A program made the translations under genes and the position numbers. 64,000 nucleotides of DNA from Tessaracoccus sp. MC1679. GTDB taxonomy: Bacteria > Actinomycetota > Actinomycetes > Propionibacteriales > Propionibacteriaceae. The notes beneath the pieces are model-generated. The model saw only the letters and a list, made by a program, of their open reading frames with translations, made no database searches and was not told the DNA's origin. Shown piece after piece: positions 1-64,000 of the stretch. Every line of letters starts with the position of its first letter. Within the stretch, counting starts at the first letter, position 1. The stretch spans positions 1-64,000 of the forward strand of contig NZ_JACJGB010000003.1 in the NCBI RefSeq assembly GCF_014164775.1. Reading direction: 5' to 3'.

Positions 1-50
1 TCGCCCAACTCGCGATCGCCTACCCCGACCGGATCAACCCCTACCTCTAA
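1..50 (+). CDS. 3' end of an unidentified gene (partial)
   Basis: The frame starting at base 3 is open from the window edge and ends in TAA at 48-50. It gives a 15-residue tail, AQLAIAYPDRINPYL. This is too short to assign. A transposase tail is possible, because the next 200 bp contain an inverted repeat (108-127 with 224-243) and no gene, but that is inference only. Confidence 0.35.
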   Translation, partial: AQLAIAYPDRINPYL

Positions 51-107
51 CCCACCCGGAGACCGAACTCCTTACACAAACAACTTGACAAGCTCCTAGA
101 GGGTGCC

Positions 108-243
108 ACTACGGGCACGATTCCGCGCCCCCACCTTCCTGAGGTCCGAGGCAGCCGCGAGTTCGCCGAGGAGAGCTGGGGGGCCGTAGCCCTCAGATCC
201 GCTGATGGTGGGGTGCTCCCCTCCGCGGAAACGTGCCCGTAGT
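108..243. repeat. 20-bp inverted repeat with 96-bp spacer
   Basis: Arms at 108-127 (ACTACGGGCACGATTCCGCG) and 224-243 match as reverse complements at 19 of 20 positions. It lies 58 bp after the stop of the partial first gene. It may be a pair of IS ends or a remnant of them. A long-range hairpin is the alternative. Confidence 0.5.
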
Positions 244-394
244 ACCGGTCACCCTGCCCTCGGCTGAGCGTGAAGGGCGGCACTGGCGTCCCGTCTCCGC
301 GGCGGAGCGTCGGTCGAGACACCGGACCGGGCGCCAGGGGCTTCGACGAAGGTGCGGCGCTTCGAACACGGAGGGTCCCGCTCCTGAAAACGAG

Positions 395-702
395 GGTGAG
401 GGACGGCAGGGCGGCACTGCGCAGCGGTGCCCAACCCGAGGATCACCCAACCGGCATCCCGCCCAAGCAGACCCACCCCCGACGCCGCCCTGCCGGCCCG
501 CACCCGAACCAGGCAACGCCACAGGAGGACCGAGTGCGGGGAGACGGGAGACGATGCCCGGGCGGCCTCCACAACCCGACCACCGATCCACCGGCGGCGA
601 TCAGCAAGAGCATGGACAACGGCCGCCCGGACATCGACTCACGGCTCCCCACACCCGACCACAAGAACTGCGTGAAGGTGGTAGTCACGACCCTTCGAGA
701 CA
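395..702 (+). repeat. Copy A of the ~400-bp dispersed non-coding module
   Basis: It is similar over most of its length to the reverse complement of 59690-59990. It holds an 11-bp inverted repeat, GGCAGGGCGGC at 405-415 and its complement at 484-494, spanning 90 nt. The other copy has the same arms with the same 90-nt span. In both copies the module directly abuts a 47-bp tandem array. Frame changes between the copies argue against a protein. It could be a structured RNA or part of a mobile repeat. Confidence 0.6.
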
Positions 703-858
703 GGCCACGCCGCTCCGCGGGCGGCCCTCCTCAGGGAGCGATGGGGACAGGCCCCGCCGCTCCGCGGGCGGCCCTCCTCAGGGAGCTGTAAAGAACGGCC
801 CCGCCGCTTCGCGGGCGGCCCTCCTCAGGGAGCGAAGGAGATAGGCCACGCCGCCGGG
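703..858 (+). repeat. 47-bp tandem repeat array (three units plus a partial)
   Basis: Units begin at 703, 750 and 797, with a partial unit at 844, so the period is exactly 47 bp. Each carries a GC-rich dyad around GCTCCGCGGGC and a CCCTCCTCAGGG hairpin. The same unit occurs inverted at 59591 and 59638 (also 47 bp apart), and degenerate copies lie at 62055-62165. Confidence 0.8.
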
Positions 859-892
859 ACCGGAATCCCTGACGGGGAGCGAAGGTGACCGC

Positions 893-1480
893 CTAGTCCT
901 GGCGCAGCGGGGCCGGGCGCCACATGCCCACGGCGGGCATCTGAGTGCCGGTGAACCGGCACATGTCCACGAAGCCGAGGCGACGGTAGAGGGCTGCGGC
1001 CCGTTCGGTGGCCGCCTCGAGATAGACCGGCTCGGCCACCGTGCCGAGGCGGTACTTGAGGAGCGCCCGGCCAACGCCCCGGCCCTGCGCAGCTGACGAC
1101 ACGCCTACATAGCCCAGGAACCAGTGCGGCACGGGCGGCCGGTGCCGGGTGAGCTCGCGTTCGACCCGCAGCATGGTGACGGCGTGACTCCCGAGGGTGC
1201 TCCAGAGGCCCGCCAGGTGTCTCGCCGCTGCCGCGATTCCGTCGACATGAGAGCCTGGCGGCTGCCAGAGTCCGGCTCCGAGCACGGTGGTGCCGTCGAC
1301 CGCCACATCGACCGTCCACGCGCCATCGAGCTCATGGTCCATGTAGGCCCGCACCCGCCGCGCGCGCTCGCCGGACGGGAGGAAGGCGAAGGTGGGATCG
1401 TCGGTGAACGCATCCGCCAGCGCCTCGGCGGCGCCGGGGAGGTCCGATGGCCGGGCCGGACGGACGAGGGGTGCGGTCAT
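893..1480 (-). CDS. GNAT family N-acetyltransferase
   Basis: A 195-residue protein with a GNAT fold. The N-terminus has the usual 'VRPARPSDLPGAAEALADAF' lead strand and helix. The acetyl-CoA loop is in the second half: VGVSSAAQGRGVGRALL, i.e. the Q/RxxGxG/A motif. It is followed by LEAATERAAALYRRLGF, the typical helix 4/strand 6 signature. The substrate cannot be predicted. The start is taken at the ATG that overlaps the stop of the upstream peroxidase gene as ATGA (1477-1480), which implies translational coupling. An upstream in-frame ATG at 1564 would lie inside that gene. Confidence 0.85.
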   Translation of the reverse strand: MTAPLVRPARPSDLPGAAEALADAFTDDPTFAFLPSGERARRVRAYMDHELDGAWTVDVAVDGTTVLGAGLWQPPGSHVDGIAAAARHLAGLWSTLGSHAVTMLRVERELTRHRPPVPHWFLGYVGVSSAAQGRGVGRALLKYRLGTVAEPVYLEAATERAAALYRRLGFVDMCRFTGTQMPAVGMWRPAPLRQD

Positions 1481-2676
1481 TCGAGGAGTCCTTGCGCGAG
1501 GTAGGAGTCCGGCCCGAAGCCAGGCGGGATCGCGAATACGGCAGATCCGATGGCCGTGGTCCATTCGTTGAGCGCGTCACCGTGGTCCAGCATTCGCTGA
1601 ACCGGGATGTACTGCTCCGCGATGTTGGCCTGGAAGGCGCCGAAGATCAGCCCCGCCGTCGAGACGGGGGCGCCATCGGCCCACTCGTCGTGGGTGTAGT
1701 TGAGCCCGCGGCGCAGCATGGTGCGGCCCGAGTTCTGCGACGGATGGGCGCGGCGGGCGTGGGCGTCCGCCGCGATCACGGGCACCCCGTCGGCCATGGC
1801 CTCGAGGTCCAGGGCGTCGTGCTCGGCCTCTCCGGTGAGTGGCGCCCCCGTGTCGAGGCGCCGGCCCACGGACTGCTCCTGGCGGTCGCGTGTGGCATCG
1901 TCCCACTCGTCCAGGTGCATCTCGATGCGGCGGATCACCAGCTGGGTGCCTCCCGAGAGCCAGCCGTCCTCGGAGAACACGGCGCGGGTGAGGGCGTCGT
2001 CGGTGGGGTTGGCTGTGCCGTCAACCTGACCGAACAGGTTGCGGCCGGTCGCCGGGTTGCCCTCGGCGTCGACAGGGCGCCACGAACCGCCCTGGACCCA
2101 CCGGCTGGTGGCGAAAGGGCCGGCGTCTGCGGTGAGCCGGCGCGCGGCGTGTGCTGTGGTGGTGGCGTCGTCGGCGGAGATCCAGACGAGCAGGTCCCCG
2201 CCGGACCAACGCTGCTGGAGTTGGTCGTGCTCCATCGGGGGGATCTCCTGGAAGCCAGCGGGGCGCTGGGGGTTCAGACCGTCCAGGTCGAAGATGCGCG
2301 GGCCGAGGCCGACCAGGACGCTGAGCGAGGCGCCGGCCTGGGCGAGGTCCGGGGCGGAGTCTCCCGGGGCTGGGCGGCCGGCCATCAGCGCGGCGATGTC
2401 CGCGCTCCACACGCGCATGAGGCGTCCGAGCGCGGAGCGGTCCGTCTGGGGGAGGAGGTCGAAGGCGATGAGGTGGCCGACGGCGGGCTGCGCTGTCAGG
2501 ATGCCGGATTGATGCACGCCGTGGGCCGGGTACGTCTGACCGCCCACTGAGGATGTCGCGGCGTCCTCCGCTGCCCCTCGGGACGCCCGACCGGCGACCA
2601 CACCGGCAGCGCCGCCCAGGGTGGCGGCACCGGCGTAGCCGAAGACCCCACGACGGGTGACGTGCTGCGTGGACAT
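1477..2676 (-). CDS. efeB: Dyp-type peroxidase, Tat-exported (EfeB-like)
   Basis: A 399-residue heme peroxidase of the dye-decolourising family, EfeB/deferrochelatase-like. The N-terminus carries a twin-arginine signal (RRGVFGYAGAATLGG), so the folded, heme-loaded protein should be exported by Tat. The family motif GxxDG is present as NLFGQVDGTANP and a distal heme-pocket region follows. No efeU or efeO lies beside it. Instead it is divergent from a periplasmic-type copper chaperone across 85 bp, which suggests a metal/redox envelope role. The start is the ATG 7 nt after a TAGACT -10 box on the minus strand, so the message is probably leaderless. It is followed by the overlapping GNAT gene. 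Confidence 0.88.
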   Translation of the reverse strand: MSTQHVTRRGVFGYAGAATLGGAAGVVAGRASRGAAEDAATSSVGGQTYPAHGVHQSGILTAQPAVGHLIAFDLLPQTDRSALGRLMRVWSADIAALMAGRPAPGDSAPDLAQAGASLSVLVGLGPRIFDLDGLNPQRPAGFQEIPPMEHDQLQQRWSGGDLLVWISADDATTTAHAARRLTADAGPFATSRWVQGGSWRPVDAEGNPATGRNLFGQVDGTANPTDDALTRAVFSEDGWLSGGTQLVIRRIEMHLDEWDDATRDRQEQSVGRRLDTGAPLTGEAEHDALDLEAMADGVPVIAADAHARRAHPSQNSGRTMLRRGLNYTHDEWADGAPVSTAGLIFGAFQANIAEQYIPVQRMLDHGDALNEWTTAIGSAVFAIPPGFGPDSYLAQGLLE

Positions 2677-2683
2677 GCGGCGC

Positions 2684-2689
2684 AGTCTA
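2684..2689 (-). promoter_or_regulatory. -10 box of the Dyp peroxidase operon (leaderless)
   Basis: Read on the minus strand this is TAGACT, with exactly 7 nt to the ATG at 2676. That places transcription start at or next to the start codon. No ribosome binding site is visible. Confidence 0.55.
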
Positions 2690-2723
2690 CCCGCGGGACC
2701 GATGTCCACAGACCCCGGTGGGG

Positions 2724-2737
2724 TACCCCCGGGGGTA
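2724..2737. promoter_or_regulatory. CsoR-like palindrome TACCCCCGGGGGTA
   Basis: A perfect 14-bp palindrome lies in the divergent region between the Dyp peroxidase and PCu(A)C genes, overlapping where the -35 region of the latter promoter would be. It matches the general form of copper-responsive CsoR operators (TAC-rich, C-tract then G-tract, GTA). Copper control of the adjacent copper chaperone is a natural reading. The regulator gene is not in the window. Confidence 0.6.
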
Positions 2738-2749
2738 TTAAAATTCGGC

Positions 2750-2755
2750 TATGAT
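2750..2755 (+). promoter_or_regulatory. -10 box of the PCu(A)C gene (leaderless)
   Basis: TATGAT lies 6 nt before the GTG at 2762. There is no clear Shine-Dalgarno sequence, which fits a leaderless transcript. Confidence 0.6.
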
Positions 2756-2761
2756 CCCAGG

Positions 2762-3262
2762 GTGAACTGGAAGCTCGCCGTCCCCGTCGTCGCCGCCGTC
2801 GCCCTCGCCGCCTGCTCCCAGGCCGAGAGCGCCACCCCCGGCATCCTCGCCGCGGATCCCTGGGTCCGCGCCACCGTCGGCACCGAGATGCCGGAGATGA
2901 CCGCCCTGTTCGTCAATCTCACCAACCCGTCCGAGGAGGACCGGATGCTGGTCTCCGCGGACTGCGGGGATGTCGCGGCGAAGGTCGAGCTGCACGAGAT
3001 GGTCAAGGTGGACGGCCAGATGGTGATGCAGGAGGCCGAGGGAGGGCTCCCCATTCCCGCGGGGGAGCACCAGCACCTGGCGCCCGGCGGGCCGCATGTG
3101 ATGCTGATGGGCCTGACCGGCGAGCTTGTTGCCGGAGGCGAGGAGATCGAATGTAGGTTGGAGTTCGACGACGGACAGACCATCGACCTCGTCGCCCCGG
3201 TGAAGGAGTTCACCGAGGAGCAGGACACCTACCACACGCACGCACCCACCGAAGACAGCTGA
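2762..3262 (+). CDS. Copper chaperone PCu(A)C lipoprotein
   Basis: A 166-residue envelope protein. The N-terminus is a lipoprotein signal (VNWKLAVPVVAAVALAAC, lipobox LAAC). The PCu(A)C domain follows, with the metal-binding pattern spread over VELHEM, QMVMQEA and PHVMLM: a His/Met pair, downstream Met residues and an HxM. Family members bind Cu(I) outside the cytoplasm and deliver it to cytochrome oxidase or other cuproproteins. A His-rich tail (YHTHAP) may add ligands. The GTG start is chosen because it follows TATGAT by 6 nt. An in-frame start further upstream would lack a signal peptide. A CsoR-like palindrome overlaps its promoter. Confidence 0.88.
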   Translation: MNWKLAVPVVAAVALAACSQAESATPGILAADPWVRATVGTEMPEMTALFVNLTNPSEEDRMLVSADCGDVAAKVELHEMVKVDGQMVMQEAEGGLPIPAGEHQHLAPGGPHVMLMGLTGELVAGGEEIECRLEFDDGQTIDLVAPVKEFTEEQDTYHTHAPTEDS

Positions 3263-3300
3263 GGCGCCGCCGGCGGTCGGCCGCCGAGGAGAGGACGCCC

Positions 3301-5727
3301 ATGTTCGCGATGTCGGACGGCCAGCCGGCCCCAGCCCATCCAGATGCCGTCATTGCCGGGGCCACGTACCGCATCACAGTGCTCACCAGCCGGCTGCTGA
3401 GATTTGAGTGGCACCCGGAGGGACGCTTCGTCGACGAGCGCACCCAGACCGTCGTCAACCGCTCCTTCGAGGTGCCTGAGTTCACCGCCGATGTCGTGGG
3501 CGGGTCCCTCGAGGTGCGCACGGATCACCTGCGCGTGCGCTACGACGGCGGGCCTTTCAGCGGCTCCGGGCTCAGCGTCACCCTGACCCGTGGCGCATCC
3601 GATCCGCACTACTCTACGTGGCGTTTCGGCGAGAGCTACCCGCAGAACCTGCCCGGTCGCGGCAACCTGCTCGGCACGGCCCGCACCCTCGACGAGGTGG
3701 ACGGCGCCTGCCCCCTGGAACCGGGCATCCTCGCCACCTACGGATTCGCCGTGCTTGACGACTCCACCTCGGTGCTGCTCTCCCCGGACGGATGGGTGGC
3801 CGGGCGTGAGGGCAGCGGCCGAGACCTGTACCTCTTCGCCCACGGACGCGACTATCGGGGCGCGCTGTCCGACTACCACCGCCTCACCGGCCCCGTCCCG
3901 CTGGTGCCCCGCTTCGTCCTGGGCAACTGGTGGAGCCGCTACTGGCCCTACCGGGCCGACGAGTATCTGGGCGTGATGGACCGCTTCCGGTCCGAGCGGA
4001 TCCCGCTCTCGGTGGGCGTCATCGACATGGACTGGCACGTCGTCGACGTCGATCCGGAGCTTGGCACCGGCTGGACCGGCTACACGTGGAACCGTGAGCT
4101 GTTCCCGGACCCGCAGGCCTTCCTCGCCGCCCTGCATGAGCGCGGGCTCGCCGTCACCCTCAACCTGCACCCCGCAGACGGAGTCCGTCGGCACGAGGAG
4201 GCCTACCCGGCCGTGGCGGAGGCGGTAGGGATCGACCCGGCAACGGGCGCCGCCGTCGAGTTCGATGTGACGTCCCGAGAGTTCGTCGACGCCTACCTCA
4301 GGCACCTGCACCATCCTCTGGAGGACCAGGGCGTGGATTTCTGGTGGATCGACTGGCAGTCGGGTGGCGCGACTGCGGTGGCCGGGCTGGACCCGTTGTG
4401 GATGCTCAACCACATCCATTACCACGACTCCGGCCGGGGTGGGCGGCGGCGCCTGACGTTCTCGCGCTACTCAGGCCCCGGCAGCCACCGATACCCCGTG
4501 GGCTTCTCGGGCGACACGATCACCACGTGGGACTCGCTGGACTTCCAGCCGTACTTCACCGCCACGGCCGCCAACATCGGATACCCGTGGTGGAGCCACG
4601 ACATCGGCGGGCACATGTTCGGCAGCCGCGACGTCGAGATGGCGGTGCGGTGGTTCCAGCTGGGCGTCTTCTCGCCGATCAACCGGCTGCACTCCTCGTC
4701 GAGCCCCTTCGCGTCGAAGGAGCCGTGGGGCTACGGGCCTGAGGCCGAGCGGATCATGGCCGCGTTCCTCCGGCTCCGTCACCGCCTGGTGCCCTATCTC
4801 TATACGGCGGCCTGGGCAGCGCACGCGGAGCAGGTGGCCCTGGTGCGGCCGATGTATCACGACCACCCGGATGTCGCGGCGGCCTACGAGGTGCCCAACC
4901 AGTCGATGGTGGGAGAGCACCTGCTCGTGGCCCCGCTCACCTCGGCGGAGGACGGCGCCTCGCACCTGGCCTCCACTCGCGCCTGGCTCCCTGAAGGCTC
5001 GTGGATCGACCTGTTCACGGGCCACCGCCACGACGGGGGACGTACGGTGGTCCTGCATCGCGGGCTCGGCGGGTATCCGGTCCTGGCAAGGGCGGGCGCT
5101 GTCATCGCGCTCAGCGCGGACCCGATGGCCGACGTGTCCGAGTCCCCCCGGGCGCTGGACCTGCGCGTGGTGCCCGGCACCGCAGTGTCGCACCTGGTGG
5201 AAGACGACGGGAGCGCGGCACCCGGGCCCGAGGCCCGTCGCCAGGTTCGGATCGAGCAGGTGCTCGACACGCACCCCGACGGCACCGCCACGCTCACCGT
5301 GACCCTGCGGCCCGGCCCCGGCGCGGCGCCGGACCACAGGACGGTCGCCCTCGACGTGGTGGGAGTAGAGTCCGTCGAACAGGTGGAGGTGTGGGTGGGC
5401 GGCATGGTGCAGCACGTCGACCACCCGGTGCGGATCACCGACGAACTTCTCGCGCCCGCGCTCCGGGTGAGGCTGGGGGAGGTGGACCTCGGTTCGGTGG
5501 TCGCTGTGCGCCTGGGTGGGGCGAGGCGGTCGCCTCGCGACGTGGCGGGCGACGCGTTCGCGCTGATCGACGCGGCCGAGATCGAGTTCACGGCCAAGGA
5601 GGCGGCGTGGCGGGCCGTCACGGGACTGAGCGGATGGGCGATGGTGCAGCAACTCGCCACCGTCGACATCCCGTCGTCTCTGAGGGACGCGCTCGTGGAG
5701 GTTGCTGCAGCCGGCGAGGTGTGGTGA
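3301..5727 (+). CDS. Glycoside hydrolase family 31 (alpha-glucosidase/xylosidase type)
   Basis: An 808-residue cytoplasmic protein with no signal peptide. Order: N-terminal beta-sandwich, (beta/alpha)8 barrel from about residue 200, C-terminal beta-sandwich. The catalytic nucleophile is predicted as Asp351 in WWIDWQSG, and the acid/base as Asp405 in GFSGDTITTW. Further barrel motifs are GVIDMDWH and WWSHDIGGHMFG. The family retains configuration on alpha-glucosides or alpha-xylosides, and some members are transglucosidases; the exact substrate is open. The start has a GAGGAGAGG site about 6 nt upstream. It follows the copper chaperone by 38 bp and converges on the glycosyltransferase gene with a 9-bp gap. 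Confidence 0.9.
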   Translation: MFAMSDGQPAPAHPDAVIAGATYRITVLTSRLLRFEWHPEGRFVDERTQTVVNRSFEVPEFTADVVGGSLEVRTDHLRVRYDGGPFSGSGLSVTLTRGASDPHYSTWRFGESYPQNLPGRGNLLGTARTLDEVDGACPLEPGILATYGFAVLDDSTSVLLSPDGWVAGREGSGRDLYLFAHGRDYRGALSDYHRLTGPVPLVPRFVLGNWWSRYWPYRADEYLGVMDRFRSERIPLSVGVIDMDWHVVDVDPELGTGWTGYTWNRELFPDPQAFLAALHERGLAVTLNLHPADGVRRHEEAYPAVAEAVGIDPATGAAVEFDVTSREFVDAYLRHLHHPLEDQGVDFWWIDWQSGGATAVAGLDPLWMLNHIHYHDSGRGGRRRLTFSRYSGPGSHRYPVGFSGDTITTWDSLDFQPYFTATAANIGYPWWSHDIGGHMFGSRDVEMAVRWFQLGVFSPINRLHSSSSPFASKEPWGYGPEAERIMAAFLRLRHRLVPYLYTAAWAAHAEQVALVRPMYHDHPDVAAAYEVPNQSMVGEHLLVAPLTSAEDGASHLASTRAWLPEGSWIDLFTGHRHDGGRTVVLHRGLGGYPVLARAGAVIALSADPMADVSESPRALDLRVVPGTAVSHLVEDDGSAAPGPEARRQVRIEQVLDTHPDGTATLTVTLRPGPGAAPDHRTVALDVVGVESVEQVEVWVGGMVQHVDHPVRITDELLAPALRVRLGEVDLGSVVAVRLGGARRSPRDVAGDAFALIDAAEIEFTAKEAAWRAVTGLSGWAMVQQLATVDIPSSLRDALVEVAAAGEVW

Positions 5728-5736
5728 GCCGGCTGC

Positions 5737-6873
5737 TCAGGCGACGAGCTTGGGGCCCCGCACCGAGAGTCTGACGGCCTTGGCGTAGTGACCCACCAGT
5801 TCGGCGCACACCGTGTCCCAGCTCCGGTCCAGCGTGGAGTGTCGTGCCGCCCGGCCGAAGGCGCCGCGCTTCGCGTCGTCGCCGATCAGGTCCAGCACAT
5901 GGCCGCGCATCGCGCCCAGGTCTCCGGGGCGGTACAGCCAGCCGGTGCGGGACTGGTCCACCAGGTCGATCGGGCCGCCGCGTCGCGGCGCGATGACGGC
6001 GAGGCCGGATGCTTTCGCTTCCTGGATGGACTGGCAGAACGTCTCCAGCTCGCCGGGGTGGACGAAGAGGTCCAGGCTGGCCAGGGCCGTGGGTAGGTCC
6101 TCGCCCGTCAGTTCGCCCAGGAAGGCGGCGCGGGGGAGGGCGGCCTCCAGCTGGGGGCGGAGTGGGCCGTCGCCGATGATGACCAGGCGCGTGCCGGGGA
6201 TGTCCGCGAGCGTGGCCAAGTCTTCGACCCGTTTCTCCGTCGCCAGCCGACCCATGTAGCCGATCAGCCGTTCCCCGTTCGGGGCATGGAGGGCCCGGAA
6301 CTCTGTGCTGCGTTTGGTTGGATCGAACCGGCCCGAGTCCACGCCACGCCCCCACACACCGACGCGAGGCACCCCCTGGTCGATCAGCTGATCGCGGGCG
6401 AACGTCGAGGGCGCGAAGTTGAGTGAGGCGAGGGAGTGGACCTGCCTGACGTGGTGCCAGAGGAGTGGCTCAAGTTGTGGGAAGCCGTACCGGCTCGCGT
6501 ACGTGGGCACCTCGGTCTGATAGATGCCCACCATGGGAATGCCGAGCCTGGCCGTGACAGTGGCCGCCTTGTATCCGACGACGAACGGCGCCGCGAGGTG
6601 GATCACATCGGGGGCGAATCCGGTCAGCAGCCTCGCGATGGAGGAGGACGTGGTGGTGACCACCCTCACCACGTCGTAGCCGGGCAGGCCGACGCTGGTG
6701 ACGGTCTCGACGGGGAAGCCGCAGTACTCGTGCGGAGTGCGGTCACCCGCCTGCGGGGCGATCACCATTGCCTCGTGGCCGGTCGCCCTCAGATGTTCGA
6801 GGACGCGCAGGACGGAGTTGGTGACCCCGTTGACGCTCGGGAGAAACGATTCCGCGACGATGGCAACTCGCAC
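5737..6873 (-). CDS. GT4 glycosyltransferase, likely GDP-mannose-dependent mannosyltransferase
   Basis: A 378-residue GT-B enzyme. The N-terminal Rossmann half begins [28 protein letters not shown]. The C-terminal donor half has [15 protein letters not shown] and the E-x7-E region [25 protein letters not shown]. It closely resembles the actinobacterial alpha-mannosyltransferases of the MgtA/PimB type that build mannosylated glycolipids, so a cell-envelope mannolipid role is likely but inferred. The start codon is GTG, exactly 7 nt after a TAAAAT -10 on the minus strand (6881-6886). It is monocistronic and divergent from the DEAD-box helicase gene. Confidence 0.85.
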
Positions 6874-6880
6874 AGCCCCA

Positions 6881-6886
6881 ATTTTA
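6881..6886 (-). promoter_or_regulatory. -10 box of the GT4 gene (leaderless)
   Basis: TAAAAT on the minus strand, 7 nt from the GTG start at 6873. This is one of the best examples of the TANNNT-N6/7-start arrangement in this window. Confidence 0.55.
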
Positions 6887-6961
6887 CTGACGGCGGTGTC
6901 CGGGGCACCTCCGTCAGGGAAACGCTCAATGAACGTCTGGTGACGTTCGAAGGACCGTGGA

Positions 6962-6991
6962 TTCGGAGAATCTCGGTCGAGACCGTAGACT
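6962..6991 (+). promoter_or_regulatory. Candidate promoter of the DEAD-box helicase gene
   Basis: TTCGGA at 6962-6967 and TAGACT at 6986-6991 are separated by 18 bp. This would give a leader of about 120 nt, GC-rich and able to fold (GGGGCCCC and GGGCCC segments between 7050 and 7090). A long leader suits post-transcriptional control, as seen for other RNA helicases, but no known element is recognised. Confidence 0.35.
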
Positions 6992-7116
6992 CGACGGGCC
7001 CGGTAAGGCGATTAACGCCAGCGTGTGACAGATGAGCGGGCAAATCGTGGGGCCCCGATGTGGGCCCGAGCGGCCCGAATCCAGGGCCCACTATCCCGCA
7101 GAGGACCTCTTCTATC

Positions 7117-9156
7117 ATGAACGCACCACGCCAGAAAGACCGTTGGTCACCCGAGCAGCGCACCGCCAAGGGCCTCAAGGCCCAACGTCGCGGCCGCACC
7201 GAGCCCCCGGCCCCGGGCGCCCCGCTCAACCGCAAGCAGCGCCGCGCGCTGGAGTTCGGTGACCGTCCCTTCGTCCCCAAGACCGACGAGGGCTCAGAGC
7301 GCCCCGCCCGCGACGACCGCCCGCGCCGTGATGACCGTCCCGTTCGGGACGATCGTCCCCGCGACGACCGTTACTCCGATCGCTCCCGCGATGATCGTCC
7401 CCGCCGCGACGACCGTCCCCGCGACGACCGTTACTCCGATCGCTCCCGCGATGATCGTCCCCGCCGCGACGATCGCCCCCGCGACGACCGTTACAGCGAC
7501 CGGTCCCGCGACGACCGTTACAGCGACCGGTCCCGCGACGATCGCCCCCGCGACGACCGCTACTCCGATCGCTCCCGCGACGACCGACCCCGCCGCGACG
7601 ACCGCCCCCGCGACGACCGTCCCCGCTGGGGTGACCGCGACGACCGCGGTGGGGATCGCTCCGGCGGTCACCGCCGCAGCTCGATGCCTCCCCACGTCGA
7701 CGTGCGCCGCCCGCACGAGCCGCGCGGCCACGATGACCGCCGCGGCCATGACCGCCGCGACACCCGCGCCCCCCGTCAGGACAGCTTCGACGCTCCCGAG
7801 GCGGACCAGATGAGCTGGACCGCCACGACGGCTGAGGCTGTGGAGGGCGACGTGGCGTCGGGCTTCTTCGAGCTCGGTGTTGCCGAGCCCTTGGTGCGCG
7901 TCCTCGCCGGCCAGGGCATCAGCGCCCCGTTCCCCATCCAGGCCGCCACCATCGGCGACGCCATCGCCGGCCGCGACGTCCTGGGCCGGGGACGCACGGG
8001 CTCGGGCAAGACGCTTGCCTTCGGCCTCGCGATGCTGACCAGGCTGGCGGAGGGGACCCCCGTCGGATCCCCGCGAGCCATGATCCTGACGCCCACCCGT
8101 GAGCTGGCCCTCCAGATCGCCGACGTCCTCTCCCCGCTGGCGGCCGCGATGCGGCTCGACCTCACGCTCATCGCGGGCGGCATGGCCTACGGTCCGCAGA
8201 TCCGCGCCTTCGAGCGCGGCGTCGACGTGGTGGTGGCCACCCCAGGCCGCCTCATCGACCTGCTGGAGCAGGGTGCCGCGGACCTCAGCCAGGTGCAGAT
8301 CTCCGTCCTCGACGAGGCCGACCACATGGCTGACCTTGGCTTCACGAAGGAGGTGCGCACCCTGCTCGACGCCACCCCCGAGGGTGGGCAGCGGCTGCTG
8401 TTCTCCGCGACGTTGGACGCGGCCGTCGACTCGATCGTGCGGACCTACCTCAACAACCCGGTCACGCACGAGGTGGACTCCAGCCAGAACTCGGTCACGA
8501 CGATGGTGCACCGGCCGCTGATCGTGCGCCCCCACCACAAGAACCAGGTCACCGCGGAGATCGCCAACCGCGACGGCCGCACGGTGCTGTTCGCCCGCAC
8601 CCAGCTGGGCACCGACCGCATCGCCGGCCAGCTCCGCGAGGCGGGCGTGATGGCGGGCTCGCTCCACGGCGGCCTCACGCAGGGCGCCCGCGCCCGCATC
8701 CTGGCTGCGTTCAAGGACGGCACTGTGCCGGTCCTCGTCGCCACCGACGTGGCGGCCCGCGGCATCCACGTCGACGATGTGACGCTGGTGCTGCAGGTCG
8801 ATCCGCCGCGTGACTCGAAGGACTACCTCCACCGCGCCGGCCGCACCGCCCGCGCGGGCCAGGAGGGCGTGGTGGCCACGGTGGTCCTGCCGCACCAGCA
8901 GCGCTCCACCGAGCGGCTGCTGAGCCAGGCCGGGGTGCGGGCTGCTGCCCTCGCGGTGGAGCCGGGCTCCGCGGAGCTGCGCGAGGCGACCGGGGCACGT
9001 CCCACCTCGGGTGTCGAGATCTCCGAGGCCGACTACCAGCAGCTCATCGCACCCAAGCAGGCTCAGCGCCGTCGTCCCGAGGGAGGCGGCCGCGGTGGCC
9101 GTCGCTACGAGGGCGGCCGTGGCGGGCAGCGCGGGGGCCGCAGGGATCGTTGGTGA
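7117..9156 (+). CDS. DEAD-box RNA helicase with repetitive charged N-terminus
   Basis: A 679-residue ATP-dependent RNA helicase. Residues ~65-190 are a low-complexity tract of RDDRPRRDDRPRDDR and YSDRSRDDR blocks, encoded by near-identical ~60-bp DNA repeats. The helicase core follows: Q-motif region, motif I GRTGSGKT (about 295), Ia PTRELAL, TPGR, motif II DEAD in VLDEADHMAD, motif III SAT, and motif VI HRAGRTARAG. The C-terminus is an RGG-rich tail (GGGRGGRRYEGGRGG). The charged N-terminus and RGG tail are typical of non-specific RNA binding and condensate formation; roles in ribosome assembly or RNA decay are likely. The start ATG has GAGGACC about 10 nt upstream. Confidence 0.9.
   Translation: MNAPRQKDRWSPEQRTAKGLKAQRRGRTEPPAPGAPLNRKQRRALEFGDRPFVPKTDEGSERPARDDRPRRDDRPVRDDRPRDDRYSDRSRDDRPRRDDRPRDDRYSDRSRDDRPRRDDRPRDDRYSDRSRDDRYSDRSRDDRPRDDRYSDRSRDDRPRRDDRPRDDRPRWGDRDDRGGDRSGGHRRSSMPPHVDVRRPHEPRGHDDRRGHDRRDTRAPRQDSFDAPEADQMSWTATTAEAVEGDVASGFFELGVAEPLVRVLAGQGISAPFPIQAATIGDAIAGRDVLGRGRTGSGKTLAFGLAMLTRLAEGTPVGSPRAMILTPTRELALQIADVLSPLAAAMRLDLTLIAGGMAYGPQIRAFERGVDVVVATPGRLIDLLEQGAADLSQVQISVLDEADHMADLGFTKEVRTLLDATPEGGQRLLFSATLDAAVDSIVRTYLNNPVTHEVDSSQNSVTTMVHRPLIVRPHHKNQVTAEIANRDGRTVLFARTQLGTDRIAGQLREAGVMAGSLHGGLTQGARARILAAFKDGTVPVLVATDVAARGIHVDDVTLVLQVDPPRDSKDYLHRAGRTARAGQEGVVATVVLPHQQRSTERLLSQAGVRAAALAVEPGSAELREATGARPTSGVEISEADYQQLIAPKQAQRRRPEGGGRGGRRYEGGRGGQRGGRRDRW
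7314..7640 (+). repeat. In-frame ~60-bp DNA repeats coding RDDR blocks
   Basis: Near-identical units coding DDRYSDRSRDDRPRRDDRPR recur with a 60-bp period around 7360-7480, then in shortened forms to 7640. The repeat keeps frame, so length changes by recombination would alter only the linker. All lie inside the helicase gene. Confidence 0.8.
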
Positions 9157-9176
9157 GGGCGTAGGATTTCGCGCCT

Positions 9177-10097
9177 ATGGACACCGCCACCCTGTCGATC
9201 CGGATCGCCGATCCGGGCGATGCCGCCGAACTGCTGCACGTCATCCATGCGGCGTTCGCGGCGCGTCCCCCAGTGGACCCGCCAGCCGAGGCGCTGACCG
9301 ACGAGGTTGCCGACATCGAGCGTGCCCTCACCGACGGCTACGGCGTCGTGGTGGAGCGCGAGGGAAGCATCATCGCCGGACTGCTCGTCGACCTCGCGGA
9401 CGGGACCGCAACACTGAGACGCGTCTCGGTGCTGCCGTCGGCCAGCGGCCAGGGCGTGGCGCGTTCCCTCGTCGAGGGCGCCCTCACCGTCGCGGCGGAT
9501 CTGGGCGCCCGGCGCGCCTCGCTGTTCGCGCGTGAGGAGTTCCCCCAGCTCGTCGACTGGTGGCGGGACCACGGCTTCGACGTCGTGGCGCCGGAGCCGC
9601 ACGGCTTCCGGATGGGCCGAGACCTCCCCGTCGTCATCGACGTACCCACGGCCGACGACATGCGCCGGCTCGGCCGCGCCCTGGCGGGCGTGCTCGCCAA
9701 GGGCGACGTGATCGTCGCCACAGGCGATCTGGGTGCGGGCAAGACCACCCTCACCCAAGGCATCGGGGAGGGGCTGGACGTCGAGGGGCCCATCATCTCG
9801 CCCACGTTCGTGATCTCGCGCGTTCATCCGCCCCGGGGCGGGGGGCCGGCGCTGGTCCACGTGGACGCCTACCGGCTTGGCGACGCCTCCGAGCTCGCCG
9901 ACATCGACCTCGACGCCACGCTCGCGGAGTCCGTGACCCTGGTCGAATGGGGCCACGGGTTGGCAGAGTGGCTGGCCGAGGACCGTCTCGAGATCGACAT
10001 CGTCCGCGGGATGGACTCAGACGATCGCACCGTCTACCTCACCGGCTTCGGGCCCCGGTGGGCCGGTGCCCTCGACGTCCTCAGGGAGGCGCCATGA
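9177..10097 (+). CDS. tsaE: GNAT acetyltransferase - TsaE fusion
   Basis: A 306-residue two-domain protein. Residues 1 to about 150 form a GNAT fold (LSIRIADPGDAAELLHVIHAAF at the start; RRVSVLPSASGQGVARSLVEGAL as the acetyl-CoA loop). Residues ~155-306 are TsaE, the ATPase of the t6A37 tRNA modification complex: Walker A GDLGAGKTT near 183-190, then SPTFVISR and VHVDAYRL. TsaE works with TsaB and TsaD, both encoded directly downstream. The acetyltransferase half has no obvious need in t6A synthesis; it may act separately. A TAGGAT box ends 9 nt before the ATG. The stop overlaps the tsaB start as ATGA. Confidence 0.9.
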   Translation: MDTATLSIRIADPGDAAELLHVIHAAFAARPPVDPPAEALTDEVADIERALTDGYGVVVEREGSIIAGLLVDLADGTATLRRVSVLPSASGQGVARSLVEGALTVAADLGARRASLFAREEFPQLVDWWRDHGFDVVAPEPHGFRMGRDLPVVIDVPTADDMRRLGRALAGVLAKGDVIVATGDLGAGKTTLTQGIGEGLDVEGPIISPTFVISRVHPPRGGGPALVHVDAYRLGDASELADIDLDATLAESVTLVEWGHGLAEWLAEDRLEIDIVRGMDSDDRTVYLTGFGPRWAGALDVLREAP

Positions 10098-10741
10098 CCT
10101 GGACGCTGGGCATCGACACCAGCCACGTCGTCTCGGCGGGCCTGGCCCTCGACGGCGAGCCGCACACCCGCGTGCTGGTGGCGGACACCCGCGCCCACGC
10201 CGAATCGCTCATGCCGTCGGTGCTCGAGGCCTGCGCCCGCGCCGGAATCAGCCTTCGAGACGTCGACGAGTTCGCCGTCGGGATGGGTCCGGGGCCATTC
10301 ACCGGCCTGAGGGTCGGAGTCGCCACCGCGTGGACCCTCGCACACGCCTCCGGCCGCGCGGCACACGGCGTGTGTTCCCTCGATGTGGTGGCCAGGCAGT
10401 GGGCGGAGGAGGGCGCCCCGGCCCAGTTCGTCGTCGCCTCGGACGCCCGCCGCAAGGAGCTGTACTGGGCCACCTACCGCGGCGACGGGACGCGCGTGTC
10501 AGACCCGCAGGTGAGCGCCCCGGAGTCGTTGCCGGCCCTTCCCGTGGCCGGTGCCGTCCCTTCGGCGTTCAGTGCCCTCGTGGACGTCCAGGGCCCCGAG
10601 TCATTGGACCCGGCGCTCCTCGCGGCCCGGTGGCAGCAGCTTCTCCCCGCAGGCGACGAGCCGTACTACCTGCGCGCGGCGGACGCCTCCGTCCCTGGCG
10701 CACCCAAGTCTGCGCTCCCGCGGCTCAGGGCTCCCCGGTGA
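10094..10741 (+). CDS. tsaB: TsaB, t6A synthesis scaffold subunit
   Basis: A 215-residue inactive ASKHA-fold homologue of TsaD that dimerises with it in the threonylcarbamoyl-transfer complex. The N-terminus MTWTLGIDTSHVVSAGLAL is the phosphate-1-like strand, and the diagnostic GMGPGPFTGLRVGVATA motif is present. The start overlaps the tsaE stop (ATGA, 10094-10097) and the stop overlaps the rimI GTG (GTGA, 10738-10741), so the four genes are translationally coupled. Confidence 0.93.
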   Translation: MTWTLGIDTSHVVSAGLALDGEPHTRVLVADTRAHAESLMPSVLEACARAGISLRDVDEFAVGMGPGPFTGLRVGVATAWTLAHASGRAAHGVCSLDVVARQWAEEGAPAQFVVASDARRKELYWATYRGDGTRVSDPQVSAPESLPALPVAGAVPSAFSALVDVQGPESLDPALLAARWQQLLPAGDEPYYLRAADASVPGAPKSALPRLRAPR

Positions 10742-11223
10742 TCGTCGAGACGGCCGTCGCGGAGGATCTCCCGGACATCCTCGCGCTGGAGGAGCACTTC
10801 GCCACGCAATGGTCCGAGGCCTCCTGGCGCCAGGAGGTGACCGGCGAGGGTCGGCTCGTGCTCATCGCGCGCCGCAAGAGCGGAGAGGCGGTGGGCGTGG
10901 CGGCCTTCCAGTTGGTCGACGACGTGGCGGACCTGCACCGCATCGTCGTGGCGCCTCATCAGCGCCGCCTCGGATTCGCGCGCGTGATGCTGATGGCCGG
11001 CCTGCAATGGGCCATCGGCCGTGGGGCGAGGCGGATGCTGCTGGAGGTCGACGCGTCCAACACCTCGGCCATCCAGCTGTACCAGGGCTATGGTTTCGCG
11101 GCCGTGGCCACCCGCCCGGACTACTACGGACCCGGTGCCGACGCGCTCATCCTTGAGCGGAGGCTGGAGGGCGTCGACGCGGACTCCGTCGGCATGTGGG
11201 ACATGGAGGACAACGATGAGTGA
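10738..11223 (+). CDS. rimI: RimI-type ribosomal protein S18 alanine N-acetyltransferase
   Basis: A 161-residue GNAT enzyme. Motif A is [23 protein letters not shown], followed by [30 protein letters not shown], the hallmark of RimI proteins including the Y-rich C-terminal strand. RimI acetylates the N-terminus of S18 and, in actinobacteria, other proteins. It lies between tsaB and tsaD, as is usual. The GTG start overlaps the tsaB stop. The last 8 bp overlap the start of tsaD. Confidence 0.9.
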
Positions 11224-12259
11224 GCCATTGGTCCTCGGCCTCGAGTCGTCGTGCGACGAGACCGGTGTCGGGATTGTCCGTGGACGGACGTTGTTGGCCA
11301 ACGAGGTGGCCAGCTCGGTGGATCTGCACGTCCGCTTCGGCGGGGTGGTGCCCGAGGTGGCCAGCCGGGCCCACCTCTCGGCGCTGATTCCCGCCCTGGA
11401 ACGCGCCGCCGAGAAGGCGGAAGTGGACCTGTCGGACCTGGACGCCATCGCGGTGACCGCCGGCCCCGGCCTGGTGGGCGCCCTCGTCGTCGGGGTCGCC
11501 TCGGCGAAGGCCCTGTCGGCCTACCTGGGCAAGCCCCTCTACGGGGTGAACCACCTGGTGGGCCATGTGGCGGTGGATCTGCTGGACCACGGGCCGCTGC
11601 CCATGCCGTCGCTGGCGCTCCTGGTCTCCGGCGGCCACACCCAGCTGCTCCACGTCGAGGACATCGCCACCCGGATCACCGAGGTGGGCTCCACCATCGA
11701 CGATGCGGCCGGCGAGGCCTACGACAAGGTCGCCCGCCTGCTCGGGCTGCCCTACCCGGGCGGGCCCGTGATCGACAGGGCAGCCCAGGAGGGCGACCCC
11801 ACCTTCATCCGCTTCCCCCGCGGCCTGACCGCGCGGCACGACATGGCCAGGCACCGGTTCAACTTCTCCTTCTCAGGGCTGAAGACCTCGGTGGCGCGCT
11901 GGGTGGAGCAGCGCCGGCTCGACGGCGGCGAGGTGCCGGTGGCGGACGTCGCGGCCAGCTTCCAGGAGGCGGTGTGTGACGTGCTGACGGCCAAGACCAT
12001 CGACGCAGCCCAGCATCTGGGGGTCAACTCCATCCTGATCGGCGGCGGCGTGGCCGCCAACTCCCGTCTCCGCGCGCTGTTGGAGGAGCGGGCCGGGGAG
12101 GCCGGCATCGAGCTGCGGCGCCCGCGCCCGGCGCTGTGCACGGACAACGGGGCCATGATCGCCGCTGTCGGCAGCGAGGCCATCCGCGCCGGCGTGCGCC
12201 CGTCGGGGCTCGGCTTCTCGGTGTACTCCGGGCTTCCCGTGGGCACCATCGTCGTCTGA
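11216..12259 (+). CDS. tsaD: TsaD, tRNA N6-threonylcarbamoyladenosine transferase
   Basis: A 347-residue catalytic subunit that transfers the threonylcarbamoyl group from TC-AMP to A37 of ANN-decoding tRNAs. ASKHA nucleotide fold: [17 protein letters not shown] at the N-terminus, metal-binding HxxxH in [36 protein letters not shown], and [12 protein letters not shown]. Length is normal for the family. It is the last gene of the tsaE-tsaB-rimI-tsaD operon. In M. tuberculosis groES-groEL1 follow directly, whereas here a peptide transporter and two other genes intervene. Confidence 0.95.
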
Positions 12260-12404
12260 TTTTGTCGCGCCAGGACACAAGTTAGTAACGATCTGGCGTC
12301 AAACCCCAGATGGCCTAGCCAATTTGAACGTGCCTTGGCTATGTTCGCTGGCATCACTCGGCCCATTCGGGCCTCTTCCGTCGTTCGACGACTTAGGAGA
12401 AAGA

Positions 12405-14258
12405 ATGAAGTTCCAGGGAACCAAGGTGTCCCTCGGCCTGGTCTTGAGCGGAGCACTCCTGCTCGGCGCCTGCACCAGCCCAGAACCCACCGACCCCGAA
12501 GACGCTGCCTCCGGTAGCGCCTCGGCGACCGCGTCCGCCAGCGAGGGTGCAGGCGGCGGCGACGCCGCGGCCGGCTGCCTGCAGGACGTCGGCATCACCG
12601 AGACCACCGACGGCGAGGTCCGCTTCACCGCCGGCCCCGGCGACTGGAGCGGCTACAACACCATCACCAACGGCACGTACTCCACGTACAACTCCGTCAT
12701 CGCCGCCCACATGTTCTCCAATTTCGTGTACTTCGGCACCGACGGCACGATCTGCGACAACACCGACTTCGGCACCTACGAGGTCACCTCGGAGGACCCG
12801 CTGACGGTGGAGTACACCATCAACGAGGAGGCCGTCTGGTCCGACGGCACCCCGGTCACCATCAACGACTACCTGATGGACTGGGCCGCCCAGAACCCCG
12901 AGTTCATCGCCCCCGGCTTCGCCACCGGCGAGGACCCCGAGGCCGCGGTGTTCGACCACGTGTCCACGTCGTTCGCCCAGTACGTCTTGGAGGGCCCGGA
13001 GGGCGAGGTGGGCTCCAAGAACTTCACCGTCGTCTACACCAACCCCAACCCGGACTACCGGATCATGGTCACCGCGCCGCTGCCCGAGCACGTGTTGGCC
13101 GCGCAGGCCGGCCTCGAGCCCGGCGCCCTGGCCCAGGCCGTCATCGATCGCGACGCGGAGACCGTGAAGTCCGCCGCCGAGTTCTGGAACACCGGCTGGA
13201 TCTTCAACCCGGGCGAGCTGCCCGAGGCGTCGGTCACCCCGTCGTCGGGCCCCTACATGATCAAGGAGGGCGGCTGGCAGGCGGGCAACTCCCTGACGCT
13301 GACCGCCAACGAGGACTACTGGGGCACCCCGGCCGCCACCCGCGACCTCGTGTTCCGCTTCATCGACGACGCCCAGCAGGTCCAGGCGTTGGGCAACAAG
13401 GACGTCCAGGTCATCCAGCCCCAGGCCACGGTGGACACCGTCGGCCAGCTCGAGGCCCTCGGCTCCGCCGTCTCCATCGAGTCGGGCTCGTCGCTCACGT
13501 GGGAGCACCTGGACTTCAACTTCCGCGAGAACAACGTCTTCGGCAATCCCGACACCGGCCTGACGCTGCGCACGGCCTTCGCACACTGCGTGCCCCGTCA
13601 GCAGATCGTCGACACCCTGATCGCGCCGATCGCGCCCGACACGGTGCTCATGAACGCCCGCGAGGTGTTCCCGTTCCAGGACAACTATGACGAGATCGTC
13701 GGCGTCTCCTACGACGGCCGCTTCGACACGGTTGACCTCGAGAAGTCCAAGGAGCTCGTTGCCGAGGCCGGCATCGCCACCCCGATCGACGTGCGCCTCG
13801 GCTACCGCGCGGGCAACCAGCGCCGCACCGAGACCGTGGCCGCCATCCAGTCCTCCTGCAAGGAGGCCGGCTTCAACGTGATCGACTCCAGCGCCGAGGA
13901 CTTCTTCACCAACGCCAACGTCAACGGCGACTACGAGGTGGCCCTGTTCGCGTGGGCCGGCTCCGGTCAGATCACCTCCGGCGAGAACATCTACGCCACC
14001 GCCAAGCCGCAGAACACCTCGGAGTTCAGCAGCGAGATCGTCGACGCGGCCTGGGCCGAACTCGTCGCCACCCTGGACGAGACGGTTCACCTCGAGCAGA
14101 CCAAGATCATCGAGAAGGAACTGTGGGATCAGCTGCACGGCATCCCGCTGTACGCCCACCCGCTGGTCGTCGCCTACGACTCCACCCTGAGCAACGTGCG
14201 GGCCACCGCCACGCAGGATCAGGTGTCGTGGAACGCCCCGCAGTGGGTCGCCAAGTGA
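12405..14258 (+). CDS. ABC transporter substrate-binding lipoprotein, peptide type (SBP_bac_5)
   Basis: A 617-residue lipoprotein. The signal is MKFQGTKVSLGLVLSGALLLGAC with Cys23 in the lipobox, followed by a Ser/Ala/Thr-rich linker to about residue 55. The rest is an oligopeptide/dipeptide-binding fold (cluster C), with the family phrase YTINEEAVWSDGTPVTINDYLMDWAA and a C-terminal lobe resembling OppA/DppA. The cargo is probably peptides. A TAGGAGAAA ribosome binding site precedes the ATG. Two permeases and a double ATPase follow on the same strand, separated by a strong hairpin that may reduce their expression relative to this protein. Confidence 0.9.
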   Translation: MKFQGTKVSLGLVLSGALLLGACTSPEPTDPEDAASGSASATASASEGAGGGDAAAGCLQDVGITETTDGEVRFTAGPGDWSGYNTITNGTYSTYNSVIAAHMFSNFVYFGTDGTICDNTDFGTYEVTSEDPLTVEYTINEEAVWSDGTPVTINDYLMDWAAQNPEFIAPGFATGEDPEAAVFDHVSTSFAQYVLEGPEGEVGSKNFTVVYTNPNPDYRIMVTAPLPEHVLAAQAGLEPGALAQAVIDRDAETVKSAAEFWNTGWIFNPGELPEASVTPSSGPYMIKEGGWQAGNSLTLTANEDYWGTPAATRDLVFRFIDDAQQVQALGNKDVQVIQPQATVDTVGQLEALGSAVSIESGSSLTWEHLDFNFRENNVFGNPDTGLTLRTAFAHCVPRQQIVDTLIAPIAPDTVLMNAREVFPFQDNYDEIVGVSYDGRFDTVDLEKSKELVAEAGIATPIDVRLGYRAGNQRRTETVAAIQSSCKEAGFNVIDSSAEDFFTNANVNGDYEVALFAWAGSGQITSGENIYATAKPQNTSEFSSEIVDAAWAELVATLDETVHLEQTKIIEKELWDQLHGIPLYAHPLVVAYDSTLSNVRATATQDQVSWNAPQWVAK

Positions 14259-14290
14259 TCCGTGACTGACGCCTAGTCAGCCGCAGGGAT

Positions 14291-14320
14291 GGGGCAGGTG
14301 ACGTTCGCGCCACCTGCCCC
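14291..14320 (+). terminator. Hairpin after the binding-protein gene (attenuating terminator)
   Basis: A perfect 10-bp stem (GGGGCAGGTG / CACCTGCCCC) encloses a 10-nt loop, 32 bp past the stop codon. No U-tract follows, so it may be a partial terminator or an mRNA-stabilising hairpin. That would fit excess synthesis of the binding protein over the membrane components. Confidence 0.6.
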
Positions 14321-14420
14321 AACTGGCGTTCCACCGCCCCTTCATCACAGCTCAGCCCTGCCGTAGGATGCGGCGAATGGGTGCCGACGTTGGCACCCGA
14401 ACCATGTCAGAGGACCGATC

Positions 14421-15941
14421 TTGCTCAAGTTCATCGCGAAACGCCTGGGGATATCGCTGGCGATTCTCCTGCTGGGGTCACTGCTCCTGTATGTGCTGGT
14501 CATCAACTCAGGAGACCCGCTGCAGGATCTGCGGGAGTCCAACGACCCGAACCGCGAGAACCGCATGCGCCAGCGGATCGAGACGATGGGGCTGAATCTT
14601 CCCTGGTACGAGCGCTACCTCGACTGGTTGGGGGGCGCTTCGAAGTGCCTCATCGGGCAGTGCGACCTCGGCGTGGCGCTCAACGGCCAGTCCGTCAACG
14701 CACTGGTGGCGGTCGCGGCCGCCTCCACCCTTCGCCTCGTGGTCTTCGCCACCCTGTTGGCCATCACCACCGGCGTCATCCTCGGCATCATCACCGCCAT
14801 CCGCCAGTACAGCGGCTTCGACTACGGCGTCACCCTCTTCGCCTTCATCGCCTTCTCCCTCCCCGTCTTCTGGCTGGGCGTGCTGCTCAAGCACTACGCA
14901 GCCATCGAGTTCAACAACTGGATCGTCGACGCAGACCTGAGCTGGCCGGTGATCATCGGCGTGGCTGTGGTGTTGGCGTTCATCCTGCAGGCCGCCATGG
15001 GGGGCGACCTCAAGCGTCGCCTCATCACGTTCGCAGCCATCGCGGCCGGCGCGGCGGCCATCCTCATCTACTTCGACGCCGTGACCTGGTTCCGTCGTCC
15101 CGCCATCGGCATCCCCGTCTACGTCCTCGCGGTCCTCGGCGCCGCGGCGCTGGTGATCATGCTCACCTCCGGCTTCCAGAACCACCGCGTCCGCAACGCC
15201 GTCGGGGCCACCGCAGCAGTCTCGCTCGTCGGGTACATCGCGATGCGCGGCTACCTCATGGACAACGGCTCGGTCGCGGTACTGCTCATCTGCTTCGCGG
15301 CGGCGATCGTGGCCGGGGTCGCGGCCGGTCAACTGCTCGGTGGTTTCTCCCGACGCCAGGCCACCTTCGCCGCCGTCGTCACAGCGCTGCTGGCCTCGCT
15401 CCTGGCGGTCAGCGACCTCCTGCTCTCCAACTGGGCCCAGTACCTGGAGGAGCAGCCCCGCCCCATCCCGACCATCGGCTCGATGACGCCCAACTACGAG
15501 TCGACCTTCTGGATGCACTCGATCGACACGCTCACCCACCTGGTGCTGCCCACCGTGGCCCTGACGTTGATCTCGATCGCCTCCTACACCCGTTACACCC
15601 GGGCCTCGATGCTGGACGTGCTCAACCAGGACTACATCCGCACCGCGCGGTCCAAGGGCATCTCGGAGCGCAAGGTGATCACCCGGCACGCGCTGCGCAA
15701 CTCGCTCATCCCGCTGGCCACCATCGTGGCGTTCGACTTCGCCGGGCTCATCGGCGGCGCGGTGATCACCGAGACCGTGTTCGGCTGGCAGGGCATGGGC
15801 AACCTCTTCCGCACGGGCCTCGCCCAGGTGGACCCGGCGCCGGTGATGGCGTTCTACCTCGTCACCGGCACCGCCGCGGTGATCATGAACATGGCGGCCG
15901 ACATCGCCTACGCCATCCTCGACCCGCGGATCTCCCGCTAG
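14421..15941 (+). CDS. Peptide ABC transporter permease, OppB type, with large insertion
   Basis: A 506-residue inner-membrane permease. The first ~165 residues (MLKFIAKRLGISLAILLLGSLLLYVLV and the ATTGVILGI membrane segments) and the last ~155 are typical OppB/DppB. The EAA loop that docks the ATPase is DYIRTARSKGISERKVITRHALRNSLIP. Between about 165 and 345 sits an extra block with roughly six hydrophobic segments. This makes the protein about 180 residues longer than usual OppB. The start codon is TTG, chosen because AGAGGA lies 6 nt upstream and no in-frame ATG is nearby. It is followed by the OppC-type gene. Confidence 0.88.
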   Translation: MLKFIAKRLGISLAILLLGSLLLYVLVINSGDPLQDLRESNDPNRENRMRQRIETMGLNLPWYERYLDWLGGASKCLIGQCDLGVALNGQSVNALVAVAAASTLRLVVFATLLAITTGVILGIITAIRQYSGFDYGVTLFAFIAFSLPVFWLGVLLKHYAAIEFNNWIVDADLSWPVIIGVAVVLAFILQAAMGGDLKRRLITFAAIAAGAAAILIYFDAVTWFRRPAIGIPVYVLAVLGAAALVIMLTSGFQNHRVRNAVGATAAVSLVGYIAMRGYLMDNGSVAVLLICFAAAIVAGVAAGQLLGGFSRRQATFAAVVTALLASLLAVSDLLLSNWAQYLEEQPRPIPTIGSMTPNYESTFWMHSIDTLTHLVLPTVALTLISIASYTRYTRASMLDVLNQDYIRTARSKGISERKVITRHALRNSLIPLATIVAFDFAGLIGGAVITETVFGWQGMGNLFRTGLAQVDPAPVMAFYLVTGTAAVIMNMAADIAYAILDPRISR

Positions 15942-15954
15942 GAAGTGGCCCACC

Positions 15955-16947
15955 ATGACTGACACGAACAACGCCGCGCAGCTCGACGAGGTCCACGAGG
16001 CCGACTACGAGATCGAGTCCATGCCGGACGAGACCACGACCACCGACAAGTCCTACTCACAGGGACAACTCGTCCTGCGCCGGTTCGTCCGCCACCGTGG
16101 CGCCATGATCTCGTTGACCATCCTTGTGCTGATCATCCTGCTGGCCACCACGTCCATCGGCTTCGGGCCCATTCCCGGATGGTGGCCGAAGAACCACGTG
16201 GACCTCTATCCGGTAGCTCTCCCGGGTGGCGCGCCCACCCTGACCCTGTGGCCCTTCTCGATCGGGGAGCACCCGTTCGGGCAGACCACGATCGGCAAGG
16301 ACTACTTCGCCCTGGTCATGCTCGGCACCCAGAACTCGCTGACCATCGCCTTCACCGTCGGCATCGGGGCCACGATCATCGGCACCCTCGTGGGTGCGGC
16401 CGCCGGCTACTTCCGCGGCGTCGCCGAGTCCTTCCTCATGCGCGTCACGGACCTGTTCATCATCATCCCCACGCTGGTGCTGGCCGCCGTCCTCGGCCGG
16501 ATGGCCGGCAACGTCGGCGGCATCTTCGCGTTGGCCGGCATGCTGGCCATCGTGTCCTGGACCGGCCTGGCACGCCTCGTGCGCGGCGAGGTCCTGTCGC
16601 TCCGCGAGCGGGAGTTCGTGGCCGCGGCGCGCGCCGTCGGCACGTCCTCGTGGCGGATCATCGTGCGCCACATCCTTCCCAACGCCCTCGGCACGATCAT
16701 CGTCAATGCCACCCTGCTGATCTCGGCCGCCATCCTCGTGGAGACGGCGCTGTCGTTCCTGGGCTTCGGCGTCCGCCCGCCCAACACATCGCTCGGCCTC
16801 CTCATCTCGGAGAACCAGAACGCGCTGAGCACCCGTCCGTGGCTCTTCTGGTGGCCGGGCGTCTTCATCGTCTCCATCGCGCTCTGCGTGAACTTCATCG
16901 GTGACGGTCTCCGTGACGCGTTCGATCCCCGCCAGCAGATGGACTGA
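15955..16947 (+). CDS. Peptide ABC transporter permease, OppC type
   Basis: A 330-residue permease. A hydrophilic N-terminal tail of about 45 residues precedes the first membrane helix (AMISLTILVLIILLA). The BPD_transp_1 domain has the EAA motif REFVAAARAVGTSSWRIIVRHILPNAL and the OppC-typical ETALSFLGFGVRPPNTSLGLLI. It pairs with the OppB-type subunit encoded 13 bp upstream. The double-ATPase gene begins 9 bp downstream. Confidence 0.92.
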   Translation: MTDTNNAAQLDEVHEADYEIESMPDETTTTDKSYSQGQLVLRRFVRHRGAMISLTILVLIILLATTSIGFGPIPGWWPKNHVDLYPVALPGGAPTLTLWPFSIGEHPFGQTTIGKDYFALVMLGTQNSLTIAFTVGIGATIIGTLVGAAAGYFRGVAESFLMRVTDLFIIIPTLVLAAVLGRMAGNVGGIFALAGMLAIVSWTGLARLVRGEVLSLREREFVAAARAVGTSSWRIIVRHILPNALGTIIVNATLLISAAILVETALSFLGFGVRPPNTSLGLLISENQNALSTRPWLFWWPGVFIVSIALCVNFIGDGLRDAFDPRQQMD

Positions 16948-16956
16948 GGTACTCCC

Positions 16957-18717
16957 ATGACCACCACCCCCCGTTTCACCGGCGAGAACCACGTCCTTAA
17001 GTTCGACGAGCTCGACGTCCAGTTCCGCACCGAGTTCGGCACCGTCCACGCCGTCAAGGGCATCACGCTCAGCGTTGAGCCCGGAGAGGTGATGGCCCTG
17101 GTGGGCGAGTCCGGCTCCGGCAAGTCGGTCACCGCCACCACCGCGCTCGGGCTGCTCCCGAAGACCGCCCGCATCCAGGGCGAGACCCGCGTCACGGACC
17201 AGAGCATCGGGACGCTGTCCGGCCGACAGCTGAGGTCCATCCGCGGCAACCGCGTTGCCATGGTGTTCCAGGAGCCCATGACCGCACTCAACCCCGTGAT
17301 CAAGATCGGCGAGCAGCTCACCGAGTCCATGGAGGTGCACGGCGTGGCCTTCGGGCGCGAGGCGTGGGACCGCGCCGTCGACCTGCTCAACGCCGTCGGC
17401 ATCCCCAACGCCGAGCGCCGTGCCAGCCAGTTCCCGCACGAACTGTCCGGGGGGATGCGCCAGCGCGTGGTGATCGCCATGGCCCTGGCCTGCGACCCCG
17501 AGGTAATCATCGCCGACGAGCCCACCACGGCCCTGGACGTCACGGTGCAGGCCGAGATCCTGGACCTGCTGCGATCGCTCAAGGACAAGCTCAACACCGG
17601 CATCCTGCTGATCACCCACAACATGGGCGTGGTGGCGGACATGGCCGACAACGTGGCGGTGATGTTCAAGGGCAACATCGTGGAGCGCGGCCCCGCAGAG
17701 CAGGTGCTCCTGCACCCCACCCACCCCTACACCAAAAAGCTGCTGGCCGCCGTGCCGCGGCTCGGCCAGGGGCACGGACAGTTCGGTGTGGCCCCCCACC
17801 CGGTGAGCCCCACGGCTGAGGCGGCCCTGGAGGTCGACGAGCTCGTGGTCGAGTACCACCGCGCGGGCAAGAAGCCGTTCCGCGCCGTCGACGGCGTCAG
17901 CTTCGGCGTTCGTCGGGGGGAGATCGTCGGCCTGGTGGGTGAGTCCGGCTCGGGCAAGTCCACCATCGGCCGCGCGCTGCTCGGGCTCATCCCGTCGGAT
18001 TCCGGCCAGGTCCGCGTGTTGGGGGAGGATCTGCTCTCCCTCAAGGGCCAGGCGCTCAAGGGCCTGCGCAAGCGGATCGGCGTCATCTTCCAGGACCCGG
18101 CCGCCTCGCTCAACCCCCGGTTCCCCATCGGGGACGTGATCGCCGAGCCGCTCAGCGTGCACAAGGTGGGCGACGCCAAGACACGGCAGGCGCGGGTCCA
18201 CGAACTCCTGGACGCGGTCCAGCTCCCGCGCACGGTCTACAACCGGTACCCGCACGAGTTGTCCGGCGGCCAGCGGCAGCGCGTCTCCATCGCCCGCGCC
18301 CTCGTGCTCAGCCCGGACCTGCTGGTGGCCGACGAGCCCACGTCGGCGCTCGACGTCTCCGTGCAAGCCTCGGTACTGGCCATGTTCACCGCCCTCCAAC
18401 GGGACTTCGGTTTCGCGTGCCTGTTCATCTCGCATGACCTGGCGGTGATCGACTCGCTGGCGCACCGCGTCGTCGTCATGCAGTACGGCAAGATCGTGGA
18501 GAAGGGCGAGCGCGAGCAGGTGCTGCTCAACCCGCAGGAGGAGTACACCAAGCGCCTGCTGGCCGCAGCGCCCGTGCCGGACCCGATCGAGCAGCGCCAG
18601 CGGCGGGAGGCCCGCCACGAACTGCTCAGATCGCTCGGGGACGAGATGGTGGAGTTCGACACCCGCGAGCTGGACTTCGATGGAACAGACCGCACCCAGC
18701 GCCAACCCCGGCCCTGA
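16957..18717 (+). CDS. Peptide ABC transporter ATPase with two nucleotide-binding domains (OppD-OppF fusion type)
   Basis: A 586-residue protein carrying both ATPase halves. Domain 1 (about 12-265) has Walker A GESGSGKSVT, Q-loop FQEPMTALNP, signature LSGGMRQRV and Walker B VIIADEPTTALD. Domain 2 (about 290-540) has GESGSGKSTIG, FQDPAASLNP, LSGGQRQRV and LLVADEPTSALD. Each ends in an oligopeptide-type C-terminal extension (LHPTHPYTKKLLAAVP; LNPQEEYTKRLLAAAP). All catalytic motifs look intact in both. It energises the two permeases just upstream. Confidence 0.94.
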   Translation: MTTTPRFTGENHVLKFDELDVQFRTEFGTVHAVKGITLSVEPGEVMALVGESGSGKSVTATTALGLLPKTARIQGETRVTDQSIGTLSGRQLRSIRGNRVAMVFQEPMTALNPVIKIGEQLTESMEVHGVAFGREAWDRAVDLLNAVGIPNAERRASQFPHELSGGMRQRVVIAMALACDPEVIIADEPTTALDVTVQAEILDLLRSLKDKLNTGILLITHNMGVVADMADNVAVMFKGNIVERGPAEQVLLHPTHPYTKKLLAAVPRLGQGHGQFGVAPHPVSPTAEAALEVDELVVEYHRAGKKPFRAVDGVSFGVRRGEIVGLVGESGSGKSTIGRALLGLIPSDSGQVRVLGEDLLSLKGQALKGLRKRIGVIFQDPAASLNPRFPIGDVIAEPLSVHKVGDAKTRQARVHELLDAVQLPRTVYNRYPHELSGGQRQRVSIARALVLSPDLLVADEPTSALDVSVQASVLAMFTALQRDFGFACLFISHDLAVIDSLAHRVVVMQYGKIVEKGEREQVLLNPQEEYTKRLLAAAPVPDPIEQRQRREARHELLRSLGDEMVEFDTRELDFDGTDRTQRQPRP

Positions 18718-18718
18718 C

Positions 18719-19201
18719 ATGGCGTACGCGCCCGAGCTGACCACGCTGGGCTACATCGTGAGCCCGGACCGGCGCCGGGTCCTGCTCGTGCATCGGATCT
18801 CCCGGTCCGAGGACGAGCAGCTCGGCAAGTTCAACGGCCTCGGCGGCAAGGTCGAGCGCGACGAGGACGTCGCCTCGGCGATGCGTCGCGAGATCCGCGA
18901 AGAGGCCGGAGTCGAGGTGACCTCGATGCGGCTGCGCGGCACAGTGTCCTGGCCGGGCTTCAACGGGCGCGACGTGTTCGGGTTCGTGTTCCTCGTCACC
19001 GGCATCGACGGCGAGCCGTACCCCTCGAACCCGGAGGGGACCCTGGCCTGGCACGACGTCGACACGGTCATGGAGCTGCCGATGTGGGACGGGGACCGGC
19101 ACTTCCTGCCACTGGTCTTCGACGAGACCGTGCCCCAGTTCCACGGCGTCCTGCCCTACGACGGCGGGCACAGCGTGGGATGGCGGTTCTCGGCGGAATG
19201 A
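18719..19201 (+). CDS. Nudix hydrolase, MutT/8-oxo-dGTPase type
   Basis: A 160-residue Nudix protein with the full box GGKVERDEDVASAMRREIREEAGVEV (pattern Gx5Ex7REuxEExGu). The overall sequence resembles MTH1-like 8-oxo-dGTP diphosphatases (LVHR, KFNGLGGKVE, the W/F-rich end), so nucleotide-pool cleansing is likely. The start is uncertain. ATG 18719 is 1 nt after the ATPase stop and begins near the family's usual first strand. ATG 18680 would add 13 residues and overlap the ATPase gene by 38 bp. Its own stop overlaps the next gene's start (ATGA). Confidence 0.85.
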   Translation: MAYAPELTTLGYIVSPDRRRVLLVHRISRSEDEQLGKFNGLGGKVERDEDVASAMRREIREEAGVEVTSMRLRGTVSWPGFNGRDVFGFVFLVTGIDGEPYPSNPEGTLAWHDVDTVMELPMWDGDRHFLPLVFDETVPQFHGVLPYDGGHSVGWRFSAE

Positions 19202-20346
19202 CCGGGCGGGAGGCCGCCCTCGCGGCCGCGATGCGGGAGCCGGATCCGTCGTCGCTGGGCGCCGCGTCCCGCCTGCGCGCCGGGTTCGGCCCCGATGAGG
19301 CCGCGTGGGCGCTGACGCAGGCGGCGCTGCGCCGACGGGCGCGGGCCAAGTTCGCCCGTGCCGACGAGATGCTGTTCACCCACGCGGGTCTGGAGCAGGC
19401 CACCCGTGACCCGGTCCGCCGGTGGCGCGCGGCGCTCTTCGCTGCGGCCGGGGTGGAGTCGGTGTGGGACCTGGGCTGCGGAATCGGGGCCGACGCGATG
19501 GCCCTGGCCGAGGCGGGGCTCGCTGTGCACGCCGTCGACGCCGACCCCGCCACCGCCGAGGTGGCGTCCTGGAACCTCGGCCTCGTGGGCGCCGGCCCGG
19601 GCGCGGTGGCGCGCGCCGAGGAGGTGGCGGTGCCGGAGGGCGACGGCGTGTTCCTGGATCCCGCCCGCCGCACGGCGAAGGGCCGCACCTGGAACGTGGC
19701 GGACTTCACGCCACCGTGGTCGTTGGTGCTCGATTACCTGGCCTCAGCCAGGTTCGTCGCCGTCAAGCTCGGCCCGGGACTGCCCAAGGAACTCATTCCC
19801 GACGGCGTGCGCGCCACGTGGGTGAGCGACGGCGGCGACGTGGTGGAGGTGTCGCTGTGGAACCGGCTGCCCGAGGGGCGCTCGGCCGTGCTGCTGAGCG
19901 ACGGCGCGGTCCTGGAGCTCGCCGGCGCGGGGGAGGGGCCGCCTGTCGCCGCGCCGTTGGGGCGCTACGTCTACGAGCCGGACGGCGCCGCCATCCGGGC
20001 AGGCCTGGTGGGGGAGTCGGCCCCGGGGGCCTGGCTGCTGGACCCGCACGTGGCCTACCTGTCCTCCGACGAGCCCATCGACACGCCCTGGGCCACCCGC
20101 TTCGAGGTCCTCGACGTGCTCGACCACTCCGTCAAGGCGCTGCGCCGGTACGTCCGCGAGCGCGGCATCGGCACGCTGGAGATCAAGAAACGCGCCATCG
20201 ACGTGGACCCGGCGGCGCTGCGCCGCGAGTTGAAGCCCAAGGGCAGCGCGGCGGCCACGATCATCCTCGCACGCACCGTCGACGGGACGGTCGCCATCAT
20301 CGCAAAGCGGTCCGGACAGAGCACTTCTGGCACTCGGCTTGATTGA
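19198..20346 (+). CDS. SAM-dependent methyltransferase-like protein (THUMP-like family)
   Basis: A 382-residue protein. The Rossmann methyltransferase core starts near residue 95 with VWDLGCGIGADAMALAEAGLAVHAVDADPATAEVASWNL, matching motifs I and II. VFLDPARRTAKGRTWNVADFTPPW resembles the DPPR-type motif IV region. The C-terminal part (residues ~290-380, RYVRERGIGTLEIKKRAIDVDPAALRRELKPKG) resembles the THUMP-like actinobacterial domain. RNA methylation is plausible but the target is unknown. The start overlaps the Nudix stop as ATGA. Its stop codon lies within the first CIRCE operator of groES-groEL. Confidence 0.8.
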   Translation: MTGREAALAAAMREPDPSSLGAASRLRAGFGPDEAAWALTQAALRRRARAKFARADEMLFTHAGLEQATRDPVRRWRAALFAAAGVESVWDLGCGIGADAMALAEAGLAVHAVDADPATAEVASWNLGLVGAGPGAVARAEEVAVPEGDGVFLDPARRTAKGRTWNVADFTPPWSLVLDYLASARFVAVKLGPGLPKELIPDGVRATWVSDGGDVVEVSLWNRLPEGRSAVLLSDGAVLELAGAGEGPPVAAPLGRYVYEPDGAAIRAGLVGESAPGAWLLDPHVAYLSSDEPIDTPWATRFEVLDVLDHSVKALRRYVRERGIGTLEIKKRAIDVDPAALRRELKPKGSAAATIILARTVDGTVAIIAKRSGQSTSGTRLD

Positions 20347-20353
20347 GTGCTAA
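20327..20353. promoter_or_regulatory. CIRCE element 1 (HrcA operator)
   Basis: CTGGCACTC - 9 nt - GAGTGCTAA matches the CIRCE consensus TTAGCACTC-N9-GAGTGCTAA with a perfect right arm and exact spacing. It overlaps the stop codon of the upstream gene and the predicted -35 (TTGATT, 20339-20344) of the groES promoter. Confidence 0.92.
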
Positions 20354-20367
20354 ACCCCGGATAACGT
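20339..20367 (+). promoter_or_regulatory. groES-groEL promoter
   Basis: TTGATT at 20339-20344 and TAACGT at 20362-20367 are 17 bp apart. The -35 lies inside CIRCE 1, and the predicted start point (about 20374) lies inside CIRCE 2. HrcA bound at either site would block RNA polymerase. Confidence 0.65.
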
Positions 20368-20372
20368 AGGTG

Positions 20373-20399
20373 CTGGCACTCGACCCTGTCGGGTGCTAA
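20373..20399. promoter_or_regulatory. CIRCE element 2 (HrcA operator)
   Basis: CTGGCACTC - 9 nt - GGGTGCTAA has one mismatch in the core of the right arm, with exact 9-nt spacing. It lies 46 bp after CIRCE 1 and covers the predicted transcription start. Paired CIRCE sites upstream of groES are common in actinobacteria. Confidence 0.88.
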
Positions 20400-20489
20400 T
20401 GGTCGGACGGCACCCGCGACGACGCCCGGCCACTTCACACTGACCTACAAGCCGGCCTCCGGGTCGGATATGACAGAAAGGTGTTTGAC

Positions 20490-20786
20490 GTGGCAACCAC
20501 GATCAAGCCGCTCGAGGACCGGATCCTCATTCAGCCCCTTGAGGCCGTCCAGACCACCGCTTCCGGCCTTGTCATCCCCGACACCGCCAAGGAGAAGCCC
20601 CAGGAGGGCAAGGTCATCGCCACCGGCCCCGGCCGCATCGATGACAAGGGCAACCGTGTCCCGCTCGACGTCGCCGAGGGCGACATCGTGATCTTCTCCA
20701 AGTACGGGGGCACCGAGGTCAAGTACGACGGCCAGGAGTACCTCCTGCTGAACGCCCGCGACATCCTCGCCGTCGTCAGCAAGTAA
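20490..20786 (+). CDS. groES: Co-chaperonin GroES
   Basis: A 98-residue Cpn10 that caps the GroEL chamber as a heptamer. It begins [40 protein letters not shown], with the mobile loop in the TTASGLVIP segment, and ends in [15 protein letters not shown]. All are standard. The GTG at 20490 is preferred over one at 20481 because GAAAGGTG is 8 nt upstream and GroES proteins normally begin two or three residues before IKPLEDR. It is followed after 9 bp by groEL, and both are under the double CIRCE promoter. Confidence 0.97.
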
Positions 20787-23997
<3,211 letters not shown>

Positions 23998-24019
23998 AGA
24001 CCCAAGGAGAACCGTTTCC

Positions 24020-25120
24020 ATGTACGAGCTCGGGCGCAGCAAGCGCGCCAGCCAGGCCTACGCGTTCGATGACGTGGCGATCGCCCCGGCGCGCCGCACG
24101 CGGGGCGAGGACGAGGTGGACCTCACCTGGAAGATCGACGCGGTCTCCTTCGACGTGCCCATCGTTGCGGCGCCGATGGACTCGGCGATGTCGCCTGCCA
24201 CCGCCATCCGGATGGGGCAGCTCGGCGGCCTTGGGGTGCTCAACCTGGAGGGCCTCTGGACCCGCTACGAGGATCCGCAGCCCCAGTACGAGCGCATCAC
24301 CCAGGAATCGGACCAGGTCACGGCCACCAAGCGGTTGCAGGAGATCTACGCCGAACCGGTGAAGGCGGAGCTGATCCGGGACCGGCTGGCCGAGATCCGC
24401 GCCGCCGGTGTCCCGGTCGCGGGGTCGCTGTCTCCCGCGCACACTCTGGAGTTCGCGCCCGTGCTGGAGAAGGCGGGCATGGACTTCTTCGTCGTCCGCG
24501 GCACCACCGTCTCGGCGGAGCACGTGGGCGGGCAGGACACGCTCAACCTCAAGGAGTTCATCTACCGCTTCGACCTTCCGGTGCTGGTCGGCGGAGTGGC
24601 CACCTACCGCGCGGCGCTGCACCTCATGCGCTCCGGCGCGGCGGGCGTTCTGGTGGGCTTCGGCGGCGGCGCCACGCACACCACCGCCTCGGTGCTCGGC
24701 ATCGAGGTGCCGATGGCTTCGGCGGTGGCGGACGTGGCGGAGGCCCGCCGCGACTACCTGGAGGAGTCCGGGGGCCGCTACGTGCACATCCTGGCCGACG
24801 GGGCCGTCGGCCGCTCCGGGGACATCGCCAAGGCGATCGCCTGCGGCGCGGACGCCGTCATGGTCGGCTCCCCGCTGGCGCGCGCCACGGAGGCGCCGGG
24901 CCGCGGCTGGCACTGGGGCAGCGAGGCGTGGCACGCCCGGCTCCCGCGCGGCGAGCGCTCGTTCTTCGAGCAGGTCGGCACACTGGAAGAGGTGGTGCTG
25001 GGCCCGTCGCGGGTCCCGGACGGCACGATGAACCTGGCCGGCGGCCTGCGCAAGGCGATGGCGCTGACCGGATACACAGACCTCAAGTCCTTCCAGAGGA
25101 TCGACCTGATCCTCCACTGA
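24020..25120 (+). CDS. guaB3: GuaB3 family IMP dehydrogenase-related protein
   Basis: A 366-residue member of the IMPDH/GMP reductase superfamily lacking CBS domains. Motifs: YAFDDVAIAPARRTR, VAAPMDSAMSPATAI, LVGFGGGATHTTASVLGIEVPMASAVADVAEARRDY. The canonical catalytic-Cys loop of GuaB (GSICTT) is replaced here by GGGATHTTA, so classical IMPDH chemistry is not assured. Cyanobacterial GuaB3 proteins have been reported as active enzymes, while the actinobacterial role is less clear. AAGGAGA lies 9 nt upstream of the ATG. In M. tuberculosis guaB3 also follows guaB2. Confidence 0.9.
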   Translation: MYELGRSKRASQAYAFDDVAIAPARRTRGEDEVDLTWKIDAVSFDVPIVAAPMDSAMSPATAIRMGQLGGLGVLNLEGLWTRYEDPQPQYERITQESDQVTATKRLQEIYAEPVKAELIRDRLAEIRAAGVPVAGSLSPAHTLEFAPVLEKAGMDFFVVRGTTVSAEHVGGQDTLNLKEFIYRFDLPVLVGGVATYRAALHLMRSGAAGVLVGFGGGATHTTASVLGIEVPMASAVADVAEARRDYLEESGGRYVHILADGAVGRSGDIAKAIACGADAVMVGSPLARATEAPGRGWHWGSEAWHARLPRGERSFFEQVGTLEEVVLGPSRVPDGTMNLAGGLRKAMALTGYTDLKSFQRIDLILH

Positions 25121-25136
25121 CCCCCGAGGAGCGCCG

Positions 25137-25430
25137 ATGGACGACGCACTGACCGAGCTGAAGCGCCTGCGCGGAAGCATCGACAACATGGACTCGGCCC
25201 TCATCCACCTCCTGGCTGAGCGCTTCAAGGTGACCCAACGAGTGGGCGAGCTCAAGGCCAAGGCGGGCCTGCCGGCCGCGGACACGGCCCGGGAGGCTCA
25301 GCAGATCGCCCGGCTCCGGGCGCTCGCCGCCGATGCGGACCTGGACCCCGAGCTGGCGGAGAAGTTCCTGACCTTCATCGTCGCCGAAGTGGTCCGCCAC
25401 CACGAGAAGATCGCACGCGGGGAGGGCTGA
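25137..25430 (+). CDS. Chorismate mutase, AroQ type
   Basis: A 97-residue all-helical protein. It has LKRLRGSIDNMDSALIHLLAERFKVTQRVGELKAKAGLP, with the AroQ pattern (R in LRxxID, the ERF/RxxVG region, K in LKAK) and a C-terminal helix IVAEVVRHHEKI. It should convert chorismate to prephenate for Phe/Tyr synthesis. It could need a partner DAHP synthase for full activity, as known for short actinobacterial AroQ proteins. A GAGGAG site precedes the ATG. It lies 16 bp after guaB3 and 1 bp before the FAD oxidoreductase gene. Confidence 0.88.
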   Translation: MDDALTELKRLRGSIDNMDSALIHLLAERFKVTQRVGELKAKAGLPAADTAREAQQIARLRALAADADLDPELAEKFLTFIVAEVVRHHEKIARGEG

Positions 25431-25431
25431 G

Positions 25432-26610
25432 ATGGCACGGATCGTCGTGGTCGGGGCAGGGTTGGCGGGTCTTCGGGCCGCGGGGCTGGTGGCGGTCTCC
25501 GGCCGGGACGTGCTGGTGCTCGAGGCCTCGGGCGCGGTCGGGGGGCGCGTGGCCACGGACACTGTGGACGGCTTCCGCTGCGATCGAGGCTTCCAGCTGC
25601 TCAACCCGCTCTACCCCGCGGCCCGCCGCGCCCTGGACATGGGCAGGCTGGACCTGCACCGTTTCGGTCGCGGGGCGGCGCTGCGCACCGACGATGGACT
25701 CCAGGTGCTGGCGGACCCCACCCGCCACCCGCGGCACGCGGCGGGGCTGGTGCGCGGGCCCCTCACCCCGGGAGACCTGGCAGCGGTGGCGCGCTGGGTG
25801 AAGGCGTCGGGGCAGGAGAACCTCACCTTGAGCGGTGCCCTGGATGCTGCGGGCTTCTCCCCGGTTGTGCGCCGCGTGGTCGAGCGGTTCTTTTCCGGGG
25901 TGACGCTGGACGCCCACGGCACCACATCGGCGTCCCAGGTGCGCCGGCTCGCGGCGTTCTTCGGCCTCGCCACCCCCGCGGTCCCGGCTCAGGGCATGGC
26001 TGCTGTGCCCCTGCAGCTCGCCGAGCCGATCAGGGACCGGATCCGGCTCGGCGCCCGGGTTGCCGAGCTGCTGCCCGGAGCGGCCGGCGTCGAGGTGCGG
26101 CTCGCCGATGGCTCCGTCGAGCGGGCTGACACAGTGGTGCTGGCGGCCGGGCCGCTCGGCAACGCGGCGCTGCTCGGGCTTCCCGCGCCCCTGATGCTCG
26201 GCGTGACCACGTGGTGGTTCGCCGCCGACGAAGCCCCCACCAGGTCGCCCTTCCTGCATCTCGATCTCCGCGACGGCGCCCGCCTGGCGAACGCCTGCGT
26301 CCAGTCCAACATCGCGCCGTCCTATGCCCCGGCCGGGCAGCACCTCGTCCAGGCAAGCGCAGTGGGTGACCACGCTCTGACGGACGCCGACGCTGCCAGG
26401 GAGGCGGGCAGCGTGCTGGGTGCAGACGCCTCGCGCTGGCGCCTGCTCGTGCGCCACGACATCGCGCATGCCCTCCCCGCGCTGCCGCCCGGGGCTCGTG
26501 CCCTCATGCCGGTGCCCGCCAGGGTGCTGGTGGCCGACGACCTGCCCGGTGCGTCGATCCAGGACGCCCTCGCGTCGGGGGAGCGCGCCGCCCGGGCGGT
26601 CAGCGGCTGA
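25432..26610 (+). CDS. FAD-dependent oxidoreductase (amine oxidase/phytoene desaturase-like)
   Basis: A 392-residue flavoprotein. The N-terminal dinucleotide-binding motif is IVVVGAGLAGLRAAGLVAVSGRDVLVLEASGAVGGRVATD. The C-terminal FAD-contact segment is VLVADDLPGASIQDALASGERAARAVSG. It resembles the actinobacterial NAD(P)/FAD oxidoreductases grouped with amine oxidases and phytoene desaturases. No carotenoid genes are nearby, so the substrate is unknown. The ATG begins 1 bp after the chorismate mutase stop, implying one transcript. It converges on the SDR gene with a 3-bp gap. Confidence 0.82.
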   Translation: MARIVVVGAGLAGLRAAGLVAVSGRDVLVLEASGAVGGRVATDTVDGFRCDRGFQLLNPLYPAARRALDMGRLDLHRFGRGAALRTDDGLQVLADPTRHPRHAAGLVRGPLTPGDLAAVARWVKASGQENLTLSGALDAAGFSPVVRRVVERFFSGVTLDAHGTTSASQVRRLAAFFGLATPAVPAQGMAAVPLQLAEPIRDRIRLGARVAELLPGAAGVEVRLADGSVERADTVVLAAGPLGNAALLGLPAPLMLGVTTWWFAADEAPTRSPFLHLDLRDGARLANACVQSNIAPSYAPAGQHLVQASAVGDHALTDADAAREAGSVLGADASRWRLLVRHDIAHALPALPPGARALMPVPARVLVADDLPGASIQDALASGERAARAVSG

Positions 26611-26613
26611 GGT

Positions 26614-27447
26614 TCAGGCGGGCACCTCGTCCCGCCAGGAGTGCTGGGGTGCGAAGCCCATCTGCTCCTTCGCGGCCCGGTTGCTGAGCAGCGTGCCGAA
26701 CTCTCCGACGCTGTCCGGCACCTCGCGGCCGGGATGGATCGCGGCCAGCGCCTCCCGCGTCGGCATGTCCAGGATGATGTCGTCTGCCGCGATGACGAAG
26801 GCGTGCGAGCCGGACAGGCTGGCCGTGAGGGCGTCCTCGCAGGACTGGGCCACGTCGCGGGCGTCGATGTAGCCGAAGAGGTTCCAGCGACGGGCCTCGG
26901 GATCCCTGGCGAAGGCCGGCTGCTGCGCGTAGTCCTCGACCGTGAAGATGTTGGACAGGCGGAGCCCGATGAAGGGGATGCCCGCCCACCGCGACACCTG
27001 CTCCGCCATGGTCTCGGTCATCACCTTCGACAGGGAGTAGGTGGAGTTGGGCAGCGGGTAGTGGTCCTCGTCGACGGGGACGTAGCGCACCTCGTCGAAC
27101 GGAAGCCCCAGCGTGGTCTCGCTGGATGCGTAGACCACCCGCTTGAGCCCCAGCTTCCACGCGGCGACAAACACGTTGTTGTTCATGGCCATGTTGGCAT
27201 TGAGGGTGTGCGAATCGGTATGGATCCAGTCGGCCGGGATGTTGGCCAGGTGGATGACGGCGTCCGCCCCGGCGAGCACGTCCATGGCCTCGCCGAACTG
27301 GGTCAGGTCCGCGCGGTAGAACTTGCCGCTGTACCAGGCCGGGCGTCCGGCGACATCAGTGGCGACGATCTCGTGGGCGGATTCGACGAAGTGGCGGAGG
27401 GTGGCCTGGCCGGCTTTGCCCGAGGCCCCGGTGATGACGATGCGCAT
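26614..27447 (-). CDS. NAD(P)-dependent epimerase/dehydratase (extended SDR)
   Basis: A 277-residue extended short-chain dehydrogenase. MRIVITGASGKAGQATLRHFVE carries the TGxxGxxG cofactor motif. DAVIHLANIPADW is the NNAG-like segment, VYASSETTLG holds the active Ser, and YSLSK the catalytic YxxxK. It is similar to NAD-dependent epimerases acting on sugars or uronates, with the exact substrate unknown. The start is 6 nt downstream of a TAAGCT -10 on the minus strand (27454-27459), so the message is probably leaderless. Confidence 0.83.
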   Translation of the reverse strand: MRIVITGASGKAGQATLRHFVESAHEIVATDVAGRPAWYSGKFYRADLTQFGEAMDVLAGADAVIHLANIPADWIHTDSHTLNANMAMNNNVFVAAWKLGLKRVVYASSETTLGLPFDEVRYVPVDEDHYPLPNSTYSLSKVMTETMAEQVSRWAGIPFIGLRLSNIFTVEDYAQQPAFARDPEARRWNLFGYIDARDVAQSCEDALTASLSGSHAFVIAADDIILDMPTREALAAIHPGREVPDSVGEFGTLLSNRAAKEQMGFAPQHSWRDEVPA

Positions 27448-27472
27448 GGCCCCAGCTTAGTGAGGCGGGGAC

Positions 27473-27512
27473 GCGGAAGGGGGCGCCCCGACCGCGGGAC
27501 GCCCCCTTCCGC
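27473..27512 (-). terminator. Terminator hairpin downstream of cysK
   Basis: A perfect 13-bp stem (GCGGAAGGGGGCG / CGCCCCCTTCCGC) with a 14-nt loop lies just past the cysK stop and before the SDR promoter, both on the minus strand. Confidence 0.75.
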
Positions 27513-27517
27513 ACAGG

Positions 27518-28447
27518 TCACTTCTCGAGCAGGCCCTCGAACAGGACGGTGGACAGGTAGCGCTCGCCGAACGACGGGATGATCACCACGATGGTCTTGC
27601 CGGCGTTCTCGGGGCGGGCCGCCACCTCGATCGCCGCGGACAGTGCGGCGCCGGAGGACAGGCCCACCAGGAGGCCCTCCTCCTGGGCGGCGCGGCGGGC
27701 GAACTCGACGGCCTGGTCGATGTTGCGGGGGAGCACCTCGTCGATGACGGAGCGGTCCAGGATCTCCGGCACGAAGTTGGCGCCGATGCCCTGGATCTTG
27801 TGGGGGCCGGGCTGGCCGCCGGAGAGGATGGGGGACTCCTGAGGCTCCACGGCGACGATCTTCACCTCGGGCTTGCGTTGCTTGAGCACCTGGCCGACGC
27901 CGGTGATGGTGCCGCCGGTGCCGACGCCGGCCACCACGATGTCGACGGTGCCGTCCGTGTCGTCCCAGATCTCCACGGCGGTGGTGGTGCGGTGGATCTC
28001 CACGTTGGCGGGGTTGGCGAACTGCCGGGCCAGGACGCCGCCGCGCTCAGCCGCGATCTCCTCGGCCTTCTCGACGGCGCCGCGCATGCCCTGCGGGCCG
28101 GGGGTGAGCACCAGCTCGGCGCCGTAGGCGCGCAGCAGTGCGCGACGCTCCAGCGACATCGTCTCCGGCATCGTCAGCACCACCTTGTAGCCGCGCGCGG
28201 CCCCCACCATGGCCAGCGCGATGCCGGTGTTGCCGGAGGTGCCCTCCACGATGGTCCCGCCGGGCTGCAGCTGACCGGAGGCCTCGGCGGCGTCGATGAT
28301 GGAGACGCCGATGCGGTCCTTGACCGAGTTGGCGGGGTTGTAGAACTCGAGCTTGGCCAGGACGGTCGCGTTGTCGCCGGCGATGCGGTTGAGCCGGACC
28401 AGGGGCGTGCGCCCGATGAGGGCGGTCACGTCGGAGTAAATGTTCAT
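27518..28447 (-). CDS. cysK: Cysteine synthase A (O-acetylserine sulfhydrylase)
   Basis: A 309-residue PLP enzyme making cysteine from O-acetylserine and sulfide. Motifs: [22 protein letters not shown], the PLP lysine in [11 protein letters not shown], the substrate loop [12 protein letters not shown], the phosphate cradle [10 protein letters not shown], and a C-terminal [13 protein letters not shown]. Length is normal. The ATG at 28447 has GAAGG about 9 nt upstream on the minus strand. No cysE is adjacent. The gene is divergent from guaA across 87 bp. Confidence 0.95.
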
Positions 28448-28521
28448 GTCGTCGCCAACCTTCGCCACCGCCCGGATATTCCCGCAGACGGGGACGAAAG
28501 TTGTTCCGGCTGGAAAGGCAA

Positions 28522-28527
28522 TAGACT
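28522..28527 (+). promoter_or_regulatory. -10 box of guaA (leaderless)
   Basis: TAGACT ends 7 nt before the guaA ATG. No Shine-Dalgarno sequence is visible between them. A weak TTGTTC at 28501 could serve as -35, but the spacing is short. Confidence 0.55.
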
Positions 28528-28534
28528 CCCTCCC

Positions 28535-30088
28535 ATGACTGCCCAGCACGAGAAGGTCCTCGTCGTCGACTTCGGGGCGCAGTACGCGCAGCTCATCGCG
28601 CGGCGCGTCCGCGAGGCGAACGTCTACTCCGAGATCGTCAGTTCCTCGCTCGACGCCGACGCGATCCTCGCGCTTCGTCCTGCCGCCATCATCCTCTCCG
28701 GGGGGCCGTCGTCGGTCTACGAGGAGGGGGCGCCCGGGCTGGACACCAGGATCCTCGAGGCGGGCGTGCCCGTGCTGGGCATCTGCTACGGCTTCCAGGT
28801 GATGGCACAGGCGCTCGGCGGCACCGTCGCCAAGACGGGCCAGCGCGAGTACGGCCGCACCTCGCTGTCCATCCACGACGGAGGGTGCCTGCTCGGCAGC
28901 CTGCCCAACACGCTCAACGTCTGGATGAGCCACGGAGACTCGGTCAGCAGAGCACCGAAGGGGTTCCGAGTGCTCGCCCGGACCGCCGGTGCGCCGGTGG
29001 CGGCGTTCGAGGACCTGGCCCGCAAGCTGGCGGGCGTCCAATGGCACCCCGAGGTGCTGCACTCCCAATGGGGCCAGCAGGTGCTGGAGCACTTCCTGTT
29101 CACCATCGCCGGGCTCACCCCGGACTGGACCGCCGCGAACATGGTCACCGAGAGCATCGACGCGGTGCGCGCCAAGGTCGGGGACCGACGGGTGCTGTGC
29201 GCCCTGTCCGGCGGGGTGGACTCGGCGGTCGCGGCGGCGCTGGTGCAGCGGGCCATCGGCAAGCAGTTGACCTGCGTGTTCGTGGACCACGGGCTGCTGC
29301 GTGAGGGCGAGGCGGAGCAGGTCAAGGAGGACTTCGTGGCCGTCACGGGGGTGGACCTCGTGGTCGCGGACGAGCGCGATCGCTTCCTCGGCGCCCTGGC
29401 AGGGGTGACGGACCCGGAGGAGAAGCGCAAGATCATCGGCCGCGAGTTCATCCGCACCTTCGAGGCGACGGCGCGGGACCTGGCCGGTGAGCGCGGGATC
29501 GACTTCCTCGTCCAAGGCACGCTCTACCCGGACGTCGTGGAGTCCGGTGGCGGCGAGGGCACCGCCAACATCAAGAGCCACCACAACGTGGGCGGTCTGC
29601 CCGACGACCTCCAGTTCACCCTGATCGAGCCACTGCGCCAGATGTTCAAGGATGAGGTGCGAGCAGTCGGGGAGCAGTTGGGGCTGCCGGAGGAGATGGT
29701 GTGGCGCCACCCGTTCCCCGGCCCGGGGCTGGCCATCCGGATCATCGGCGAGGTCACCGAGGACCGGCTCGACATCCTTCGCCAGGCAGACGCGATCGCC
29801 CGCCACGAGCTGGCCGTGGCCAAGCTCGAGCGGGCGATCTGGCAGTTCCCCGTCGTGCTCCTCGCGGACGTGAGGTCCGTCGGGGTGCAGGGCGACGGCC
29901 GGACCTACGGCCACCCCATCGTCCTGCGGCCGGTGGTGTCGGATGACGCCATGACCGCGGACTGGGCCCGCCTGCCCTACGAGGTGATCGAGAAGATCTC
30001 CTCCCGGATCACCAACGAATGCCCCGAGGTCAACAGGGTGGTCATCGACGTCACGAGCAAGCCGCCGGGCACCATCGAGTGGGAGTAG
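28535..30088 (+). CDS. guaA: GMP synthase (glutamine-hydrolysing)
   Basis: A 517-residue enzyme aminating XMP to GMP. The N-terminal class I amidotransferase domain has the nucleophile Cys in [12 protein letters not shown] and the His/Glu of GVQWHPEV. The ATP-pyrophosphatase P-loop [13 protein letters not shown] is near residue 225. The C-terminal dimerisation domain includes [15 protein letters not shown] and the final [10 protein letters not shown]. All are intact. The ATG follows TAGACT by 7 nt. In M. tuberculosis guaA is also in the neighbourhood of guaB2/guaB3. It converges on a small PspC gene with a 9-bp gap. Confidence 0.96.
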
Positions 30089-30097
30089 CCCCCCGGC

Positions 30098-30370
30098 TCA
30101 GATGTCGTACGGGGGCTCCTTGGGGGAGTCCGGCTTGCGGGTGTCGTACCATTGGCGGGCCTTGTCGAACCCTTCCTCGGCCAGGGAGCCGCCCTCGTCC
30201 TTGGGCATGACGGCCCACAGGATGAGGTAGGCCAGGATGCCGCTGCCGCCGAAGACGGCGATCAGTACGAAGGCGATCCGGACGATGGTCACGTCGAGGT
30301 TGAGGTAGCGCGCGATGCCTGCGCAGACGCCGCCGATCATGGCGCCGGTACTGGGACGGGTGAGCTTCAT
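30098..30370 (-). CDS. Small PspC-domain membrane protein
   Basis: A 90-residue protein. MKLTRPSTGAMIGGVCAGIARYLNLDVTIVRIAFVLIAVFGGSGILAYLILWAVMPKDE is a complete PspC domain (GVCAGIARYL motif plus hydrophobic helices). A charged tail EEGFDKARQWYDTRKPDSPKEPPYDI follows. PspC domains sense or respond to membrane stress. AAGGAA lies just upstream of the ATG. The start overlaps the stop of the gene before it (ATGA, 30367-30370), making this the last gene of a three-gene membrane operon. Confidence 0.85.
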   Translation of the reverse strand: MKLTRPSTGAMIGGVCAGIARYLNLDVTIVRIAFVLIAVFGGSGILAYLILWAVMPKDEGGSLAEEGFDKARQWYDTRKPDSPKEPPYDI

Positions 30371-30564
30371 GGAAGTTCCTTTCGGGAATTCGTGCGGCCG
30401 CGGGAGGAGATGAGACCGATCGCGCCTGCGGCCACGAGGATGACGGCGAGGATCGGTTGGACAAAGGGCGCCGAGAGGCTCGGCGAGACGATCAGCACGA
30501 TCCCGAAGCCGACGGCGGCGAGGCCGACGGCCAGGGTGGCCAGATCGAGTGGTGGGCGGTTCAT
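30367..30564 (-). CDS. Small two-helix membrane protein
   Basis: A 65-residue protein with two predicted membrane segments (LATLAVGLAAVGFGIVLIV and PILAVILVAAGAIGLI) and a basic C-terminus. No family is recognised. Both ends overlap neighbours by 4 bp (ATGA at 30561-30564 and 30367-30370), so it is translated as part of the PspC operon and probably works in the same membrane-stress context. Confidence 0.75.
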   Translation of the reverse strand: MNRPPLDLATLAVGLAAVGFGIVLIVSPSLSAPFVQPILAVILVAAGAIGLISSRGRTNSRKELP

Positions 30565-31694
30565 GATCTCTCTTCCAGTGTGACCGCAGACAGGGTCGCG
30601 TCAACCCTGACGGTGAAATCCACCGGTGCGGCGGTTGAGTTGCCCGTCTCGACGCTCACATCGCTGAACATTTCGTTCGACGTGAGAGACAGCAGCGGTC
30701 CCGGGAGGAGGACGGTGACGTCCGAGGCGATCGCCTCGATGCGGACCTCGTCGATGCCGTCGAGATTCTCTGCGCCCAGGTCGACCACCCGCTCCTCGCC
30801 GACGACGGTGAGGGTCAGCACCGAGGCGTCGGCGGACGGCGCAACCGCGGACTCGGCGGCCCGCGGAGCGAGCCAGCCGCCCGCCACCATCGCGATCACC
30901 AGCACGCCCAGAAGGGGCCGTGGCACGCGCTTGGATCGTGCGACGACCGCGTAGAGTACCGCGAGCGAACCGCCCGCAACGAGCGCGGCTCCCAGGGCAA
31001 GCCCCGGGCCGGCGCCAAGGAGCACGCCCGTCACGGCGCCGGTGGCGAGCATCGCTACGAGGATCCCGAGACCGATCAGCCAAGCGGCCTTCGGACGGGG
31101 GCCCGACGGGGCGGCGCGGGGGGGCTCAGGGGCGTAGAGGTCCACGACGGGCAGACCGTCGTGGGCGCGCCCGGTGGCGGAGTGCATCTGGGAGCGCCAG
31201 TGGGCCACCAGGGCGTCGTCGCTCACGGCCCCGGCGCTTGTGTTCACGCGTGTGTTCTGTGGCTGAGGCGTGGCCGAGGGGGACCAGGTGCCGCCGAGCC
31301 GGCCCCGGCGGGCCAGCACGAGCAGCGCCAGGAGGAGCACGCCGGGGCCCCACGGAAGTGGGCTGACCGAACTGACCAGGCTGACCGCGGCGAGCGTGGT
31401 GAGGATGACGACGGCCTTCTGGGCCGTTGGGGTCCAGCGGGCAAAGGCGGGGAGAAGCGCGTCCATGGGGCGCACACCGGTGGGGCTGCGGGTGAGCGCC
31501 GTGCCCCACGCGTACAGGGCCACGCCCAGGCCGCCGCTGAGCGCCAGCAGGGCGAACGCGACGCGCACCAGAACCACGTCGACGCCCATCCGTGCGGCGA
31601 TGGCGGCGCACAGGCCGGAGCCCATGCCTGACTCCTGGCGCTGCATGGCGCCGAGGCTCGGATCGAGCCACCCCAGATCAAGCTCAGTGGACAT
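30561..31694 (-). CDS. PspC-domain membrane protein, first gene of the PspC operon
   Basis: A 377-residue protein. The N-terminal PspC domain is about residues 20-60 (GSGLCAAIAARMGVDVVLVRVAFALLALSGGLGVALYAWGTAL). Four or more further membrane segments follow (VILTTLAAVSLV; WGPGVLLLALLVLA; AAWLIGLGILVAML; the pair at 235-285). A C-terminal domain of about 100 residues (VLTLTVVGEERVVDLGAENLDGIDEVRIEAIASDVTVLLPG) resembles the beta-rich adhesin-like domains often attached to PspC. The start is the ATG at 31694. It is divergent from a PspC-type histidine kinase, which is its likely regulator. Confidence 0.8.
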   Translation of the reverse strand: MSTELDLGWLDPSLGAMQRQESGMGSGLCAAIAARMGVDVVLVRVAFALLALSGGLGVALYAWGTALTRSPTGVRPMDALLPAFARWTPTAQKAVVILTTLAAVSLVSSVSPLPWGPGVLLLALLVLARRGRLGGTWSPSATPQPQNTRVNTSAGAVSDDALVAHWRSQMHSATGRAHDGLPVVDLYAPEPPRAAPSGPRPKAAWLIGLGILVAMLATGAVTGVLLGAGPGLALGAALVAGGSLAVLYAVVARSKRVPRPLLGVLVIAMVAGGWLAPRAAESAVAPSADASVLTLTVVGEERVVDLGAENLDGIDEVRIEAIASDVTVLLPGPLLSLTSNEMFSDVSVETGNSTAAPVDFTVRVDATLSAVTLEERS

Positions 31695-31830
31695 GCACAC
31701 CAGTCTGGTGTGGTGGCCGCCGTGTCGCCATCGGGTGACCCCCTGAGAGGGACCTGAGATGTGGCGCCGGGGACCCTGGAAAGCACCCCTGGCGCTGGCC
31801 TCGCCATCGTCAGCGTGTCAGGCTGGGGCC

Positions 31831-33084
31831 ATGACAGAGCTGCCGGTACCCATCGCGCCCGCGCGGGTGCCGCTGCGCCGCCAGAGCGAGGGCAAGGTCA
31901 TCGCCGGCGTGGCGACGGGCCTGGCCTCGCACCTCGGTGTCCGGGTGGCGCACGTGCGGCTCGGCTTCCTGGTCATGGCCCTCTTCTCGGGCGCGGGGGT
32001 GCTGGCGTACGGCGCGCTGTGGGTCCTCATGCCGCGTGCGACGGGTGAGGGCGAGCCCGTGGGCCTCGCCGCGGCCAGCCGCAGCGGCATGCGGCCGCAG
32101 CGCGTGGAGACCCAGGGCGCGGACTCCGGCCTCCTCGTGGCAGGCGGGATGCTCGTGGTGGGGCTCCTGTGGCTGTTCGTCTCGGGAGGCGTCATCTCCA
32201 CGTCGCTGTTCTGGCCCATGGTGGTGGGCGGCGTGGGTGTCATCGTCATCTGGCTCCAGGTCGACGAGCGGGTCACGCCCCGCCCGGCCAGGACGGGGCG
32301 TGGCGGCCTGTGGTCGCGGGTGGCGCGCGGAGGCGGGGCGATGAGCATCGTCCGCCTGGTCGGAGGCCTCCTCCTGGTGGGGGCCGGCACGAGCTGGATC
32401 CTGGCCACCCAGGTGGGGCTGTCGCAACTGCCCGGCGTGCTGGGCGCCTCGGGGGTGCTGCTGGCCGGTGTGCTGGTGGTCGCGGCCCCGTGGTTGTACC
32501 AGCAGCGAGGGCGCGTCCGGCGAGCCGACGCGGAGCGGCTGCGCGCCGAGGCGCGGGCAGACATGGCGGCCCACCTCCACGACTCGGTCCTCCAGACCTT
32601 GGCGCTCATTCAACGCCAGGCCTCCGACCCCGTCACCGTCGCCGGCCTGGCCCGGCGCCAGGAGCGCGAGCTGCGCACCTGGCTCTACGGCGAGTCCACC
32701 CGGGCCGCATCCTTCCGCTCCGCCCTGCGCGCCGTGGTCGCCGACGTCGAGGCCGACTTCGCCGTCGACGTCGAACTGGTCTGCGTGGGCGACGTCGCCG
32801 TCGACGACCGTGTGGAGGCGCTGGTGCTGGCCGTCGGAGAGGCCGTGACGAACGCGGCGAAGCACTCGGGCTCCCCGAGGGTGGACGTCTACGCCGAGGT
32901 TGACGGCCCGCGGATCGAGGTGTTCATCCGGGACCGGGGGCGGGGCTTCGACGTCGACGCGGTTCCGGAGGGGCGGATGGGCGTGCGAGAATCGATCAAG
33001 GCCCGGATGGATCGTAATGGCGGCAGCGCCGCGATCCGCTCGGGGCCCGAGGGCACCGAGGTGAAAGTGGAGATCGCCATATGA
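31831..33084 (+). CDS. Sensor histidine kinase with N-terminal PspC domain
   Basis: A 417-residue kinase. A PspC domain lies at the N-terminus (LRRQSEGKVIAGVATGLASHLGVRVAHVRLGFLVMALFSGAGVLAYGALWVLMPR). It is followed by about four membrane segments, then a HisKA_3 dimerisation domain with the phosphoacceptor in AAHLHDSVLQTLALIQRQ (near residue 250). The HATPase domain has VGEAVTNAAKHSG (N box) and DRGRGFD (G1). It belongs to the NarL/LiaS-type class. The response-regulator gene overlaps its end (ATGA). Sensing membrane stress and controlling the divergent PspC operon is the obvious inference. Confidence 0.9.
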   Translation: MTELPVPIAPARVPLRRQSEGKVIAGVATGLASHLGVRVAHVRLGFLVMALFSGAGVLAYGALWVLMPRATGEGEPVGLAAASRSGMRPQRVETQGADSGLLVAGGMLVVGLLWLFVSGGVISTSLFWPMVVGGVGVIVIWLQVDERVTPRPARTGRGGLWSRVARGGGAMSIVRLVGGLLLVGAGTSWILATQVGLSQLPGVLGASGVLLAGVLVVAAPWLYQQRGRVRRADAERLRAEARADMAAHLHDSVLQTLALIQRQASDPVTVAGLARRQERELRTWLYGESTRAASFRSALRAVVADVEADFAVDVELVCVGDVAVDDRVEALVLAVGEAVTNAAKHSGSPRVDVYAEVDGPRIEVFIRDRGRGFDVDAVPEGRMGVRESIKARMDRNGGSAAIRSGPEGTEVKVEIAI

Positions 33085-33740
33085 GCGAGGCGGCCGGACC
33101 GAATCCGTTGCGCGTGGTCATCGTCGATGACCACGCCATGTTCCGTGCGGGGGTGCGCCATGAGATCGGGCCGCACTGCGATGTGGTGGGTGAGGGCGAG
33201 GACGTCGGCACGGCTGTCGCGGTCATCGTCGCCAGCGTGCCGGACGTGGTGCTGCTCGATGTGCACCTCCCAGGGGGAGGCGGTGCGGAGGTGATCAGGC
33301 AGGTGCTGCCAGCATTACCCCAGGTCAAGTTCCTGGCGCTCTCGGTCTCGGATGCGGCGCAGGACGTGATCGGTGTGATCCGCGCGGGCGCCCGCGGCTA
33401 CGTCACCAAGTCGATCAGCTCGGAGGAGCTCCTTGAGGGCATCGCGCGCGTGGCCGCCGGCGACGCGGTGTTCTCACCGCGCCTGGCCGGGTTCGTTCTG
33501 GACGCCTTCTCGGGCGCCGTGGACGTGTCCGGCATCGACGAGGAACTGGACCGGTTGAGCGTCCGGGAGCGTGAGGTGATGAAGCTGATCGCGCGCGGAT
33601 ATTCCTACAAGGAGGTGGCGCGTGAGCTGTTCATCTCCATCAAGACGGTGGAGACCCATGTGTCCTCCGTGTTGCGCAAACTGCAGTTGTCCAATCGTCA
33701 TCAATTGACGAAGTGGGCCACCGACCGGCACCTGATCTGA
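33081..33740 (+). CDS. Response regulator, NarL/LuxR family
   Basis: A 219-residue two-domain regulator. The receiver has RVVIVDDHAMFRAGV (acidic pair), phosphoacceptor Asp in VVLLDVHLPGGGG, the switch Ser/Thr region LALSVSD, and the conserved Lys in GYVTKSIS. The LuxR helix-turn-helix is LSVREREVMKLIARGYSYKEVARELFISIKTVETHVSSVLRKL. It is the partner of the PspC-type kinase, whose gene overlaps it by 4 bp. A strong bidirectional terminator follows. Confidence 0.93.
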   Translation: MSEAAGPNPLRVVIVDDHAMFRAGVRHEIGPHCDVVGEGEDVGTAVAVIVASVPDVVLLDVHLPGGGGAEVIRQVLPALPQVKFLALSVSDAAQDVIGVIRAGARGYVTKSISSEELLEGIARVAAGDAVFSPRLAGFVLDAFSGAVDVSGIDEELDRLSVREREVMKLIARGYSYKEVARELFISIKTVETHVSSVLRKLQLSNRHQLTKWATDRHLI

Positions 33741-33759
33741 TCCTGAAAGAAACACGAAG

Positions 33760-33797
33760 AAAGGGGCGGCGCCGGATGAGTCCGGCGCCGCCCCTTT
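33760..33797. terminator. Bidirectional intrinsic terminator
   Basis: A 17-bp perfect stem (AAAGGGGCGGCGCCGGA and its complement) with a TGAG tetraloop lies between the convergent response-regulator and GlsB-like genes. Short A and T runs flank the stem on either side. Confidence 0.88.
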
Positions 33798-33817
33798 CGT
33801 CAAACTGCGGGGTGTGA

Positions 33818-34090
33818 TCAGGCCTTGCGCTTCTGCATCCAGCCGTAGACAACGAGCACGATGATTGCGCCCACTACTGAGGTGATCAGTCCTCCGATGG
33901 AGAAAGTAGGGCCGCTCAGGTCCAGCTTCCCCTCGAAGATCAGCGAGCCCAGGAGTCCACCGACGAAGGCGCCGATGATTCCGAGGATCATGGTAGCTAC
34001 CCAGCCCCCGCCCTGACGGCCGGGGAGGATGGCCTTGGCGATAGCCCCGCCGAGGAGGCCGATGACGATGTAAGCAATGATTGTTCCCAT
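33818..34090 (-). CDS. GlsB/YeaQ/YmgE family membrane protein
   Basis: A 90-residue protein formerly called transglycosylase-associated. It has three hydrophobic segments: MGTIIAYIVIGLLGGAIAKAILPG, GGGWVATMILGIIGAFVGGLLGSLIF and GGLITSVVGAIIVLVVYGWMQKRKA. The glycine-zipper pattern is typical, and family members are usually stress-induced. The start is the ATG directly before GTIIAYIV; longer in-frame starts would add a hydrophilic stretch unlike the family. Confidence 0.85.
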   Translation of the reverse strand: MGTIIAYIVIGLLGGAIAKAILPGRQGGGWVATMILGIIGAFVGGLLGSLIFEGKLDLSGPTFSIGGLITSVVGAIIVLVVYGWMQKRKA

Positions 34091-34196
34091 ATCTCTAGGA
34101 TGCACCATGCGGCGCAGATGGACAACTCGGAGGCTCATTATCCGGGCGAACTCGGGGTGAATTCAGGGTGTCTCCCGGGTGCGATATCCTCTCTGC

Positions 34197-34538
34197 ATGG
34201 AATTGATTCATGACTTGCTGTTGCTACTACACTTCGTCGGATTTGCGGCGCTTTTCGGCGGCGCCTTTGTGCAGGTGAAGGGCCCGTCGCGCGCCGTCAA
34301 TGCGGCGATGGTCCACGGGGTGCTCACCCAGTTGATCACCGGCCTGCTGCTGGTGGGCCTGGCCGAGATGGGCGACGCGGAGGTCAACCACCTCAAGGTG
34401 GGGATCAAGCTCGCCGTCCTGGTAGCCGTGGCGGTACTGGTCTTCATGAACCGGAAGAAGGACACGCTCGGCGGCGCCCAGTTCTGGTCCATCTTCGGCC
34501 TGACCCTGCTCAATGTCGCGGTGGCCGTCTTCGTCTGA
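34197..34538 (+). CDS. Small integral membrane protein
   Basis: A 113-residue protein with four predicted membrane helices: LIHDLLLLLHFVGFAALFGGAF, VLTQLITGLLLVGLA, VGIKLAVLVAVAVLVFM and FWSIFGLTLLNVAVAVFV. An N-terminal His in LLHFVGF and a mid-protein NRKKD loop are seen. It is similar to uncharacterised actinobacterial membrane proteins, with no function known to me. The ATG follows TATCCT by 6 nt, so it is probably leaderless. It converges on the phospholipase D-like gene with a 4-bp gap. Confidence 0.75.
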   Translation: MELIHDLLLLLHFVGFAALFGGAFVQVKGPSRAVNAAMVHGVLTQLITGLLLVGLAEMGDAEVNHLKVGIKLAVLVAVAVLVFMNRKKDTLGGAQFWSIFGLTLLNVAVAVFV

Positions 34539-34542
34539 GACC

Positions 34543-35775
34543 TCAGAACAGGGGCCGCCACGGGCTGAGGAAGAGTTCCGTGGCCTTCGCCACCGGGGAA
34601 CGCTCCCGCCATCTCTCCTCGGTCAGCTCGATGCAGTTCGATTCGTCGGTGAGGAACACCCCCTCCATGTAGGCGGCCACGTCCTCGTCCGTCAGCTCCA
34701 GGTTGACCTCGTAGTTGCCCAGCAGGCTGAGCCGGTCAAGGTTGGCGGTGCCGATGGTGGACCACTGGCCGTCGATGGTGGCGGTCTTGGAGTGCACCAT
34801 GGCCCCCTGGAACAGGTAGAGGCGGATCCCGGAGCGCAGTAGCTCGGCGTAGAAGCCGCGCGAGAGCCAGTCCGCCACCACGTGGTTGGAGCGTGCAGGC
34901 ACGATGATGCGGACGTCCACACCGCGGCGCACGGCGTCGCGCAACGCGCTCACGAGGTCGTCGTCGGGGATGAGGTAGGCATGCGTGAGCCAGATGTGGT
35001 GGCTGGCGCGGTCGATGGCCTCGAGGTACATGTTGCGGATGGGGTACACCTGGATGCGTGGAGTGTTGCGGTGCACCCGGACGGTGGGCTCCCACTCGCG
35101 CTGAGGGTTGTGCTCGATCCGGTCGCGCACCTTGCTGGGATGCATGTTCCAGAAGTCGACGAACGCGTTCTCAAGCTCCGCCACCCCGTCGCCGACGATG
35201 CGGGCGTGGGTGTCGCGCCACCCGGTGGCGTACAGGGAACCGATGTTGTAGCCGCCGATGAACCCGACCCTGCCGTCGACGGTGAGCAGCTTGCGATGGT
35301 CGCGGCCCCAGCTGCGTGGTGACCAGGGCAGCGGGAACGCCGGGTGGGGCATGGTGTTGACGGTGGAGGGAATGGCCCGGAAGAAGGCGCGGGGCACCAC
35401 CAGGTTTGCGAACTCGTCCCAGACCGCGTGCACGCGGACTCCACGAGCCGCTGCCCGGGCGAGCGCCGCGCGGAATCGGAGCCCCTCGGCGTCGCCCTTC
35501 CAGATGAAGGTCTCGAAGTAGACGTGGTGCTCGGCCCCGTCGATGGCCTCGATCATCGCGTCGTAGACGTGCTCGCCGTAGGTGTAGACGGTCACCTCGT
35601 CGGCCCCGACGCCGATGGGCTCCGGCTTGGTGATGGGAAACTTGCGCAGCTTGCGCTGCTTCTTCCGGAGTGACTCGACGAGGGTGAGGGCCAGCATCGA
35701 GAGGATCTGGGCCAGCAACACGGCGGTGGTGATCCGGCCGAAGATCACCCGACCTCGGGAGAAGGCATCACGCAT
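34543..35775 (-). CDS. Phospholipase D-like / cardiolipin synthase family protein
   Basis: A 410-residue membrane-associated protein. One N-terminal hydrophobic helix (VIFGRITTAVLLAQILSMLALTLV) precedes two HKD domains: GRDHRKLLTVDGRVGFIGGYN and AMVHSKTATIDGQWSTIGTANLD. Both have the full HxKx4D pattern. This architecture fits a cardiolipin synthase or another phosphatidyltransferase using a phospho-His intermediate. The start is the ATG 6 nt after a TATGCT -10 on the minus strand (35782-35787), so it is probably leaderless. It is divergent from pcrA. Confidence 0.88.
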   Translation of the reverse strand: MRDAFSRGRVIFGRITTAVLLAQILSMLALTLVESLRKKQRKLRKFPITKPEPIGVGADEVTVYTYGEHVYDAMIEAIDGAEHHVYFETFIWKGDAEGLRFRAALARAAARGVRVHAVWDEFANLVVPRAFFRAIPSTVNTMPHPAFPLPWSPRSWGRDHRKLLTVDGRVGFIGGYNIGSLYATGWRDTHARIVGDGVAELENAFVDFWNMHPSKVRDRIEHNPQREWEPTVRVHRNTPRIQVYPIRNMYLEAIDRASHHIWLTHAYLIPDDDLVSALRDAVRRGVDVRIIVPARSNHVVADWLSRGFYAELLRSGIRLYLFQGAMVHSKTATIDGQWSTIGTANLDRLSLLGNYEVNLELTDEDVAAYMEGVFLTDESNCIELTEERWRERSPVAKATELFLSPWRPLF

Positions 35776-35832
35776 GCCGCCAGCATATCGGCGGGAGCAG
35801 CGCCTGAGCGGGCGGTAGTGTTGGCCCCCGAC

Positions 35833-38253
35833 ATGAGTGACTCGCTGTTCCCGGACCTGTTCGCCGCGTTCCAGCCGGACCAGGCGCCGCCCGCCCGTTC
35901 GGGGGAGGAGCGGCCTGAGCGGCGCGCCTCGGCCAAGAAGGTCTCCGAGGAGCAGCTCCTCGAGGGGCTCAATCCTCCTCAGCGGGAGGCGGTGCTGCAC
36001 GCCGGCTCTCCCGTCCTGGTGGTGGCGGGCGCAGGCTCCGGGAAGACGCGGGTGCTGACACGGCGCATCGCCCATCTGGTCTCGCAGCGCAATGTCCATC
36101 CGGGCTCCGTGCTGGCGATCACCTTCACCAACAAGGCGGCCGCCGAGATGCGTGAGCGCGTCGTGGACCTGGTGGGCAACCGTGCCAAGCTGATGTGGGT
36201 CTCCACCTTCCACTCGGCGTGCGTGCGCATCCTGCGCCAGGACATCGACCGCTTCGGCCTGACCAAGAGCTTCTCGATCTACGACGACACGGACGCCAAA
36301 CGTCTCATGTCACTGGTGTGCCGGGACCAGGAACTGGACCCCAAGCGCTACCCCGTCCGAGCGGTGATGAACAAGGTCAGCACCTTCAAGAACGAGCTGG
36401 TGGACTACGAGCGGGCCGCCCAAGAGGCGGTGTCCCCGCCCCAGAAGGTTTATGCCGAGGCCTACGCCGAGTACCAGTCCCGGCTGGTGGCGGCCAACGC
36501 CTTGGACTTCGACGACCTGATCATGACGGCGGTGCACCTCCTGCAGGCGTTTCCGGACGTCCGGGAGAAGTACCGGCGTCGCTTCCGCCACGTGCTCGTC
36601 GACGAGTACCAGGACACCAACCACGCGCAGTACGCGCTGGTGCGGGAGCTGTGCGCCGGCGACGTCGGCGGCGTGGTGGACGGATCCCCTCTGGTCGAGC
36701 CGGCGGAGTTGATGGTGGTGGGGGACTCGGACCAGTCCATCTACGCGTTCCGCGGCGCCACCATCCGCAACATCCTGGACTTCGAGAAGGACTATCCAGG
36801 CGCCCGGACGGTGGTGCTGGACCAGAACTACCGCTCCACGCAGAACGTCCTCACCGCGGCCAACTCGGTGATCTCGCGCAACCAGTCCAGGCGCGACAAG
36901 CACCTGTGGTCGGATCTCGGTGAGGGGGAGCTGATCGTCGGGTGGGTGGCCGACAGCGAGACGGACGAGGCGCAGTTCGTGGCCGACGAGATCGACCGGT
37001 TGAGTGATGCAGGCCTGTCGCAGTATGGCGACACAGCGGTCTTCTACCGCACGAACGCGCAGTCCAGAGCGTTCGAGGAGGTGTTCATCCGGGTGGGGAT
37101 GCCCTACAAGGTGGTGGGAGGTGTGCGCTTCTACGAGCGTCGGGAGATCCGCGACGCGATCGCCTACCTGCGGGCCATCGTGAACCCGGCAGACGACGTG
37201 TCCGTGCGCCGGATCCTCAACGTGCCCAAGCGTGGCATCGGTGACCGGGCGGCCGCCGCGGTGTCCACCCTGGCCACCGGCCACCGGCTGAGCTTCTTCG
37301 ACGCCCTACAGCGCGCGTCGGAGGCCCCGGGGCTGGCCTCCCGATCGCTGAAGCAGATTCAGGGCTTCGTGGACCTCATGAACCTGCACCGGGCCATGCT
37401 GGCGCAGGGCAAGCCGGCCGACGAGGTGCTGACGTCGATTCTGAAGGAGTCCGGCTACCTGCCCGAGCTCCAGGCATCGGTCGATCCGCAGGACCAGACC
37501 CGCATCGAGAACCTGATCGAGCTGGTCTCGGTGGCGGCTGAGTTCGTTGCGGCGGCCAACACGATCGACCTGGACGACGATACCGTCGAGTCCGGCCTGG
37601 TCGCGGGGATGCCTGAGCCGGACGACTCCCTGCCGGCCTTCCTGGAGCGGATCGCCCTGGTGGCCGACTCGGACCAGGTGCCGGACCACGAGGACGGTAA
37701 GGGCGTGGTGACGCTGATGACGCTGCACACCGCCAAGGGCCTGGAGTTCGACACGGTGTTCCTCACCGGCATGGAGGAGGGCATGTTCCCGCACATGCGA
37801 GCCCTGACGGACCCGGAGGAGCTCGAGGAGGAGCGTCGGCTGGCCTACGTCGGCATCACACGGGCGCGCAGAAGGCTGTTCCTCAGCAGGTCCCAGGTGC
37901 GGGTGGTCTTCGGATCCCCCCAGTACAACCCGCCGTCGCGATTCTTCGACGAAGTGCCCCCGCACGTGCTGGACTGGCGCCGCACCGGCGCTGCCACGAC
38001 CACGTGGGCCAGCTCCGCGGCCACCCGCAACCGTCAGACCTCGGCGTCTGTGGCGAGCTTCGGATCAGGGCAGGGGCCGCTGAAGACGGTGTTCAGCGTG
38101 GCCACGGGGGATCGGGTGCTGCACGCGGCTTTCGGCATGGGTGACGTGCTGGCCGTCCACGGAGTGGGGGACGCCACGAAGGTGGACGTGGACTTCGGGT
38201 CTGCGGGCACGAAGAGGCTGAGCCTCAAGCATGCCCCGATGGAGAAGCTTTAG
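35833..38253 (+). CDS. pcrA: ATP-dependent DNA helicase PcrA/UvrD
   Basis: An 806-residue superfamily 1 3'-5' helicase. Motifs: LNPPQREAVLHAG (Q motif), VVAGAGSGKTRVLTRRIAHL (I), ITFTNKAAAEMRERV (Ia), VLVDEYQDTNHAQ (II), VGDSDQSIYAFRGA (III), VLDQNYRS (IV), TLHTAKGLEFDTVFLTGMEEGMFPH (V) and RRLAYVGITRARRRL (VI). The C-terminal end has the Tudor-like RNAP-binding segment GDRVLHAAFGMGDVLAVHGVGDATKVDVDFGSAGTKRL. It acts in repair and in resolving transcription-replication conflicts. The start is ATG 35833. Its stop overlaps the convergent M23 gene's stop (4 bp). Confidence 0.95.
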   Translation: MSDSLFPDLFAAFQPDQAPPARSGEERPERRASAKKVSEEQLLEGLNPPQREAVLHAGSPVLVVAGAGSGKTRVLTRRIAHLVSQRNVHPGSVLAITFTNKAAAEMRERVVDLVGNRAKLMWVSTFHSACVRILRQDIDRFGLTKSFSIYDDTDAKRLMSLVCRDQELDPKRYPVRAVMNKVSTFKNELVDYERAAQEAVSPPQKVYAEAYAEYQSRLVAANALDFDDLIMTAVHLLQAFPDVREKYRRRFRHVLVDEYQDTNHAQYALVRELCAGDVGGVVDGSPLVEPAELMVVGDSDQSIYAFRGATIRNILDFEKDYPGARTVVLDQNYRSTQNVLTAANSVISRNQSRRDKHLWSDLGEGELIVGWVADSETDEAQFVADEIDRLSDAGLSQYGDTAVFYRTNAQSRAFEEVFIRVGMPYKVVGGVRFYERREIRDAIAYLRAIVNPADDVSVRRILNVPKRGIGDRAAAAVSTLATGHRLSFFDALQRASEAPGLASRSLKQIQGFVDLMNLHRAMLAQGKPADEVLTSILKESGYLPELQASVDPQDQTRIENLIELVSVAAEFVAAANTIDLDDDTVESGLVAGMPEPDDSLPAFLERIALVADSDQVPDHEDGKGVVTLMTLHTAKGLEFDTVFLTGMEEGMFPHMRALTDPEELEEERRLAYVGITRARRRLFLSRSQVRVVFGSPQYNPPSRFFDEVPPHVLDWRRTGAATTTWASSAATRNRQTSASVASFGSGQGPLKTVFSVATGDRVLHAAFGMGDVLAVHGVGDATKVDVDFGSAGTKRLSLKHAPMEKL

Positions 38254-39254
38254 CCCACGCCCAGCGAGCGGAGGAAGGTCATCGGGTTCGAGGCGGAGTA
38301 CACGTCGCCGGGGGTCACGCCCGGCTTGTAGTACTCGAAGTGGAGGTGGGCGCCGAAGGAGCGTCCGGTGTTGCCGACGTAGCCGATCAGCTGCCCGGGG
38401 CGAACGGTCTCGCCGGCGCCGACCACCTTGCGGCTCATGTGGGCGTAGAGGGTGGAGCCGCCGTTGCTGTGCTGGATCACCACGTTGATGCCCGCCCAGC
38501 CGCCGGCGGTGGGGCTGAGCACCACACCGGAGGCGGCCGCGTAGATGGGAGTGCCGACAGGGGCCGGGAAGTCCTGGCCGGTGTGGTACCGCGACCAGCT
38601 TCCGGTCGCGCCGAATCCGGCACCGATGCGGTAGTTGGACTTGACGGGCATCGAGCCGCCCTTGGTGGTGAGGTTGGTCACGTCCTGGGAGCTGAGGTTC
38701 TCCTTGCCCGCTGCTGCAGCGGCGGCGGCCTTCTTGGCCTCCTCGAGGCGCTTGGCCGCCTCTTCGGCTTCCTTCTTCAGCTTCGCGCTCTGCGCGGCCA
38801 CGAGCGTCATGTCCTCGTCCATGAGGCGCTGGCGTTCGGTGGAGTTGGTCATCCACTCGGTCTGTGCGGCGGACTCGACGGAAGCGTCCAGGGTCTCGTC
38901 GCGCTCCTTGGCGGCCTCGTCCGCGACCGCCTCGGTCAGGTTGGCCCGCACCGCGGTGCGGCTGACCTCCTGGGAACGGTCGGCGAAGCCCATGGCCGCG
39001 GCGGACGCGGCGGCGGCGGGTACGGCGGCGTCGAGCGACTCGCTCGCGGTGTCGCCACCGTCGCGCGCAGTGAAGGCGAAGGCGAACAGGGCGCTCACGG
39101 ACAGGGCGCCGGCCACGCCGAGCGCGACGATGCGACGGCTGACGGCAAACGGCAGGGCAGGCGTGGAGCGGCGGGCTGGGTGGGCGTCAATCTCGACGAT
39201 CTCGTCGATCTCCGCGGCGCGACGGGGGTTGCGCACTGGCGTGGCGTCGTTCAC
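38250..39254 (-). CDS. M23 family metallopeptidase (LytM-type), membrane-anchored
   Basis: A 334-residue peptidoglycan hydrolase-like protein. It has a cytoplasmic N-terminus, one membrane anchor at about residues 40-62 (RIVALGVAGALSVSALFAFAF) and a long Ala/Glu/Lys-rich coiled region (about 105-185). The C-terminal LytM domain has zinc ligands H and D in RYHTGQDFPAPVGTPIYAAASG and the HLH pair in FGAHLHFEYYKPG, so it is likely active. The GTG start has AGGAG upstream. In M. tuberculosis Rv0950c lies in the same place between uvrD1 and sucC. Confidence 0.88.
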   Translation of the reverse strand: MNDATPVRNPRRAAEIDEIVEIDAHPARRSTPALPFAVSRRIVALGVAGALSVSALFAFAFTARDGGDTASESLDAAVPAAAASAAAMGFADRSQEVSRTAVRANLTEAVADEAAKERDETLDASVESAAQTEWMTNSTERQRLMDEDMTLVAAQSAKLKKEAEEAAKRLEEAKKAAAAAAAGKENLSSQDVTNLTTKGGSMPVKSNYRIGAGFGATGSWSRYHTGQDFPAPVGTPIYAAASGVVLSPTAGGWAGINVVIQHSNGGSTLYAHMSRKVVGAGETVRPGQLIGYVGNTGRSFGAHLHFEYYKPGVTPGDVYSASNPMTFLRSLGVG

Positions 39255-39328
39255 CTGGCTCCTAGCCTTGTTCGGGGGGTTCTGAGAAAACCTTAACAGT
39301 TCTCAGGTTTCTCTCAAAGTTTGAGCTC

Positions 39329-39354
39329 CTGTTGTCCGCAGCTGCGGACAACAG
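39329..39354. promoter_or_regulatory. 26-bp perfect palindrome between M23 peptidase and sucC
   Basis: The 13-bp half CTGTTGTCCGCAG is followed immediately by its exact reverse complement. It sits in the 199-bp divergent region, 75 bp from the M23 start and 100 bp from sucC, upstream of the sucC -10 (TAGTCT, 39415-39420). With no loop it suits a dimeric repressor operator better than a terminator. The regulator is unknown. Confidence 0.6.
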
Positions 39355-39453
39355 AACCAGGTCGAGGAGGGCCGAGCCGACCCTCAGGCCCTTCCGTCGC
39401 TTCGGGCCGCCGGGTAGTCTGGCGGAGTTTGATCGACCAACCGAAGGACCACC

Positions 39454-40629
39454 GTGGATCTCCTCGAGTATCAAGCCCGCGACCTGTTCGAACAGTTCGA
39501 CGTGCCCGTCCTCCCCGGCCGCATCGCCACCACCCCTGAGGAGGCGCGCGCGGCCTACCTGGAACTCGGCGCGGACCTCGTGGTGATCAAGGCGCAGGTC
39601 CGCACGGGCGGCCGTGGAAAGGCAGGCGGCGTGAAGCTCGCCCGCGGCGAGGACGCCGTCATGAAGACGGCGGGCGAGGTGCTCGGCCTGGACATCAAGG
39701 GGCACGTGGTCGAGACCGTCATGCTCAGCCCTGGCGCGGACATCGCGGAGGAGTTCTACTTCTCCATCCTCCTGGACCGCGCCGCCGGCGGGTTCATCGC
39801 GATGTGCAGCATCGAGGGCGGCGTGGACATCGAGACCTTGGCGGTAGAGCGGCCGGAGGCGCTGCTCCGGCTGGACCTGGACCCCGTCGAGGGGATCTCC
39901 CAGGCCGTGGCTCAACGCATCGTGACCGACGCGGGATTCATGCCCGAGGACCACCAGAAGGTCTCCGCGGTGCTCAGGAAGCTGTGGCGGACCTTCAAGG
40001 AATCTGACGCCACACTGGTGGAGGTCAATCCGTTGGTGAAGACCGGCGCCGGCGACATCATCGCCCTCGACGGCAAGGTCACCCTGGACGGCAACGCTGA
40101 CTTCCGCCACCCGGAATGGGAGCGCTACGAGGAGACCACCGGGGACGTGGATCTCGAACGTCAGGCACGCAACCTGGACCTCAACTACGTCAAGCTCGAC
40201 GGCAGCATCGGCGTGATCGGCAATGGCGCCGGCCTCGTGATGAGCAGTCTCGACGTGGTGGCGGCCGCCGGTGAGGAACTGCCCGGCCGGCCGCGTCCCG
40301 CGAACTTCCTCGACATCGGCGGTGGCGCGTCGGCCAACGTGATGGCCAACGGGTTGCGCATCATCATGAGCGACCCGCAGGTCAAGAGCGTCTTCGTCAA
40401 CATCTTCGGCGGAATCACGGCCTGCAGTGATGTGGCCAACGGCATCGTCAACGCGCTGGACATGCTGGGCGCCGAGGCGCGCCTGCCCATCGTGGTGCGG
40501 CTCGACGGCAACTCCGTCGAGGTCGGCAAGGCCATCCTCGCCGAGGCCAATCATCCGTTGATCACTGTCAAGAACACCATGGACGAGGCGGCCCGAGCGG
40601 CCGCCCGGTTCGCGGCCGAAGGGAACTGA
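39454..40629 (+). CDS. sucC: Succinyl-CoA ligase (ADP-forming) beta subunit
   Basis: A 391-residue ATP-grasp subunit: [22 protein letters not shown], nucleotide loop [40 protein letters not shown], and the C-terminal flavodoxin-like domain with [17 protein letters not shown] and [16 protein letters not shown]. It works with SucD, encoded 5 bp downstream, at the substrate-level phosphorylation step of the TCA cycle, or in reverse in propionate-forming metabolism. GTG start with GAAGGA 7 nt upstream. Confidence 0.95.
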
Positions 40630-40634
40630 CTCCG

Positions 40635-41531
40635 ATGTCGATCTTCATCAACGCGTCCTCGCGCGTCCTGGTCCAGGGCATGACGGGCAAGGAGGGGCGC
40701 AAGCACACGCAGCGCATGATCATGTCGGGCACCCGCGTCGTGGGCGGCGTCACGCCTGGCAGGGCGGGAGAGGCGGTCCTCTTCGAGGAGGACCCGGTGC
40801 CCGTGTTCGGGTCCATGGTTGAGGCGGTCGCGGCCACCCATGCCGATGTGTCGGTGGTGTTCGTGCCGCCGAAGTTCGCCAAGGAGGCCGTCCTGGAGGC
40901 GGTGGAGGCCGAGGTGGGCCTGTGCGTGGTGATCACCGAGGGGATCCCGGTGCACGACGCGGTCGAGTTCCACGCGGCGGCCCGCGGTTCGCGGACCCGG
41001 ATCATCGGCCCCAACTGCCCCGGCCTCATCTCTCCCGGCAAGTCCAACGTCGGCATCATCCCGGCCCACATCTCGGGACCCGGCCGCATCGGCCTTGTCT
41101 CGAAGTCCGGCACGCTCACCTATCAGATGATGTACGAGCTGCGCGATCACGGCTTCTCGACGGCGGTGGGCATCGGCGGTGACCCGGTGGTGGGTACCAG
41201 GCACATCGACGTGCTGCAGGCTTTCGAGGAGGACCCCGACACGGACCTCATCGTCATGATCGGTGAGATCGGCGGCGACGCCGAGGAGCGTGCGGCGGCC
41301 TACATCGCAGACCACATCACCAAGCCCGTGATCGGGTACGTGGCCGGTTTCACCGCGCCGACCGGACGGACGATGGGCCACGCCGGCGCCATCATCACCG
41401 GATCGGCCGGCACCGCACAGGCGAAGAAGGCGGCGTTGGAGGCCGCGGGGGTGCTGGTGGGGGAGACCCCGTCGCTGACCGCTGGACTGGTGCGCGACGC
41501 CATCGCGCACCTGCGCCACACCCTGGTCTGA
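40635..41531 (+). CDS. sucD: Succinyl-CoA ligase alpha subunit
   Basis: A 298-residue CoA-binding and phospho-His subunit. [28 protein letters not shown] is the CoA-binding domain, [19 protein letters not shown] is typical of SucD, and the active His is in [26 protein letters not shown]. It is directly downstream of sucC and co-transcribed. A convergent membrane-protein gene follows 11 bp later. Confidence 0.96.
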
Positions 41532-41542
41532 CGCGGAGCGGG

Positions 41543-43141
41543 TCAGCCCTGGCTGGCCCGCACCGGGATCCGCAGCGCCAGCTCCGTGAGCTGCGCGTCG
41601 GTGAACGAGTAGGCCGCCGTCACGGTGATGATTGTGTAGGACACGTGCTCCCCGGCCACGCTGACGACGAGCCGGTACGGCACGCCCTTGTCGTCGGCGG
41701 TGGCCTGAGTGACGGAGAAGAGACGCGAAGAGACCGGCAGACCAGCCTCGCCGGTGCCCGTCACCGCCGGCAGCTCGCTGACGGTGGCGGTGTTGACGCG
41801 ATCCTTGCAGCTGGCGATGGCGTTGCCCAGCTTGGTGGCGAAGGCCGTGGCGGCAGCTGCATCCGGGAACGTGAAGCGCAGCTCGTCCACGCCGAACGTG
41901 TCCGGCGCCTGGTCGTCCTGCGTCATCAGGTAGGTCGCCTGCCGCCGCTCGGTGGGGCCGGGCTCACTCACCAGAGTCAGGTTCTCGCACCCCATCCCTG
42001 CGCTCGTGAGGTCTGTGGGGTCCGAGGCCGTCCACCGGCCGGACCCGGGCCTGATCCGGGGAAGGTCCGAGGGGATCAGCCAGCCGACGGGTTCGGCCGC
42101 CGGGACCACCGCGTCGGTGATGGTGGGCTCCGGGGCGCAGGTGGCGGCCTCGATGGTGCACAGCGTGCCCTGCGGGCGGGCGAGGGCGTCGGCGGCGAGC
42201 TGCGCTTCGACGGGGCTGCTGGTCCGGGCCACGTCCAGCAGCTGGATGGCACTGCCCACGCGTGTCATCAGCAGCGTGTGGTACTGGATGGGCACGTCCT
42301 CGAAGACCACTGAGATCTGAAAGGCCTCGTCGCCCATCCCCTCGACCGAGGTCGCCCGGACGATCCGGGCCGGGATCTCGTCGCAGCTCGCCAGCGCGGT
42401 GCTGCGGTTGGCGAACACCTGCTGCGCCGCGGCGGGTGAGGCGTAGGTTTCGATGCGGTGCAGCGCGGCGAGCTGGTCTTCGTCTGAAGTGGCGAGGGTG
42501 CGCTGTAGTGAGGAGGTGGGGTTCTGGTCCTCGGTCTGGGTGCTCAGGCAGGCGACGCGGCCCTCATGGTCCGCGGCGGCGCTGCTGGTGTGGGTCACCG
42601 ACCACGAGGCGGCCGCCGCGATGCCGGCCAGATCCTCGCCGGTGACGAGGTCCTCCGGTGCCGCGACGACGGTGGGGCTCGCGCTCGCCGACGCCGCGGC
42701 CGAGCCGCTCGGTGAGGCGCTCTGTGAGGTGGCCGGCTCCGCTCCCCTCGAGGCGTAGAAGGCGATCATGCCGACGGCGAGTGCCCCCACCAGGCCTCCC
42801 AATGCCCAGACGGCGAGGCCTGGGCGCGCAGGCTGCGTTCGCGGGGGCGGCGCAGGCGTCTCCGCCTCGAGGGGGGTCGATGAGGATAGGGCGGACCTGC
42901 GGGGCGCAGGGCTGGGGCTGTCGGCCACCTCGCCGGCCGAGCGCGGGAACACGGGGGCAGGGATCGGAGTCTCGCCCTGTGGCTCGTCGGAGTCCGGGCG
43001 CGAGAATGCGGCGGCGTCGTCTGTGGAGCCGCGTCGCGGGCGGAAGATGTCATCTGCTGGGGTAGGGTCCGTGTCCGGCGGGGATGAGGTGTCCGCGTCG
43101 GAGAGCCAGGCCCGTCGGGGGCTTCCTTCGCTTTCAGGCAT
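41543..43141 (-). CDS. Membrane-anchored protein with PknH-like extracytoplasmic sensor domains
   Basis: A 532-residue protein of unknown function. A Pro/Ser/Asp-rich cytoplasmic region (residues 1-105) precedes one membrane helix (about 110-132, LAVWALGGLVGALAVGMIAFYAS) and an Ala/Ser-rich linker. The extracytoplasmic part appears to hold two related lobes (about 165-340 and 350-530). Each has paired Cys residues and the PknH-sensor-like order 'cleaved Cys strand, helix AAQQVFANRSTALASC / AAATAFATKLGNAIASC, beta strands'. The start is ATG 43141 with GGGAGG 8 nt upstream. It lies between sucD and the PerM-like gene, on the opposite strand. Confidence 0.75.
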   Translation of the reverse strand: MPESEGSPRRAWLSDADTSSPPDTDPTPADDIFRPRRGSTDDAAAFSRPDSDEPQGETPIPAPVFPRSAGEVADSPSPAPRRSALSSSTPLEAETPAPPPRTQPARPGLAVWALGGLVGALAVGMIAFYASRGAEPATSQSASPSGSAAASASASPTVVAAPEDLVTGEDLAGIAAAASWSVTHTSSAAADHEGRVACLSTQTEDQNPTSSLQRTLATSDEDQLAALHRIETYASPAAAQQVFANRSTALASCDEIPARIVRATSVEGMGDEAFQISVVFEDVPIQYHTLLMTRVGSAIQLLDVARTSSPVEAQLAADALARPQGTLCTIEAATCAPEPTITDAVVPAAEPVGWLIPSDLPRIRPGSGRWTASDPTDLTSAGMGCENLTLVSEPGPTERRQATYLMTQDDQAPDTFGVDELRFTFPDAAAATAFATKLGNAIASCKDRVNTATVSELPAVTGTGEAGLPVSSRLFSVTQATADDKGVPYRLVVSVAGEHVSYTIITVTAAYSFTDAQLTELALRIPVRASQG

Positions 43142-43238
43142 CTCATTCACCTCCCAGTGGCCGCGACAGCGGGTTTCGTGGGGCAACCCTACCGCCGTCG
43201 GCAACACGAAGGCGCAGATCCACGAGGGGACTTCAGAG

Positions 43239-44492
43239 ATGGCGAAACGCACGGCGACCCACCGGACCGTCGCGGTGGACGTGGACGCGCAGGAGCCCGC
43301 TACGCACCGTGAGTGGCCCTGGCCCTGGTATGTGGTGGCCGTCGGAGGACCGCTGGCCGTCCTGGCGGCGGGTTGGCTGGTGCTCAGCGCGTTGGCGATG
43401 CTGGGCTGGCTGACGTCGCCCGAGGCTCAGCTCTCCGACGCGCTGGGGCTCTCCACCGGGCTGCTGGTTCTGGCGCACGGGGCGCCCGTGGTGATCGGGG
43501 GCCTGCAGGTGTCGGTGGCGCCTCTGGGGCTGACCGTCGCGCTGGTGTTCCTCGCCCTCCCGTTGGCATCGATGGCGGCCAGGCAGGCGGCGCGGCAGGA
43601 GGCCCTCCCTGACGACACGGGGAGAATCTGGGCAGACACCGAGGCGATCGTCACCCGGGTGGGCGGCACCTTCGGCGCGGTCTACGCCGCGGCCCTCTCG
43701 CTTCTGGCAGCCTCGATCGGCGCAGGGTCCCTGCGTGCGGTGGTCGGTGGGGTGGCGGTCGGCGGCATCGCCGGGCTCTGGGGCGCCTCACGCGGGGTGG
43801 GCCACGATCCCACCGCCGAGTGGCCGGCGTGGCTGCGCGCCGCGCCGAAGGCGCTGGGGGCCGCCATGCTCACCGTCCTGGCCGGCTCGGCGGCAGTGCT
43901 GGTGGTGGCACTGGTCCAGGGCCGCGACAGCATCACCGCGATCGTCGAGGGTCTCGACGGCGGCGGCGTGGGGCTCTTCCTGCTCGTGATCCTGCACCTC
44001 GCCTACCTGCCCAACCTGCTCCTCGCGTGCGCGTCCTGGATGCTGGGCGCCGGGGTGACGGTCGGCGATGGCTCCCTCGTCAGCATGGCCACCACGGACG
44101 TCGGTCTCCTCCCGGCGATTCCGGCGTTCGGCCTCGTTCCGGTGGGGGCTGAGGTCTCCATGACGTCGTTCTGGTGGCTGCTCGTCGGCGTGGCGGCCGG
44201 GGCGGTGGCCGGCCTCGCCGTCGCCTGGGCGAGGCCTCGCGCGCGCTTTGACCAGACGGCGCTGGTGGGGGGCCTGTCCGGTGTCGCCGCCGGGGCCGCC
44301 GTCACCGTCCTCGCTGCGCTGGGCTCCGGCGGGTTGGGCGGCACCCGGCTCGCCCTCGTGGGGGCCCGGGTGCCGGAGCTCGCCGTCTTCGCGCCGACCC
44401 TCCTAGGGCTCTCCGGCATGGTGACGGGACTGATCGTTGGCCTGATCCGCCGGCCGGTCGCCCAGCCGGCTGAGGCCGGCGCCACCCCTTAG
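43239..44492 (+). CDS. PerM-like polytopic membrane protein (DUF6350 type)
   Basis: A 417-residue integral membrane protein with about eight to ten hydrophobic helices and a hydrophilic N-terminus of about 25 residues. Its position, sucCD upstream and purN-purH downstream, matches M. tuberculosis Rv0955 (PerM), a membrane protein needed for persistence and linked to divisome stability. The family assignment therefore rests partly on synteny. The ATG has GAGGGGA 8 nt upstream. purN starts 9 bp after its stop. Confidence 0.78.
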   Translation: MAKRTATHRTVAVDVDAQEPATHREWPWPWYVVAVGGPLAVLAAGWLVLSALAMLGWLTSPEAQLSDALGLSTGLLVLAHGAPVVIGGLQVSVAPLGLTVALVFLALPLASMAARQAARQEALPDDTGRIWADTEAIVTRVGGTFGAVYAAALSLLAASIGAGSLRAVVGGVAVGGIAGLWGASRGVGHDPTAEWPAWLRAAPKALGAAMLTVLAGSAAVLVVALVQGRDSITAIVEGLDGGGVGLFLLVILHLAYLPNLLLACASWMLGAGVTVGDGSLVSMATTDVGLLPAIPAFGLVPVGAEVSMTSFWWLLVGVAAGAVAGLAVAWARPRARFDQTALVGGLSGVAAGAAVTVLAALGSGGLGGTRLALVGARVPELAVFAPTLLGLSGMVTGLIVGLIRRPVAQPAEAGATP

Positions 44493-44501
44493 GATGGGCG
44501 G

Positions 44502-45073
44502 GTGACCACCCACGTCGTCGTCCTGCTTTCCGGCTCCGGCACCCTCTGCACGGCGCTGCTCGACGCGATCGACGGCGGGGAGGTGGATGCCCGTGTGGTC
44601 GCCGTCGTGTCTGACCGTGAGGATGCGCAGGGCCTGGCTCGCGCCCGTGAGCGTGGCATCCCCGCGGTCGCCCATCCGCTGGCCGCAGGCGCAGACCGGG
44701 CGGCGTGGGACGCGGCGCTGCGCGACATCGTGGGGGCCTACGATCCGGACCTGGTGGCCTCCGCGGGTTTCATGAAGCTGCTCGGCCCGGCCTTCCTCGA
44801 TCGATTCGGGGGCCGCACCATCAACACGCATCCGGCGCTGCTGCCGAGCTTCCCAGGCATGTACGGTCCCCGCGATGCGCTCCGCGCCGGGGTGAAGGTT
44901 TCCGGTGCCACCGTCTTCATCGTCGATGCTGGGGTGGACACCGGTAGGATCCTCCTGCAGCGCGCCGTGGACGTGCTACCGGACGACGACGTGGATTCTC
45001 TCCACGAACGCATCAAAGTGGCCGAACGCCGCCTGCTCATCCAGGCCGTGGCCGAATGGAAAGAGGGCAAACC

Positions 45074-45077
<4 letters not shown>
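44502..45077 (+). CDS. purN: Phosphoribosylglycinamide formyltransferase PurN
   Basis: A 191-residue enzyme formylating GAR with 10-formyl-THF in purine synthesis. Motifs: [18 protein letters not shown] (phosphate loop), [35 protein letters not shown] (catalytic Asn-His), and [21 protein letters not shown] (catalytic Asp). The GTG is 6 nt after TAGGAT (44490-44495), so it may be leaderless; part of that segment could also act as a weak ribosome binding site. The stop overlaps the purH GTG as GTGA. Confidence 0.94.
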
Positions 45078-46633
<1,556 letters not shown>

Positions 46634-46647
46634 CACCAGGAGGCACC

Positions 46648-47502
46648 GTGACCGCCCAGAGACTCGACGGCAAGGCCACCGCCGCCGCCATCAAAGCCGA
46701 ACTCGCAGTCCGGGTGGCGGCGCTGCGGGACCGCGGCGTGGTGCCGGGGTTGGCCACGGTGCTCGTCGGTGAGGATCCGGCCAGCCAGAGCTACGTGAAG
46801 ATGAAGCACCGCGACTGCGAGGAGGTGGGCATCGCCTCGATCCGGGTGCACCTCCCCGCTGACGCCAACAAGGCCCAGCTCAGGGAGGCCATCGAGTCGC
46901 TCAACGCGGACGAGGCGGTCACCGGCTACATCGTGCAGCTGCCCATCCCCAGGCACCTCGATGAGAACTGGGCGCTCGGCCTCATCGACCCGGACAAGGA
47001 CGCCGACGGCCTGCACCCGATCAACCTCGGCCGCCTGGTCCTGAACGAGCCCGCCACCCTGCCGTGCACGCCGCGCGGCATCGTCGAGCTGCTGCGCCGT
47101 CACGGCGTGGAGCTGCGCGGCGCTGAGGTGTGCGTCGTGGGTCGCGGCATCACCGTGGGACGGCCGCTCGGCCTGATCCTCACCCGGCGCAGCGAGAACT
47201 CGACCGTCACCCTGTGTCACACCGGGACGCGGGACCTCGCTTCCCACACCCGGGCCGCGGACGTGGTGGTGGCCGCCGCCGGCGTACCGGGGATGATCAC
47301 CGCCGACATGATCCGCGAGGGCGCCGTGCTGGTCGACGTCGGCGTCAGCCGGGTCGACGGCAAGACGGTCGGCGACCTCGCGCCGGATGTCTGGGAGAAG
47401 GCGGCCTGGGTCACGCCCAACCCGGGCGGGGTTGGCCCGATGACCCGCGCCATGCTGCTGAGCAACGTCGTGGACCGCGCGGAAGCGCTGCATGCCGGAT
47501 AG
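46648..47502 (+). CDS. folD: Methylenetetrahydrofolate dehydrogenase/cyclohydrolase FolD
   Basis: A 284-residue bifunctional C1-folate enzyme supplying the 10-formyl-THF used by the PurN and PurH proteins encoded just upstream. Motifs: [28 protein letters not shown] (catalytic YxxxK), [56 protein letters not shown] and VDVGVSR. The GTG start has GGAGGC 6 nt upstream. The DUF3017 gene overlaps its end by 11 bp. Confidence 0.95.
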
Positions 47503-47785
47503 GCCGGACAAGCCAGCCGAGTCCTACCCCAGCAGCCCGTGGCCTCTGCTCGGGGTGTTGGCGGTGGTGGGCGTCGGCGTGGGCTACGCCACTCTGGGGC
47601 ACTGGCGGCGGGCCGCGCTGATGGTGGCCGGTGCACTGCTGGTGGGGGCGTTGCTGCGGCTCGTCCTGTCCACGGAGATGGCAGGGCTGCTTGCGGTCCG
47701 GCGGCGGTGGTTCGACGTCCTGGTGATGGCCGTCATGGGGCTTGCGATCACCGTGGTGGCCCTGGTGGTGCCCCCTTCGAGCTGA
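47492..47785 (+). CDS. DUF3017 small membrane protein
   Basis: A 97-residue protein with three hydrophobic segments ([61 protein letters not shown]) and a basic RRRWFD loop, as in the DUF3017 family. The family characteristically follows folD in actinobacteria (for example Rv3355c after folD). Function unknown. The start overlaps folD by 11 bp. Confidence 0.82.
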
Positions 47786-47827
47786 CGCGAGTCTGCCCGC
47801 CGGCCCGGTCTGGTTACGATGGAGCCC

Positions 47828-48466
47828 ATGGAAGCCATGGTCCACGAGGACGACACCGAAGCCGCCGAGGACCGCCCCAGCTCCCGGTCACGCACCGTGC
47901 TGTTCCTGGAGATGCTGGTGTTCGCCACGCTCAGCCTGATCGCCTCCTTCGTGCTGTCCTACGACGCCATCCTCATCGCGCAGAACCCTGACGTGGTGCT
48001 CAGCTGCTCCATCAACGCCGTCTTCGACTGCGTCACGGTGGGCTCCACCTGGCAGGCCAACGTGTTCGGGTTCCCCAACGCGTTCCTGGGCCTCATCGCC
48101 GAGCCGGTGGTGATGACCATCGCGGTGGCCTCCCTGGCCCGCACCCGGTTCCCGCGGTGGTTCATGTTCACCGCCAACGTCGTCTACTTCCTCGGCGTCA
48201 TCTTCGCCTACTGGCTGCTGTTCCAGTCCACGTTCGTGATCGGCGCGCTGTGTCCCTGGTGCATCGTTGTCACGCTGTCGACCACCTTCGTGTTCACCTC
48301 GATGACGCACTGGAACATCCTCGAGGGCAACCTGTTCCTCTCGTCGTCGGCGCAGGCCAAGGCGTTGGCTTTCGTGCGGGGAGGGTGGTTGACGATCACG
48401 CTGATGGTGTGGCTGGCGATCGTGGTGTTCATCGAGATCGCGCACTATGTCTTCCGCATCATCTGA
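47828..48466 (+). CDS. Vitamin K epoxide reductase (VKOR) family protein
   Basis: A 212-residue, five-helix membrane oxidoreductase that reoxidises a DsbA-like partner using quinone. Loop cysteines: Cys pair in LSCSINAVFDCVTVG and the active CxxC in GALCPWCIVVTLS. No DsbA-like thioredoxin is fused or adjacent; the partner must be elsewhere. The ATG at 47828 is preferred because TACGAT (47815-47820) ends 7 nt upstream, giving a leaderless message. ATG 47819 overlaps that box. Confidence 0.88.
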   Translation: MEAMVHEDDTEAAEDRPSSRSRTVLFLEMLVFATLSLIASFVLSYDAILIAQNPDVVLSCSINAVFDCVTVGSTWQANVFGFPNAFLGLIAEPVVMTIAVASLARTRFPRWFMFTANVVYFLGVIFAYWLLFQSTFVIGALCPWCIVVTLSTTFVFTSMTHWNILEGNLFLSSSAQAKALAFVRGGWLTITLMVWLAIVVFIEIAHYVFRII

Positions 48467-48502
48467 GACCGCCCCGCCCGACCGGGCCGGCCGCGACCCC
48501 GC

Positions 48503-48508
48503 TAGAGT
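48503..48508 (+). promoter_or_regulatory. -10 box of mdh
   Basis: TAGAGT lies 42 bp before the GTG. This leaves a short leader carrying the GAGAGGAAA ribosome binding site, in contrast with the leaderless genes nearby. Confidence 0.45.
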
Positions 48509-48550
48509 CAGTTTCGTCAGACGACAAGGACCGTCACGAGAGGAAACGAA

Positions 48551-49540
48551 GTGAGCACTGCCGCTCCCGTCAAGATCGCCGTCACCGGCGCCGCAGGTCA
48601 GATCTGCTACAGCCTGCTGTTCCGCATCGCCAGTGGATCGCTGCTGGGCGACACTCCCATCGAGCTGCGCCTGCTGGAGATCACCCCTGCGCTCAAGGCG
48701 CTTGAGGGCGTTGTCATGGAGCTCCAGGACTGCGCCTTCGGCAACGTGGTCAACATCGAGATCGGCGACGACCCCAACAAGGTCTTCGACGGCGTCAACC
48801 TGGCCATGCTGGTGGGCGCGATGCCCCGCAAGGCGGGCATGGAGCGCGGCGACCTGCTCTCGGCCAACGGCGCCATCTTCACCGCCCAGGGCAAGGCCCT
48901 CAACTCCGCCGCGGCGGACGACGTCAAGGTCCTGGTCACCGGCAACCCGGCCAACACCAACGCGCTCATCGCGCAGCGCAACGCGCCCGACATCCCGGCC
49001 GAGCGGTTCAACGCCCTGACCCGCCTGGACCACAACCGCGCGCTCTCGCAGCTTGCCGCGAAGCTCGGACGCCCCGTCACCGACATCAGCCACATGACCA
49101 TCTGGGGCAACCACTCGGCCACCCAGTACCCGGACCTGTTCAACGCCAAGGTGGACGGACAGAGCGCCGCCGCACTGGTCAACGATCAGGAGTGGCTGGA
49201 GAACACCTTCATCCCCACGGTCGCCAAGCGTGGCGCGGCCATCATCGAGGCCCGCGGACTTTCCTCGGCCGCGTCGGCCGCCAACGCCACCGTCGAGCAC
49301 ATGCGCGACTGGGTGCTGGGCACCGCTGAGGGCGAATGGGTCTCCATGGCGGTCCCGTCCGACGGCTCCTACGGTGTGCCCGAGGGCCTCATCTCGTCGT
49401 TCCCGTGCACGGTCAAGGACGGAAGGTACGAGATCGTCCAGGGCCTCGAGCTCAACGACTTCTCGCGTGGCAAGATCGACGCCTCGGTGGCCGAGCTGGT
49501 CGACGAGCGCAACGCCGTCACCGAGCTCGGCCTCATCTGA
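48551..49540 (+). CDS. mdh: Malate dehydrogenase
   Basis: A 329-residue NAD-dependent enzyme of the long (cytosolic-type) MDH group: [23 protein letters not shown] (cofactor loop), [26 protein letters not shown] (substrate Arg and catalytic Asp region), and catalytic His in [14 protein letters not shown]. It serves the TCA cycle and the malate/oxaloacetate step of propionate-forming metabolism. The GTG start has GAGAGGAAA upstream. A strong hairpin terminator lies after the stop. Confidence 0.95.
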
Positions 49541-49560
49541 GGTCAGCCCCGACAACCGAA

Positions 49561-49592
49561 GAGGCCCGCCCCCATCGTCGGGGGCGGGCCTC
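49561..49592. terminator. Bidirectional terminator between mdh and symporter gene
   Basis: A perfect 13-bp stem (GAGGCCCGCCCCC / GGGGGCGGGCCTC) with a 6-nt loop lies 20 bp after the mdh stop and 17 bp from the end of the convergent symporter gene. Short TGT tail only. Confidence 0.82.
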
Positions 49593-49609
49593 TGTCGTGA
49601 GAAGGGGGA

Positions 49610-51217
49610 TCAGTGGTCGATCGCGCCCTCGGCGCCGGCACCGGTCATGGAGCGCACCTCCATCTCCGCAGCACGGTCGGCCACCTCCGGGCCGTCGGGC
49701 TTGATCACGGAGCCCAGCCAGCCGAGGAAGAAGCCCACTGGGACCGACACGATGGCCGGGCTGTCGATGGGGAACCAGGCGAAGTCGGCGTTCGGGAACA
49801 TCGACGTGGGCAGGCCCGACACGGCGGGGGAGAAGACGATCAGCGTCACCGCGGTGATGAGGCCGCCGAAGATCGACCAGACGGCACCGGCCGTGGAGAA
49901 CCGCTTCCAGTACAGCGAGTACAGGATCGAGGGCAGATTGGCCGAGGCTGCCACCGCGAACGCCAGCGCAACGAGGAAGGCCACGTTCTGACCGTTGGCG
50001 ACGATGCCGCCGACGATGGCCACCAAACCGATGGTCACCGACGTGATACGGGCGACCCGCACCTCCTTGGCCGGGTCCGCCTTGCCGTCCTTGAGGACCG
50101 AGTTGTAGATGTCGTGCGCGAAGGACGCCGACGCCGTGATGGTGAGGCCTGCCACCACCGCCAGGATGGTGGCGAACGCCACACCTGCGATGACGGCCAT
50201 CAGCACGGTGCCGCCGAGCTCGTAGGCGAGCGCGGGTGCGGCTGCGTTCGCCCCGCCGGGCATCTCCGAGATGGCCTTGGGCCCGACGAGCCACGCGGCC
50301 CCGTAGCCGAGCACCATGGTGAACAGGTAGAAGGCGCCGATGAGGCCGATGGCCCAGGTCACCGAGCGGCGCGCCTCCTTGGCGGTGGGCACCGTGTAGA
50401 AGCGCATCAGCACGTGCGGGAGGCCCGAGGCGCCCAGCACCAGGGCCAGGCCCATCGAGATCAGCGCCCAGGGGTCCTTGTAGCGCTGCATCGGCGCGAG
50501 CAGGTCCACAGTGGACCCGTCGGCCGCGGACGTGGCAATCGCCTCGCCCAGGAGCGTCGACAGGTTGAACCCTGCGAAGGCCAGCACCCAGATGGTCATC
50601 GCCCCGGCGCCCAGGATCAGCAGCACGGCCTTGATCATCTGCACCCAGGTGGTGCCCTTCATCCCGCCGATCAGCACGTAGCCCACCATGAGCAGACCCA
50701 CGATGGCGATGACGATGTTCTGGCCGAGCGGCGAGGCGATGCCCAGGAGCAGCGACACCAGCGCGCCCGCGCCGGCCATCTGCGCGAGCAGGTAGAAGAA
50801 GGACACCGCCAGGGTCGAGGTGGCGGCGGCCAGACGCACCGGCTTCTGCCGCATGCGGAAGCTCAGCACGTCGGCCATCGTGTACTTGCCGGTGTTGCGC
50901 AGCGGCTCGGCCACCAGAAGGAGGGCAACGAGCCACGCCACCAGGAAGCCGACGGAGTAGAGCAGTCCGTCGTAGCCGTAGAGGGCCACCGCCCCGACGA
51001 TGCCGAGGAACGAGGCGGCCGAGAGGTAGTCGCCGGCGATGGCGAAGCCGTTCTGGCGGCCGTCGAACTGGGCGCCGCCGGTGTAGAAGTCTCCGGCCTT
51101 CTTCTTGCCGCCGCGGGTGACGCGGATCACCACGGCCATGGTGAAAACGACGAAGGCGGCGAAGATGGCGATGTTGATGATCGGGTTGCCGAGCTGCTCA
51201 GTCTCGAGGAGTGTCAT
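49610..51217 (-). CDS. Solute:cation symporter, ActP/MctC type (acetate or other monocarboxylate)
   Basis: A 535-residue sodium/solute symporter (SSS family) with about 13 membrane helices. It has GGAQFDGRQNGFAIAGDYLSAASFLGIVGAVALYGYDGLLYS (the typical ActP N-terminal region), GLPHVLMRFYTVPTAKEARRSV, and AFAVAASANLPSILYSLYWKRFSTAGA. It probably takes up acetate, propionate or pyruvate with Na+ or H+; the substrate cannot be fixed from sequence. The upstream DUF485 gene overlaps it as ATGA, which is the classic yjcH-actP pairing. Confidence 0.9.
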   Translation of the reverse strand: MTLLETEQLGNPIINIAIFAAFVVFTMAVVIRVTRGGKKKAGDFYTGGAQFDGRQNGFAIAGDYLSAASFLGIVGAVALYGYDGLLYSVGFLVAWLVALLLVAEPLRNTGKYTMADVLSFRMRQKPVRLAAATSTLAVSFFYLLAQMAGAGALVSLLLGIASPLGQNIVIAIVGLLMVGYVLIGGMKGTTWVQMIKAVLLILGAGAMTIWVLAFAGFNLSTLLGEAIATSAADGSTVDLLAPMQRYKDPWALISMGLALVLGASGLPHVLMRFYTVPTAKEARRSVTWAIGLIGAFYLFTMVLGYGAAWLVGPKAISEMPGGANAAAPALAYELGGTVLMAVIAGVAFATILAVVAGLTITASASFAHDIYNSVLKDGKADPAKEVRVARITSVTIGLVAIVGGIVANGQNVAFLVALAFAVAASANLPSILYSLYWKRFSTAGAVWSIFGGLITAVTLIVFSPAVSGLPTSMFPNADFAWFPIDSPAIVSVPVGFFLGWLGSVIKPDGPEVADRAAEMEVRSMTGAGAEGAIDH

Positions 51218-51564
51218 CGCGCGCTCGCCTCCAGATCCTCACGCAGGGCCCTCGCCAGCGGGTCCACGTTCTTCACCGAGTGGCGGATGTAGAGCCAGGT
51301 GATCAGGAACGTGCTGACGAACTGGCCGAGGCCGAACAGGATGCCGACGGTGAGGTTGCCGGCCACCCTGGTCATCATCAGGTCCTTGGCGAAGATGGAG
51401 CCGAGGACGTAGGCGAAATACCACAGCAGGAACACTGCGGTCATCGGGAAGGCGAAGGACCGGAACGTCCGCTTCAGGTGGGCGAACTCCGGCGACTGCT
51501 GGACTCGGTGGAAGTCTTCGGCCGGGATCTCACCGGTAGGCACGTCGGGGCTGCTGTCATGCAT
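51214..51564 (-). CDS. DUF485 membrane protein, partner of the symporter
   Basis: A 116-residue protein with two membrane helices (FRSFAFPMTAVFLLWYFAYVLGSIF and GILFGLGQFVSTFLITWLYIRHSVKN) and the DUF485 signature F-KRTFRSF-FP. DUF485 proteins are nearly always coupled to ActP-like symporters, as here (4-bp overlap). The start is the ATG with AGAGGAGA about 9 nt upstream; a longer frame would extend towards purU. Confidence 0.87.
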   Translation of the reverse strand: MHDSSPDVPTGEIPAEDFHRVQQSPEFAHLKRTFRSFAFPMTAVFLLWYFAYVLGSIFAKDLMMTRVAGNLTVGILFGLGQFVSTFLITWLYIRHSVKNVDPLARALREDLEASAR

Positions 51565-51707
51565 GGATGGGCGTCTCCTCTGGGCTGTGCGTCGTTGCAT
51601 CAGGTTGAGCCGCGCGTCATTGCGCGATCGCAGAGTAACAAGTTCACGGTCCAGGTGCGTCATCGCCCAAAATCACTGGCTGATGGTGACCCGCTAGCAT
51701 GGCGCCC

Positions 51708-52547
51708 ATGCATCAGCTCGTCGTTACGCTCGACTGCCCCGACCGGCCGGGGATCGTGCACGCGATCACCGGCGGCATCGTCGCAGCGCATGGCAACATC
51801 ACCGAGCTGCAGCAGTTCTCCTCGCCCGACACCGGCCACTTCTTCACGCGGATCGAGGTCCACGGCGCCGAGCCGGAGTCCCTGGCGGCGGCCGTGGGTG
51901 CGGCGGCCGCGGACCTGGATGCGCGGTTCCGCGTCGATGACGTGGCCCGCCCCGTGCGGACTCTGATCCTGGCGTCGAAGGCCGGCCACGTGGTCAACGA
52001 CCTGCTTTTCCGGTGGCGTGCGGGTGACCTCCCCATCGACGTGGTGGGGATCATGGCCAACCATGACGTCCTGGCACCCATGGCCGAGTTCTTCGGTGTC
52101 CCGTTCACGCACCGGGCTGTGACCGCCGAGACCAAGCCCGAGTTCGAGGCTGAGGTGCGCCGGCGCGTCGAGCAGGAGGGCATCGAGCTGGTGGTCCTGG
52201 CGCGCTACATGCAGATCCTCAGCCCCGAACTCTGCGAGTTTCTCGCCGGCCGGGCCATCAACATCCACCACTCGTTCCTGCCCGGGTTCAAGGGCGCCAA
52301 CCCCTACCGCCAGGCGCACACCCGCGGTGTGAAGCTGATCGGCGCCACCGCGCACTTCGTCACCGGAGACCTGGATGAGGGCCCCATCATCGAGCAGAAC
52401 GTGGTGCGCGTGGATCACACCATGGACGTGGCGAAGCTGGTCCGCAAAGGCCAGGCCCAGGAGTCGCAGACCCTGGCCGAGGCCGTGCGCCTCGTCGCCG
52501 AGCATCGCGTCCTCGCCGACGGTGACCGCACCGTCATCTTCCGCTGA
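51708..52547 (+). CDS. purU: Formyltetrahydrofolate deformylase PurU
   Basis: A 279-residue enzyme releasing formate from 10-formyl-THF. The N-terminal ACT domain (LVVTLDCPDRPGIVHAITGGIVAAHGNITELQQFS) senses amino acids. The formyltransferase-like domain has ILASKAGHVVNDLLFRW, LARYMQILSPEL, INIHHSFLPGFKGANPYRQA (catalytic Asn-His) and GATAHFVTGDLDEGPII (catalytic Asp). It balances the one-carbon pool used by PurN/PurH. The ATG at 51708 follows TAGCAT (51695-51700) by 7 nt, probably leaderless; ATG 51699 overlaps that box. Confidence 0.94.
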   Translation: MHQLVVTLDCPDRPGIVHAITGGIVAAHGNITELQQFSSPDTGHFFTRIEVHGAEPESLAAAVGAAAADLDARFRVDDVARPVRTLILASKAGHVVNDLLFRWRAGDLPIDVVGIMANHDVLAPMAEFFGVPFTHRAVTAETKPEFEAEVRRRVEQEGIELVVLARYMQILSPELCEFLAGRAINIHHSFLPGFKGANPYRQAHTRGVKLIGATAHFVTGDLDEGPIIEQNVVRVDHTMDVAKLVRKGQAQESQTLAEAVRLVAEHRVLADGDRTVIFR

Positions 52548-52564
52548 CTGAGGAGCCCAGCCTC

Positions 52565-53884
52565 GTGCTGACCGACATCGCCCTGATCTCCCTGTTCATC
52601 ATCATCGGCGGCACCTTCGCCGCCGCCGAGATGGCGCTCATCACGCTGCGCGAGAGCCAGGTCAAGCAGCTTGCCGGCAAGGGGAAGCGCGGCCGTGCCA
52701 TCGAGCGCCTGACCGGCAATCCCAACCGGTTCCTGTCCTCGGTCCAGATCGGCGTGACGCTGTCTGGCTTCCTGTCGGCCGCCTTCGGCGGCGCCACCAT
52801 CGCCGAGGCGCTGTCCACCGAGCTTCAGTCGAGGGGCCTGGCCGAGCCCATCTCGGGCACGCTCTCGCTGGTCCTGGTCACGGTGGTCATCTCCTACTTC
52901 TCGATCGTGGTGGGTGAGCTGACCGCCAAGCGGCTGGCCATGCAGCGCGCCGAGAGTTTCGCGCTCGCCCTGGCGCCGCTGGTCTCCGGCATCGCGACGC
53001 TGACCCGGCCACTCATCTGGTTCCTCGGTGTCTCCACCGATGCGCTCGTGCGCATCCTCGGGGGCGACCCGACGCTCTCCCGCAACGCCGTCACCGACGA
53101 AGAGCTGCGTGCCATGGTGGTGGGGTCCTCCACGCTCGGCAAGGAGGAGCGGCGCATCGTCGACGAGGTCTTCGACGCCGGCGAACGCTCCCTGCGCGAG
53201 GTCATGGTGCCCCGCACCGAGGTCGACTTCCTGCCCGCGGACATGCCGATCGGGTTGGCCTACCGTGAGGTCCGGGGCGCGCCCCACTCCCGCTATCCGG
53301 TCACCGAGGGGTCCCCGGACCGGATCGTCGGCTTCATCCACGTGCGTGACCTGATGGACATCGAGGGCACCGCCCGCGACAGCGACGTCGGCAGCATCGC
53401 GCGCGAGGTGCTGTTCCTCCCGGAGACCGTCAAGATCCTCCGGGCGCTCACCGCGATGCGCGCAGCCCGCTCCCACCTCGCCATCGTCCGCGACGAGTAC
53501 GGCGGCACCGCAGGCATCGTCACGCTCGAGGACCTGATGGAGGAGCTGATCGGCGACATCACCGACGAGTACGACCTCCCGTCATCCTCGGTGCCCCGCC
53601 AGATCGACGAGGTGGACGGCCTCACCACCATCGAGGAGTTCGCCGAACTGACCGGCTACGTGATCCCCGAGGGGCCCTACGACACGGTGGCCGGCTTCTT
53701 CATGGCCGAGCTGGGTGAGCTGCCCCACCTCGGGGCGAGGGCCACCGTGGCGCTCAGCCCGGACCATGACGTCGACGGTCCCCGTGGCTGGTTCACGCTG
53801 GAGGCCACCCAGATGGACGGCCGGCGCGCCGCCTGGTTCTCCATCCGGCGCGACACGCTGCCGGAGGACGACACGGATGCCTGA
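52565..53884 (+). CDS. CNNM/HlyC-CorC family membrane protein
   Basis: A 439-residue protein. The N-terminal DUF21/CNNM membrane domain (about 1-190; three or four helices, GGTFAAAEMALITLRESQVKQLA, SVQIGVTLSGFLSAAFGG) is followed by a CBS pair (VMVPRTEVDFLPADMPIGLAYREV; SRYPVTEGSPDRIVGFIHVRDLM; FLPETVKILRALTAMRAARSHLAIVRDEYGGTAGIVTLEDLMEELIGDI). A C-terminal CorC_HlyC transporter-associated domain ends it. Homologues are linked to Mg2+/Co2+ efflux. GTG start with TGAGGAG upstream, 17 bp after purU. The next gene overlaps by 8 bp. Confidence 0.9.
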   Translation: MLTDIALISLFIIIGGTFAAAEMALITLRESQVKQLAGKGKRGRAIERLTGNPNRFLSSVQIGVTLSGFLSAAFGGATIAEALSTELQSRGLAEPISGTLSLVLVTVVISYFSIVVGELTAKRLAMQRAESFALALAPLVSGIATLTRPLIWFLGVSTDALVRILGGDPTLSRNAVTDEELRAMVVGSSTLGKEERRIVDEVFDAGERSLREVMVPRTEVDFLPADMPIGLAYREVRGAPHSRYPVTEGSPDRIVGFIHVRDLMDIEGTARDSDVGSIAREVLFLPETVKILRALTAMRAARSHLAIVRDEYGGTAGIVTLEDLMEELIGDITDEYDLPSSSVPRQIDEVDGLTTIEEFAELTGYVIPEGPYDTVAGFFMAELGELPHLGARATVALSPDHDVDGPRGWFTLEATQMDGRRAAWFSIRRDTLPEDDTDA

Positions 53885-55094
53885 CGACGGGCTCGGCCTG
53901 CTCACCGGCCCGGGCGTCGAGCCGCTGCTGCGCGCCGCCGTCGAGCACCAGGGCGGCCGGCTTCTCACCTGGGCGATCGAGCACGTCGACGCCGCCCCGG
54001 AGCACTCCACGACCGCCACCTACCTCGCCACGGTGGCGTGGCCGCACGGGGAGCGCACGGAGCTGCTGGGCGTGAGCGCCCGGACAGGGGAGCTGCTCCC
54101 CTCGGACGCGCGGGCCGAGATCTTCGACGACGGGCGCCGCAGGGTCGCGGTGTGGCTGTACCCCGACGATCCGGACCTGCCGGGGCTGCCACGGGCCGCC
54201 TTCCCGGAGCGGATGGCCGAGACGCTCAACGTGGGCGGTGTGCTGGCCCACCCGGTGGCCGCTGATCAGCTGACGCTGGCCATGGTGGGCTATCGTCCCC
54301 GGCGGCGCGCCGTGGTGAAGGTGAGTGTCGCGGACCCGCCCCAAGTGTTCTACGTCAAGGTGCTGCGGGAGCGGGTGTTCGCAGACGTCCACGCCAAGCA
54401 CCTCATGCTCCGCAGGGCGGGGGTCCCGGCCCCGGAGGTGGCGCTGGCCACACCCGATCACCTCCTCATCCTGCGGGAACTCCCTGGAACCGCCCTCGCC
54501 AGCGCCCTGTTCACCCCGGGAGACCCCTGCGGCCCCGAACAGCTGATCGACCTGCTCGATGCGATGCCCGCCTCGGTGGCCTCGCTGGAGCGCCGGGCGC
54601 CGTGGGCGGACGCCGTGGCGCACTACTCCGCCATGGTGTCGGCCACACTGCCCGAGCTGGGCGAGGAGCTGGGTGCGCTGGTTGCGAGAATCACCTCCGG
54701 CCTGGCGGGGTTCGCCCCAGGGGACGAGCCCACGCACGGTGACTTTCACGAGGGCCAGATCCGGGTGGCCGACGGACGGGTGGTGGGCCTGCTCGATGTG
54801 GACACCATCGGTCCCGGACGGCGCGCCGACGACCTGGCCTGCCTGATCGGGCACCTGTCCACCATCCAGCGGATGAACCCGGCCCAGGCGGACAAGGTCA
54901 GAGACCTTCTGGCCAGGTGGGTGCCGGTGTTCGACCGGCGGGTGGACCCGGTGGAGCTGCGGCTACGTGCAGCGGCCGTTGTCATCTCGCTGGCCACCGG
55001 CCCTTACCGCAGTCAGGACGTGGACTGGCGGCAACAGACCGTGGCGATGGTGCGGTCCGCCGGCGCGTTGGTGCGGCAGGTGGTCCGAGAATGA
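53877..55094 (+). CDS. Aminoglycoside phosphotransferase-fold protein (APH family)
   Basis: A 405-residue protein. The first ~130 residues form an uncharacterised domain, then an APH-like kinase fold with VFYVKVLRERVFADVHAKHLMLRRAGVPAPEVALATPDHLLILREL (nucleotide lobe) and the catalytic loop THGDFHEGQIRVADGRVVGLLDVDTIGPGRRADDLA. The loop has HGD, but the usual metal-binding Asn is Gln (HGDFHEGQ). The DxD-type segment DVDTIG is kept. Substrate unknown; homologues act on small metabolites as well as drugs, so resistance should not be assumed. It overlaps the CNNM gene by 8 bp and the cytidine deaminase start by 4 bp. Confidence 0.8.
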   Translation: MPDDGLGLLTGPGVEPLLRAAVEHQGGRLLTWAIEHVDAAPEHSTTATYLATVAWPHGERTELLGVSARTGELLPSDARAEIFDDGRRRVAVWLYPDDPDLPGLPRAAFPERMAETLNVGGVLAHPVAADQLTLAMVGYRPRRRAVVKVSVADPPQVFYVKVLRERVFADVHAKHLMLRRAGVPAPEVALATPDHLLILRELPGTALASALFTPGDPCGPEQLIDLLDAMPASVASLERRAPWADAVAHYSAMVSATLPELGEELGALVARITSGLAGFAPGDEPTHGDFHEGQIRVADGRVVGLLDVDTIGPGRRADDLACLIGHLSTIQRMNPAQADKVRDLLARWVPVFDRRVDPVELRLRAAAVVISLATGPYRSQDVDWRQQTVAMVRSAGALVRQVVRE

Positions 55095-55522
55095 GTCATG
55101 TTGTGGCAGCTGTGCAGCAGGTCGACTGGGATCGGCTCCGGGCAGTGGCCGTCGATGTCGCGGGGCGGGCCTACGCGCCCTACTCGAAGTATCGGGTGGG
55201 GGCCGCGGCGTTCGTGGACGATGGGCGCACCATCAGCGGCTGCAACGTGGAGAACGCGGCCTACGGGGTCACCCTGTGCGCCGAGTGCGGGCTGATCTCA
55301 GACCTCGTGGCGGGCGGCGGTGGCCGGCTCGTGGCGTTCACCTGCGTCAACGGCGAGGGCGACGTCATCACGCCGTGCGGCCGCTGCCGGCAGCTGCTCT
55401 TCGAGCACGGCGGGCGCGGGCTGCTCATGGAGACCCCGGCCGGGGTCCTGACCCTGGCGGACCTGCTCCCGCAGGCGTTCGGCCCGGACGACCTCGACGC
55501 GATCGCCCCACCTGCCCCCTGA
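55091..55522 (+). CDS. cdd: Cytidine deaminase
   Basis: A 143-residue zinc enzyme for pyrimidine salvage: GRAYAPYSKYRVGAAAFVDDG, then the zinc/catalytic motif CNVENAAYGVTLCAECG (Cys ligand and Glu) and PCGRCRQLLFEHGG (two Cys ligands). It is a tetrameric-type CDA by these motifs. The start overlaps the upstream stop as ATGA. The adenosine deaminase gene follows 15 bp later from its own promoter. Confidence 0.93.
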   Translation: MSHVVAAVQQVDWDRLRAVAVDVAGRAYAPYSKYRVGAAAFVDDGRTISGCNVENAAYGVTLCAECGLISDLVAGGGGRLVAFTCVNGEGDVITPCGRCRQLLFEHGGRGLLMETPAGVLTLADLLPQAFGPDDLDAIAPPAP

Positions 55523-55525
55523 CGG

Positions 55526-55531
55526 TAGCGT
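55526..55531 (+). promoter_or_regulatory. -10 box of add (leaderless)
   Basis: TAGCGT lies 6 nt before the add ATG, right after the cdd stop codon, with no ribosome binding site. Confidence 0.5.
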
Positions 55532-55537
55532 TGGCGC

Positions 55538-56608
55538 ATGCTCACCATCGATGACCTGCGGGCGTTGCCCAAGGTGGCCCTCCACGACCATCTCGACGGC
55601 GGCCTGCGCCCGGAGACCGTGATCGAGCACTGCGCTGAGAACGGCCACGAGCTGCCCGCCACGGACCCGGACGAGCTGCGCCACTGGTTCTTCGAGGCCG
55701 CGGACTCCGGCTCCCTGGAGCGCTACCTCGAAACGTTCGAGCACACCGTCGCCGCGATGCAGACTGCCGAACAGCTGAGCCGCGTGGCCCACGAGTTCGT
55801 CGTGGACCAGGCCGCCGACGGCGTCGTCTACGCGGAGGCGCGCTACGCTCCCCGACAGCATCAGCGCCAGGGCCTCACCCTCGAGGCCATCGTCGAGGCG
55901 GTCCGCGACGGTCTGGCCTCCGGCATGGCCGTCGCGGCCGCCGCCGGGCGGCTCATCGTCGCCCAGCAGATCCTCACCTCGATGAGGCACTCCGAGCCCT
56001 CCACCGACGTCGCGGAGCTGGCGCTGGCCTACCGCGACGACTCCGTCTGCGGCTTCGATATCGCGGGGGCCGAGGACGGCTTCCCCCCGTCGCGCTTCCT
56101 CGACGCCTTCCGCCACCTCAAGCACAACAACATGTTCTTCACCATCCACGCGGGTGAGGCGTTCGGACTGCCGTCGGTCTGGGAGGCGGTGCAGGTGTGC
56201 GGCGCGTCCCGCCTCGGGCACGGTGTGCGGATCGCCGACGACATCGACGTCACGGACGACGGGGCGCTCCTCGGCCGGCTCGCCAACTACGTCCGCGACG
56301 CACGCATCGCGCTGGAGGTGTCCCCGTCGTCGAACCTGCAGACCGGGGTCGCCCAGACGATGGCGAGCCACCCCGTGGACATGCTGCACCGGCTGGGGTT
56401 CAACGTGACCGTCAACTGCGACAACCGGCTGATGAGCGCCACGACGATGTCGCGGGAGTTCGCGCTGCTCAGCGAGGCCTTCGGCTGGACCCTCATCGAC
56501 GTGGAGCGCGTCACCGTCAACGCGATGCGCGCCGCGTTCCTTCCCCACGACCAGCGCGAGCGGATCATCGCGCACGTCATCGCCCCGGCCTACGCCGCGG
56601 CGCAGTGA
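55538..56608 (+). CDS. add: Adenosine deaminase
   Basis: A 356-residue zinc hydrolase converting (deoxy)adenosine to (deoxy)inosine. Motifs: KVALHDHLDGGLRPET (zinc HxH), FTIHAGEAFGL (zinc His and catalytic Glu), RLGHGVRI (catalytic His) and SPSSNLQTG. The final zinc Asp region is VTVNCDNRLMSATTMSREF (usual pattern NTDDP; here NCDNR, still with an Asp). It pairs with the cytidine deaminase gene just upstream for nucleoside salvage. Its stop overlaps the next gene's GTG (GTGA). Confidence 0.93.
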   Translation: MLTIDDLRALPKVALHDHLDGGLRPETVIEHCAENGHELPATDPDELRHWFFEAADSGSLERYLETFEHTVAAMQTAEQLSRVAHEFVVDQAADGVVYAEARYAPRQHQRQGLTLEAIVEAVRDGLASGMAVAAAAGRLIVAQQILTSMRHSEPSTDVAELALAYRDDSVCGFDIAGAEDGFPPSRFLDAFRHLKHNNMFFTIHAGEAFGLPSVWEAVQVCGASRLGHGVRIADDIDVTDDGALLGRLANYVRDARIALEVSPSSNLQTGVAQTMASHPVDMLHRLGFNVTVNCDNRLMSATTMSREFALLSEAFGWTLIDVERVTVNAMRAAFLPHDQRERIIAHVIAPAYAAAQ

Positions 56609-57213
56609 TCCTCGAACCTCCCGCCGGGGCGCCGCGGCTCAGCCTGCGCTGGGTCTGCGGCGGGACGGCCCGGGACGTCGTCGGCCACCTGGTGGCGGCC
56701 AACGAGCAGTGGTATGTGCTGCTGCCGGAGGACCGTCCCGCGGTGTGGGTGCCGCGCGCGGAGGCGGCTGGGGTGCGCCGCGTGCCCGAGCGCAGCGTGC
56801 TGCCGGTGTCGCGGCCCGAGGACCTTGAGCGGGCGCTGGAGCAGGCCCGGCCCGGAGTCCGCCGCGCGCGGCTCGGCGGCTGGCGGGTGAGCGGCCACGG
56901 TGTCCTGGCCGTCGGCGACCCTGGCGCTGCCCTCGACGACGCGCTGCAGGCCGCAGAGGCGTGGATCGGTGGATCCGCCCCGGTCCGGACTCTGCGCGGC
57001 TCGACGGAGGCGCTCACGGCGCTCGGCCTGAGCATCTGCGGCGGCTTCGCGATCCTCACCGCAGACGGTCCCTCCTCGTCGCTGGCCGGGGCGGTGCCGC
57101 TGACGAGGGGCTGGGCGCTGGAGGTCCACATCGGTGACCTGGCGGGGCTCGAGGCCGCGGCTGCGGCCGGCTTCGTCGAGCGCTACCGCGCCGTCATCCT
57201 CACCCGCCCGTGA
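56605..57213 (+). CDS. Hypothetical protein (Rv0428c-like N-terminal region)
   Basis: A 202-residue protein not firmly assigned. The first ~60 residues (LSLRWVCGGTARDVVGHLVAANEQWYVLLPEDRPAVWVPRAEAAGVRRVPE) resemble the SH3-like N-terminal part of the Rv0428c/cg3035 GNAT family. The rest (ALQAAEAWIGGSAPVRTLRG; AVPLTRGWALEVHIGDLAG) lacks a clear acetyl-CoA loop, so it may be a divergent or shortened relative. The GTG start overlaps the add stop (GTGA), tying its expression to add. Confidence 0.65.
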   Translation: MILEPPAGAPRLSLRWVCGGTARDVVGHLVAANEQWYVLLPEDRPAVWVPRAEAAGVRRVPERSVLPVSRPEDLERALEQARPGVRRARLGGWRVSGHGVLAVGDPGAALDDALQAAEAWIGGSAPVRTLRGSTEALTALGLSICGGFAILTADGPSSSLAGAVPLTRGWALEVHIGDLAGLEAAAAAGFVERYRAVILTRP

Positions 57214-57220
57214 GAGTGGG

Positions 57221-57236
57221 TCCACCGGACGGTGGA
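57221..57236. promoter_or_regulatory. Dyad TCCACC-GGAC-GGTGGA upstream of the DUF2871/two-component operon
   Basis: Six-bp inverted arms with a 4-bp spacer lie 48 bp before the DUF2871 start. It could be an autoregulatory site for the LuxR-type regulator encoded at the end of the operon, or a small hairpin after the preceding gene. Confidence 0.3.
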
Positions 57237-57283
57237 TAGCGGGCGGGCGACGGGGGAGTGGTTCTGCGGGCAGCATCGGAGCC

Positions 57284-57718
57284 ATGCTGAACAGACTCTT
57301 CTTCTCCGCCGCCACCTGGACGGCTCTGGGCCTCGCCTCCGGCCTGTACTGGCGCGAAATGACCAAGCTCAACGACTTCACCGGCCACACCCAGCTCGCC
57401 ACCGCCCACACCCACGCGCTGGCGCTGGGCACGTTGATGCTCCTTGTGGTGCTGGCCCTGGCGAAGAGCTTCGCCCTGGGGGACAAGGCCACGACGCTGT
57501 TCACGGTGCTGTGGAACGTGGGCCTCGGGCTCACGTTCGGGGCCATGATCGTCAAGGGGACGCTGCAGGTCCTCGAGATCCCCATCGCGACCTCGCCGAT
57601 GTGGGCGGGCATCGCCGGACTCGGCCACATGGTGCTCAGCGGGACCTTCGTCTACCTGTTCGTCATCCTGCGCCGGGCACTGACCGCCGCCCCGGCCACC
57701 GCTAACGTGGGGGCGTGA
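57284..57718 (+). CDS. DUF2871 membrane protein
   Basis: A 144-residue protein with four hydrophobic helices: LFFSAATWTALGLASGLYW, TLMLLVVLALAKSF, LWNVGLGLTFGAMIVKG and GIAGLGHMVLSGTFVYLFVIL. Conserved His residues in GHTQLATAHTHALALG match the DUF2871 family. The function is unknown. The stop overlaps the GTG of a histidine kinase gene (GTGA), so it may feed into that signalling pathway. Confidence 0.82.
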   Translation: MLNRLFFSAATWTALGLASGLYWREMTKLNDFTGHTQLATAHTHALALGTLMLLVVLALAKSFALGDKATTLFTVLWNVGLGLTFGAMIVKGTLQVLEIPIATSPMWAGIAGLGHMVLSGTFVYLFVILRRALTAAPATANVGA

Positions 57719-58908
57719 CGACGACGACGGCCGACCACCCCCCGCGGTTCTCGGCGGCCTGGTGGCTGAGGCTGGGGCAGGCGCTCCTCTTCGTGGGGCT
57801 GCTGGTGGTGGCCACCGCGCTGGCCTGGATCGAGGGAGCCGGCTGGCCGGTGCTGGCCCTGGCGGGCATGATGCTGGTGGCCTTCGTCGCGGGGCTCTCA
57901 CTCCAGCCGCGGCTCGGCATCCTCGGGCGCTCGGTGTGGGTGGGTGTGTTGTTCCTCGGCTCGGTCACGTCGATGGTGCTGTCGCGGGACTTCCTCTGGG
58001 TGGTCTTCCCGCTGTGGCTGCTGGTCGGCTCGGTGTTGCCCCTCCTCGCCGCACTGTTGCTGACCGCGGTGACGCTGGCCGTCGTCGTCACGGTGCTGGC
58101 GATGGCCGAGGGGCACAGCGTGGGCGGAGTCCTGGGACCGCTGGTGGGGGCACTGGTGGCGGTGGGCGTTGCCCGAGGGGTGCTCCTGTTCGAACACGAG
58201 GCCTCCGAGCACCGACGGCTGTTGGCGGAGGTGCTCCGGGCTGAGGACGAGACTGCCAGGTTGCAGCGCGAGGCCGGGGTACTCGCCGAGCGGCAGCGCC
58301 TCGCCCACGACATCCACGACACCCTGGCCCAGGGCTTCTCCTCCATCGTGCTGCTGGCACGCGCGGCCACTCGGGCGGTGGATCCCGCCGCTGCTGCCCA
58401 CCTGCTGGGGCAGATCGAGGCCACCGCTGCCGCGAACCTGGCGGAGTCGCGCCGCGTCGTCATGGCATTGGCGCCCGAAGCGCCAGGGGCGGGAGGCCTG
58501 GCGGCGCCCCTGGGGCGCCTCACCGCTGACGTGGCGGGGGCTCTGGGAGCCGAGTGGGCGGTCACCGTCGATCCCGACCTGCCCAGGCTGGCCACGCCCA
58601 TCGAGGTGGCCTTGCTGCGCGGCGCGCAGGGCGCGCTGTCCAACGTGAGGCTCCATTCCGGGGCCGGGCGGATCAACGTCGAGCTGGCCCGCGCCGGTGA
58701 CGAGGTGCACCTGGACATCGTCGACGACGGGGTCGGGTTCGACCCGGCGCGCCCCGTCGTCGCAGGCCCCCTGGGCGGGTACGGGCTGCGTGCACTGCGT
58801 GAGAGGTTCACCGAGCTCGGGGGTGGCGTCGAGGTGGAGTCAGATGCTGGCGGCACCGCGGTGGCGCTGCGGCTCCCGCTGATTCCGGCAGCCGAGGTGT
58901 CGCGGTGA
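57715..58908 (+). CDS. Sensor histidine kinase, NarL/LiaS class
   Basis: A 397-residue membrane kinase. About six N-terminal helices (residues 18-155) have almost no extracytoplasmic loops, suggesting intramembrane sensing. HisKA_3 has ERQRLAHDIHDTLAQGFSSIVLLARAA, with the phosphoacceptor predicted at His201. HATPase: LLRGAQGALSNVRLHSG (N box, usually A-Q-E-A-L-T-N; here the Glu is replaced by Gly) and VDDGVGFD. The GTG follows TAACGT (57703-57708) by 6 nt, so a leaderless start inside the operon is possible besides coupling to DUF2871. Confidence 0.9.
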   Translation: MTTTTADHPPRFSAAWWLRLGQALLFVGLLVVATALAWIEGAGWPVLALAGMMLVAFVAGLSLQPRLGILGRSVWVGVLFLGSVTSMVLSRDFLWVVFPLWLLVGSVLPLLAALLLTAVTLAVVVTVLAMAEGHSVGGVLGPLVGALVAVGVARGVLLFEHEASEHRRLLAEVLRAEDETARLQREAGVLAERQRLAHDIHDTLAQGFSSIVLLARAATRAVDPAAAAHLLGQIEATAAANLAESRRVVMALAPEAPGAGGLAAPLGRLTADVAGALGAEWAVTVDPDLPRLATPIEVALLRGAQGALSNVRLHSGAGRINVELARAGDEVHLDIVDDGVGFDPARPVVAGPLGGYGLRALRERFTELGGGVEVESDAGGTAVALRLPLIPAAEVSR

Positions 58909-59525
58909 CCCGCGTGCTGATCGTCGATGACCACCCCGTGGTGCGCTCGGGGCTGCGCGCCCTGCTCGATGGGGCCGACGGCGTCGAGGTGGTGGGCGCC
59001 GCCGCCTCAGGCGAGGAGGCGCTGATGCTCGCCTCAGAGACCCACCCGGACGTCGTGCTGTGCGACCTGCGGCTGGGGCCCGGGCTCGACGGGGTGGGGG
59101 TCACGGCGGCGCTGCAGGCCCAGCAGGGCGGGCCGGCCGTCCTCATCCTCACCACCTACGACAACGACTCCGACATCGCGCGCGCGGTGCTGGCCGGCGC
59201 GGCCGGCTACCTGCTCAAGGACGCGGAGCCTGAGGACATCGTCTCCGGGATCCAGGACGCCGCCGCGGGGCGGCTGGTGCTGTCGCGGGACATGGAGGGG
59301 CGGGTGGTGGAGCGCATGGCCCAGGGAGTCCCGACGCTGAGCGCCCGCGAGCTCGACGTCCTCCGCCTCGTCGAGGAGGGTGTCACCAACAGGGGGATCG
59401 CCAAGCGCTTGTTCATCTCCGAGGGGACCGTCAAGACGCACCTCGTCCACGCGTACGCCAAGCTGGGCGCGGAGTCCCGCACCGCCGCGGTCGCGGCGGC
59501 TCGGCGCCACGGGCTGCTGGGCTAG
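58905..59525 (+). CDS. Response regulator, NarL/LuxR family
   Basis: A 206-residue regulator. The receiver has RVLIVDDHPVVRSGLRALL, phosphoacceptor Asp in VVLCDLRLGPGLDG, LTTYDND and the Lys of GYLLKDAEPEDI. The DNA-binding domain is LSARELDVLRLVEEGVTNRGIAKRLFISEGTVKTHLVHAYAKLG. The GTG start overlaps the kinase stop (GTGA). It is the last gene before the repeat-rich region, and no clear terminator follows. Confidence 0.93.
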   Translation: MTRVLIVDDHPVVRSGLRALLDGADGVEVVGAAASGEEALMLASETHPDVVLCDLRLGPGLDGVGVTAALQAQQGGPAVLILTTYDNDSDIARAVLAGAAGYLLKDAEPEDIVSGIQDAAAGRLVLSRDMEGRVVERMAQGVPTLSARELDVLRLVEEGVTNRGIAKRLFISEGTVKTHLVHAYAKLGAESRTAAVAAARRHGLLG

Positions 59526-59590
59526 CGGTCGTCTCAGTAGTTCGTCGGGGGTCATGTGCCCTCGCGCCCTGGGTGCCGCCCTTCCCATCG

Positions 59591-59690
59591 TTCCCTGAGG
59601 GGGGCTGCCCGCGGAGCGGCGTGGCCGGTCTCCATCGTTCCCTGAGGGGGCCGTCCGCGGAGCGGCGTGGCCCGTCTCGAAGGGTTGTGA
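59591..59690 (-). repeat. Two inverted 47-bp units (outer left repeat)
   Basis: Units beginning TTCCCTGAGG at 59591 and 59638 are 47 bp apart. They are the reverse complement of the array at 703-858 and of the copy at 62055-62095 on the other side of the HNH gene. The core GCGGAGCGGCGTGGCC is shared. Confidence 0.75.
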
Positions 59691-59990
59691 GCGCCACCTT
59701 CACGCGGATCCCGTTGTCGGGTGCGGTGAGCCGTGAGTCGATGCCCATGCGGCCGTTGTCCAGGGTCTTGCTGTGGCCACTGGTCATACTGTGGTCGGGT
59801 GGTTGAGGCCGCCCGGGCATCGTCTCCCGTCTCCCCGCACTCGTCCTCCCTGTGGCGTGGTCCTGTCCCGGGTGCGGGCCGGCAGGGCGGCGTTGGGGTT
59901 GCGTCTGCTTGGGCGGGATGCCAGCTGGGTGATCGTCGGGTTGGGCACCGCTGCGCAGTGCCGCCCTGCCGTCCCCCACCCTCTCGGCAA
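59690..59990 (-). repeat. Copy B of the ~400-bp dispersed non-coding module
   Basis: Inverted relative to copy A at 395-702. It keeps the 11-bp arms GGCAGGGCGGC (59881-59891) and complement (59960-59970) with the same 90-nt span. It also keeps a small GGCAC...GTGCC hairpin next to one arm. Sequence drift with length changes between the copies argues for non-coding function or decay. Confidence 0.6.
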
Positions 59991-60054
59991 CCATCAGACC
60001 TCTGTTCGCTGAAAGGTCGCGAACCGGGGGCCTCGAGGGCCTTCATCGCTGGTT

Positions 60055-60286
60055 GGCTGAGGTGCCGCGAAGGAACTGGAACCCTCCCCGACGGCTGAGG
60101 AGCCGCGCAGCGGGCTGGGACCCTCCCGGCTGGCTGAGGAGCCGCGCAGCGGGCTGGGACCCTCCCCGCTGGCTGAGGAGCTGCGCAGCGGGCTGGAACC
60201 TTCCCCGCTGGCTGAGGAGCCGCGAAGGGACTGGAACCCTCCCCGCTGGCTGAGGTGCCGCGAAGCGGCCTCGAAGCCTAAGAAAC
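60055..60286 (+). repeat. Six-unit 38/39-bp tandem array
   Basis: Units starting GGCTGAGG lie at 60055, 60093, 60132, 60171, 60210 and 60248, each 38 or 39 bp. Each has the form GGCTGAGGAGCCGCGCAGCG followed by a GGCTGGGACCCTCCCCGCT-like half. There are no unique spacers. The last unit extends into the inner inverted repeat of the HNH locus. Confidence 0.85.
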
Positions 60287-60296
60287 GCGAGCTGAC
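60248..60296 (+). repeat. Inner left inverted repeat of the HNH locus
   Basis: These 49 bp match the reverse complement of 61977-62024 at about 43 positions. Exact blocks include GCGGCCTCGAAG, AAGAAACG and GAGCTGAC. It faces the gene with its unique GAGCTGAC end. Confidence 0.8.
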
Positions 60297-60481
60297 GAGC
60301 CAATTCTCCCGAGTCGTCGAGGCCCTTCACCCGACAGCTGGGTGAGCCGACCGAGGGCGGAGCCCCCGACGCGTCGAGGCCCCGCCACGGGCGCCGACCC
60401 CCCAGCAACCCCCAGAAAAACTTCTCGAAGAATTTCTGCCGGGCGCCCCTGCTGGGAGCCAAAAATGTCAGTGGTCGGTCA

Positions 60482-60487
60482 TAGCGT
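60482..60487 (+). promoter_or_regulatory. -10 box of the DUF222-HNH gene (leaderless)
   Basis: TAGCGT ends 7 nt before the ATG at 60495, with no ribosome binding site between. This fixes the start over a longer in-frame extension that would reach into the repeats. Confidence 0.5.
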
Positions 60488-60494
60488 GGAACCC

Positions 60495-61904
60495 ATGAAG
60501 GACAAGGCGCGTGAGATCGCGGAGCAGTTGCGCTCCGCTGACGAGTTGCGTCGTTTCGCCGAGGCCCAGACCCTGACCCTGCTGTGTGATCTGGCGGAGC
60601 ACTACGAGGTGGACTATGACCGGGTGCTGGAGGTGCTGGCTGAGCGCAGGGTGGTGGTCGGGGGTATCGGGACCCCGGCGGTGTCGGAGTTCATCGGCTT
60701 GGAGCTGGCCGGGTTGCTGCGCTGCCCACCGATCGTGGCGGCCTCCAAGCTGGCTGATGCTTTGAGCTTGAAGCATCGCCACCCGCGGCTGTACACGGCG
60801 GTGCAGGAGGGCCGGATCGAGGCGGCCAGGGCCTGCAAGGCGGCGTCGATGTGTCTGGACCTGCCGGTCGAGGGGGCCGATGCGGTCACCGACCGCTGGT
60901 TGGGTAGGCAGGACGGGTTGGGTTGGACGGCCGCGTTCACGCTGTTGAAGAAGATGATCATCGAGGCTGATCAGGCCCGCGCCGCGGAACGCGAACGGCG
61001 GCAGCGGGCCTCACGCGGGGTGCACGTGTGGGGGTTGCACGACGGGGTGATGAACCTCACCGGCCGCTTGGATGTGCTCGACGCCCGCTACCTGGATGCT
61101 GCCGTGGACCGCATCGCCGACCTGCTGGCTGTCGAGCAGCCCGACACATCGAAGACGATCCTGCGCGCCAAAGCCCTCGGAGTGCTGGCCAACCCCGCCT
61201 ACGCCCTGGCCCTGCTCCAGCACGCGGCGCAGCCCGCCCTCCACGACACCCTGGCCGTCGCCCTCGACACTGCCCCGGCCCCCACCACAGCCAACGCCCC
61301 GGACACAGGGTCAGTCGGCTACGGCGGCGGACCTGCGGAGCCTGCGCCTGTAGACGGTGGGCAGCGTCATGATCCGCACTGCCTCGGCGCGTTGTGTGGC
61401 ACCATCACCACCCCACTGGCCAAGCTCCGCCCCAAGCTGGAGCTGGCCGTCCACATCCACACCGACGCCCTCGGCGAGCTCACCGGCACCGCCCGCATCG
61501 ACCGCGCCGGACACATCACCACCACCCTCCTCGCCGAACTCCTCCCCGGGTTGGATGTCACGGTGCAGCCCGTGATCGACCTGCCCGCAATCCCCGCCGA
61601 AGACCACTACGCCCCATCGGCCGGGTTGAAGAAGGCCCTCCTGCTGAGCATGGACCACGAAATGTTCCCCTACTCCACGCGCCGAGCCAACGGCCTGGAC
61701 CTCGACCACACCCAACCCTTCGCATCCGGCTGCCGCGGGCAGACCCGGAGCGGGAACCTGGCCCCACTCAGCCGCAGGGTCCACCGCGCGAAAACCGCCC
61801 GCACCTGGCGCGCCGACCAACCCAGACCAAGCCAGCTCCACTGGTCCAGCCCACTGGGCTACCGCTACGAAGTTACCCCCAACGGCACCCGCATGCTCGC
61901 CTGA
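60495..61904 (+). CDS. DUF222 / HNH endonuclease-like protein (13E12 repeat family)
   Basis: A 469-residue protein. The N-terminal DUF222 domain is about residues 1-330 (FAEAQTLTLLCDLAEHYEVDYDRVLE; ELAGLLRCPPIVAASKLADA; ARACKAASMCLDLP). A Pro/Ala-rich linker is near 280-300. The C-terminal HNH-like module is LDLDHTQPFASGCRGQTRSGNLAPLSRRVHRAKTARTW (DH, N and H positions present; the usual upstream Cys pair is absent). Family members are multicopy in actinobacteria and their biological role is unproven. The locus is bracketed by nested inverted repeats, which suggests a mobile or repeat-propagating unit. Confidence 0.88.
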   Translation: MKDKAREIAEQLRSADELRRFAEAQTLTLLCDLAEHYEVDYDRVLEVLAERRVVVGGIGTPAVSEFIGLELAGLLRCPPIVAASKLADALSLKHRHPRLYTAVQEGRIEAARACKAASMCLDLPVEGADAVTDRWLGRQDGLGWTAAFTLLKKMIIEADQARAAERERRQRASRGVHVWGLHDGVMNLTGRLDVLDARYLDAAVDRIADLLAVEQPDTSKTILRAKALGVLANPAYALALLQHAAQPALHDTLAVALDTAPAPTTANAPDTGSVGYGGGPAEPAPVDGGQRHDPHCLGALCGTITTPLAKLRPKLELAVHIHTDALGELTGTARIDRAGHITTTLLAELLPGLDVTVQPVIDLPAIPAEDHYAPSAGLKKALLLSMDHEMFPYSTRRANGLDLDHTQPFASGCRGQTRSGNLAPLSRRVHRAKTARTWRADQPRPSQLHWSSPLGYRYEVTPNGTRMLA

Positions 61905-61976
61905 CAGCTCGCCGTCAGGCTGCGAACGAGTGCTCAGGGAGAGGGTTCTCCCGCGGAGCCGTGAGAAGGTGACCTT

Positions 61977-62024
61977 GTCAGCTCACGTTTCTTAACTTCG
62001 AGGCCGCTGCGCGGCTCCTCACCC
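61977..62024 (-). repeat. Inner right inverted repeat of the HNH locus
   Basis: Reverse complement of 60248-60296 with about 43 of 49 positions kept, a single 1-bp length difference. It sits 72 bp after the HNH stop. Confidence 0.8.
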
Positions 62025-62054
62025 GGCGGGCTGGGGCGGGTTGGCTTCGAGACG

Positions 62055-62165
62055 GGCCACGACGCTCCGCGGGCGGCCCCTCCTCTGGGAAGTGTGAGAC
62101 GGGTCATGCTTCTCCGCGGGGGATGTCCCTTGAGAGCCTCCGGAGGCGCTCAGGGAGCGACACTA
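62055..62165 (+). repeat. Outer right 47-bp-type repeats (degenerate)
   Basis: One recognisable unit (62055-62095, GCTCCGCGGGCGGCCCCTCC) and a more diverged one (about 62101-62165, ending CAGGGAGCGAC). They are inverted relative to the units at 59591-59690, so they form the outer arms around the HNH gene. Confidence 0.65.
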
Positions 62166-62225
62166 GGACGACCCCTCCGCCCGGACCTTGACCCCCGACG
62201 AACTCACCACCATGACAGCTGGCCC

Positions 62226-62774
62226 TCAGGCGCCGACGTCGTGCAGGTGGTGAACGAGGTCATGGGCGAAGTAGCGGCCCAGAGAGAGCGCCGTGAAACG
62301 CGACCCGTTGCTGCGCACCCCCGTCCACTCCCACTGCTCGCCCTCGGGCTCGGCCCACGCCTTCGCCGCGGCCTTGGCGCGCTCGCCCACGAGTACCCGG
62401 GTGGCGTTGGCATCGGAGAGCCAGTACTCCTCTTCGGTGGCCGCGAGGTCCTGGTCCCAGTCCTCGAACTCGGCCCCCGCGCCATCGCTGGCGAGGATCA
62501 GGCTGAGACGGGTGGTCATGACCTCGCACACGTCCGCGACATGCCGGGCGTACTCGATGGGCGACCAGGTGGTGGGCTGCGGCCGCCGCTCCGCGCCCCG
62601 CCCCTCCAGCGCCCTCTGGAAGCGGGCCGAGGCGTCGAGGATCAGCCCGGGAAGTGCCTCTGGGCTGACAGCGGCCGGATCGAAGCCGCACTCGGGGCAT
62701 GGCCGCTCGGTCACCCAGGTCCAGTCCTTGGTGTCGGGGGCGGTGGGGTGCGGCGGGATCAGGGGCTCAACCAT
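62226..62774 (-). CDS. DinB-like / DUF664-type metal-binding helical-bundle protein
   Basis: A 182-residue protein of the DinB/YfiT superfamily. ERPCPECGFDPAAVSPEALPGLILDASARFQRAL is the start of the bundle. The three-His metal pattern is spread over WSPIEYARHVADVCEVM and YFAHDLVHHLHDVG. Members include mycothiol- and bacillithiol-dependent enzymes, but the exact activity is unknown. The ATG is 7 nt after TAGGCT on the minus strand (62782-62787), probably leaderless. It lies directly beside the repeat region. Confidence 0.85.
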   Translation of the reverse strand: MVEPLIPPHPTAPDTKDWTWVTERPCPECGFDPAAVSPEALPGLILDASARFQRALEGRGAERRPQPTTWSPIEYARHVADVCEVMTTRLSLILASDGAGAEFEDWDQDLAATEEEYWLSDANATRVLVGERAKAAAKAWAEPEGEQWEWTGVRSNGSRFTALSLGRYFAHDLVHHLHDVGA

Positions 62775-62805
62775 GTTGGCGAGCCTAACTGACCCCGCCG
62801 CTCAC

Positions 62806-63120
62806 TCACCGGCGCGTGCCTGGCCGGCTGTCCGCGATCAGCCTCGTGACGCTCAACTCGGCCGTGGAGACCCAGCGGTCGGCCTGGTCGCCGTAGGTGC
62901 TGAGCACCCGGAGGCGGACGAGGTCGCCGCTCCCCGTGAGGGGGATGACGGAGGGATCTGATGAGTTCGGCAGCGTGCCCGCCGCGACGCTGACGAGGCT
63001 CGACGGGTCGTCGCCGACCAGCACCTCGTAGCCCCTGATCCGCCCGTTGCTGCCGGACTGTCGCGGGGTGACGGTGAGTCGTGAGCGAATCAAGGAGCGG
63101 GTGAGGTGCACGGGCGGGTA
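62806..63120 (-). pseudogene. Remnant of a gene ending in an F5/8 type C (discoidin) domain
   Basis: The minus-strand frame ending in TGA at 62806 gives about 100 residues like the C-terminal part of carbohydrate-binding F5/8-type-C domains: SRLTVTPRQSGSNGRIRGYEVLVGDD, GTLPNSSDPSVIPLTG, VRLRVLSTYGDQADRWVSTAELSV. No start, signal peptide or catalytic domain precedes it. The frame upstream is antisense to the RNase H gene. It is best read as the 3' end of a lost secreted glycosidase or sialidase gene. Confidence 0.6.
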
Positions 63121-63132
63121 TGCGCATGGCAC

Positions 63133-63138
63133 TAGGCT
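63133..63138 (+). promoter_or_regulatory. -10 box of the RNase H gene (leaderless)
   Basis: TAGGCT ends 7 nt before the GTG at 63146. The same hexamer and spacing drive the DinB-like gene on the other strand 350 bp away. Confidence 0.5.
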
Positions 63139-63145
63139 CGGGCGC

Positions 63146-64000
63146 GTGATTGTTGCTGCCGCCGATGGGTCCGCCCTCTCCAACCCCGGGCCCGCTGGCT
63201 GGGCCTGGTACGTCAGCGACGACATCTGGGCCGCCGGTGGCTGGGACCACGGCACCAACAACATGGGCGAACTGATGGCCGTACTCGACCTGCTCCGCTC
63301 CACCTCGCACCTCGACGAGCCACTCCGGATCCTCTGCGATTCGCAGTACGTCATCAACTCCCTCACCAAGTGGTTGCCCGGCTGGAAGCGCAAGGGGTGG
63401 AAGAAGGGCGACGGCAAGCCGGTGCTCAATGTGGAGTTGATGAAGGAGCTCGACGCCGCGCTGCAGGGGCGCACCGTCCAGTTCGAATGGGTCAAGGGCC
63501 ACGCCGGACACTCGATGAACGAGGCCGCGGACGAGCGGGCCCGTGCAGCGGCCACCGCCTTTCAGCGCGGAGACCCCGTCAACCATGGCCCGGGTTTCCC
63601 GGACACCCACCGTCCCCCCGGGCGCCGAGACTTCTCGGTGGGGCAGACCGAACCGGAACCCGACCTCTTTTCCACAGCGCCCTCCGAGGAGCCCGTGCCG
63701 GCGCCAGTGCCGGGTTCCGCGTCACCGCGCACCAAAGCCGCTCTCGTTCGCCTCACCCGGGAAGCAGTCTCCGACCCTGCAGCGGCCAGGCTCCACCGCG
63801 ACTTCGTCGCGCACGGCGCCGACGGCGGCCAGACCCGGCATCTGCCCTGGCCAGCGGCCGATGAGGTGCGGTTCCTCGCCGTCGACACGGTGACGGCCGG
63901 GGCCGGTCTGGTGCGGTGGGCGCAGCAGGACCTTATGTGTTCGGGGCTGTGGGTGGAACTCCCTGCGGGCTGGTCGCTGCGATTCGCCCAGGCCACCCGG
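63146..64000 (+). CDS. Ribonuclease HI with C-terminal extension (partial, runs off window)
   Basis: 285 codons are open to the window edge. Residues 1-140 are RNase HI: first Asp in VIVAAADGSALSNPGPAGWAWYV, Glu in NNMGELMAVLDLL, Asp in ILCDSQYVINSLTKWLPGWKRKGWKKGDGKPV (substrate-handle region), His/Asp in VKGHAGHSMNEAADERAR. A linker rich in Pro follows, then from about residue 195 a second domain (TKAALVRLTREAVSDPAAARLHRDFVAHGADG...) resembling DUF4440/NTF2-like proteins. It removes RNA from RNA-DNA hybrids. The GTG is placed by the TAGGCT box. The end of the gene is not seen. Confidence 0.88.
   Translation, partial: MIVAAADGSALSNPGPAGWAWYVSDDIWAAGGWDHGTNNMGELMAVLDLLRSTSHLDEPLRILCDSQYVINSLTKWLPGWKRKGWKKGDGKPVLNVELMKELDAALQGRTVQFEWVKGHAGHSMNEAADERARAAATAFQRGDPVNHGPGFPDTHRPPGRRDFSVGQTEPEPDLFSTAPSEEPVPAPVPGSASPRTKAALVRLTREAVSDPAAARLHRDFVAHGADGGQTRHLPWPAADEVRFLAVDTVTAGAGLVRWAQQDLMCSGLWVELPAGWSLRFAQATR

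What the first reader, a model, noticed from the sequence alone, without database searches (positions are those of the whole stretch)
59591..62165. DUF222-HNH gene enclosed in nested inverted repeats
The gene at 60495-61904 has an inner inverted repeat of about 49 bp (60248-60296 with 61977-62024, about 43 matches). Outside it is a second pair made of 47-bp units (59591-59690 with 62055-62165), also inverted. The two layers keep the same order on both sides, as expected for a unit that moves or is copied with its flanks, or for repeats the protein recognises. Members of the 13E12 family are multicopy, but a defined element boundary is not standard knowledge. A homing-type or repeat-directed nuclease element is a testable idea.
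Basis: partly seen in the sequence, partly recalled or inferred. Interest (0 to 1): 0.75.

Follow-up and report, generated by a model that had tools for sequence, protein, structure and literature searches.

The report
Mobile nuclease gene inside palindromic repeats
In a Tessaracoccus bacterium a DUF222-HNH gene lies between nested inverted palindromic repeats, in a 2.7-kb stretch that two relatives lack; its protein likely cuts such repeats and so copies the gene around the genome, which would make a widespread actinobacterial gene family a new kind of mobile DNA.

Summary
The nested inverted repeats are real. They lie in a 2.7-kb insertion (59526-62225) between a LuxR-type regulator and a DinB gene; two congeners have 4 bp there. 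The "47-bp" layer edges a ~400-bp element: REP units plus a 300-bp body of two conserved stem-loops, with 40 or more whole or partial copies here. The "49-bp" layer is half of a REPIN-like palindrome. Both are dispersed, but not at random: in T. lapidicaptus 11 of 11 genes of one DUF222-HNH subfamily have bodies beside them, 15 of 15 pointing at the gene. Of 40 DUF222 loci in ten other congeners one exceeds controls. Close copies of the window gene (86-93%) at three more places end at the stop codon; two share one defective structure. The genome has no Y1/RAYT transposase. A PafBC damage-promoter motif precedes 43 of 62 DUF222 genes (5 of 347 controls). Best reading: a damage-inducible, palindrome-directed HNH nuclease gene spreading by cutting and repair; REPtron-like layout, not a REPtron by enzyme. 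Against: DUF222 number does not predict REP number, orthologues and several own DUF222 genes lack the repeats, cutting is untested.

The parts
59526..62225 (.). whole insertion between the LuxR-type regulator (stop 59523-59525) and the DinB gene (stop 62226-62228)
   Evidence: G019 (L248) and G022 (L249) have 4 bp between the two stop codons
59539..59554 (+). outermost 16-bp perfect inverted repeat, left
   Evidence: 14-bp core: 2 exact matches in the genome, these two edges
62189..62204 (-). outermost 16-bp perfect inverted repeat, right
59585..59690 (+). two outer 47-bp REP units (CCCTGAGG..CCGCGGAGCGG..TCTCGAAGGG)
   Evidence: dispersed family
59691..59982 (+). 300-bp body element with two stem-loops (59721-59840 and 59870-59981)
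   Evidence: about 40 whole or partial copies listed in the own genome (only 40 candidates scored); stems conserved with compensatory changes in 61 copies of three genomes
60051..60240 (+). tandem 39-bp inner REP units
   Evidence: families D1 and D2
60243..60299 (+). terminal inner REP arm; left end shared by all four copies of the window gene
   Evidence: half of a dispersed near-palindromic REPIN-like pair
60466..60487 (+). PafBC/RecA-NDp-type promoter motif TGTCAGTG-N8-TAGCGT, 7 nt before ATG (leaderless if used)
   Evidence: only match with up to 1 mismatch in the 64-kb window, 14 of 100 shuffles have one; 43 of 62 DUF222 upstream regions score at least 10/12 against 5 of 347 controls
60495..61904 (+). 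DUF222-HNH (13E12) gene, 469 aa
   Evidence: DUF222 match 19.6 bits, below cut-off; 79% relative named 13E12 repeat family protein; model: Noc/ParB-like residues 18-161, HNH-like 371-463
61704..61784 (+). HNH residues D404-H405, N421, H430
   Evidence: D404, H405, H430 invariant and N421 at least 90% in 60 sequences
61974..62035 (-). inverted inner REP arm
   Evidence: absent from the other three copies
62045..62120 (-). inverted outer REP units, no body

Best explanation
A 2.7-kb insertion holds a DUF222-HNH gene between nested inverted palindromic repeats, and the protein is likely a DNA-damage-induced nuclease that binds and cuts such palindromes, so that break repair would copy the gene, its repeats and gene-less miniature versions into new places. 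Shown: the insertion and its empty sites; further copies of the gene at unrelated places with sharp ends; a defective structure present at two places; dispersed miniature repeats; bodies that in T. lapidicaptus always point at the gene of one DUF222 subfamily; no Y1/RAYT-type transposase match in the genome. Predicted: a Noc/ParB-like DNA-binding part and an HNH part; a PafBC-type promoter. Inferred: that the protein cuts these palindromes, that repair rather than strand transfer makes the copies, and that the HNH protein and not another enzyme moves the miniature repeats.
Confidence: 0.45

Rival explanations
1. Passenger: the REP and body elements are a MITE-like family moved by an enzyme not found here, and DUF222-HNH genes ride along when two elements in inverted orientation flank them.
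For: REPs and solo bodies outnumber DUF222 genes in the own genome; DUF222 number does not predict REP number; congeners without these REPs hold many DUF222 genes.
Against: In T. lapidicaptus all 9 body hits listed (9 scored) in a search not aimed at DUF222 lie beside type A genes; the REP arms of type A units differ between the two genomes along with the gene (by eye); copies C17, C9 and C13 have no right-hand element. A search for DDE transposases with matching ends was not made.
Confidence: 0.27
2. Gene conversion: DUF222-HNH copies are old dispersed paralogues kept alike by frequent conversion, so homology stops at the gene ends; the repeats are unrelated intergenic clutter.
For: In 32 within-genome pairs from REP-poor genomes the paralogues are alike while flanks are unrelated, and the shared block ends near or before the stop codon; paralogues cluster by genome in G028, G038, G025, G008 and G022; REP13E12 loci of M. 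tuberculosis are gene-conversion hot spots (PMC13061034, passages seen).
Against: Empty sites at 3 of 3 tested places mean insertions; the shared block includes intergenic 5' DNA and the REP arm; bodies keep orientation.
Confidence: 0.15
3. Safe-site clustering: independent REP families pile up downstream of genes, and DUF222 genes, being dispensable, tolerate them.
For: Several of the 13 solo elements printed lie close behind stop codons (by eye); the window holds elements of two families; the body beside this gene goes with another subfamily.
Against: Convergent orientation in 15 of 15 and confinement to one subfamily within the same genome (L168, L169 without bodies).
Confidence: 0.08

Closest known systems
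REPtrons and TIRtrons (RAYT genes with flanking REPs or TIRs; PMC3733652, abstract and sections 6 and 16 read)
   Same: gene between inverted REPs; terminal repeats that can be degenerate REPs joined to stem-loops; dispersed gene-less copies and REP dimers
   Different: the enzyme is DUF222-HNH, not a Y1/HUH tyrosine transposase; no PF01797 match in the genome
REPINs (PMC3116915, passages seen)
   Same: two inverted REP arms around a short spacer, dispersed
   Different: one pair encloses a 1.7-kb stretch with an HNH gene; no RAYT found
REP13E12 / 13E12 repeat family of mycobacteria (passages in PMC10589994 and PMC13061034)
   Same: multicopy DUF222-HNH genes, function undefined
   Different: here units have defined ends, empty sites and, in one clade, long terminal inverted repeats; REP13E12 ends were not compared
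HNH homing endonuclease genes (recalled)
   Same: selfish-looking HNH gene whose spread would start with a cut
   Different: copies lie at unrelated places; no allelic homing site found
MITEs (recalled; named in a passage of PMC3116915)
   Same: solo bodies with inverted REP ends and no gene
   Different: no consistent target duplication seen

Membership tests
REPtron (RAYT + REP) | Y1/HUH tyrosine transposase | tested here: not met
   0 PF01797 matches in the own genome, control rings in 5 of 14; no Pfam match of the protein up to E 5
REPtron (RAYT + REP) | gene flanked by inverted REPs | tested here: met
   window and type A units
REPtron (RAYT + REP) | dispersed gene-less REPs or REPINs in the same genome | tested here: met
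   136 pattern hits, reversed-pattern control 2; near-palindromic pairs
DUF222 / 13E12 family | curated DUF222 score | tested here: inconclusive
   window gene 19.6 bits, cut-off 24.4, 0 families by hmmscan; relative P0037 35 bits; 79% relative P0002 named 13E12
HNH endonuclease | catalytic H, N, H in the HNH fold | tested here: inconclusive
Homing endonuclease gene | spreads only between homologous (allelic) sites | tested here: not met
   four copies at unrelated places; cutting of an empty site was not testable
DDE insertion sequence | DDE transposase | tested here: not met
   no Pfam match up to E 5 for the one gene recognised in the insertion
DDE insertion sequence | target-site duplication | tested here: inconclusive
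   CTCAG at 59533-59537 and 62225-62229 is a 5-bp candidate; none consistent by eye for 13 solo elements
MITE | terminal inverted repeats without a gene | tested here: met
   10 of 37 distinct own copies examined
IscB / HEARO (HNH with guide RNA) | HEARO RNA beside the gene | tested here: not met
   no Rfam match up to E 1 in 59400-62400; a guide function of the body is not testable here
PafBC regulon | tTGTCRgtg-N8-TAnnnT promoter | tested here: met
   window motif lacks only the leading T
PafBC regulon | induction by DNA damage through PafBC | not testable with these tools
   needs expression data

The most novel reading that the evidence does not exclude
DUF222-HNH genes, a much multiplied gene family of Actinobacteria, are a new class of transposable element: a damage-triggered, ParB-like palindrome-reading HNH nuclease is the mobilising enzyme of actinobacterial REP sequences, filling the role that tyrosine transposases fill in Proteobacteria, and its units range from gene-only copies that end in the last codons to full elements with long stem-loop terminal repeats and swarms of miniature derivatives.
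Probability: 0.3. Interest if true: 0.88.

Novelty: new variant of a known kind. Interest (0 to 1): 0.7.

Why it matters
DUF222-HNH (13E12) genes are multicopy: 37 of 39 genomes of this genus have a match, up to 24 in one; that they are widespread in Actinobacteria is recalled. A paper seen in passages says that REP13E12 repeat regions lack a defined biological function (PMC13061034). Defined ends, empty sites, a copied defective unit and a damage-type promoter make "selfish, repair-driven mobile gene" directly testable. It would also name a candidate enzyme for REPs in a genome without a RAYT match; a survey of REPs states that one large REP class apparently lacks a dedicated transposase (PMC3733652, abstract read).

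Tried and rejected
RNA family: no Rfam match. The body of this one copy folds only slightly better than shuffles (z -1.9 and -2.2 on the two strands), although its stems are conserved across copies. A minus-strand RNA is hinted at by A.C 97 against G.T 30 mismatches, but the copies are not independent. REP stretches folded as single-stranded DNA are no better than shuffles (z -0.4, -0.9, 0.4).

Full report

The repeats. Both are dispersed REP families of one design: TGAGG, then CCGCGnAGCGG, then CTCGA, with arms that pair (GGCT/AGCC inner, CCCT/AGGG outer). The outer query has 75 hits and the inner 79, with only 40 candidates scored in each search. The left outer repeat is the edge of a 300-bp body, 59691-59982, with about 40 whole or partial copies listed. 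In 61 full-length copies (38 own, 14 G022, 9 G019) its two stem-loops keep 83.5% and 81.2% Watson-Crick cells against 29-43% when slid, and 10 and 6 pairs show two or more pair types against 0-4 (the pairing was taken from the consensus, which favours it over slid versions). The inner repeat is one arm of a near-palindromic pair of about 112 bp seen at many of the 31 places printed.

It is an insertion. In G019 and G022 the LuxR-type regulator and DinB genes are separated by 4 bp; here by 2,700 bp. Of the other five DinB loci compared, four have the two genes side by side with DinB turned round and no room for the insertion, and one shows no regulator nearby. The edges carry a 16-bp perfect inverted repeat whose core is found exactly only there. 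It may be an element end or a terminator hairpin that was split; I cannot tell.

The gene unit moves. Copies at 86-93% identity lie at C17 (intact), C9 and C13. All four share the left REP arm, the 5' flank and the gene, and stop matching at the stop codon. C17 and C9 also have short empty sites in relatives (27 bp in G019; 57-160 bp in 5 of 6 relatives). C9 and C13 both lack window bases 60891-61433 and hold a body element there, in one shared structure of 1,111 bp (91.4%): a defective unit was copied. The C13 place itself was not compared with relatives.

A second subfamily shows the full form. Type A genes (CxxC...HH...N...HHH motif) lie in T. lapidicaptus in 11 of the 13 DUF222 places that I fetched (one search counts 14 matches; one was not listed). 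Each of the 11 has at least one body, 15 bodies in all, and all 15 point at the gene with the REPs outward, whatever the gene strand; the copies are related, so these are not 15 independent events. Two-sided units have terminal inverted repeats of up to about 640 bp. In seven copies (L157, L158, L159, L161, L162, L164, L165) the right REP starts 11-16 nt behind the stop codon; L160 and L167 are shifted or frameshifted. One-sided copies L163 and L166 lose homology about 8 and 12 nt before the stop. In the own genome C11:117535 is bracketed the same way, and C12 is a 94.8% copy that starts inside the outer REP; but the own type A gene C17:157301 has no repeat hit, C10:7 is cut by a contig end, and the G019 gene at C25:75217 has no body. 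Of 37 distinct own bodies examined 10 carry at least 44 bp of an inverted REP arm at the far end, and 4 (L085, L088, L098, L101) keep short matches to the type A interior, L085 with a coding remnant. In a search not aimed at DUF222 all 9 bodies listed for G022 lay beside DUF222 genes.

Limits of the rule. Of 40 DUF222 loci in ten other congeners one exceeds the control maximum (46 bits, L208) and one equals it; in the own genome 5 of 7 loci with a result are at background. REP pattern counts are 136, 58 and 35 in own, G019 and G022, 12 each in G012 and G028, and 0-5 in the other 34 of 39 genomes, while DUF222 counts reach 24 in a genome with no REP. Orthologues of the window gene in two relatives have no such repeats. 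In genomes without these REPs, DUF222 paralogues still cluster by genome in several cases (G028, G038, G025, G008), and in the 32 pairs compared the shared block starts near the 5' end of the gene and ends between 6 nt behind and 308 nt before the stop codon. So gene-bounded copying is wider than the repeats, which look like an elaboration in one clade; gene conversion could give part of that pattern.

Regulation. The motif tTGTCRgtg-8-TAnnnT (passage in PMC5656591) stands just before the start codon: at least 10 of 12 positions in 43 of 62 DUF222 upstream regions against 5 of 347 control stretches, and at least 11 in 31 against 0 (Fisher p about 1e-37 and 1e-29, copies not independent). In the 64-kb window the only match with up to one mismatch is the one before this gene; 14 of 100 shuffles also have one. 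A DNA-damage promoter in front of a nuclease gene that multiplies fits repair-driven copying.

Mechanism and comparison. I favour a nuclease-started, repair-driven copying of the unit. The layout matches REPtrons and TIRtrons, in which terminal repeats can be degenerate REPs joined to stem-loops (PMC3733652, section 16), but the defining enzyme was not found, so it is not one of them. Shown: insertion, copies, ends, orientation, miniature forms. Predicted: palindrome-binding fold, promoter. Inferred: cutting, repair and trans-mobilisation.

Noticed in passing
G000:C14:109-791 (L146): A head-to-tail array of about a dozen 48-bp outer REP units close to a contig start; several contigs (C4, C10, C11, C12, C14) begin in or near REPs, bodies or DUF222 genes, so these repeats may break the assembly.
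   Followed up: no
window 60466-60487 and 62 DUF222 loci: PafBC/RecA-NDp-type promoter motif directly before DUF222-HNH start codons in 43 of 62 loci tested.
   Followed up: partly
body alignment, 61 copies: Stem mismatches are A.C three times as often as G.T on the plus strand, which would be G.U pairs in a minus-strand RNA; the copies are related, so this is only a hint.
   Followed up: no
G000:C13:178908-180523 (L075): A 1.6-kb stretch with REPs and a body lies beside a DUF222 gene whose neighbourhood is otherwise syntenic with T. lapidicaptus, where the gap is about 106 bp.
   Followed up: partly
L137/L122, L143/L120, L142/L128: Older body copies (about 75-78% identity) sit at matching places in the own genome and G019, so part of the family seems to predate their split.
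   Followed up: no
G000:C15:148443-148617 (L103): A body cut short by what reads like an IS481/IS3-type integrase segment, recognised by eye only.
   Followed up: no
G012 and G028: Small REP families of other arm sequence (CTGAGGTGCGAGCGAAGCGAGCCTCGA; CTGAGGAGGGCGCGGAGCGCCCGTCTCGA), 12 pattern hits in each genome.
   Followed up: no
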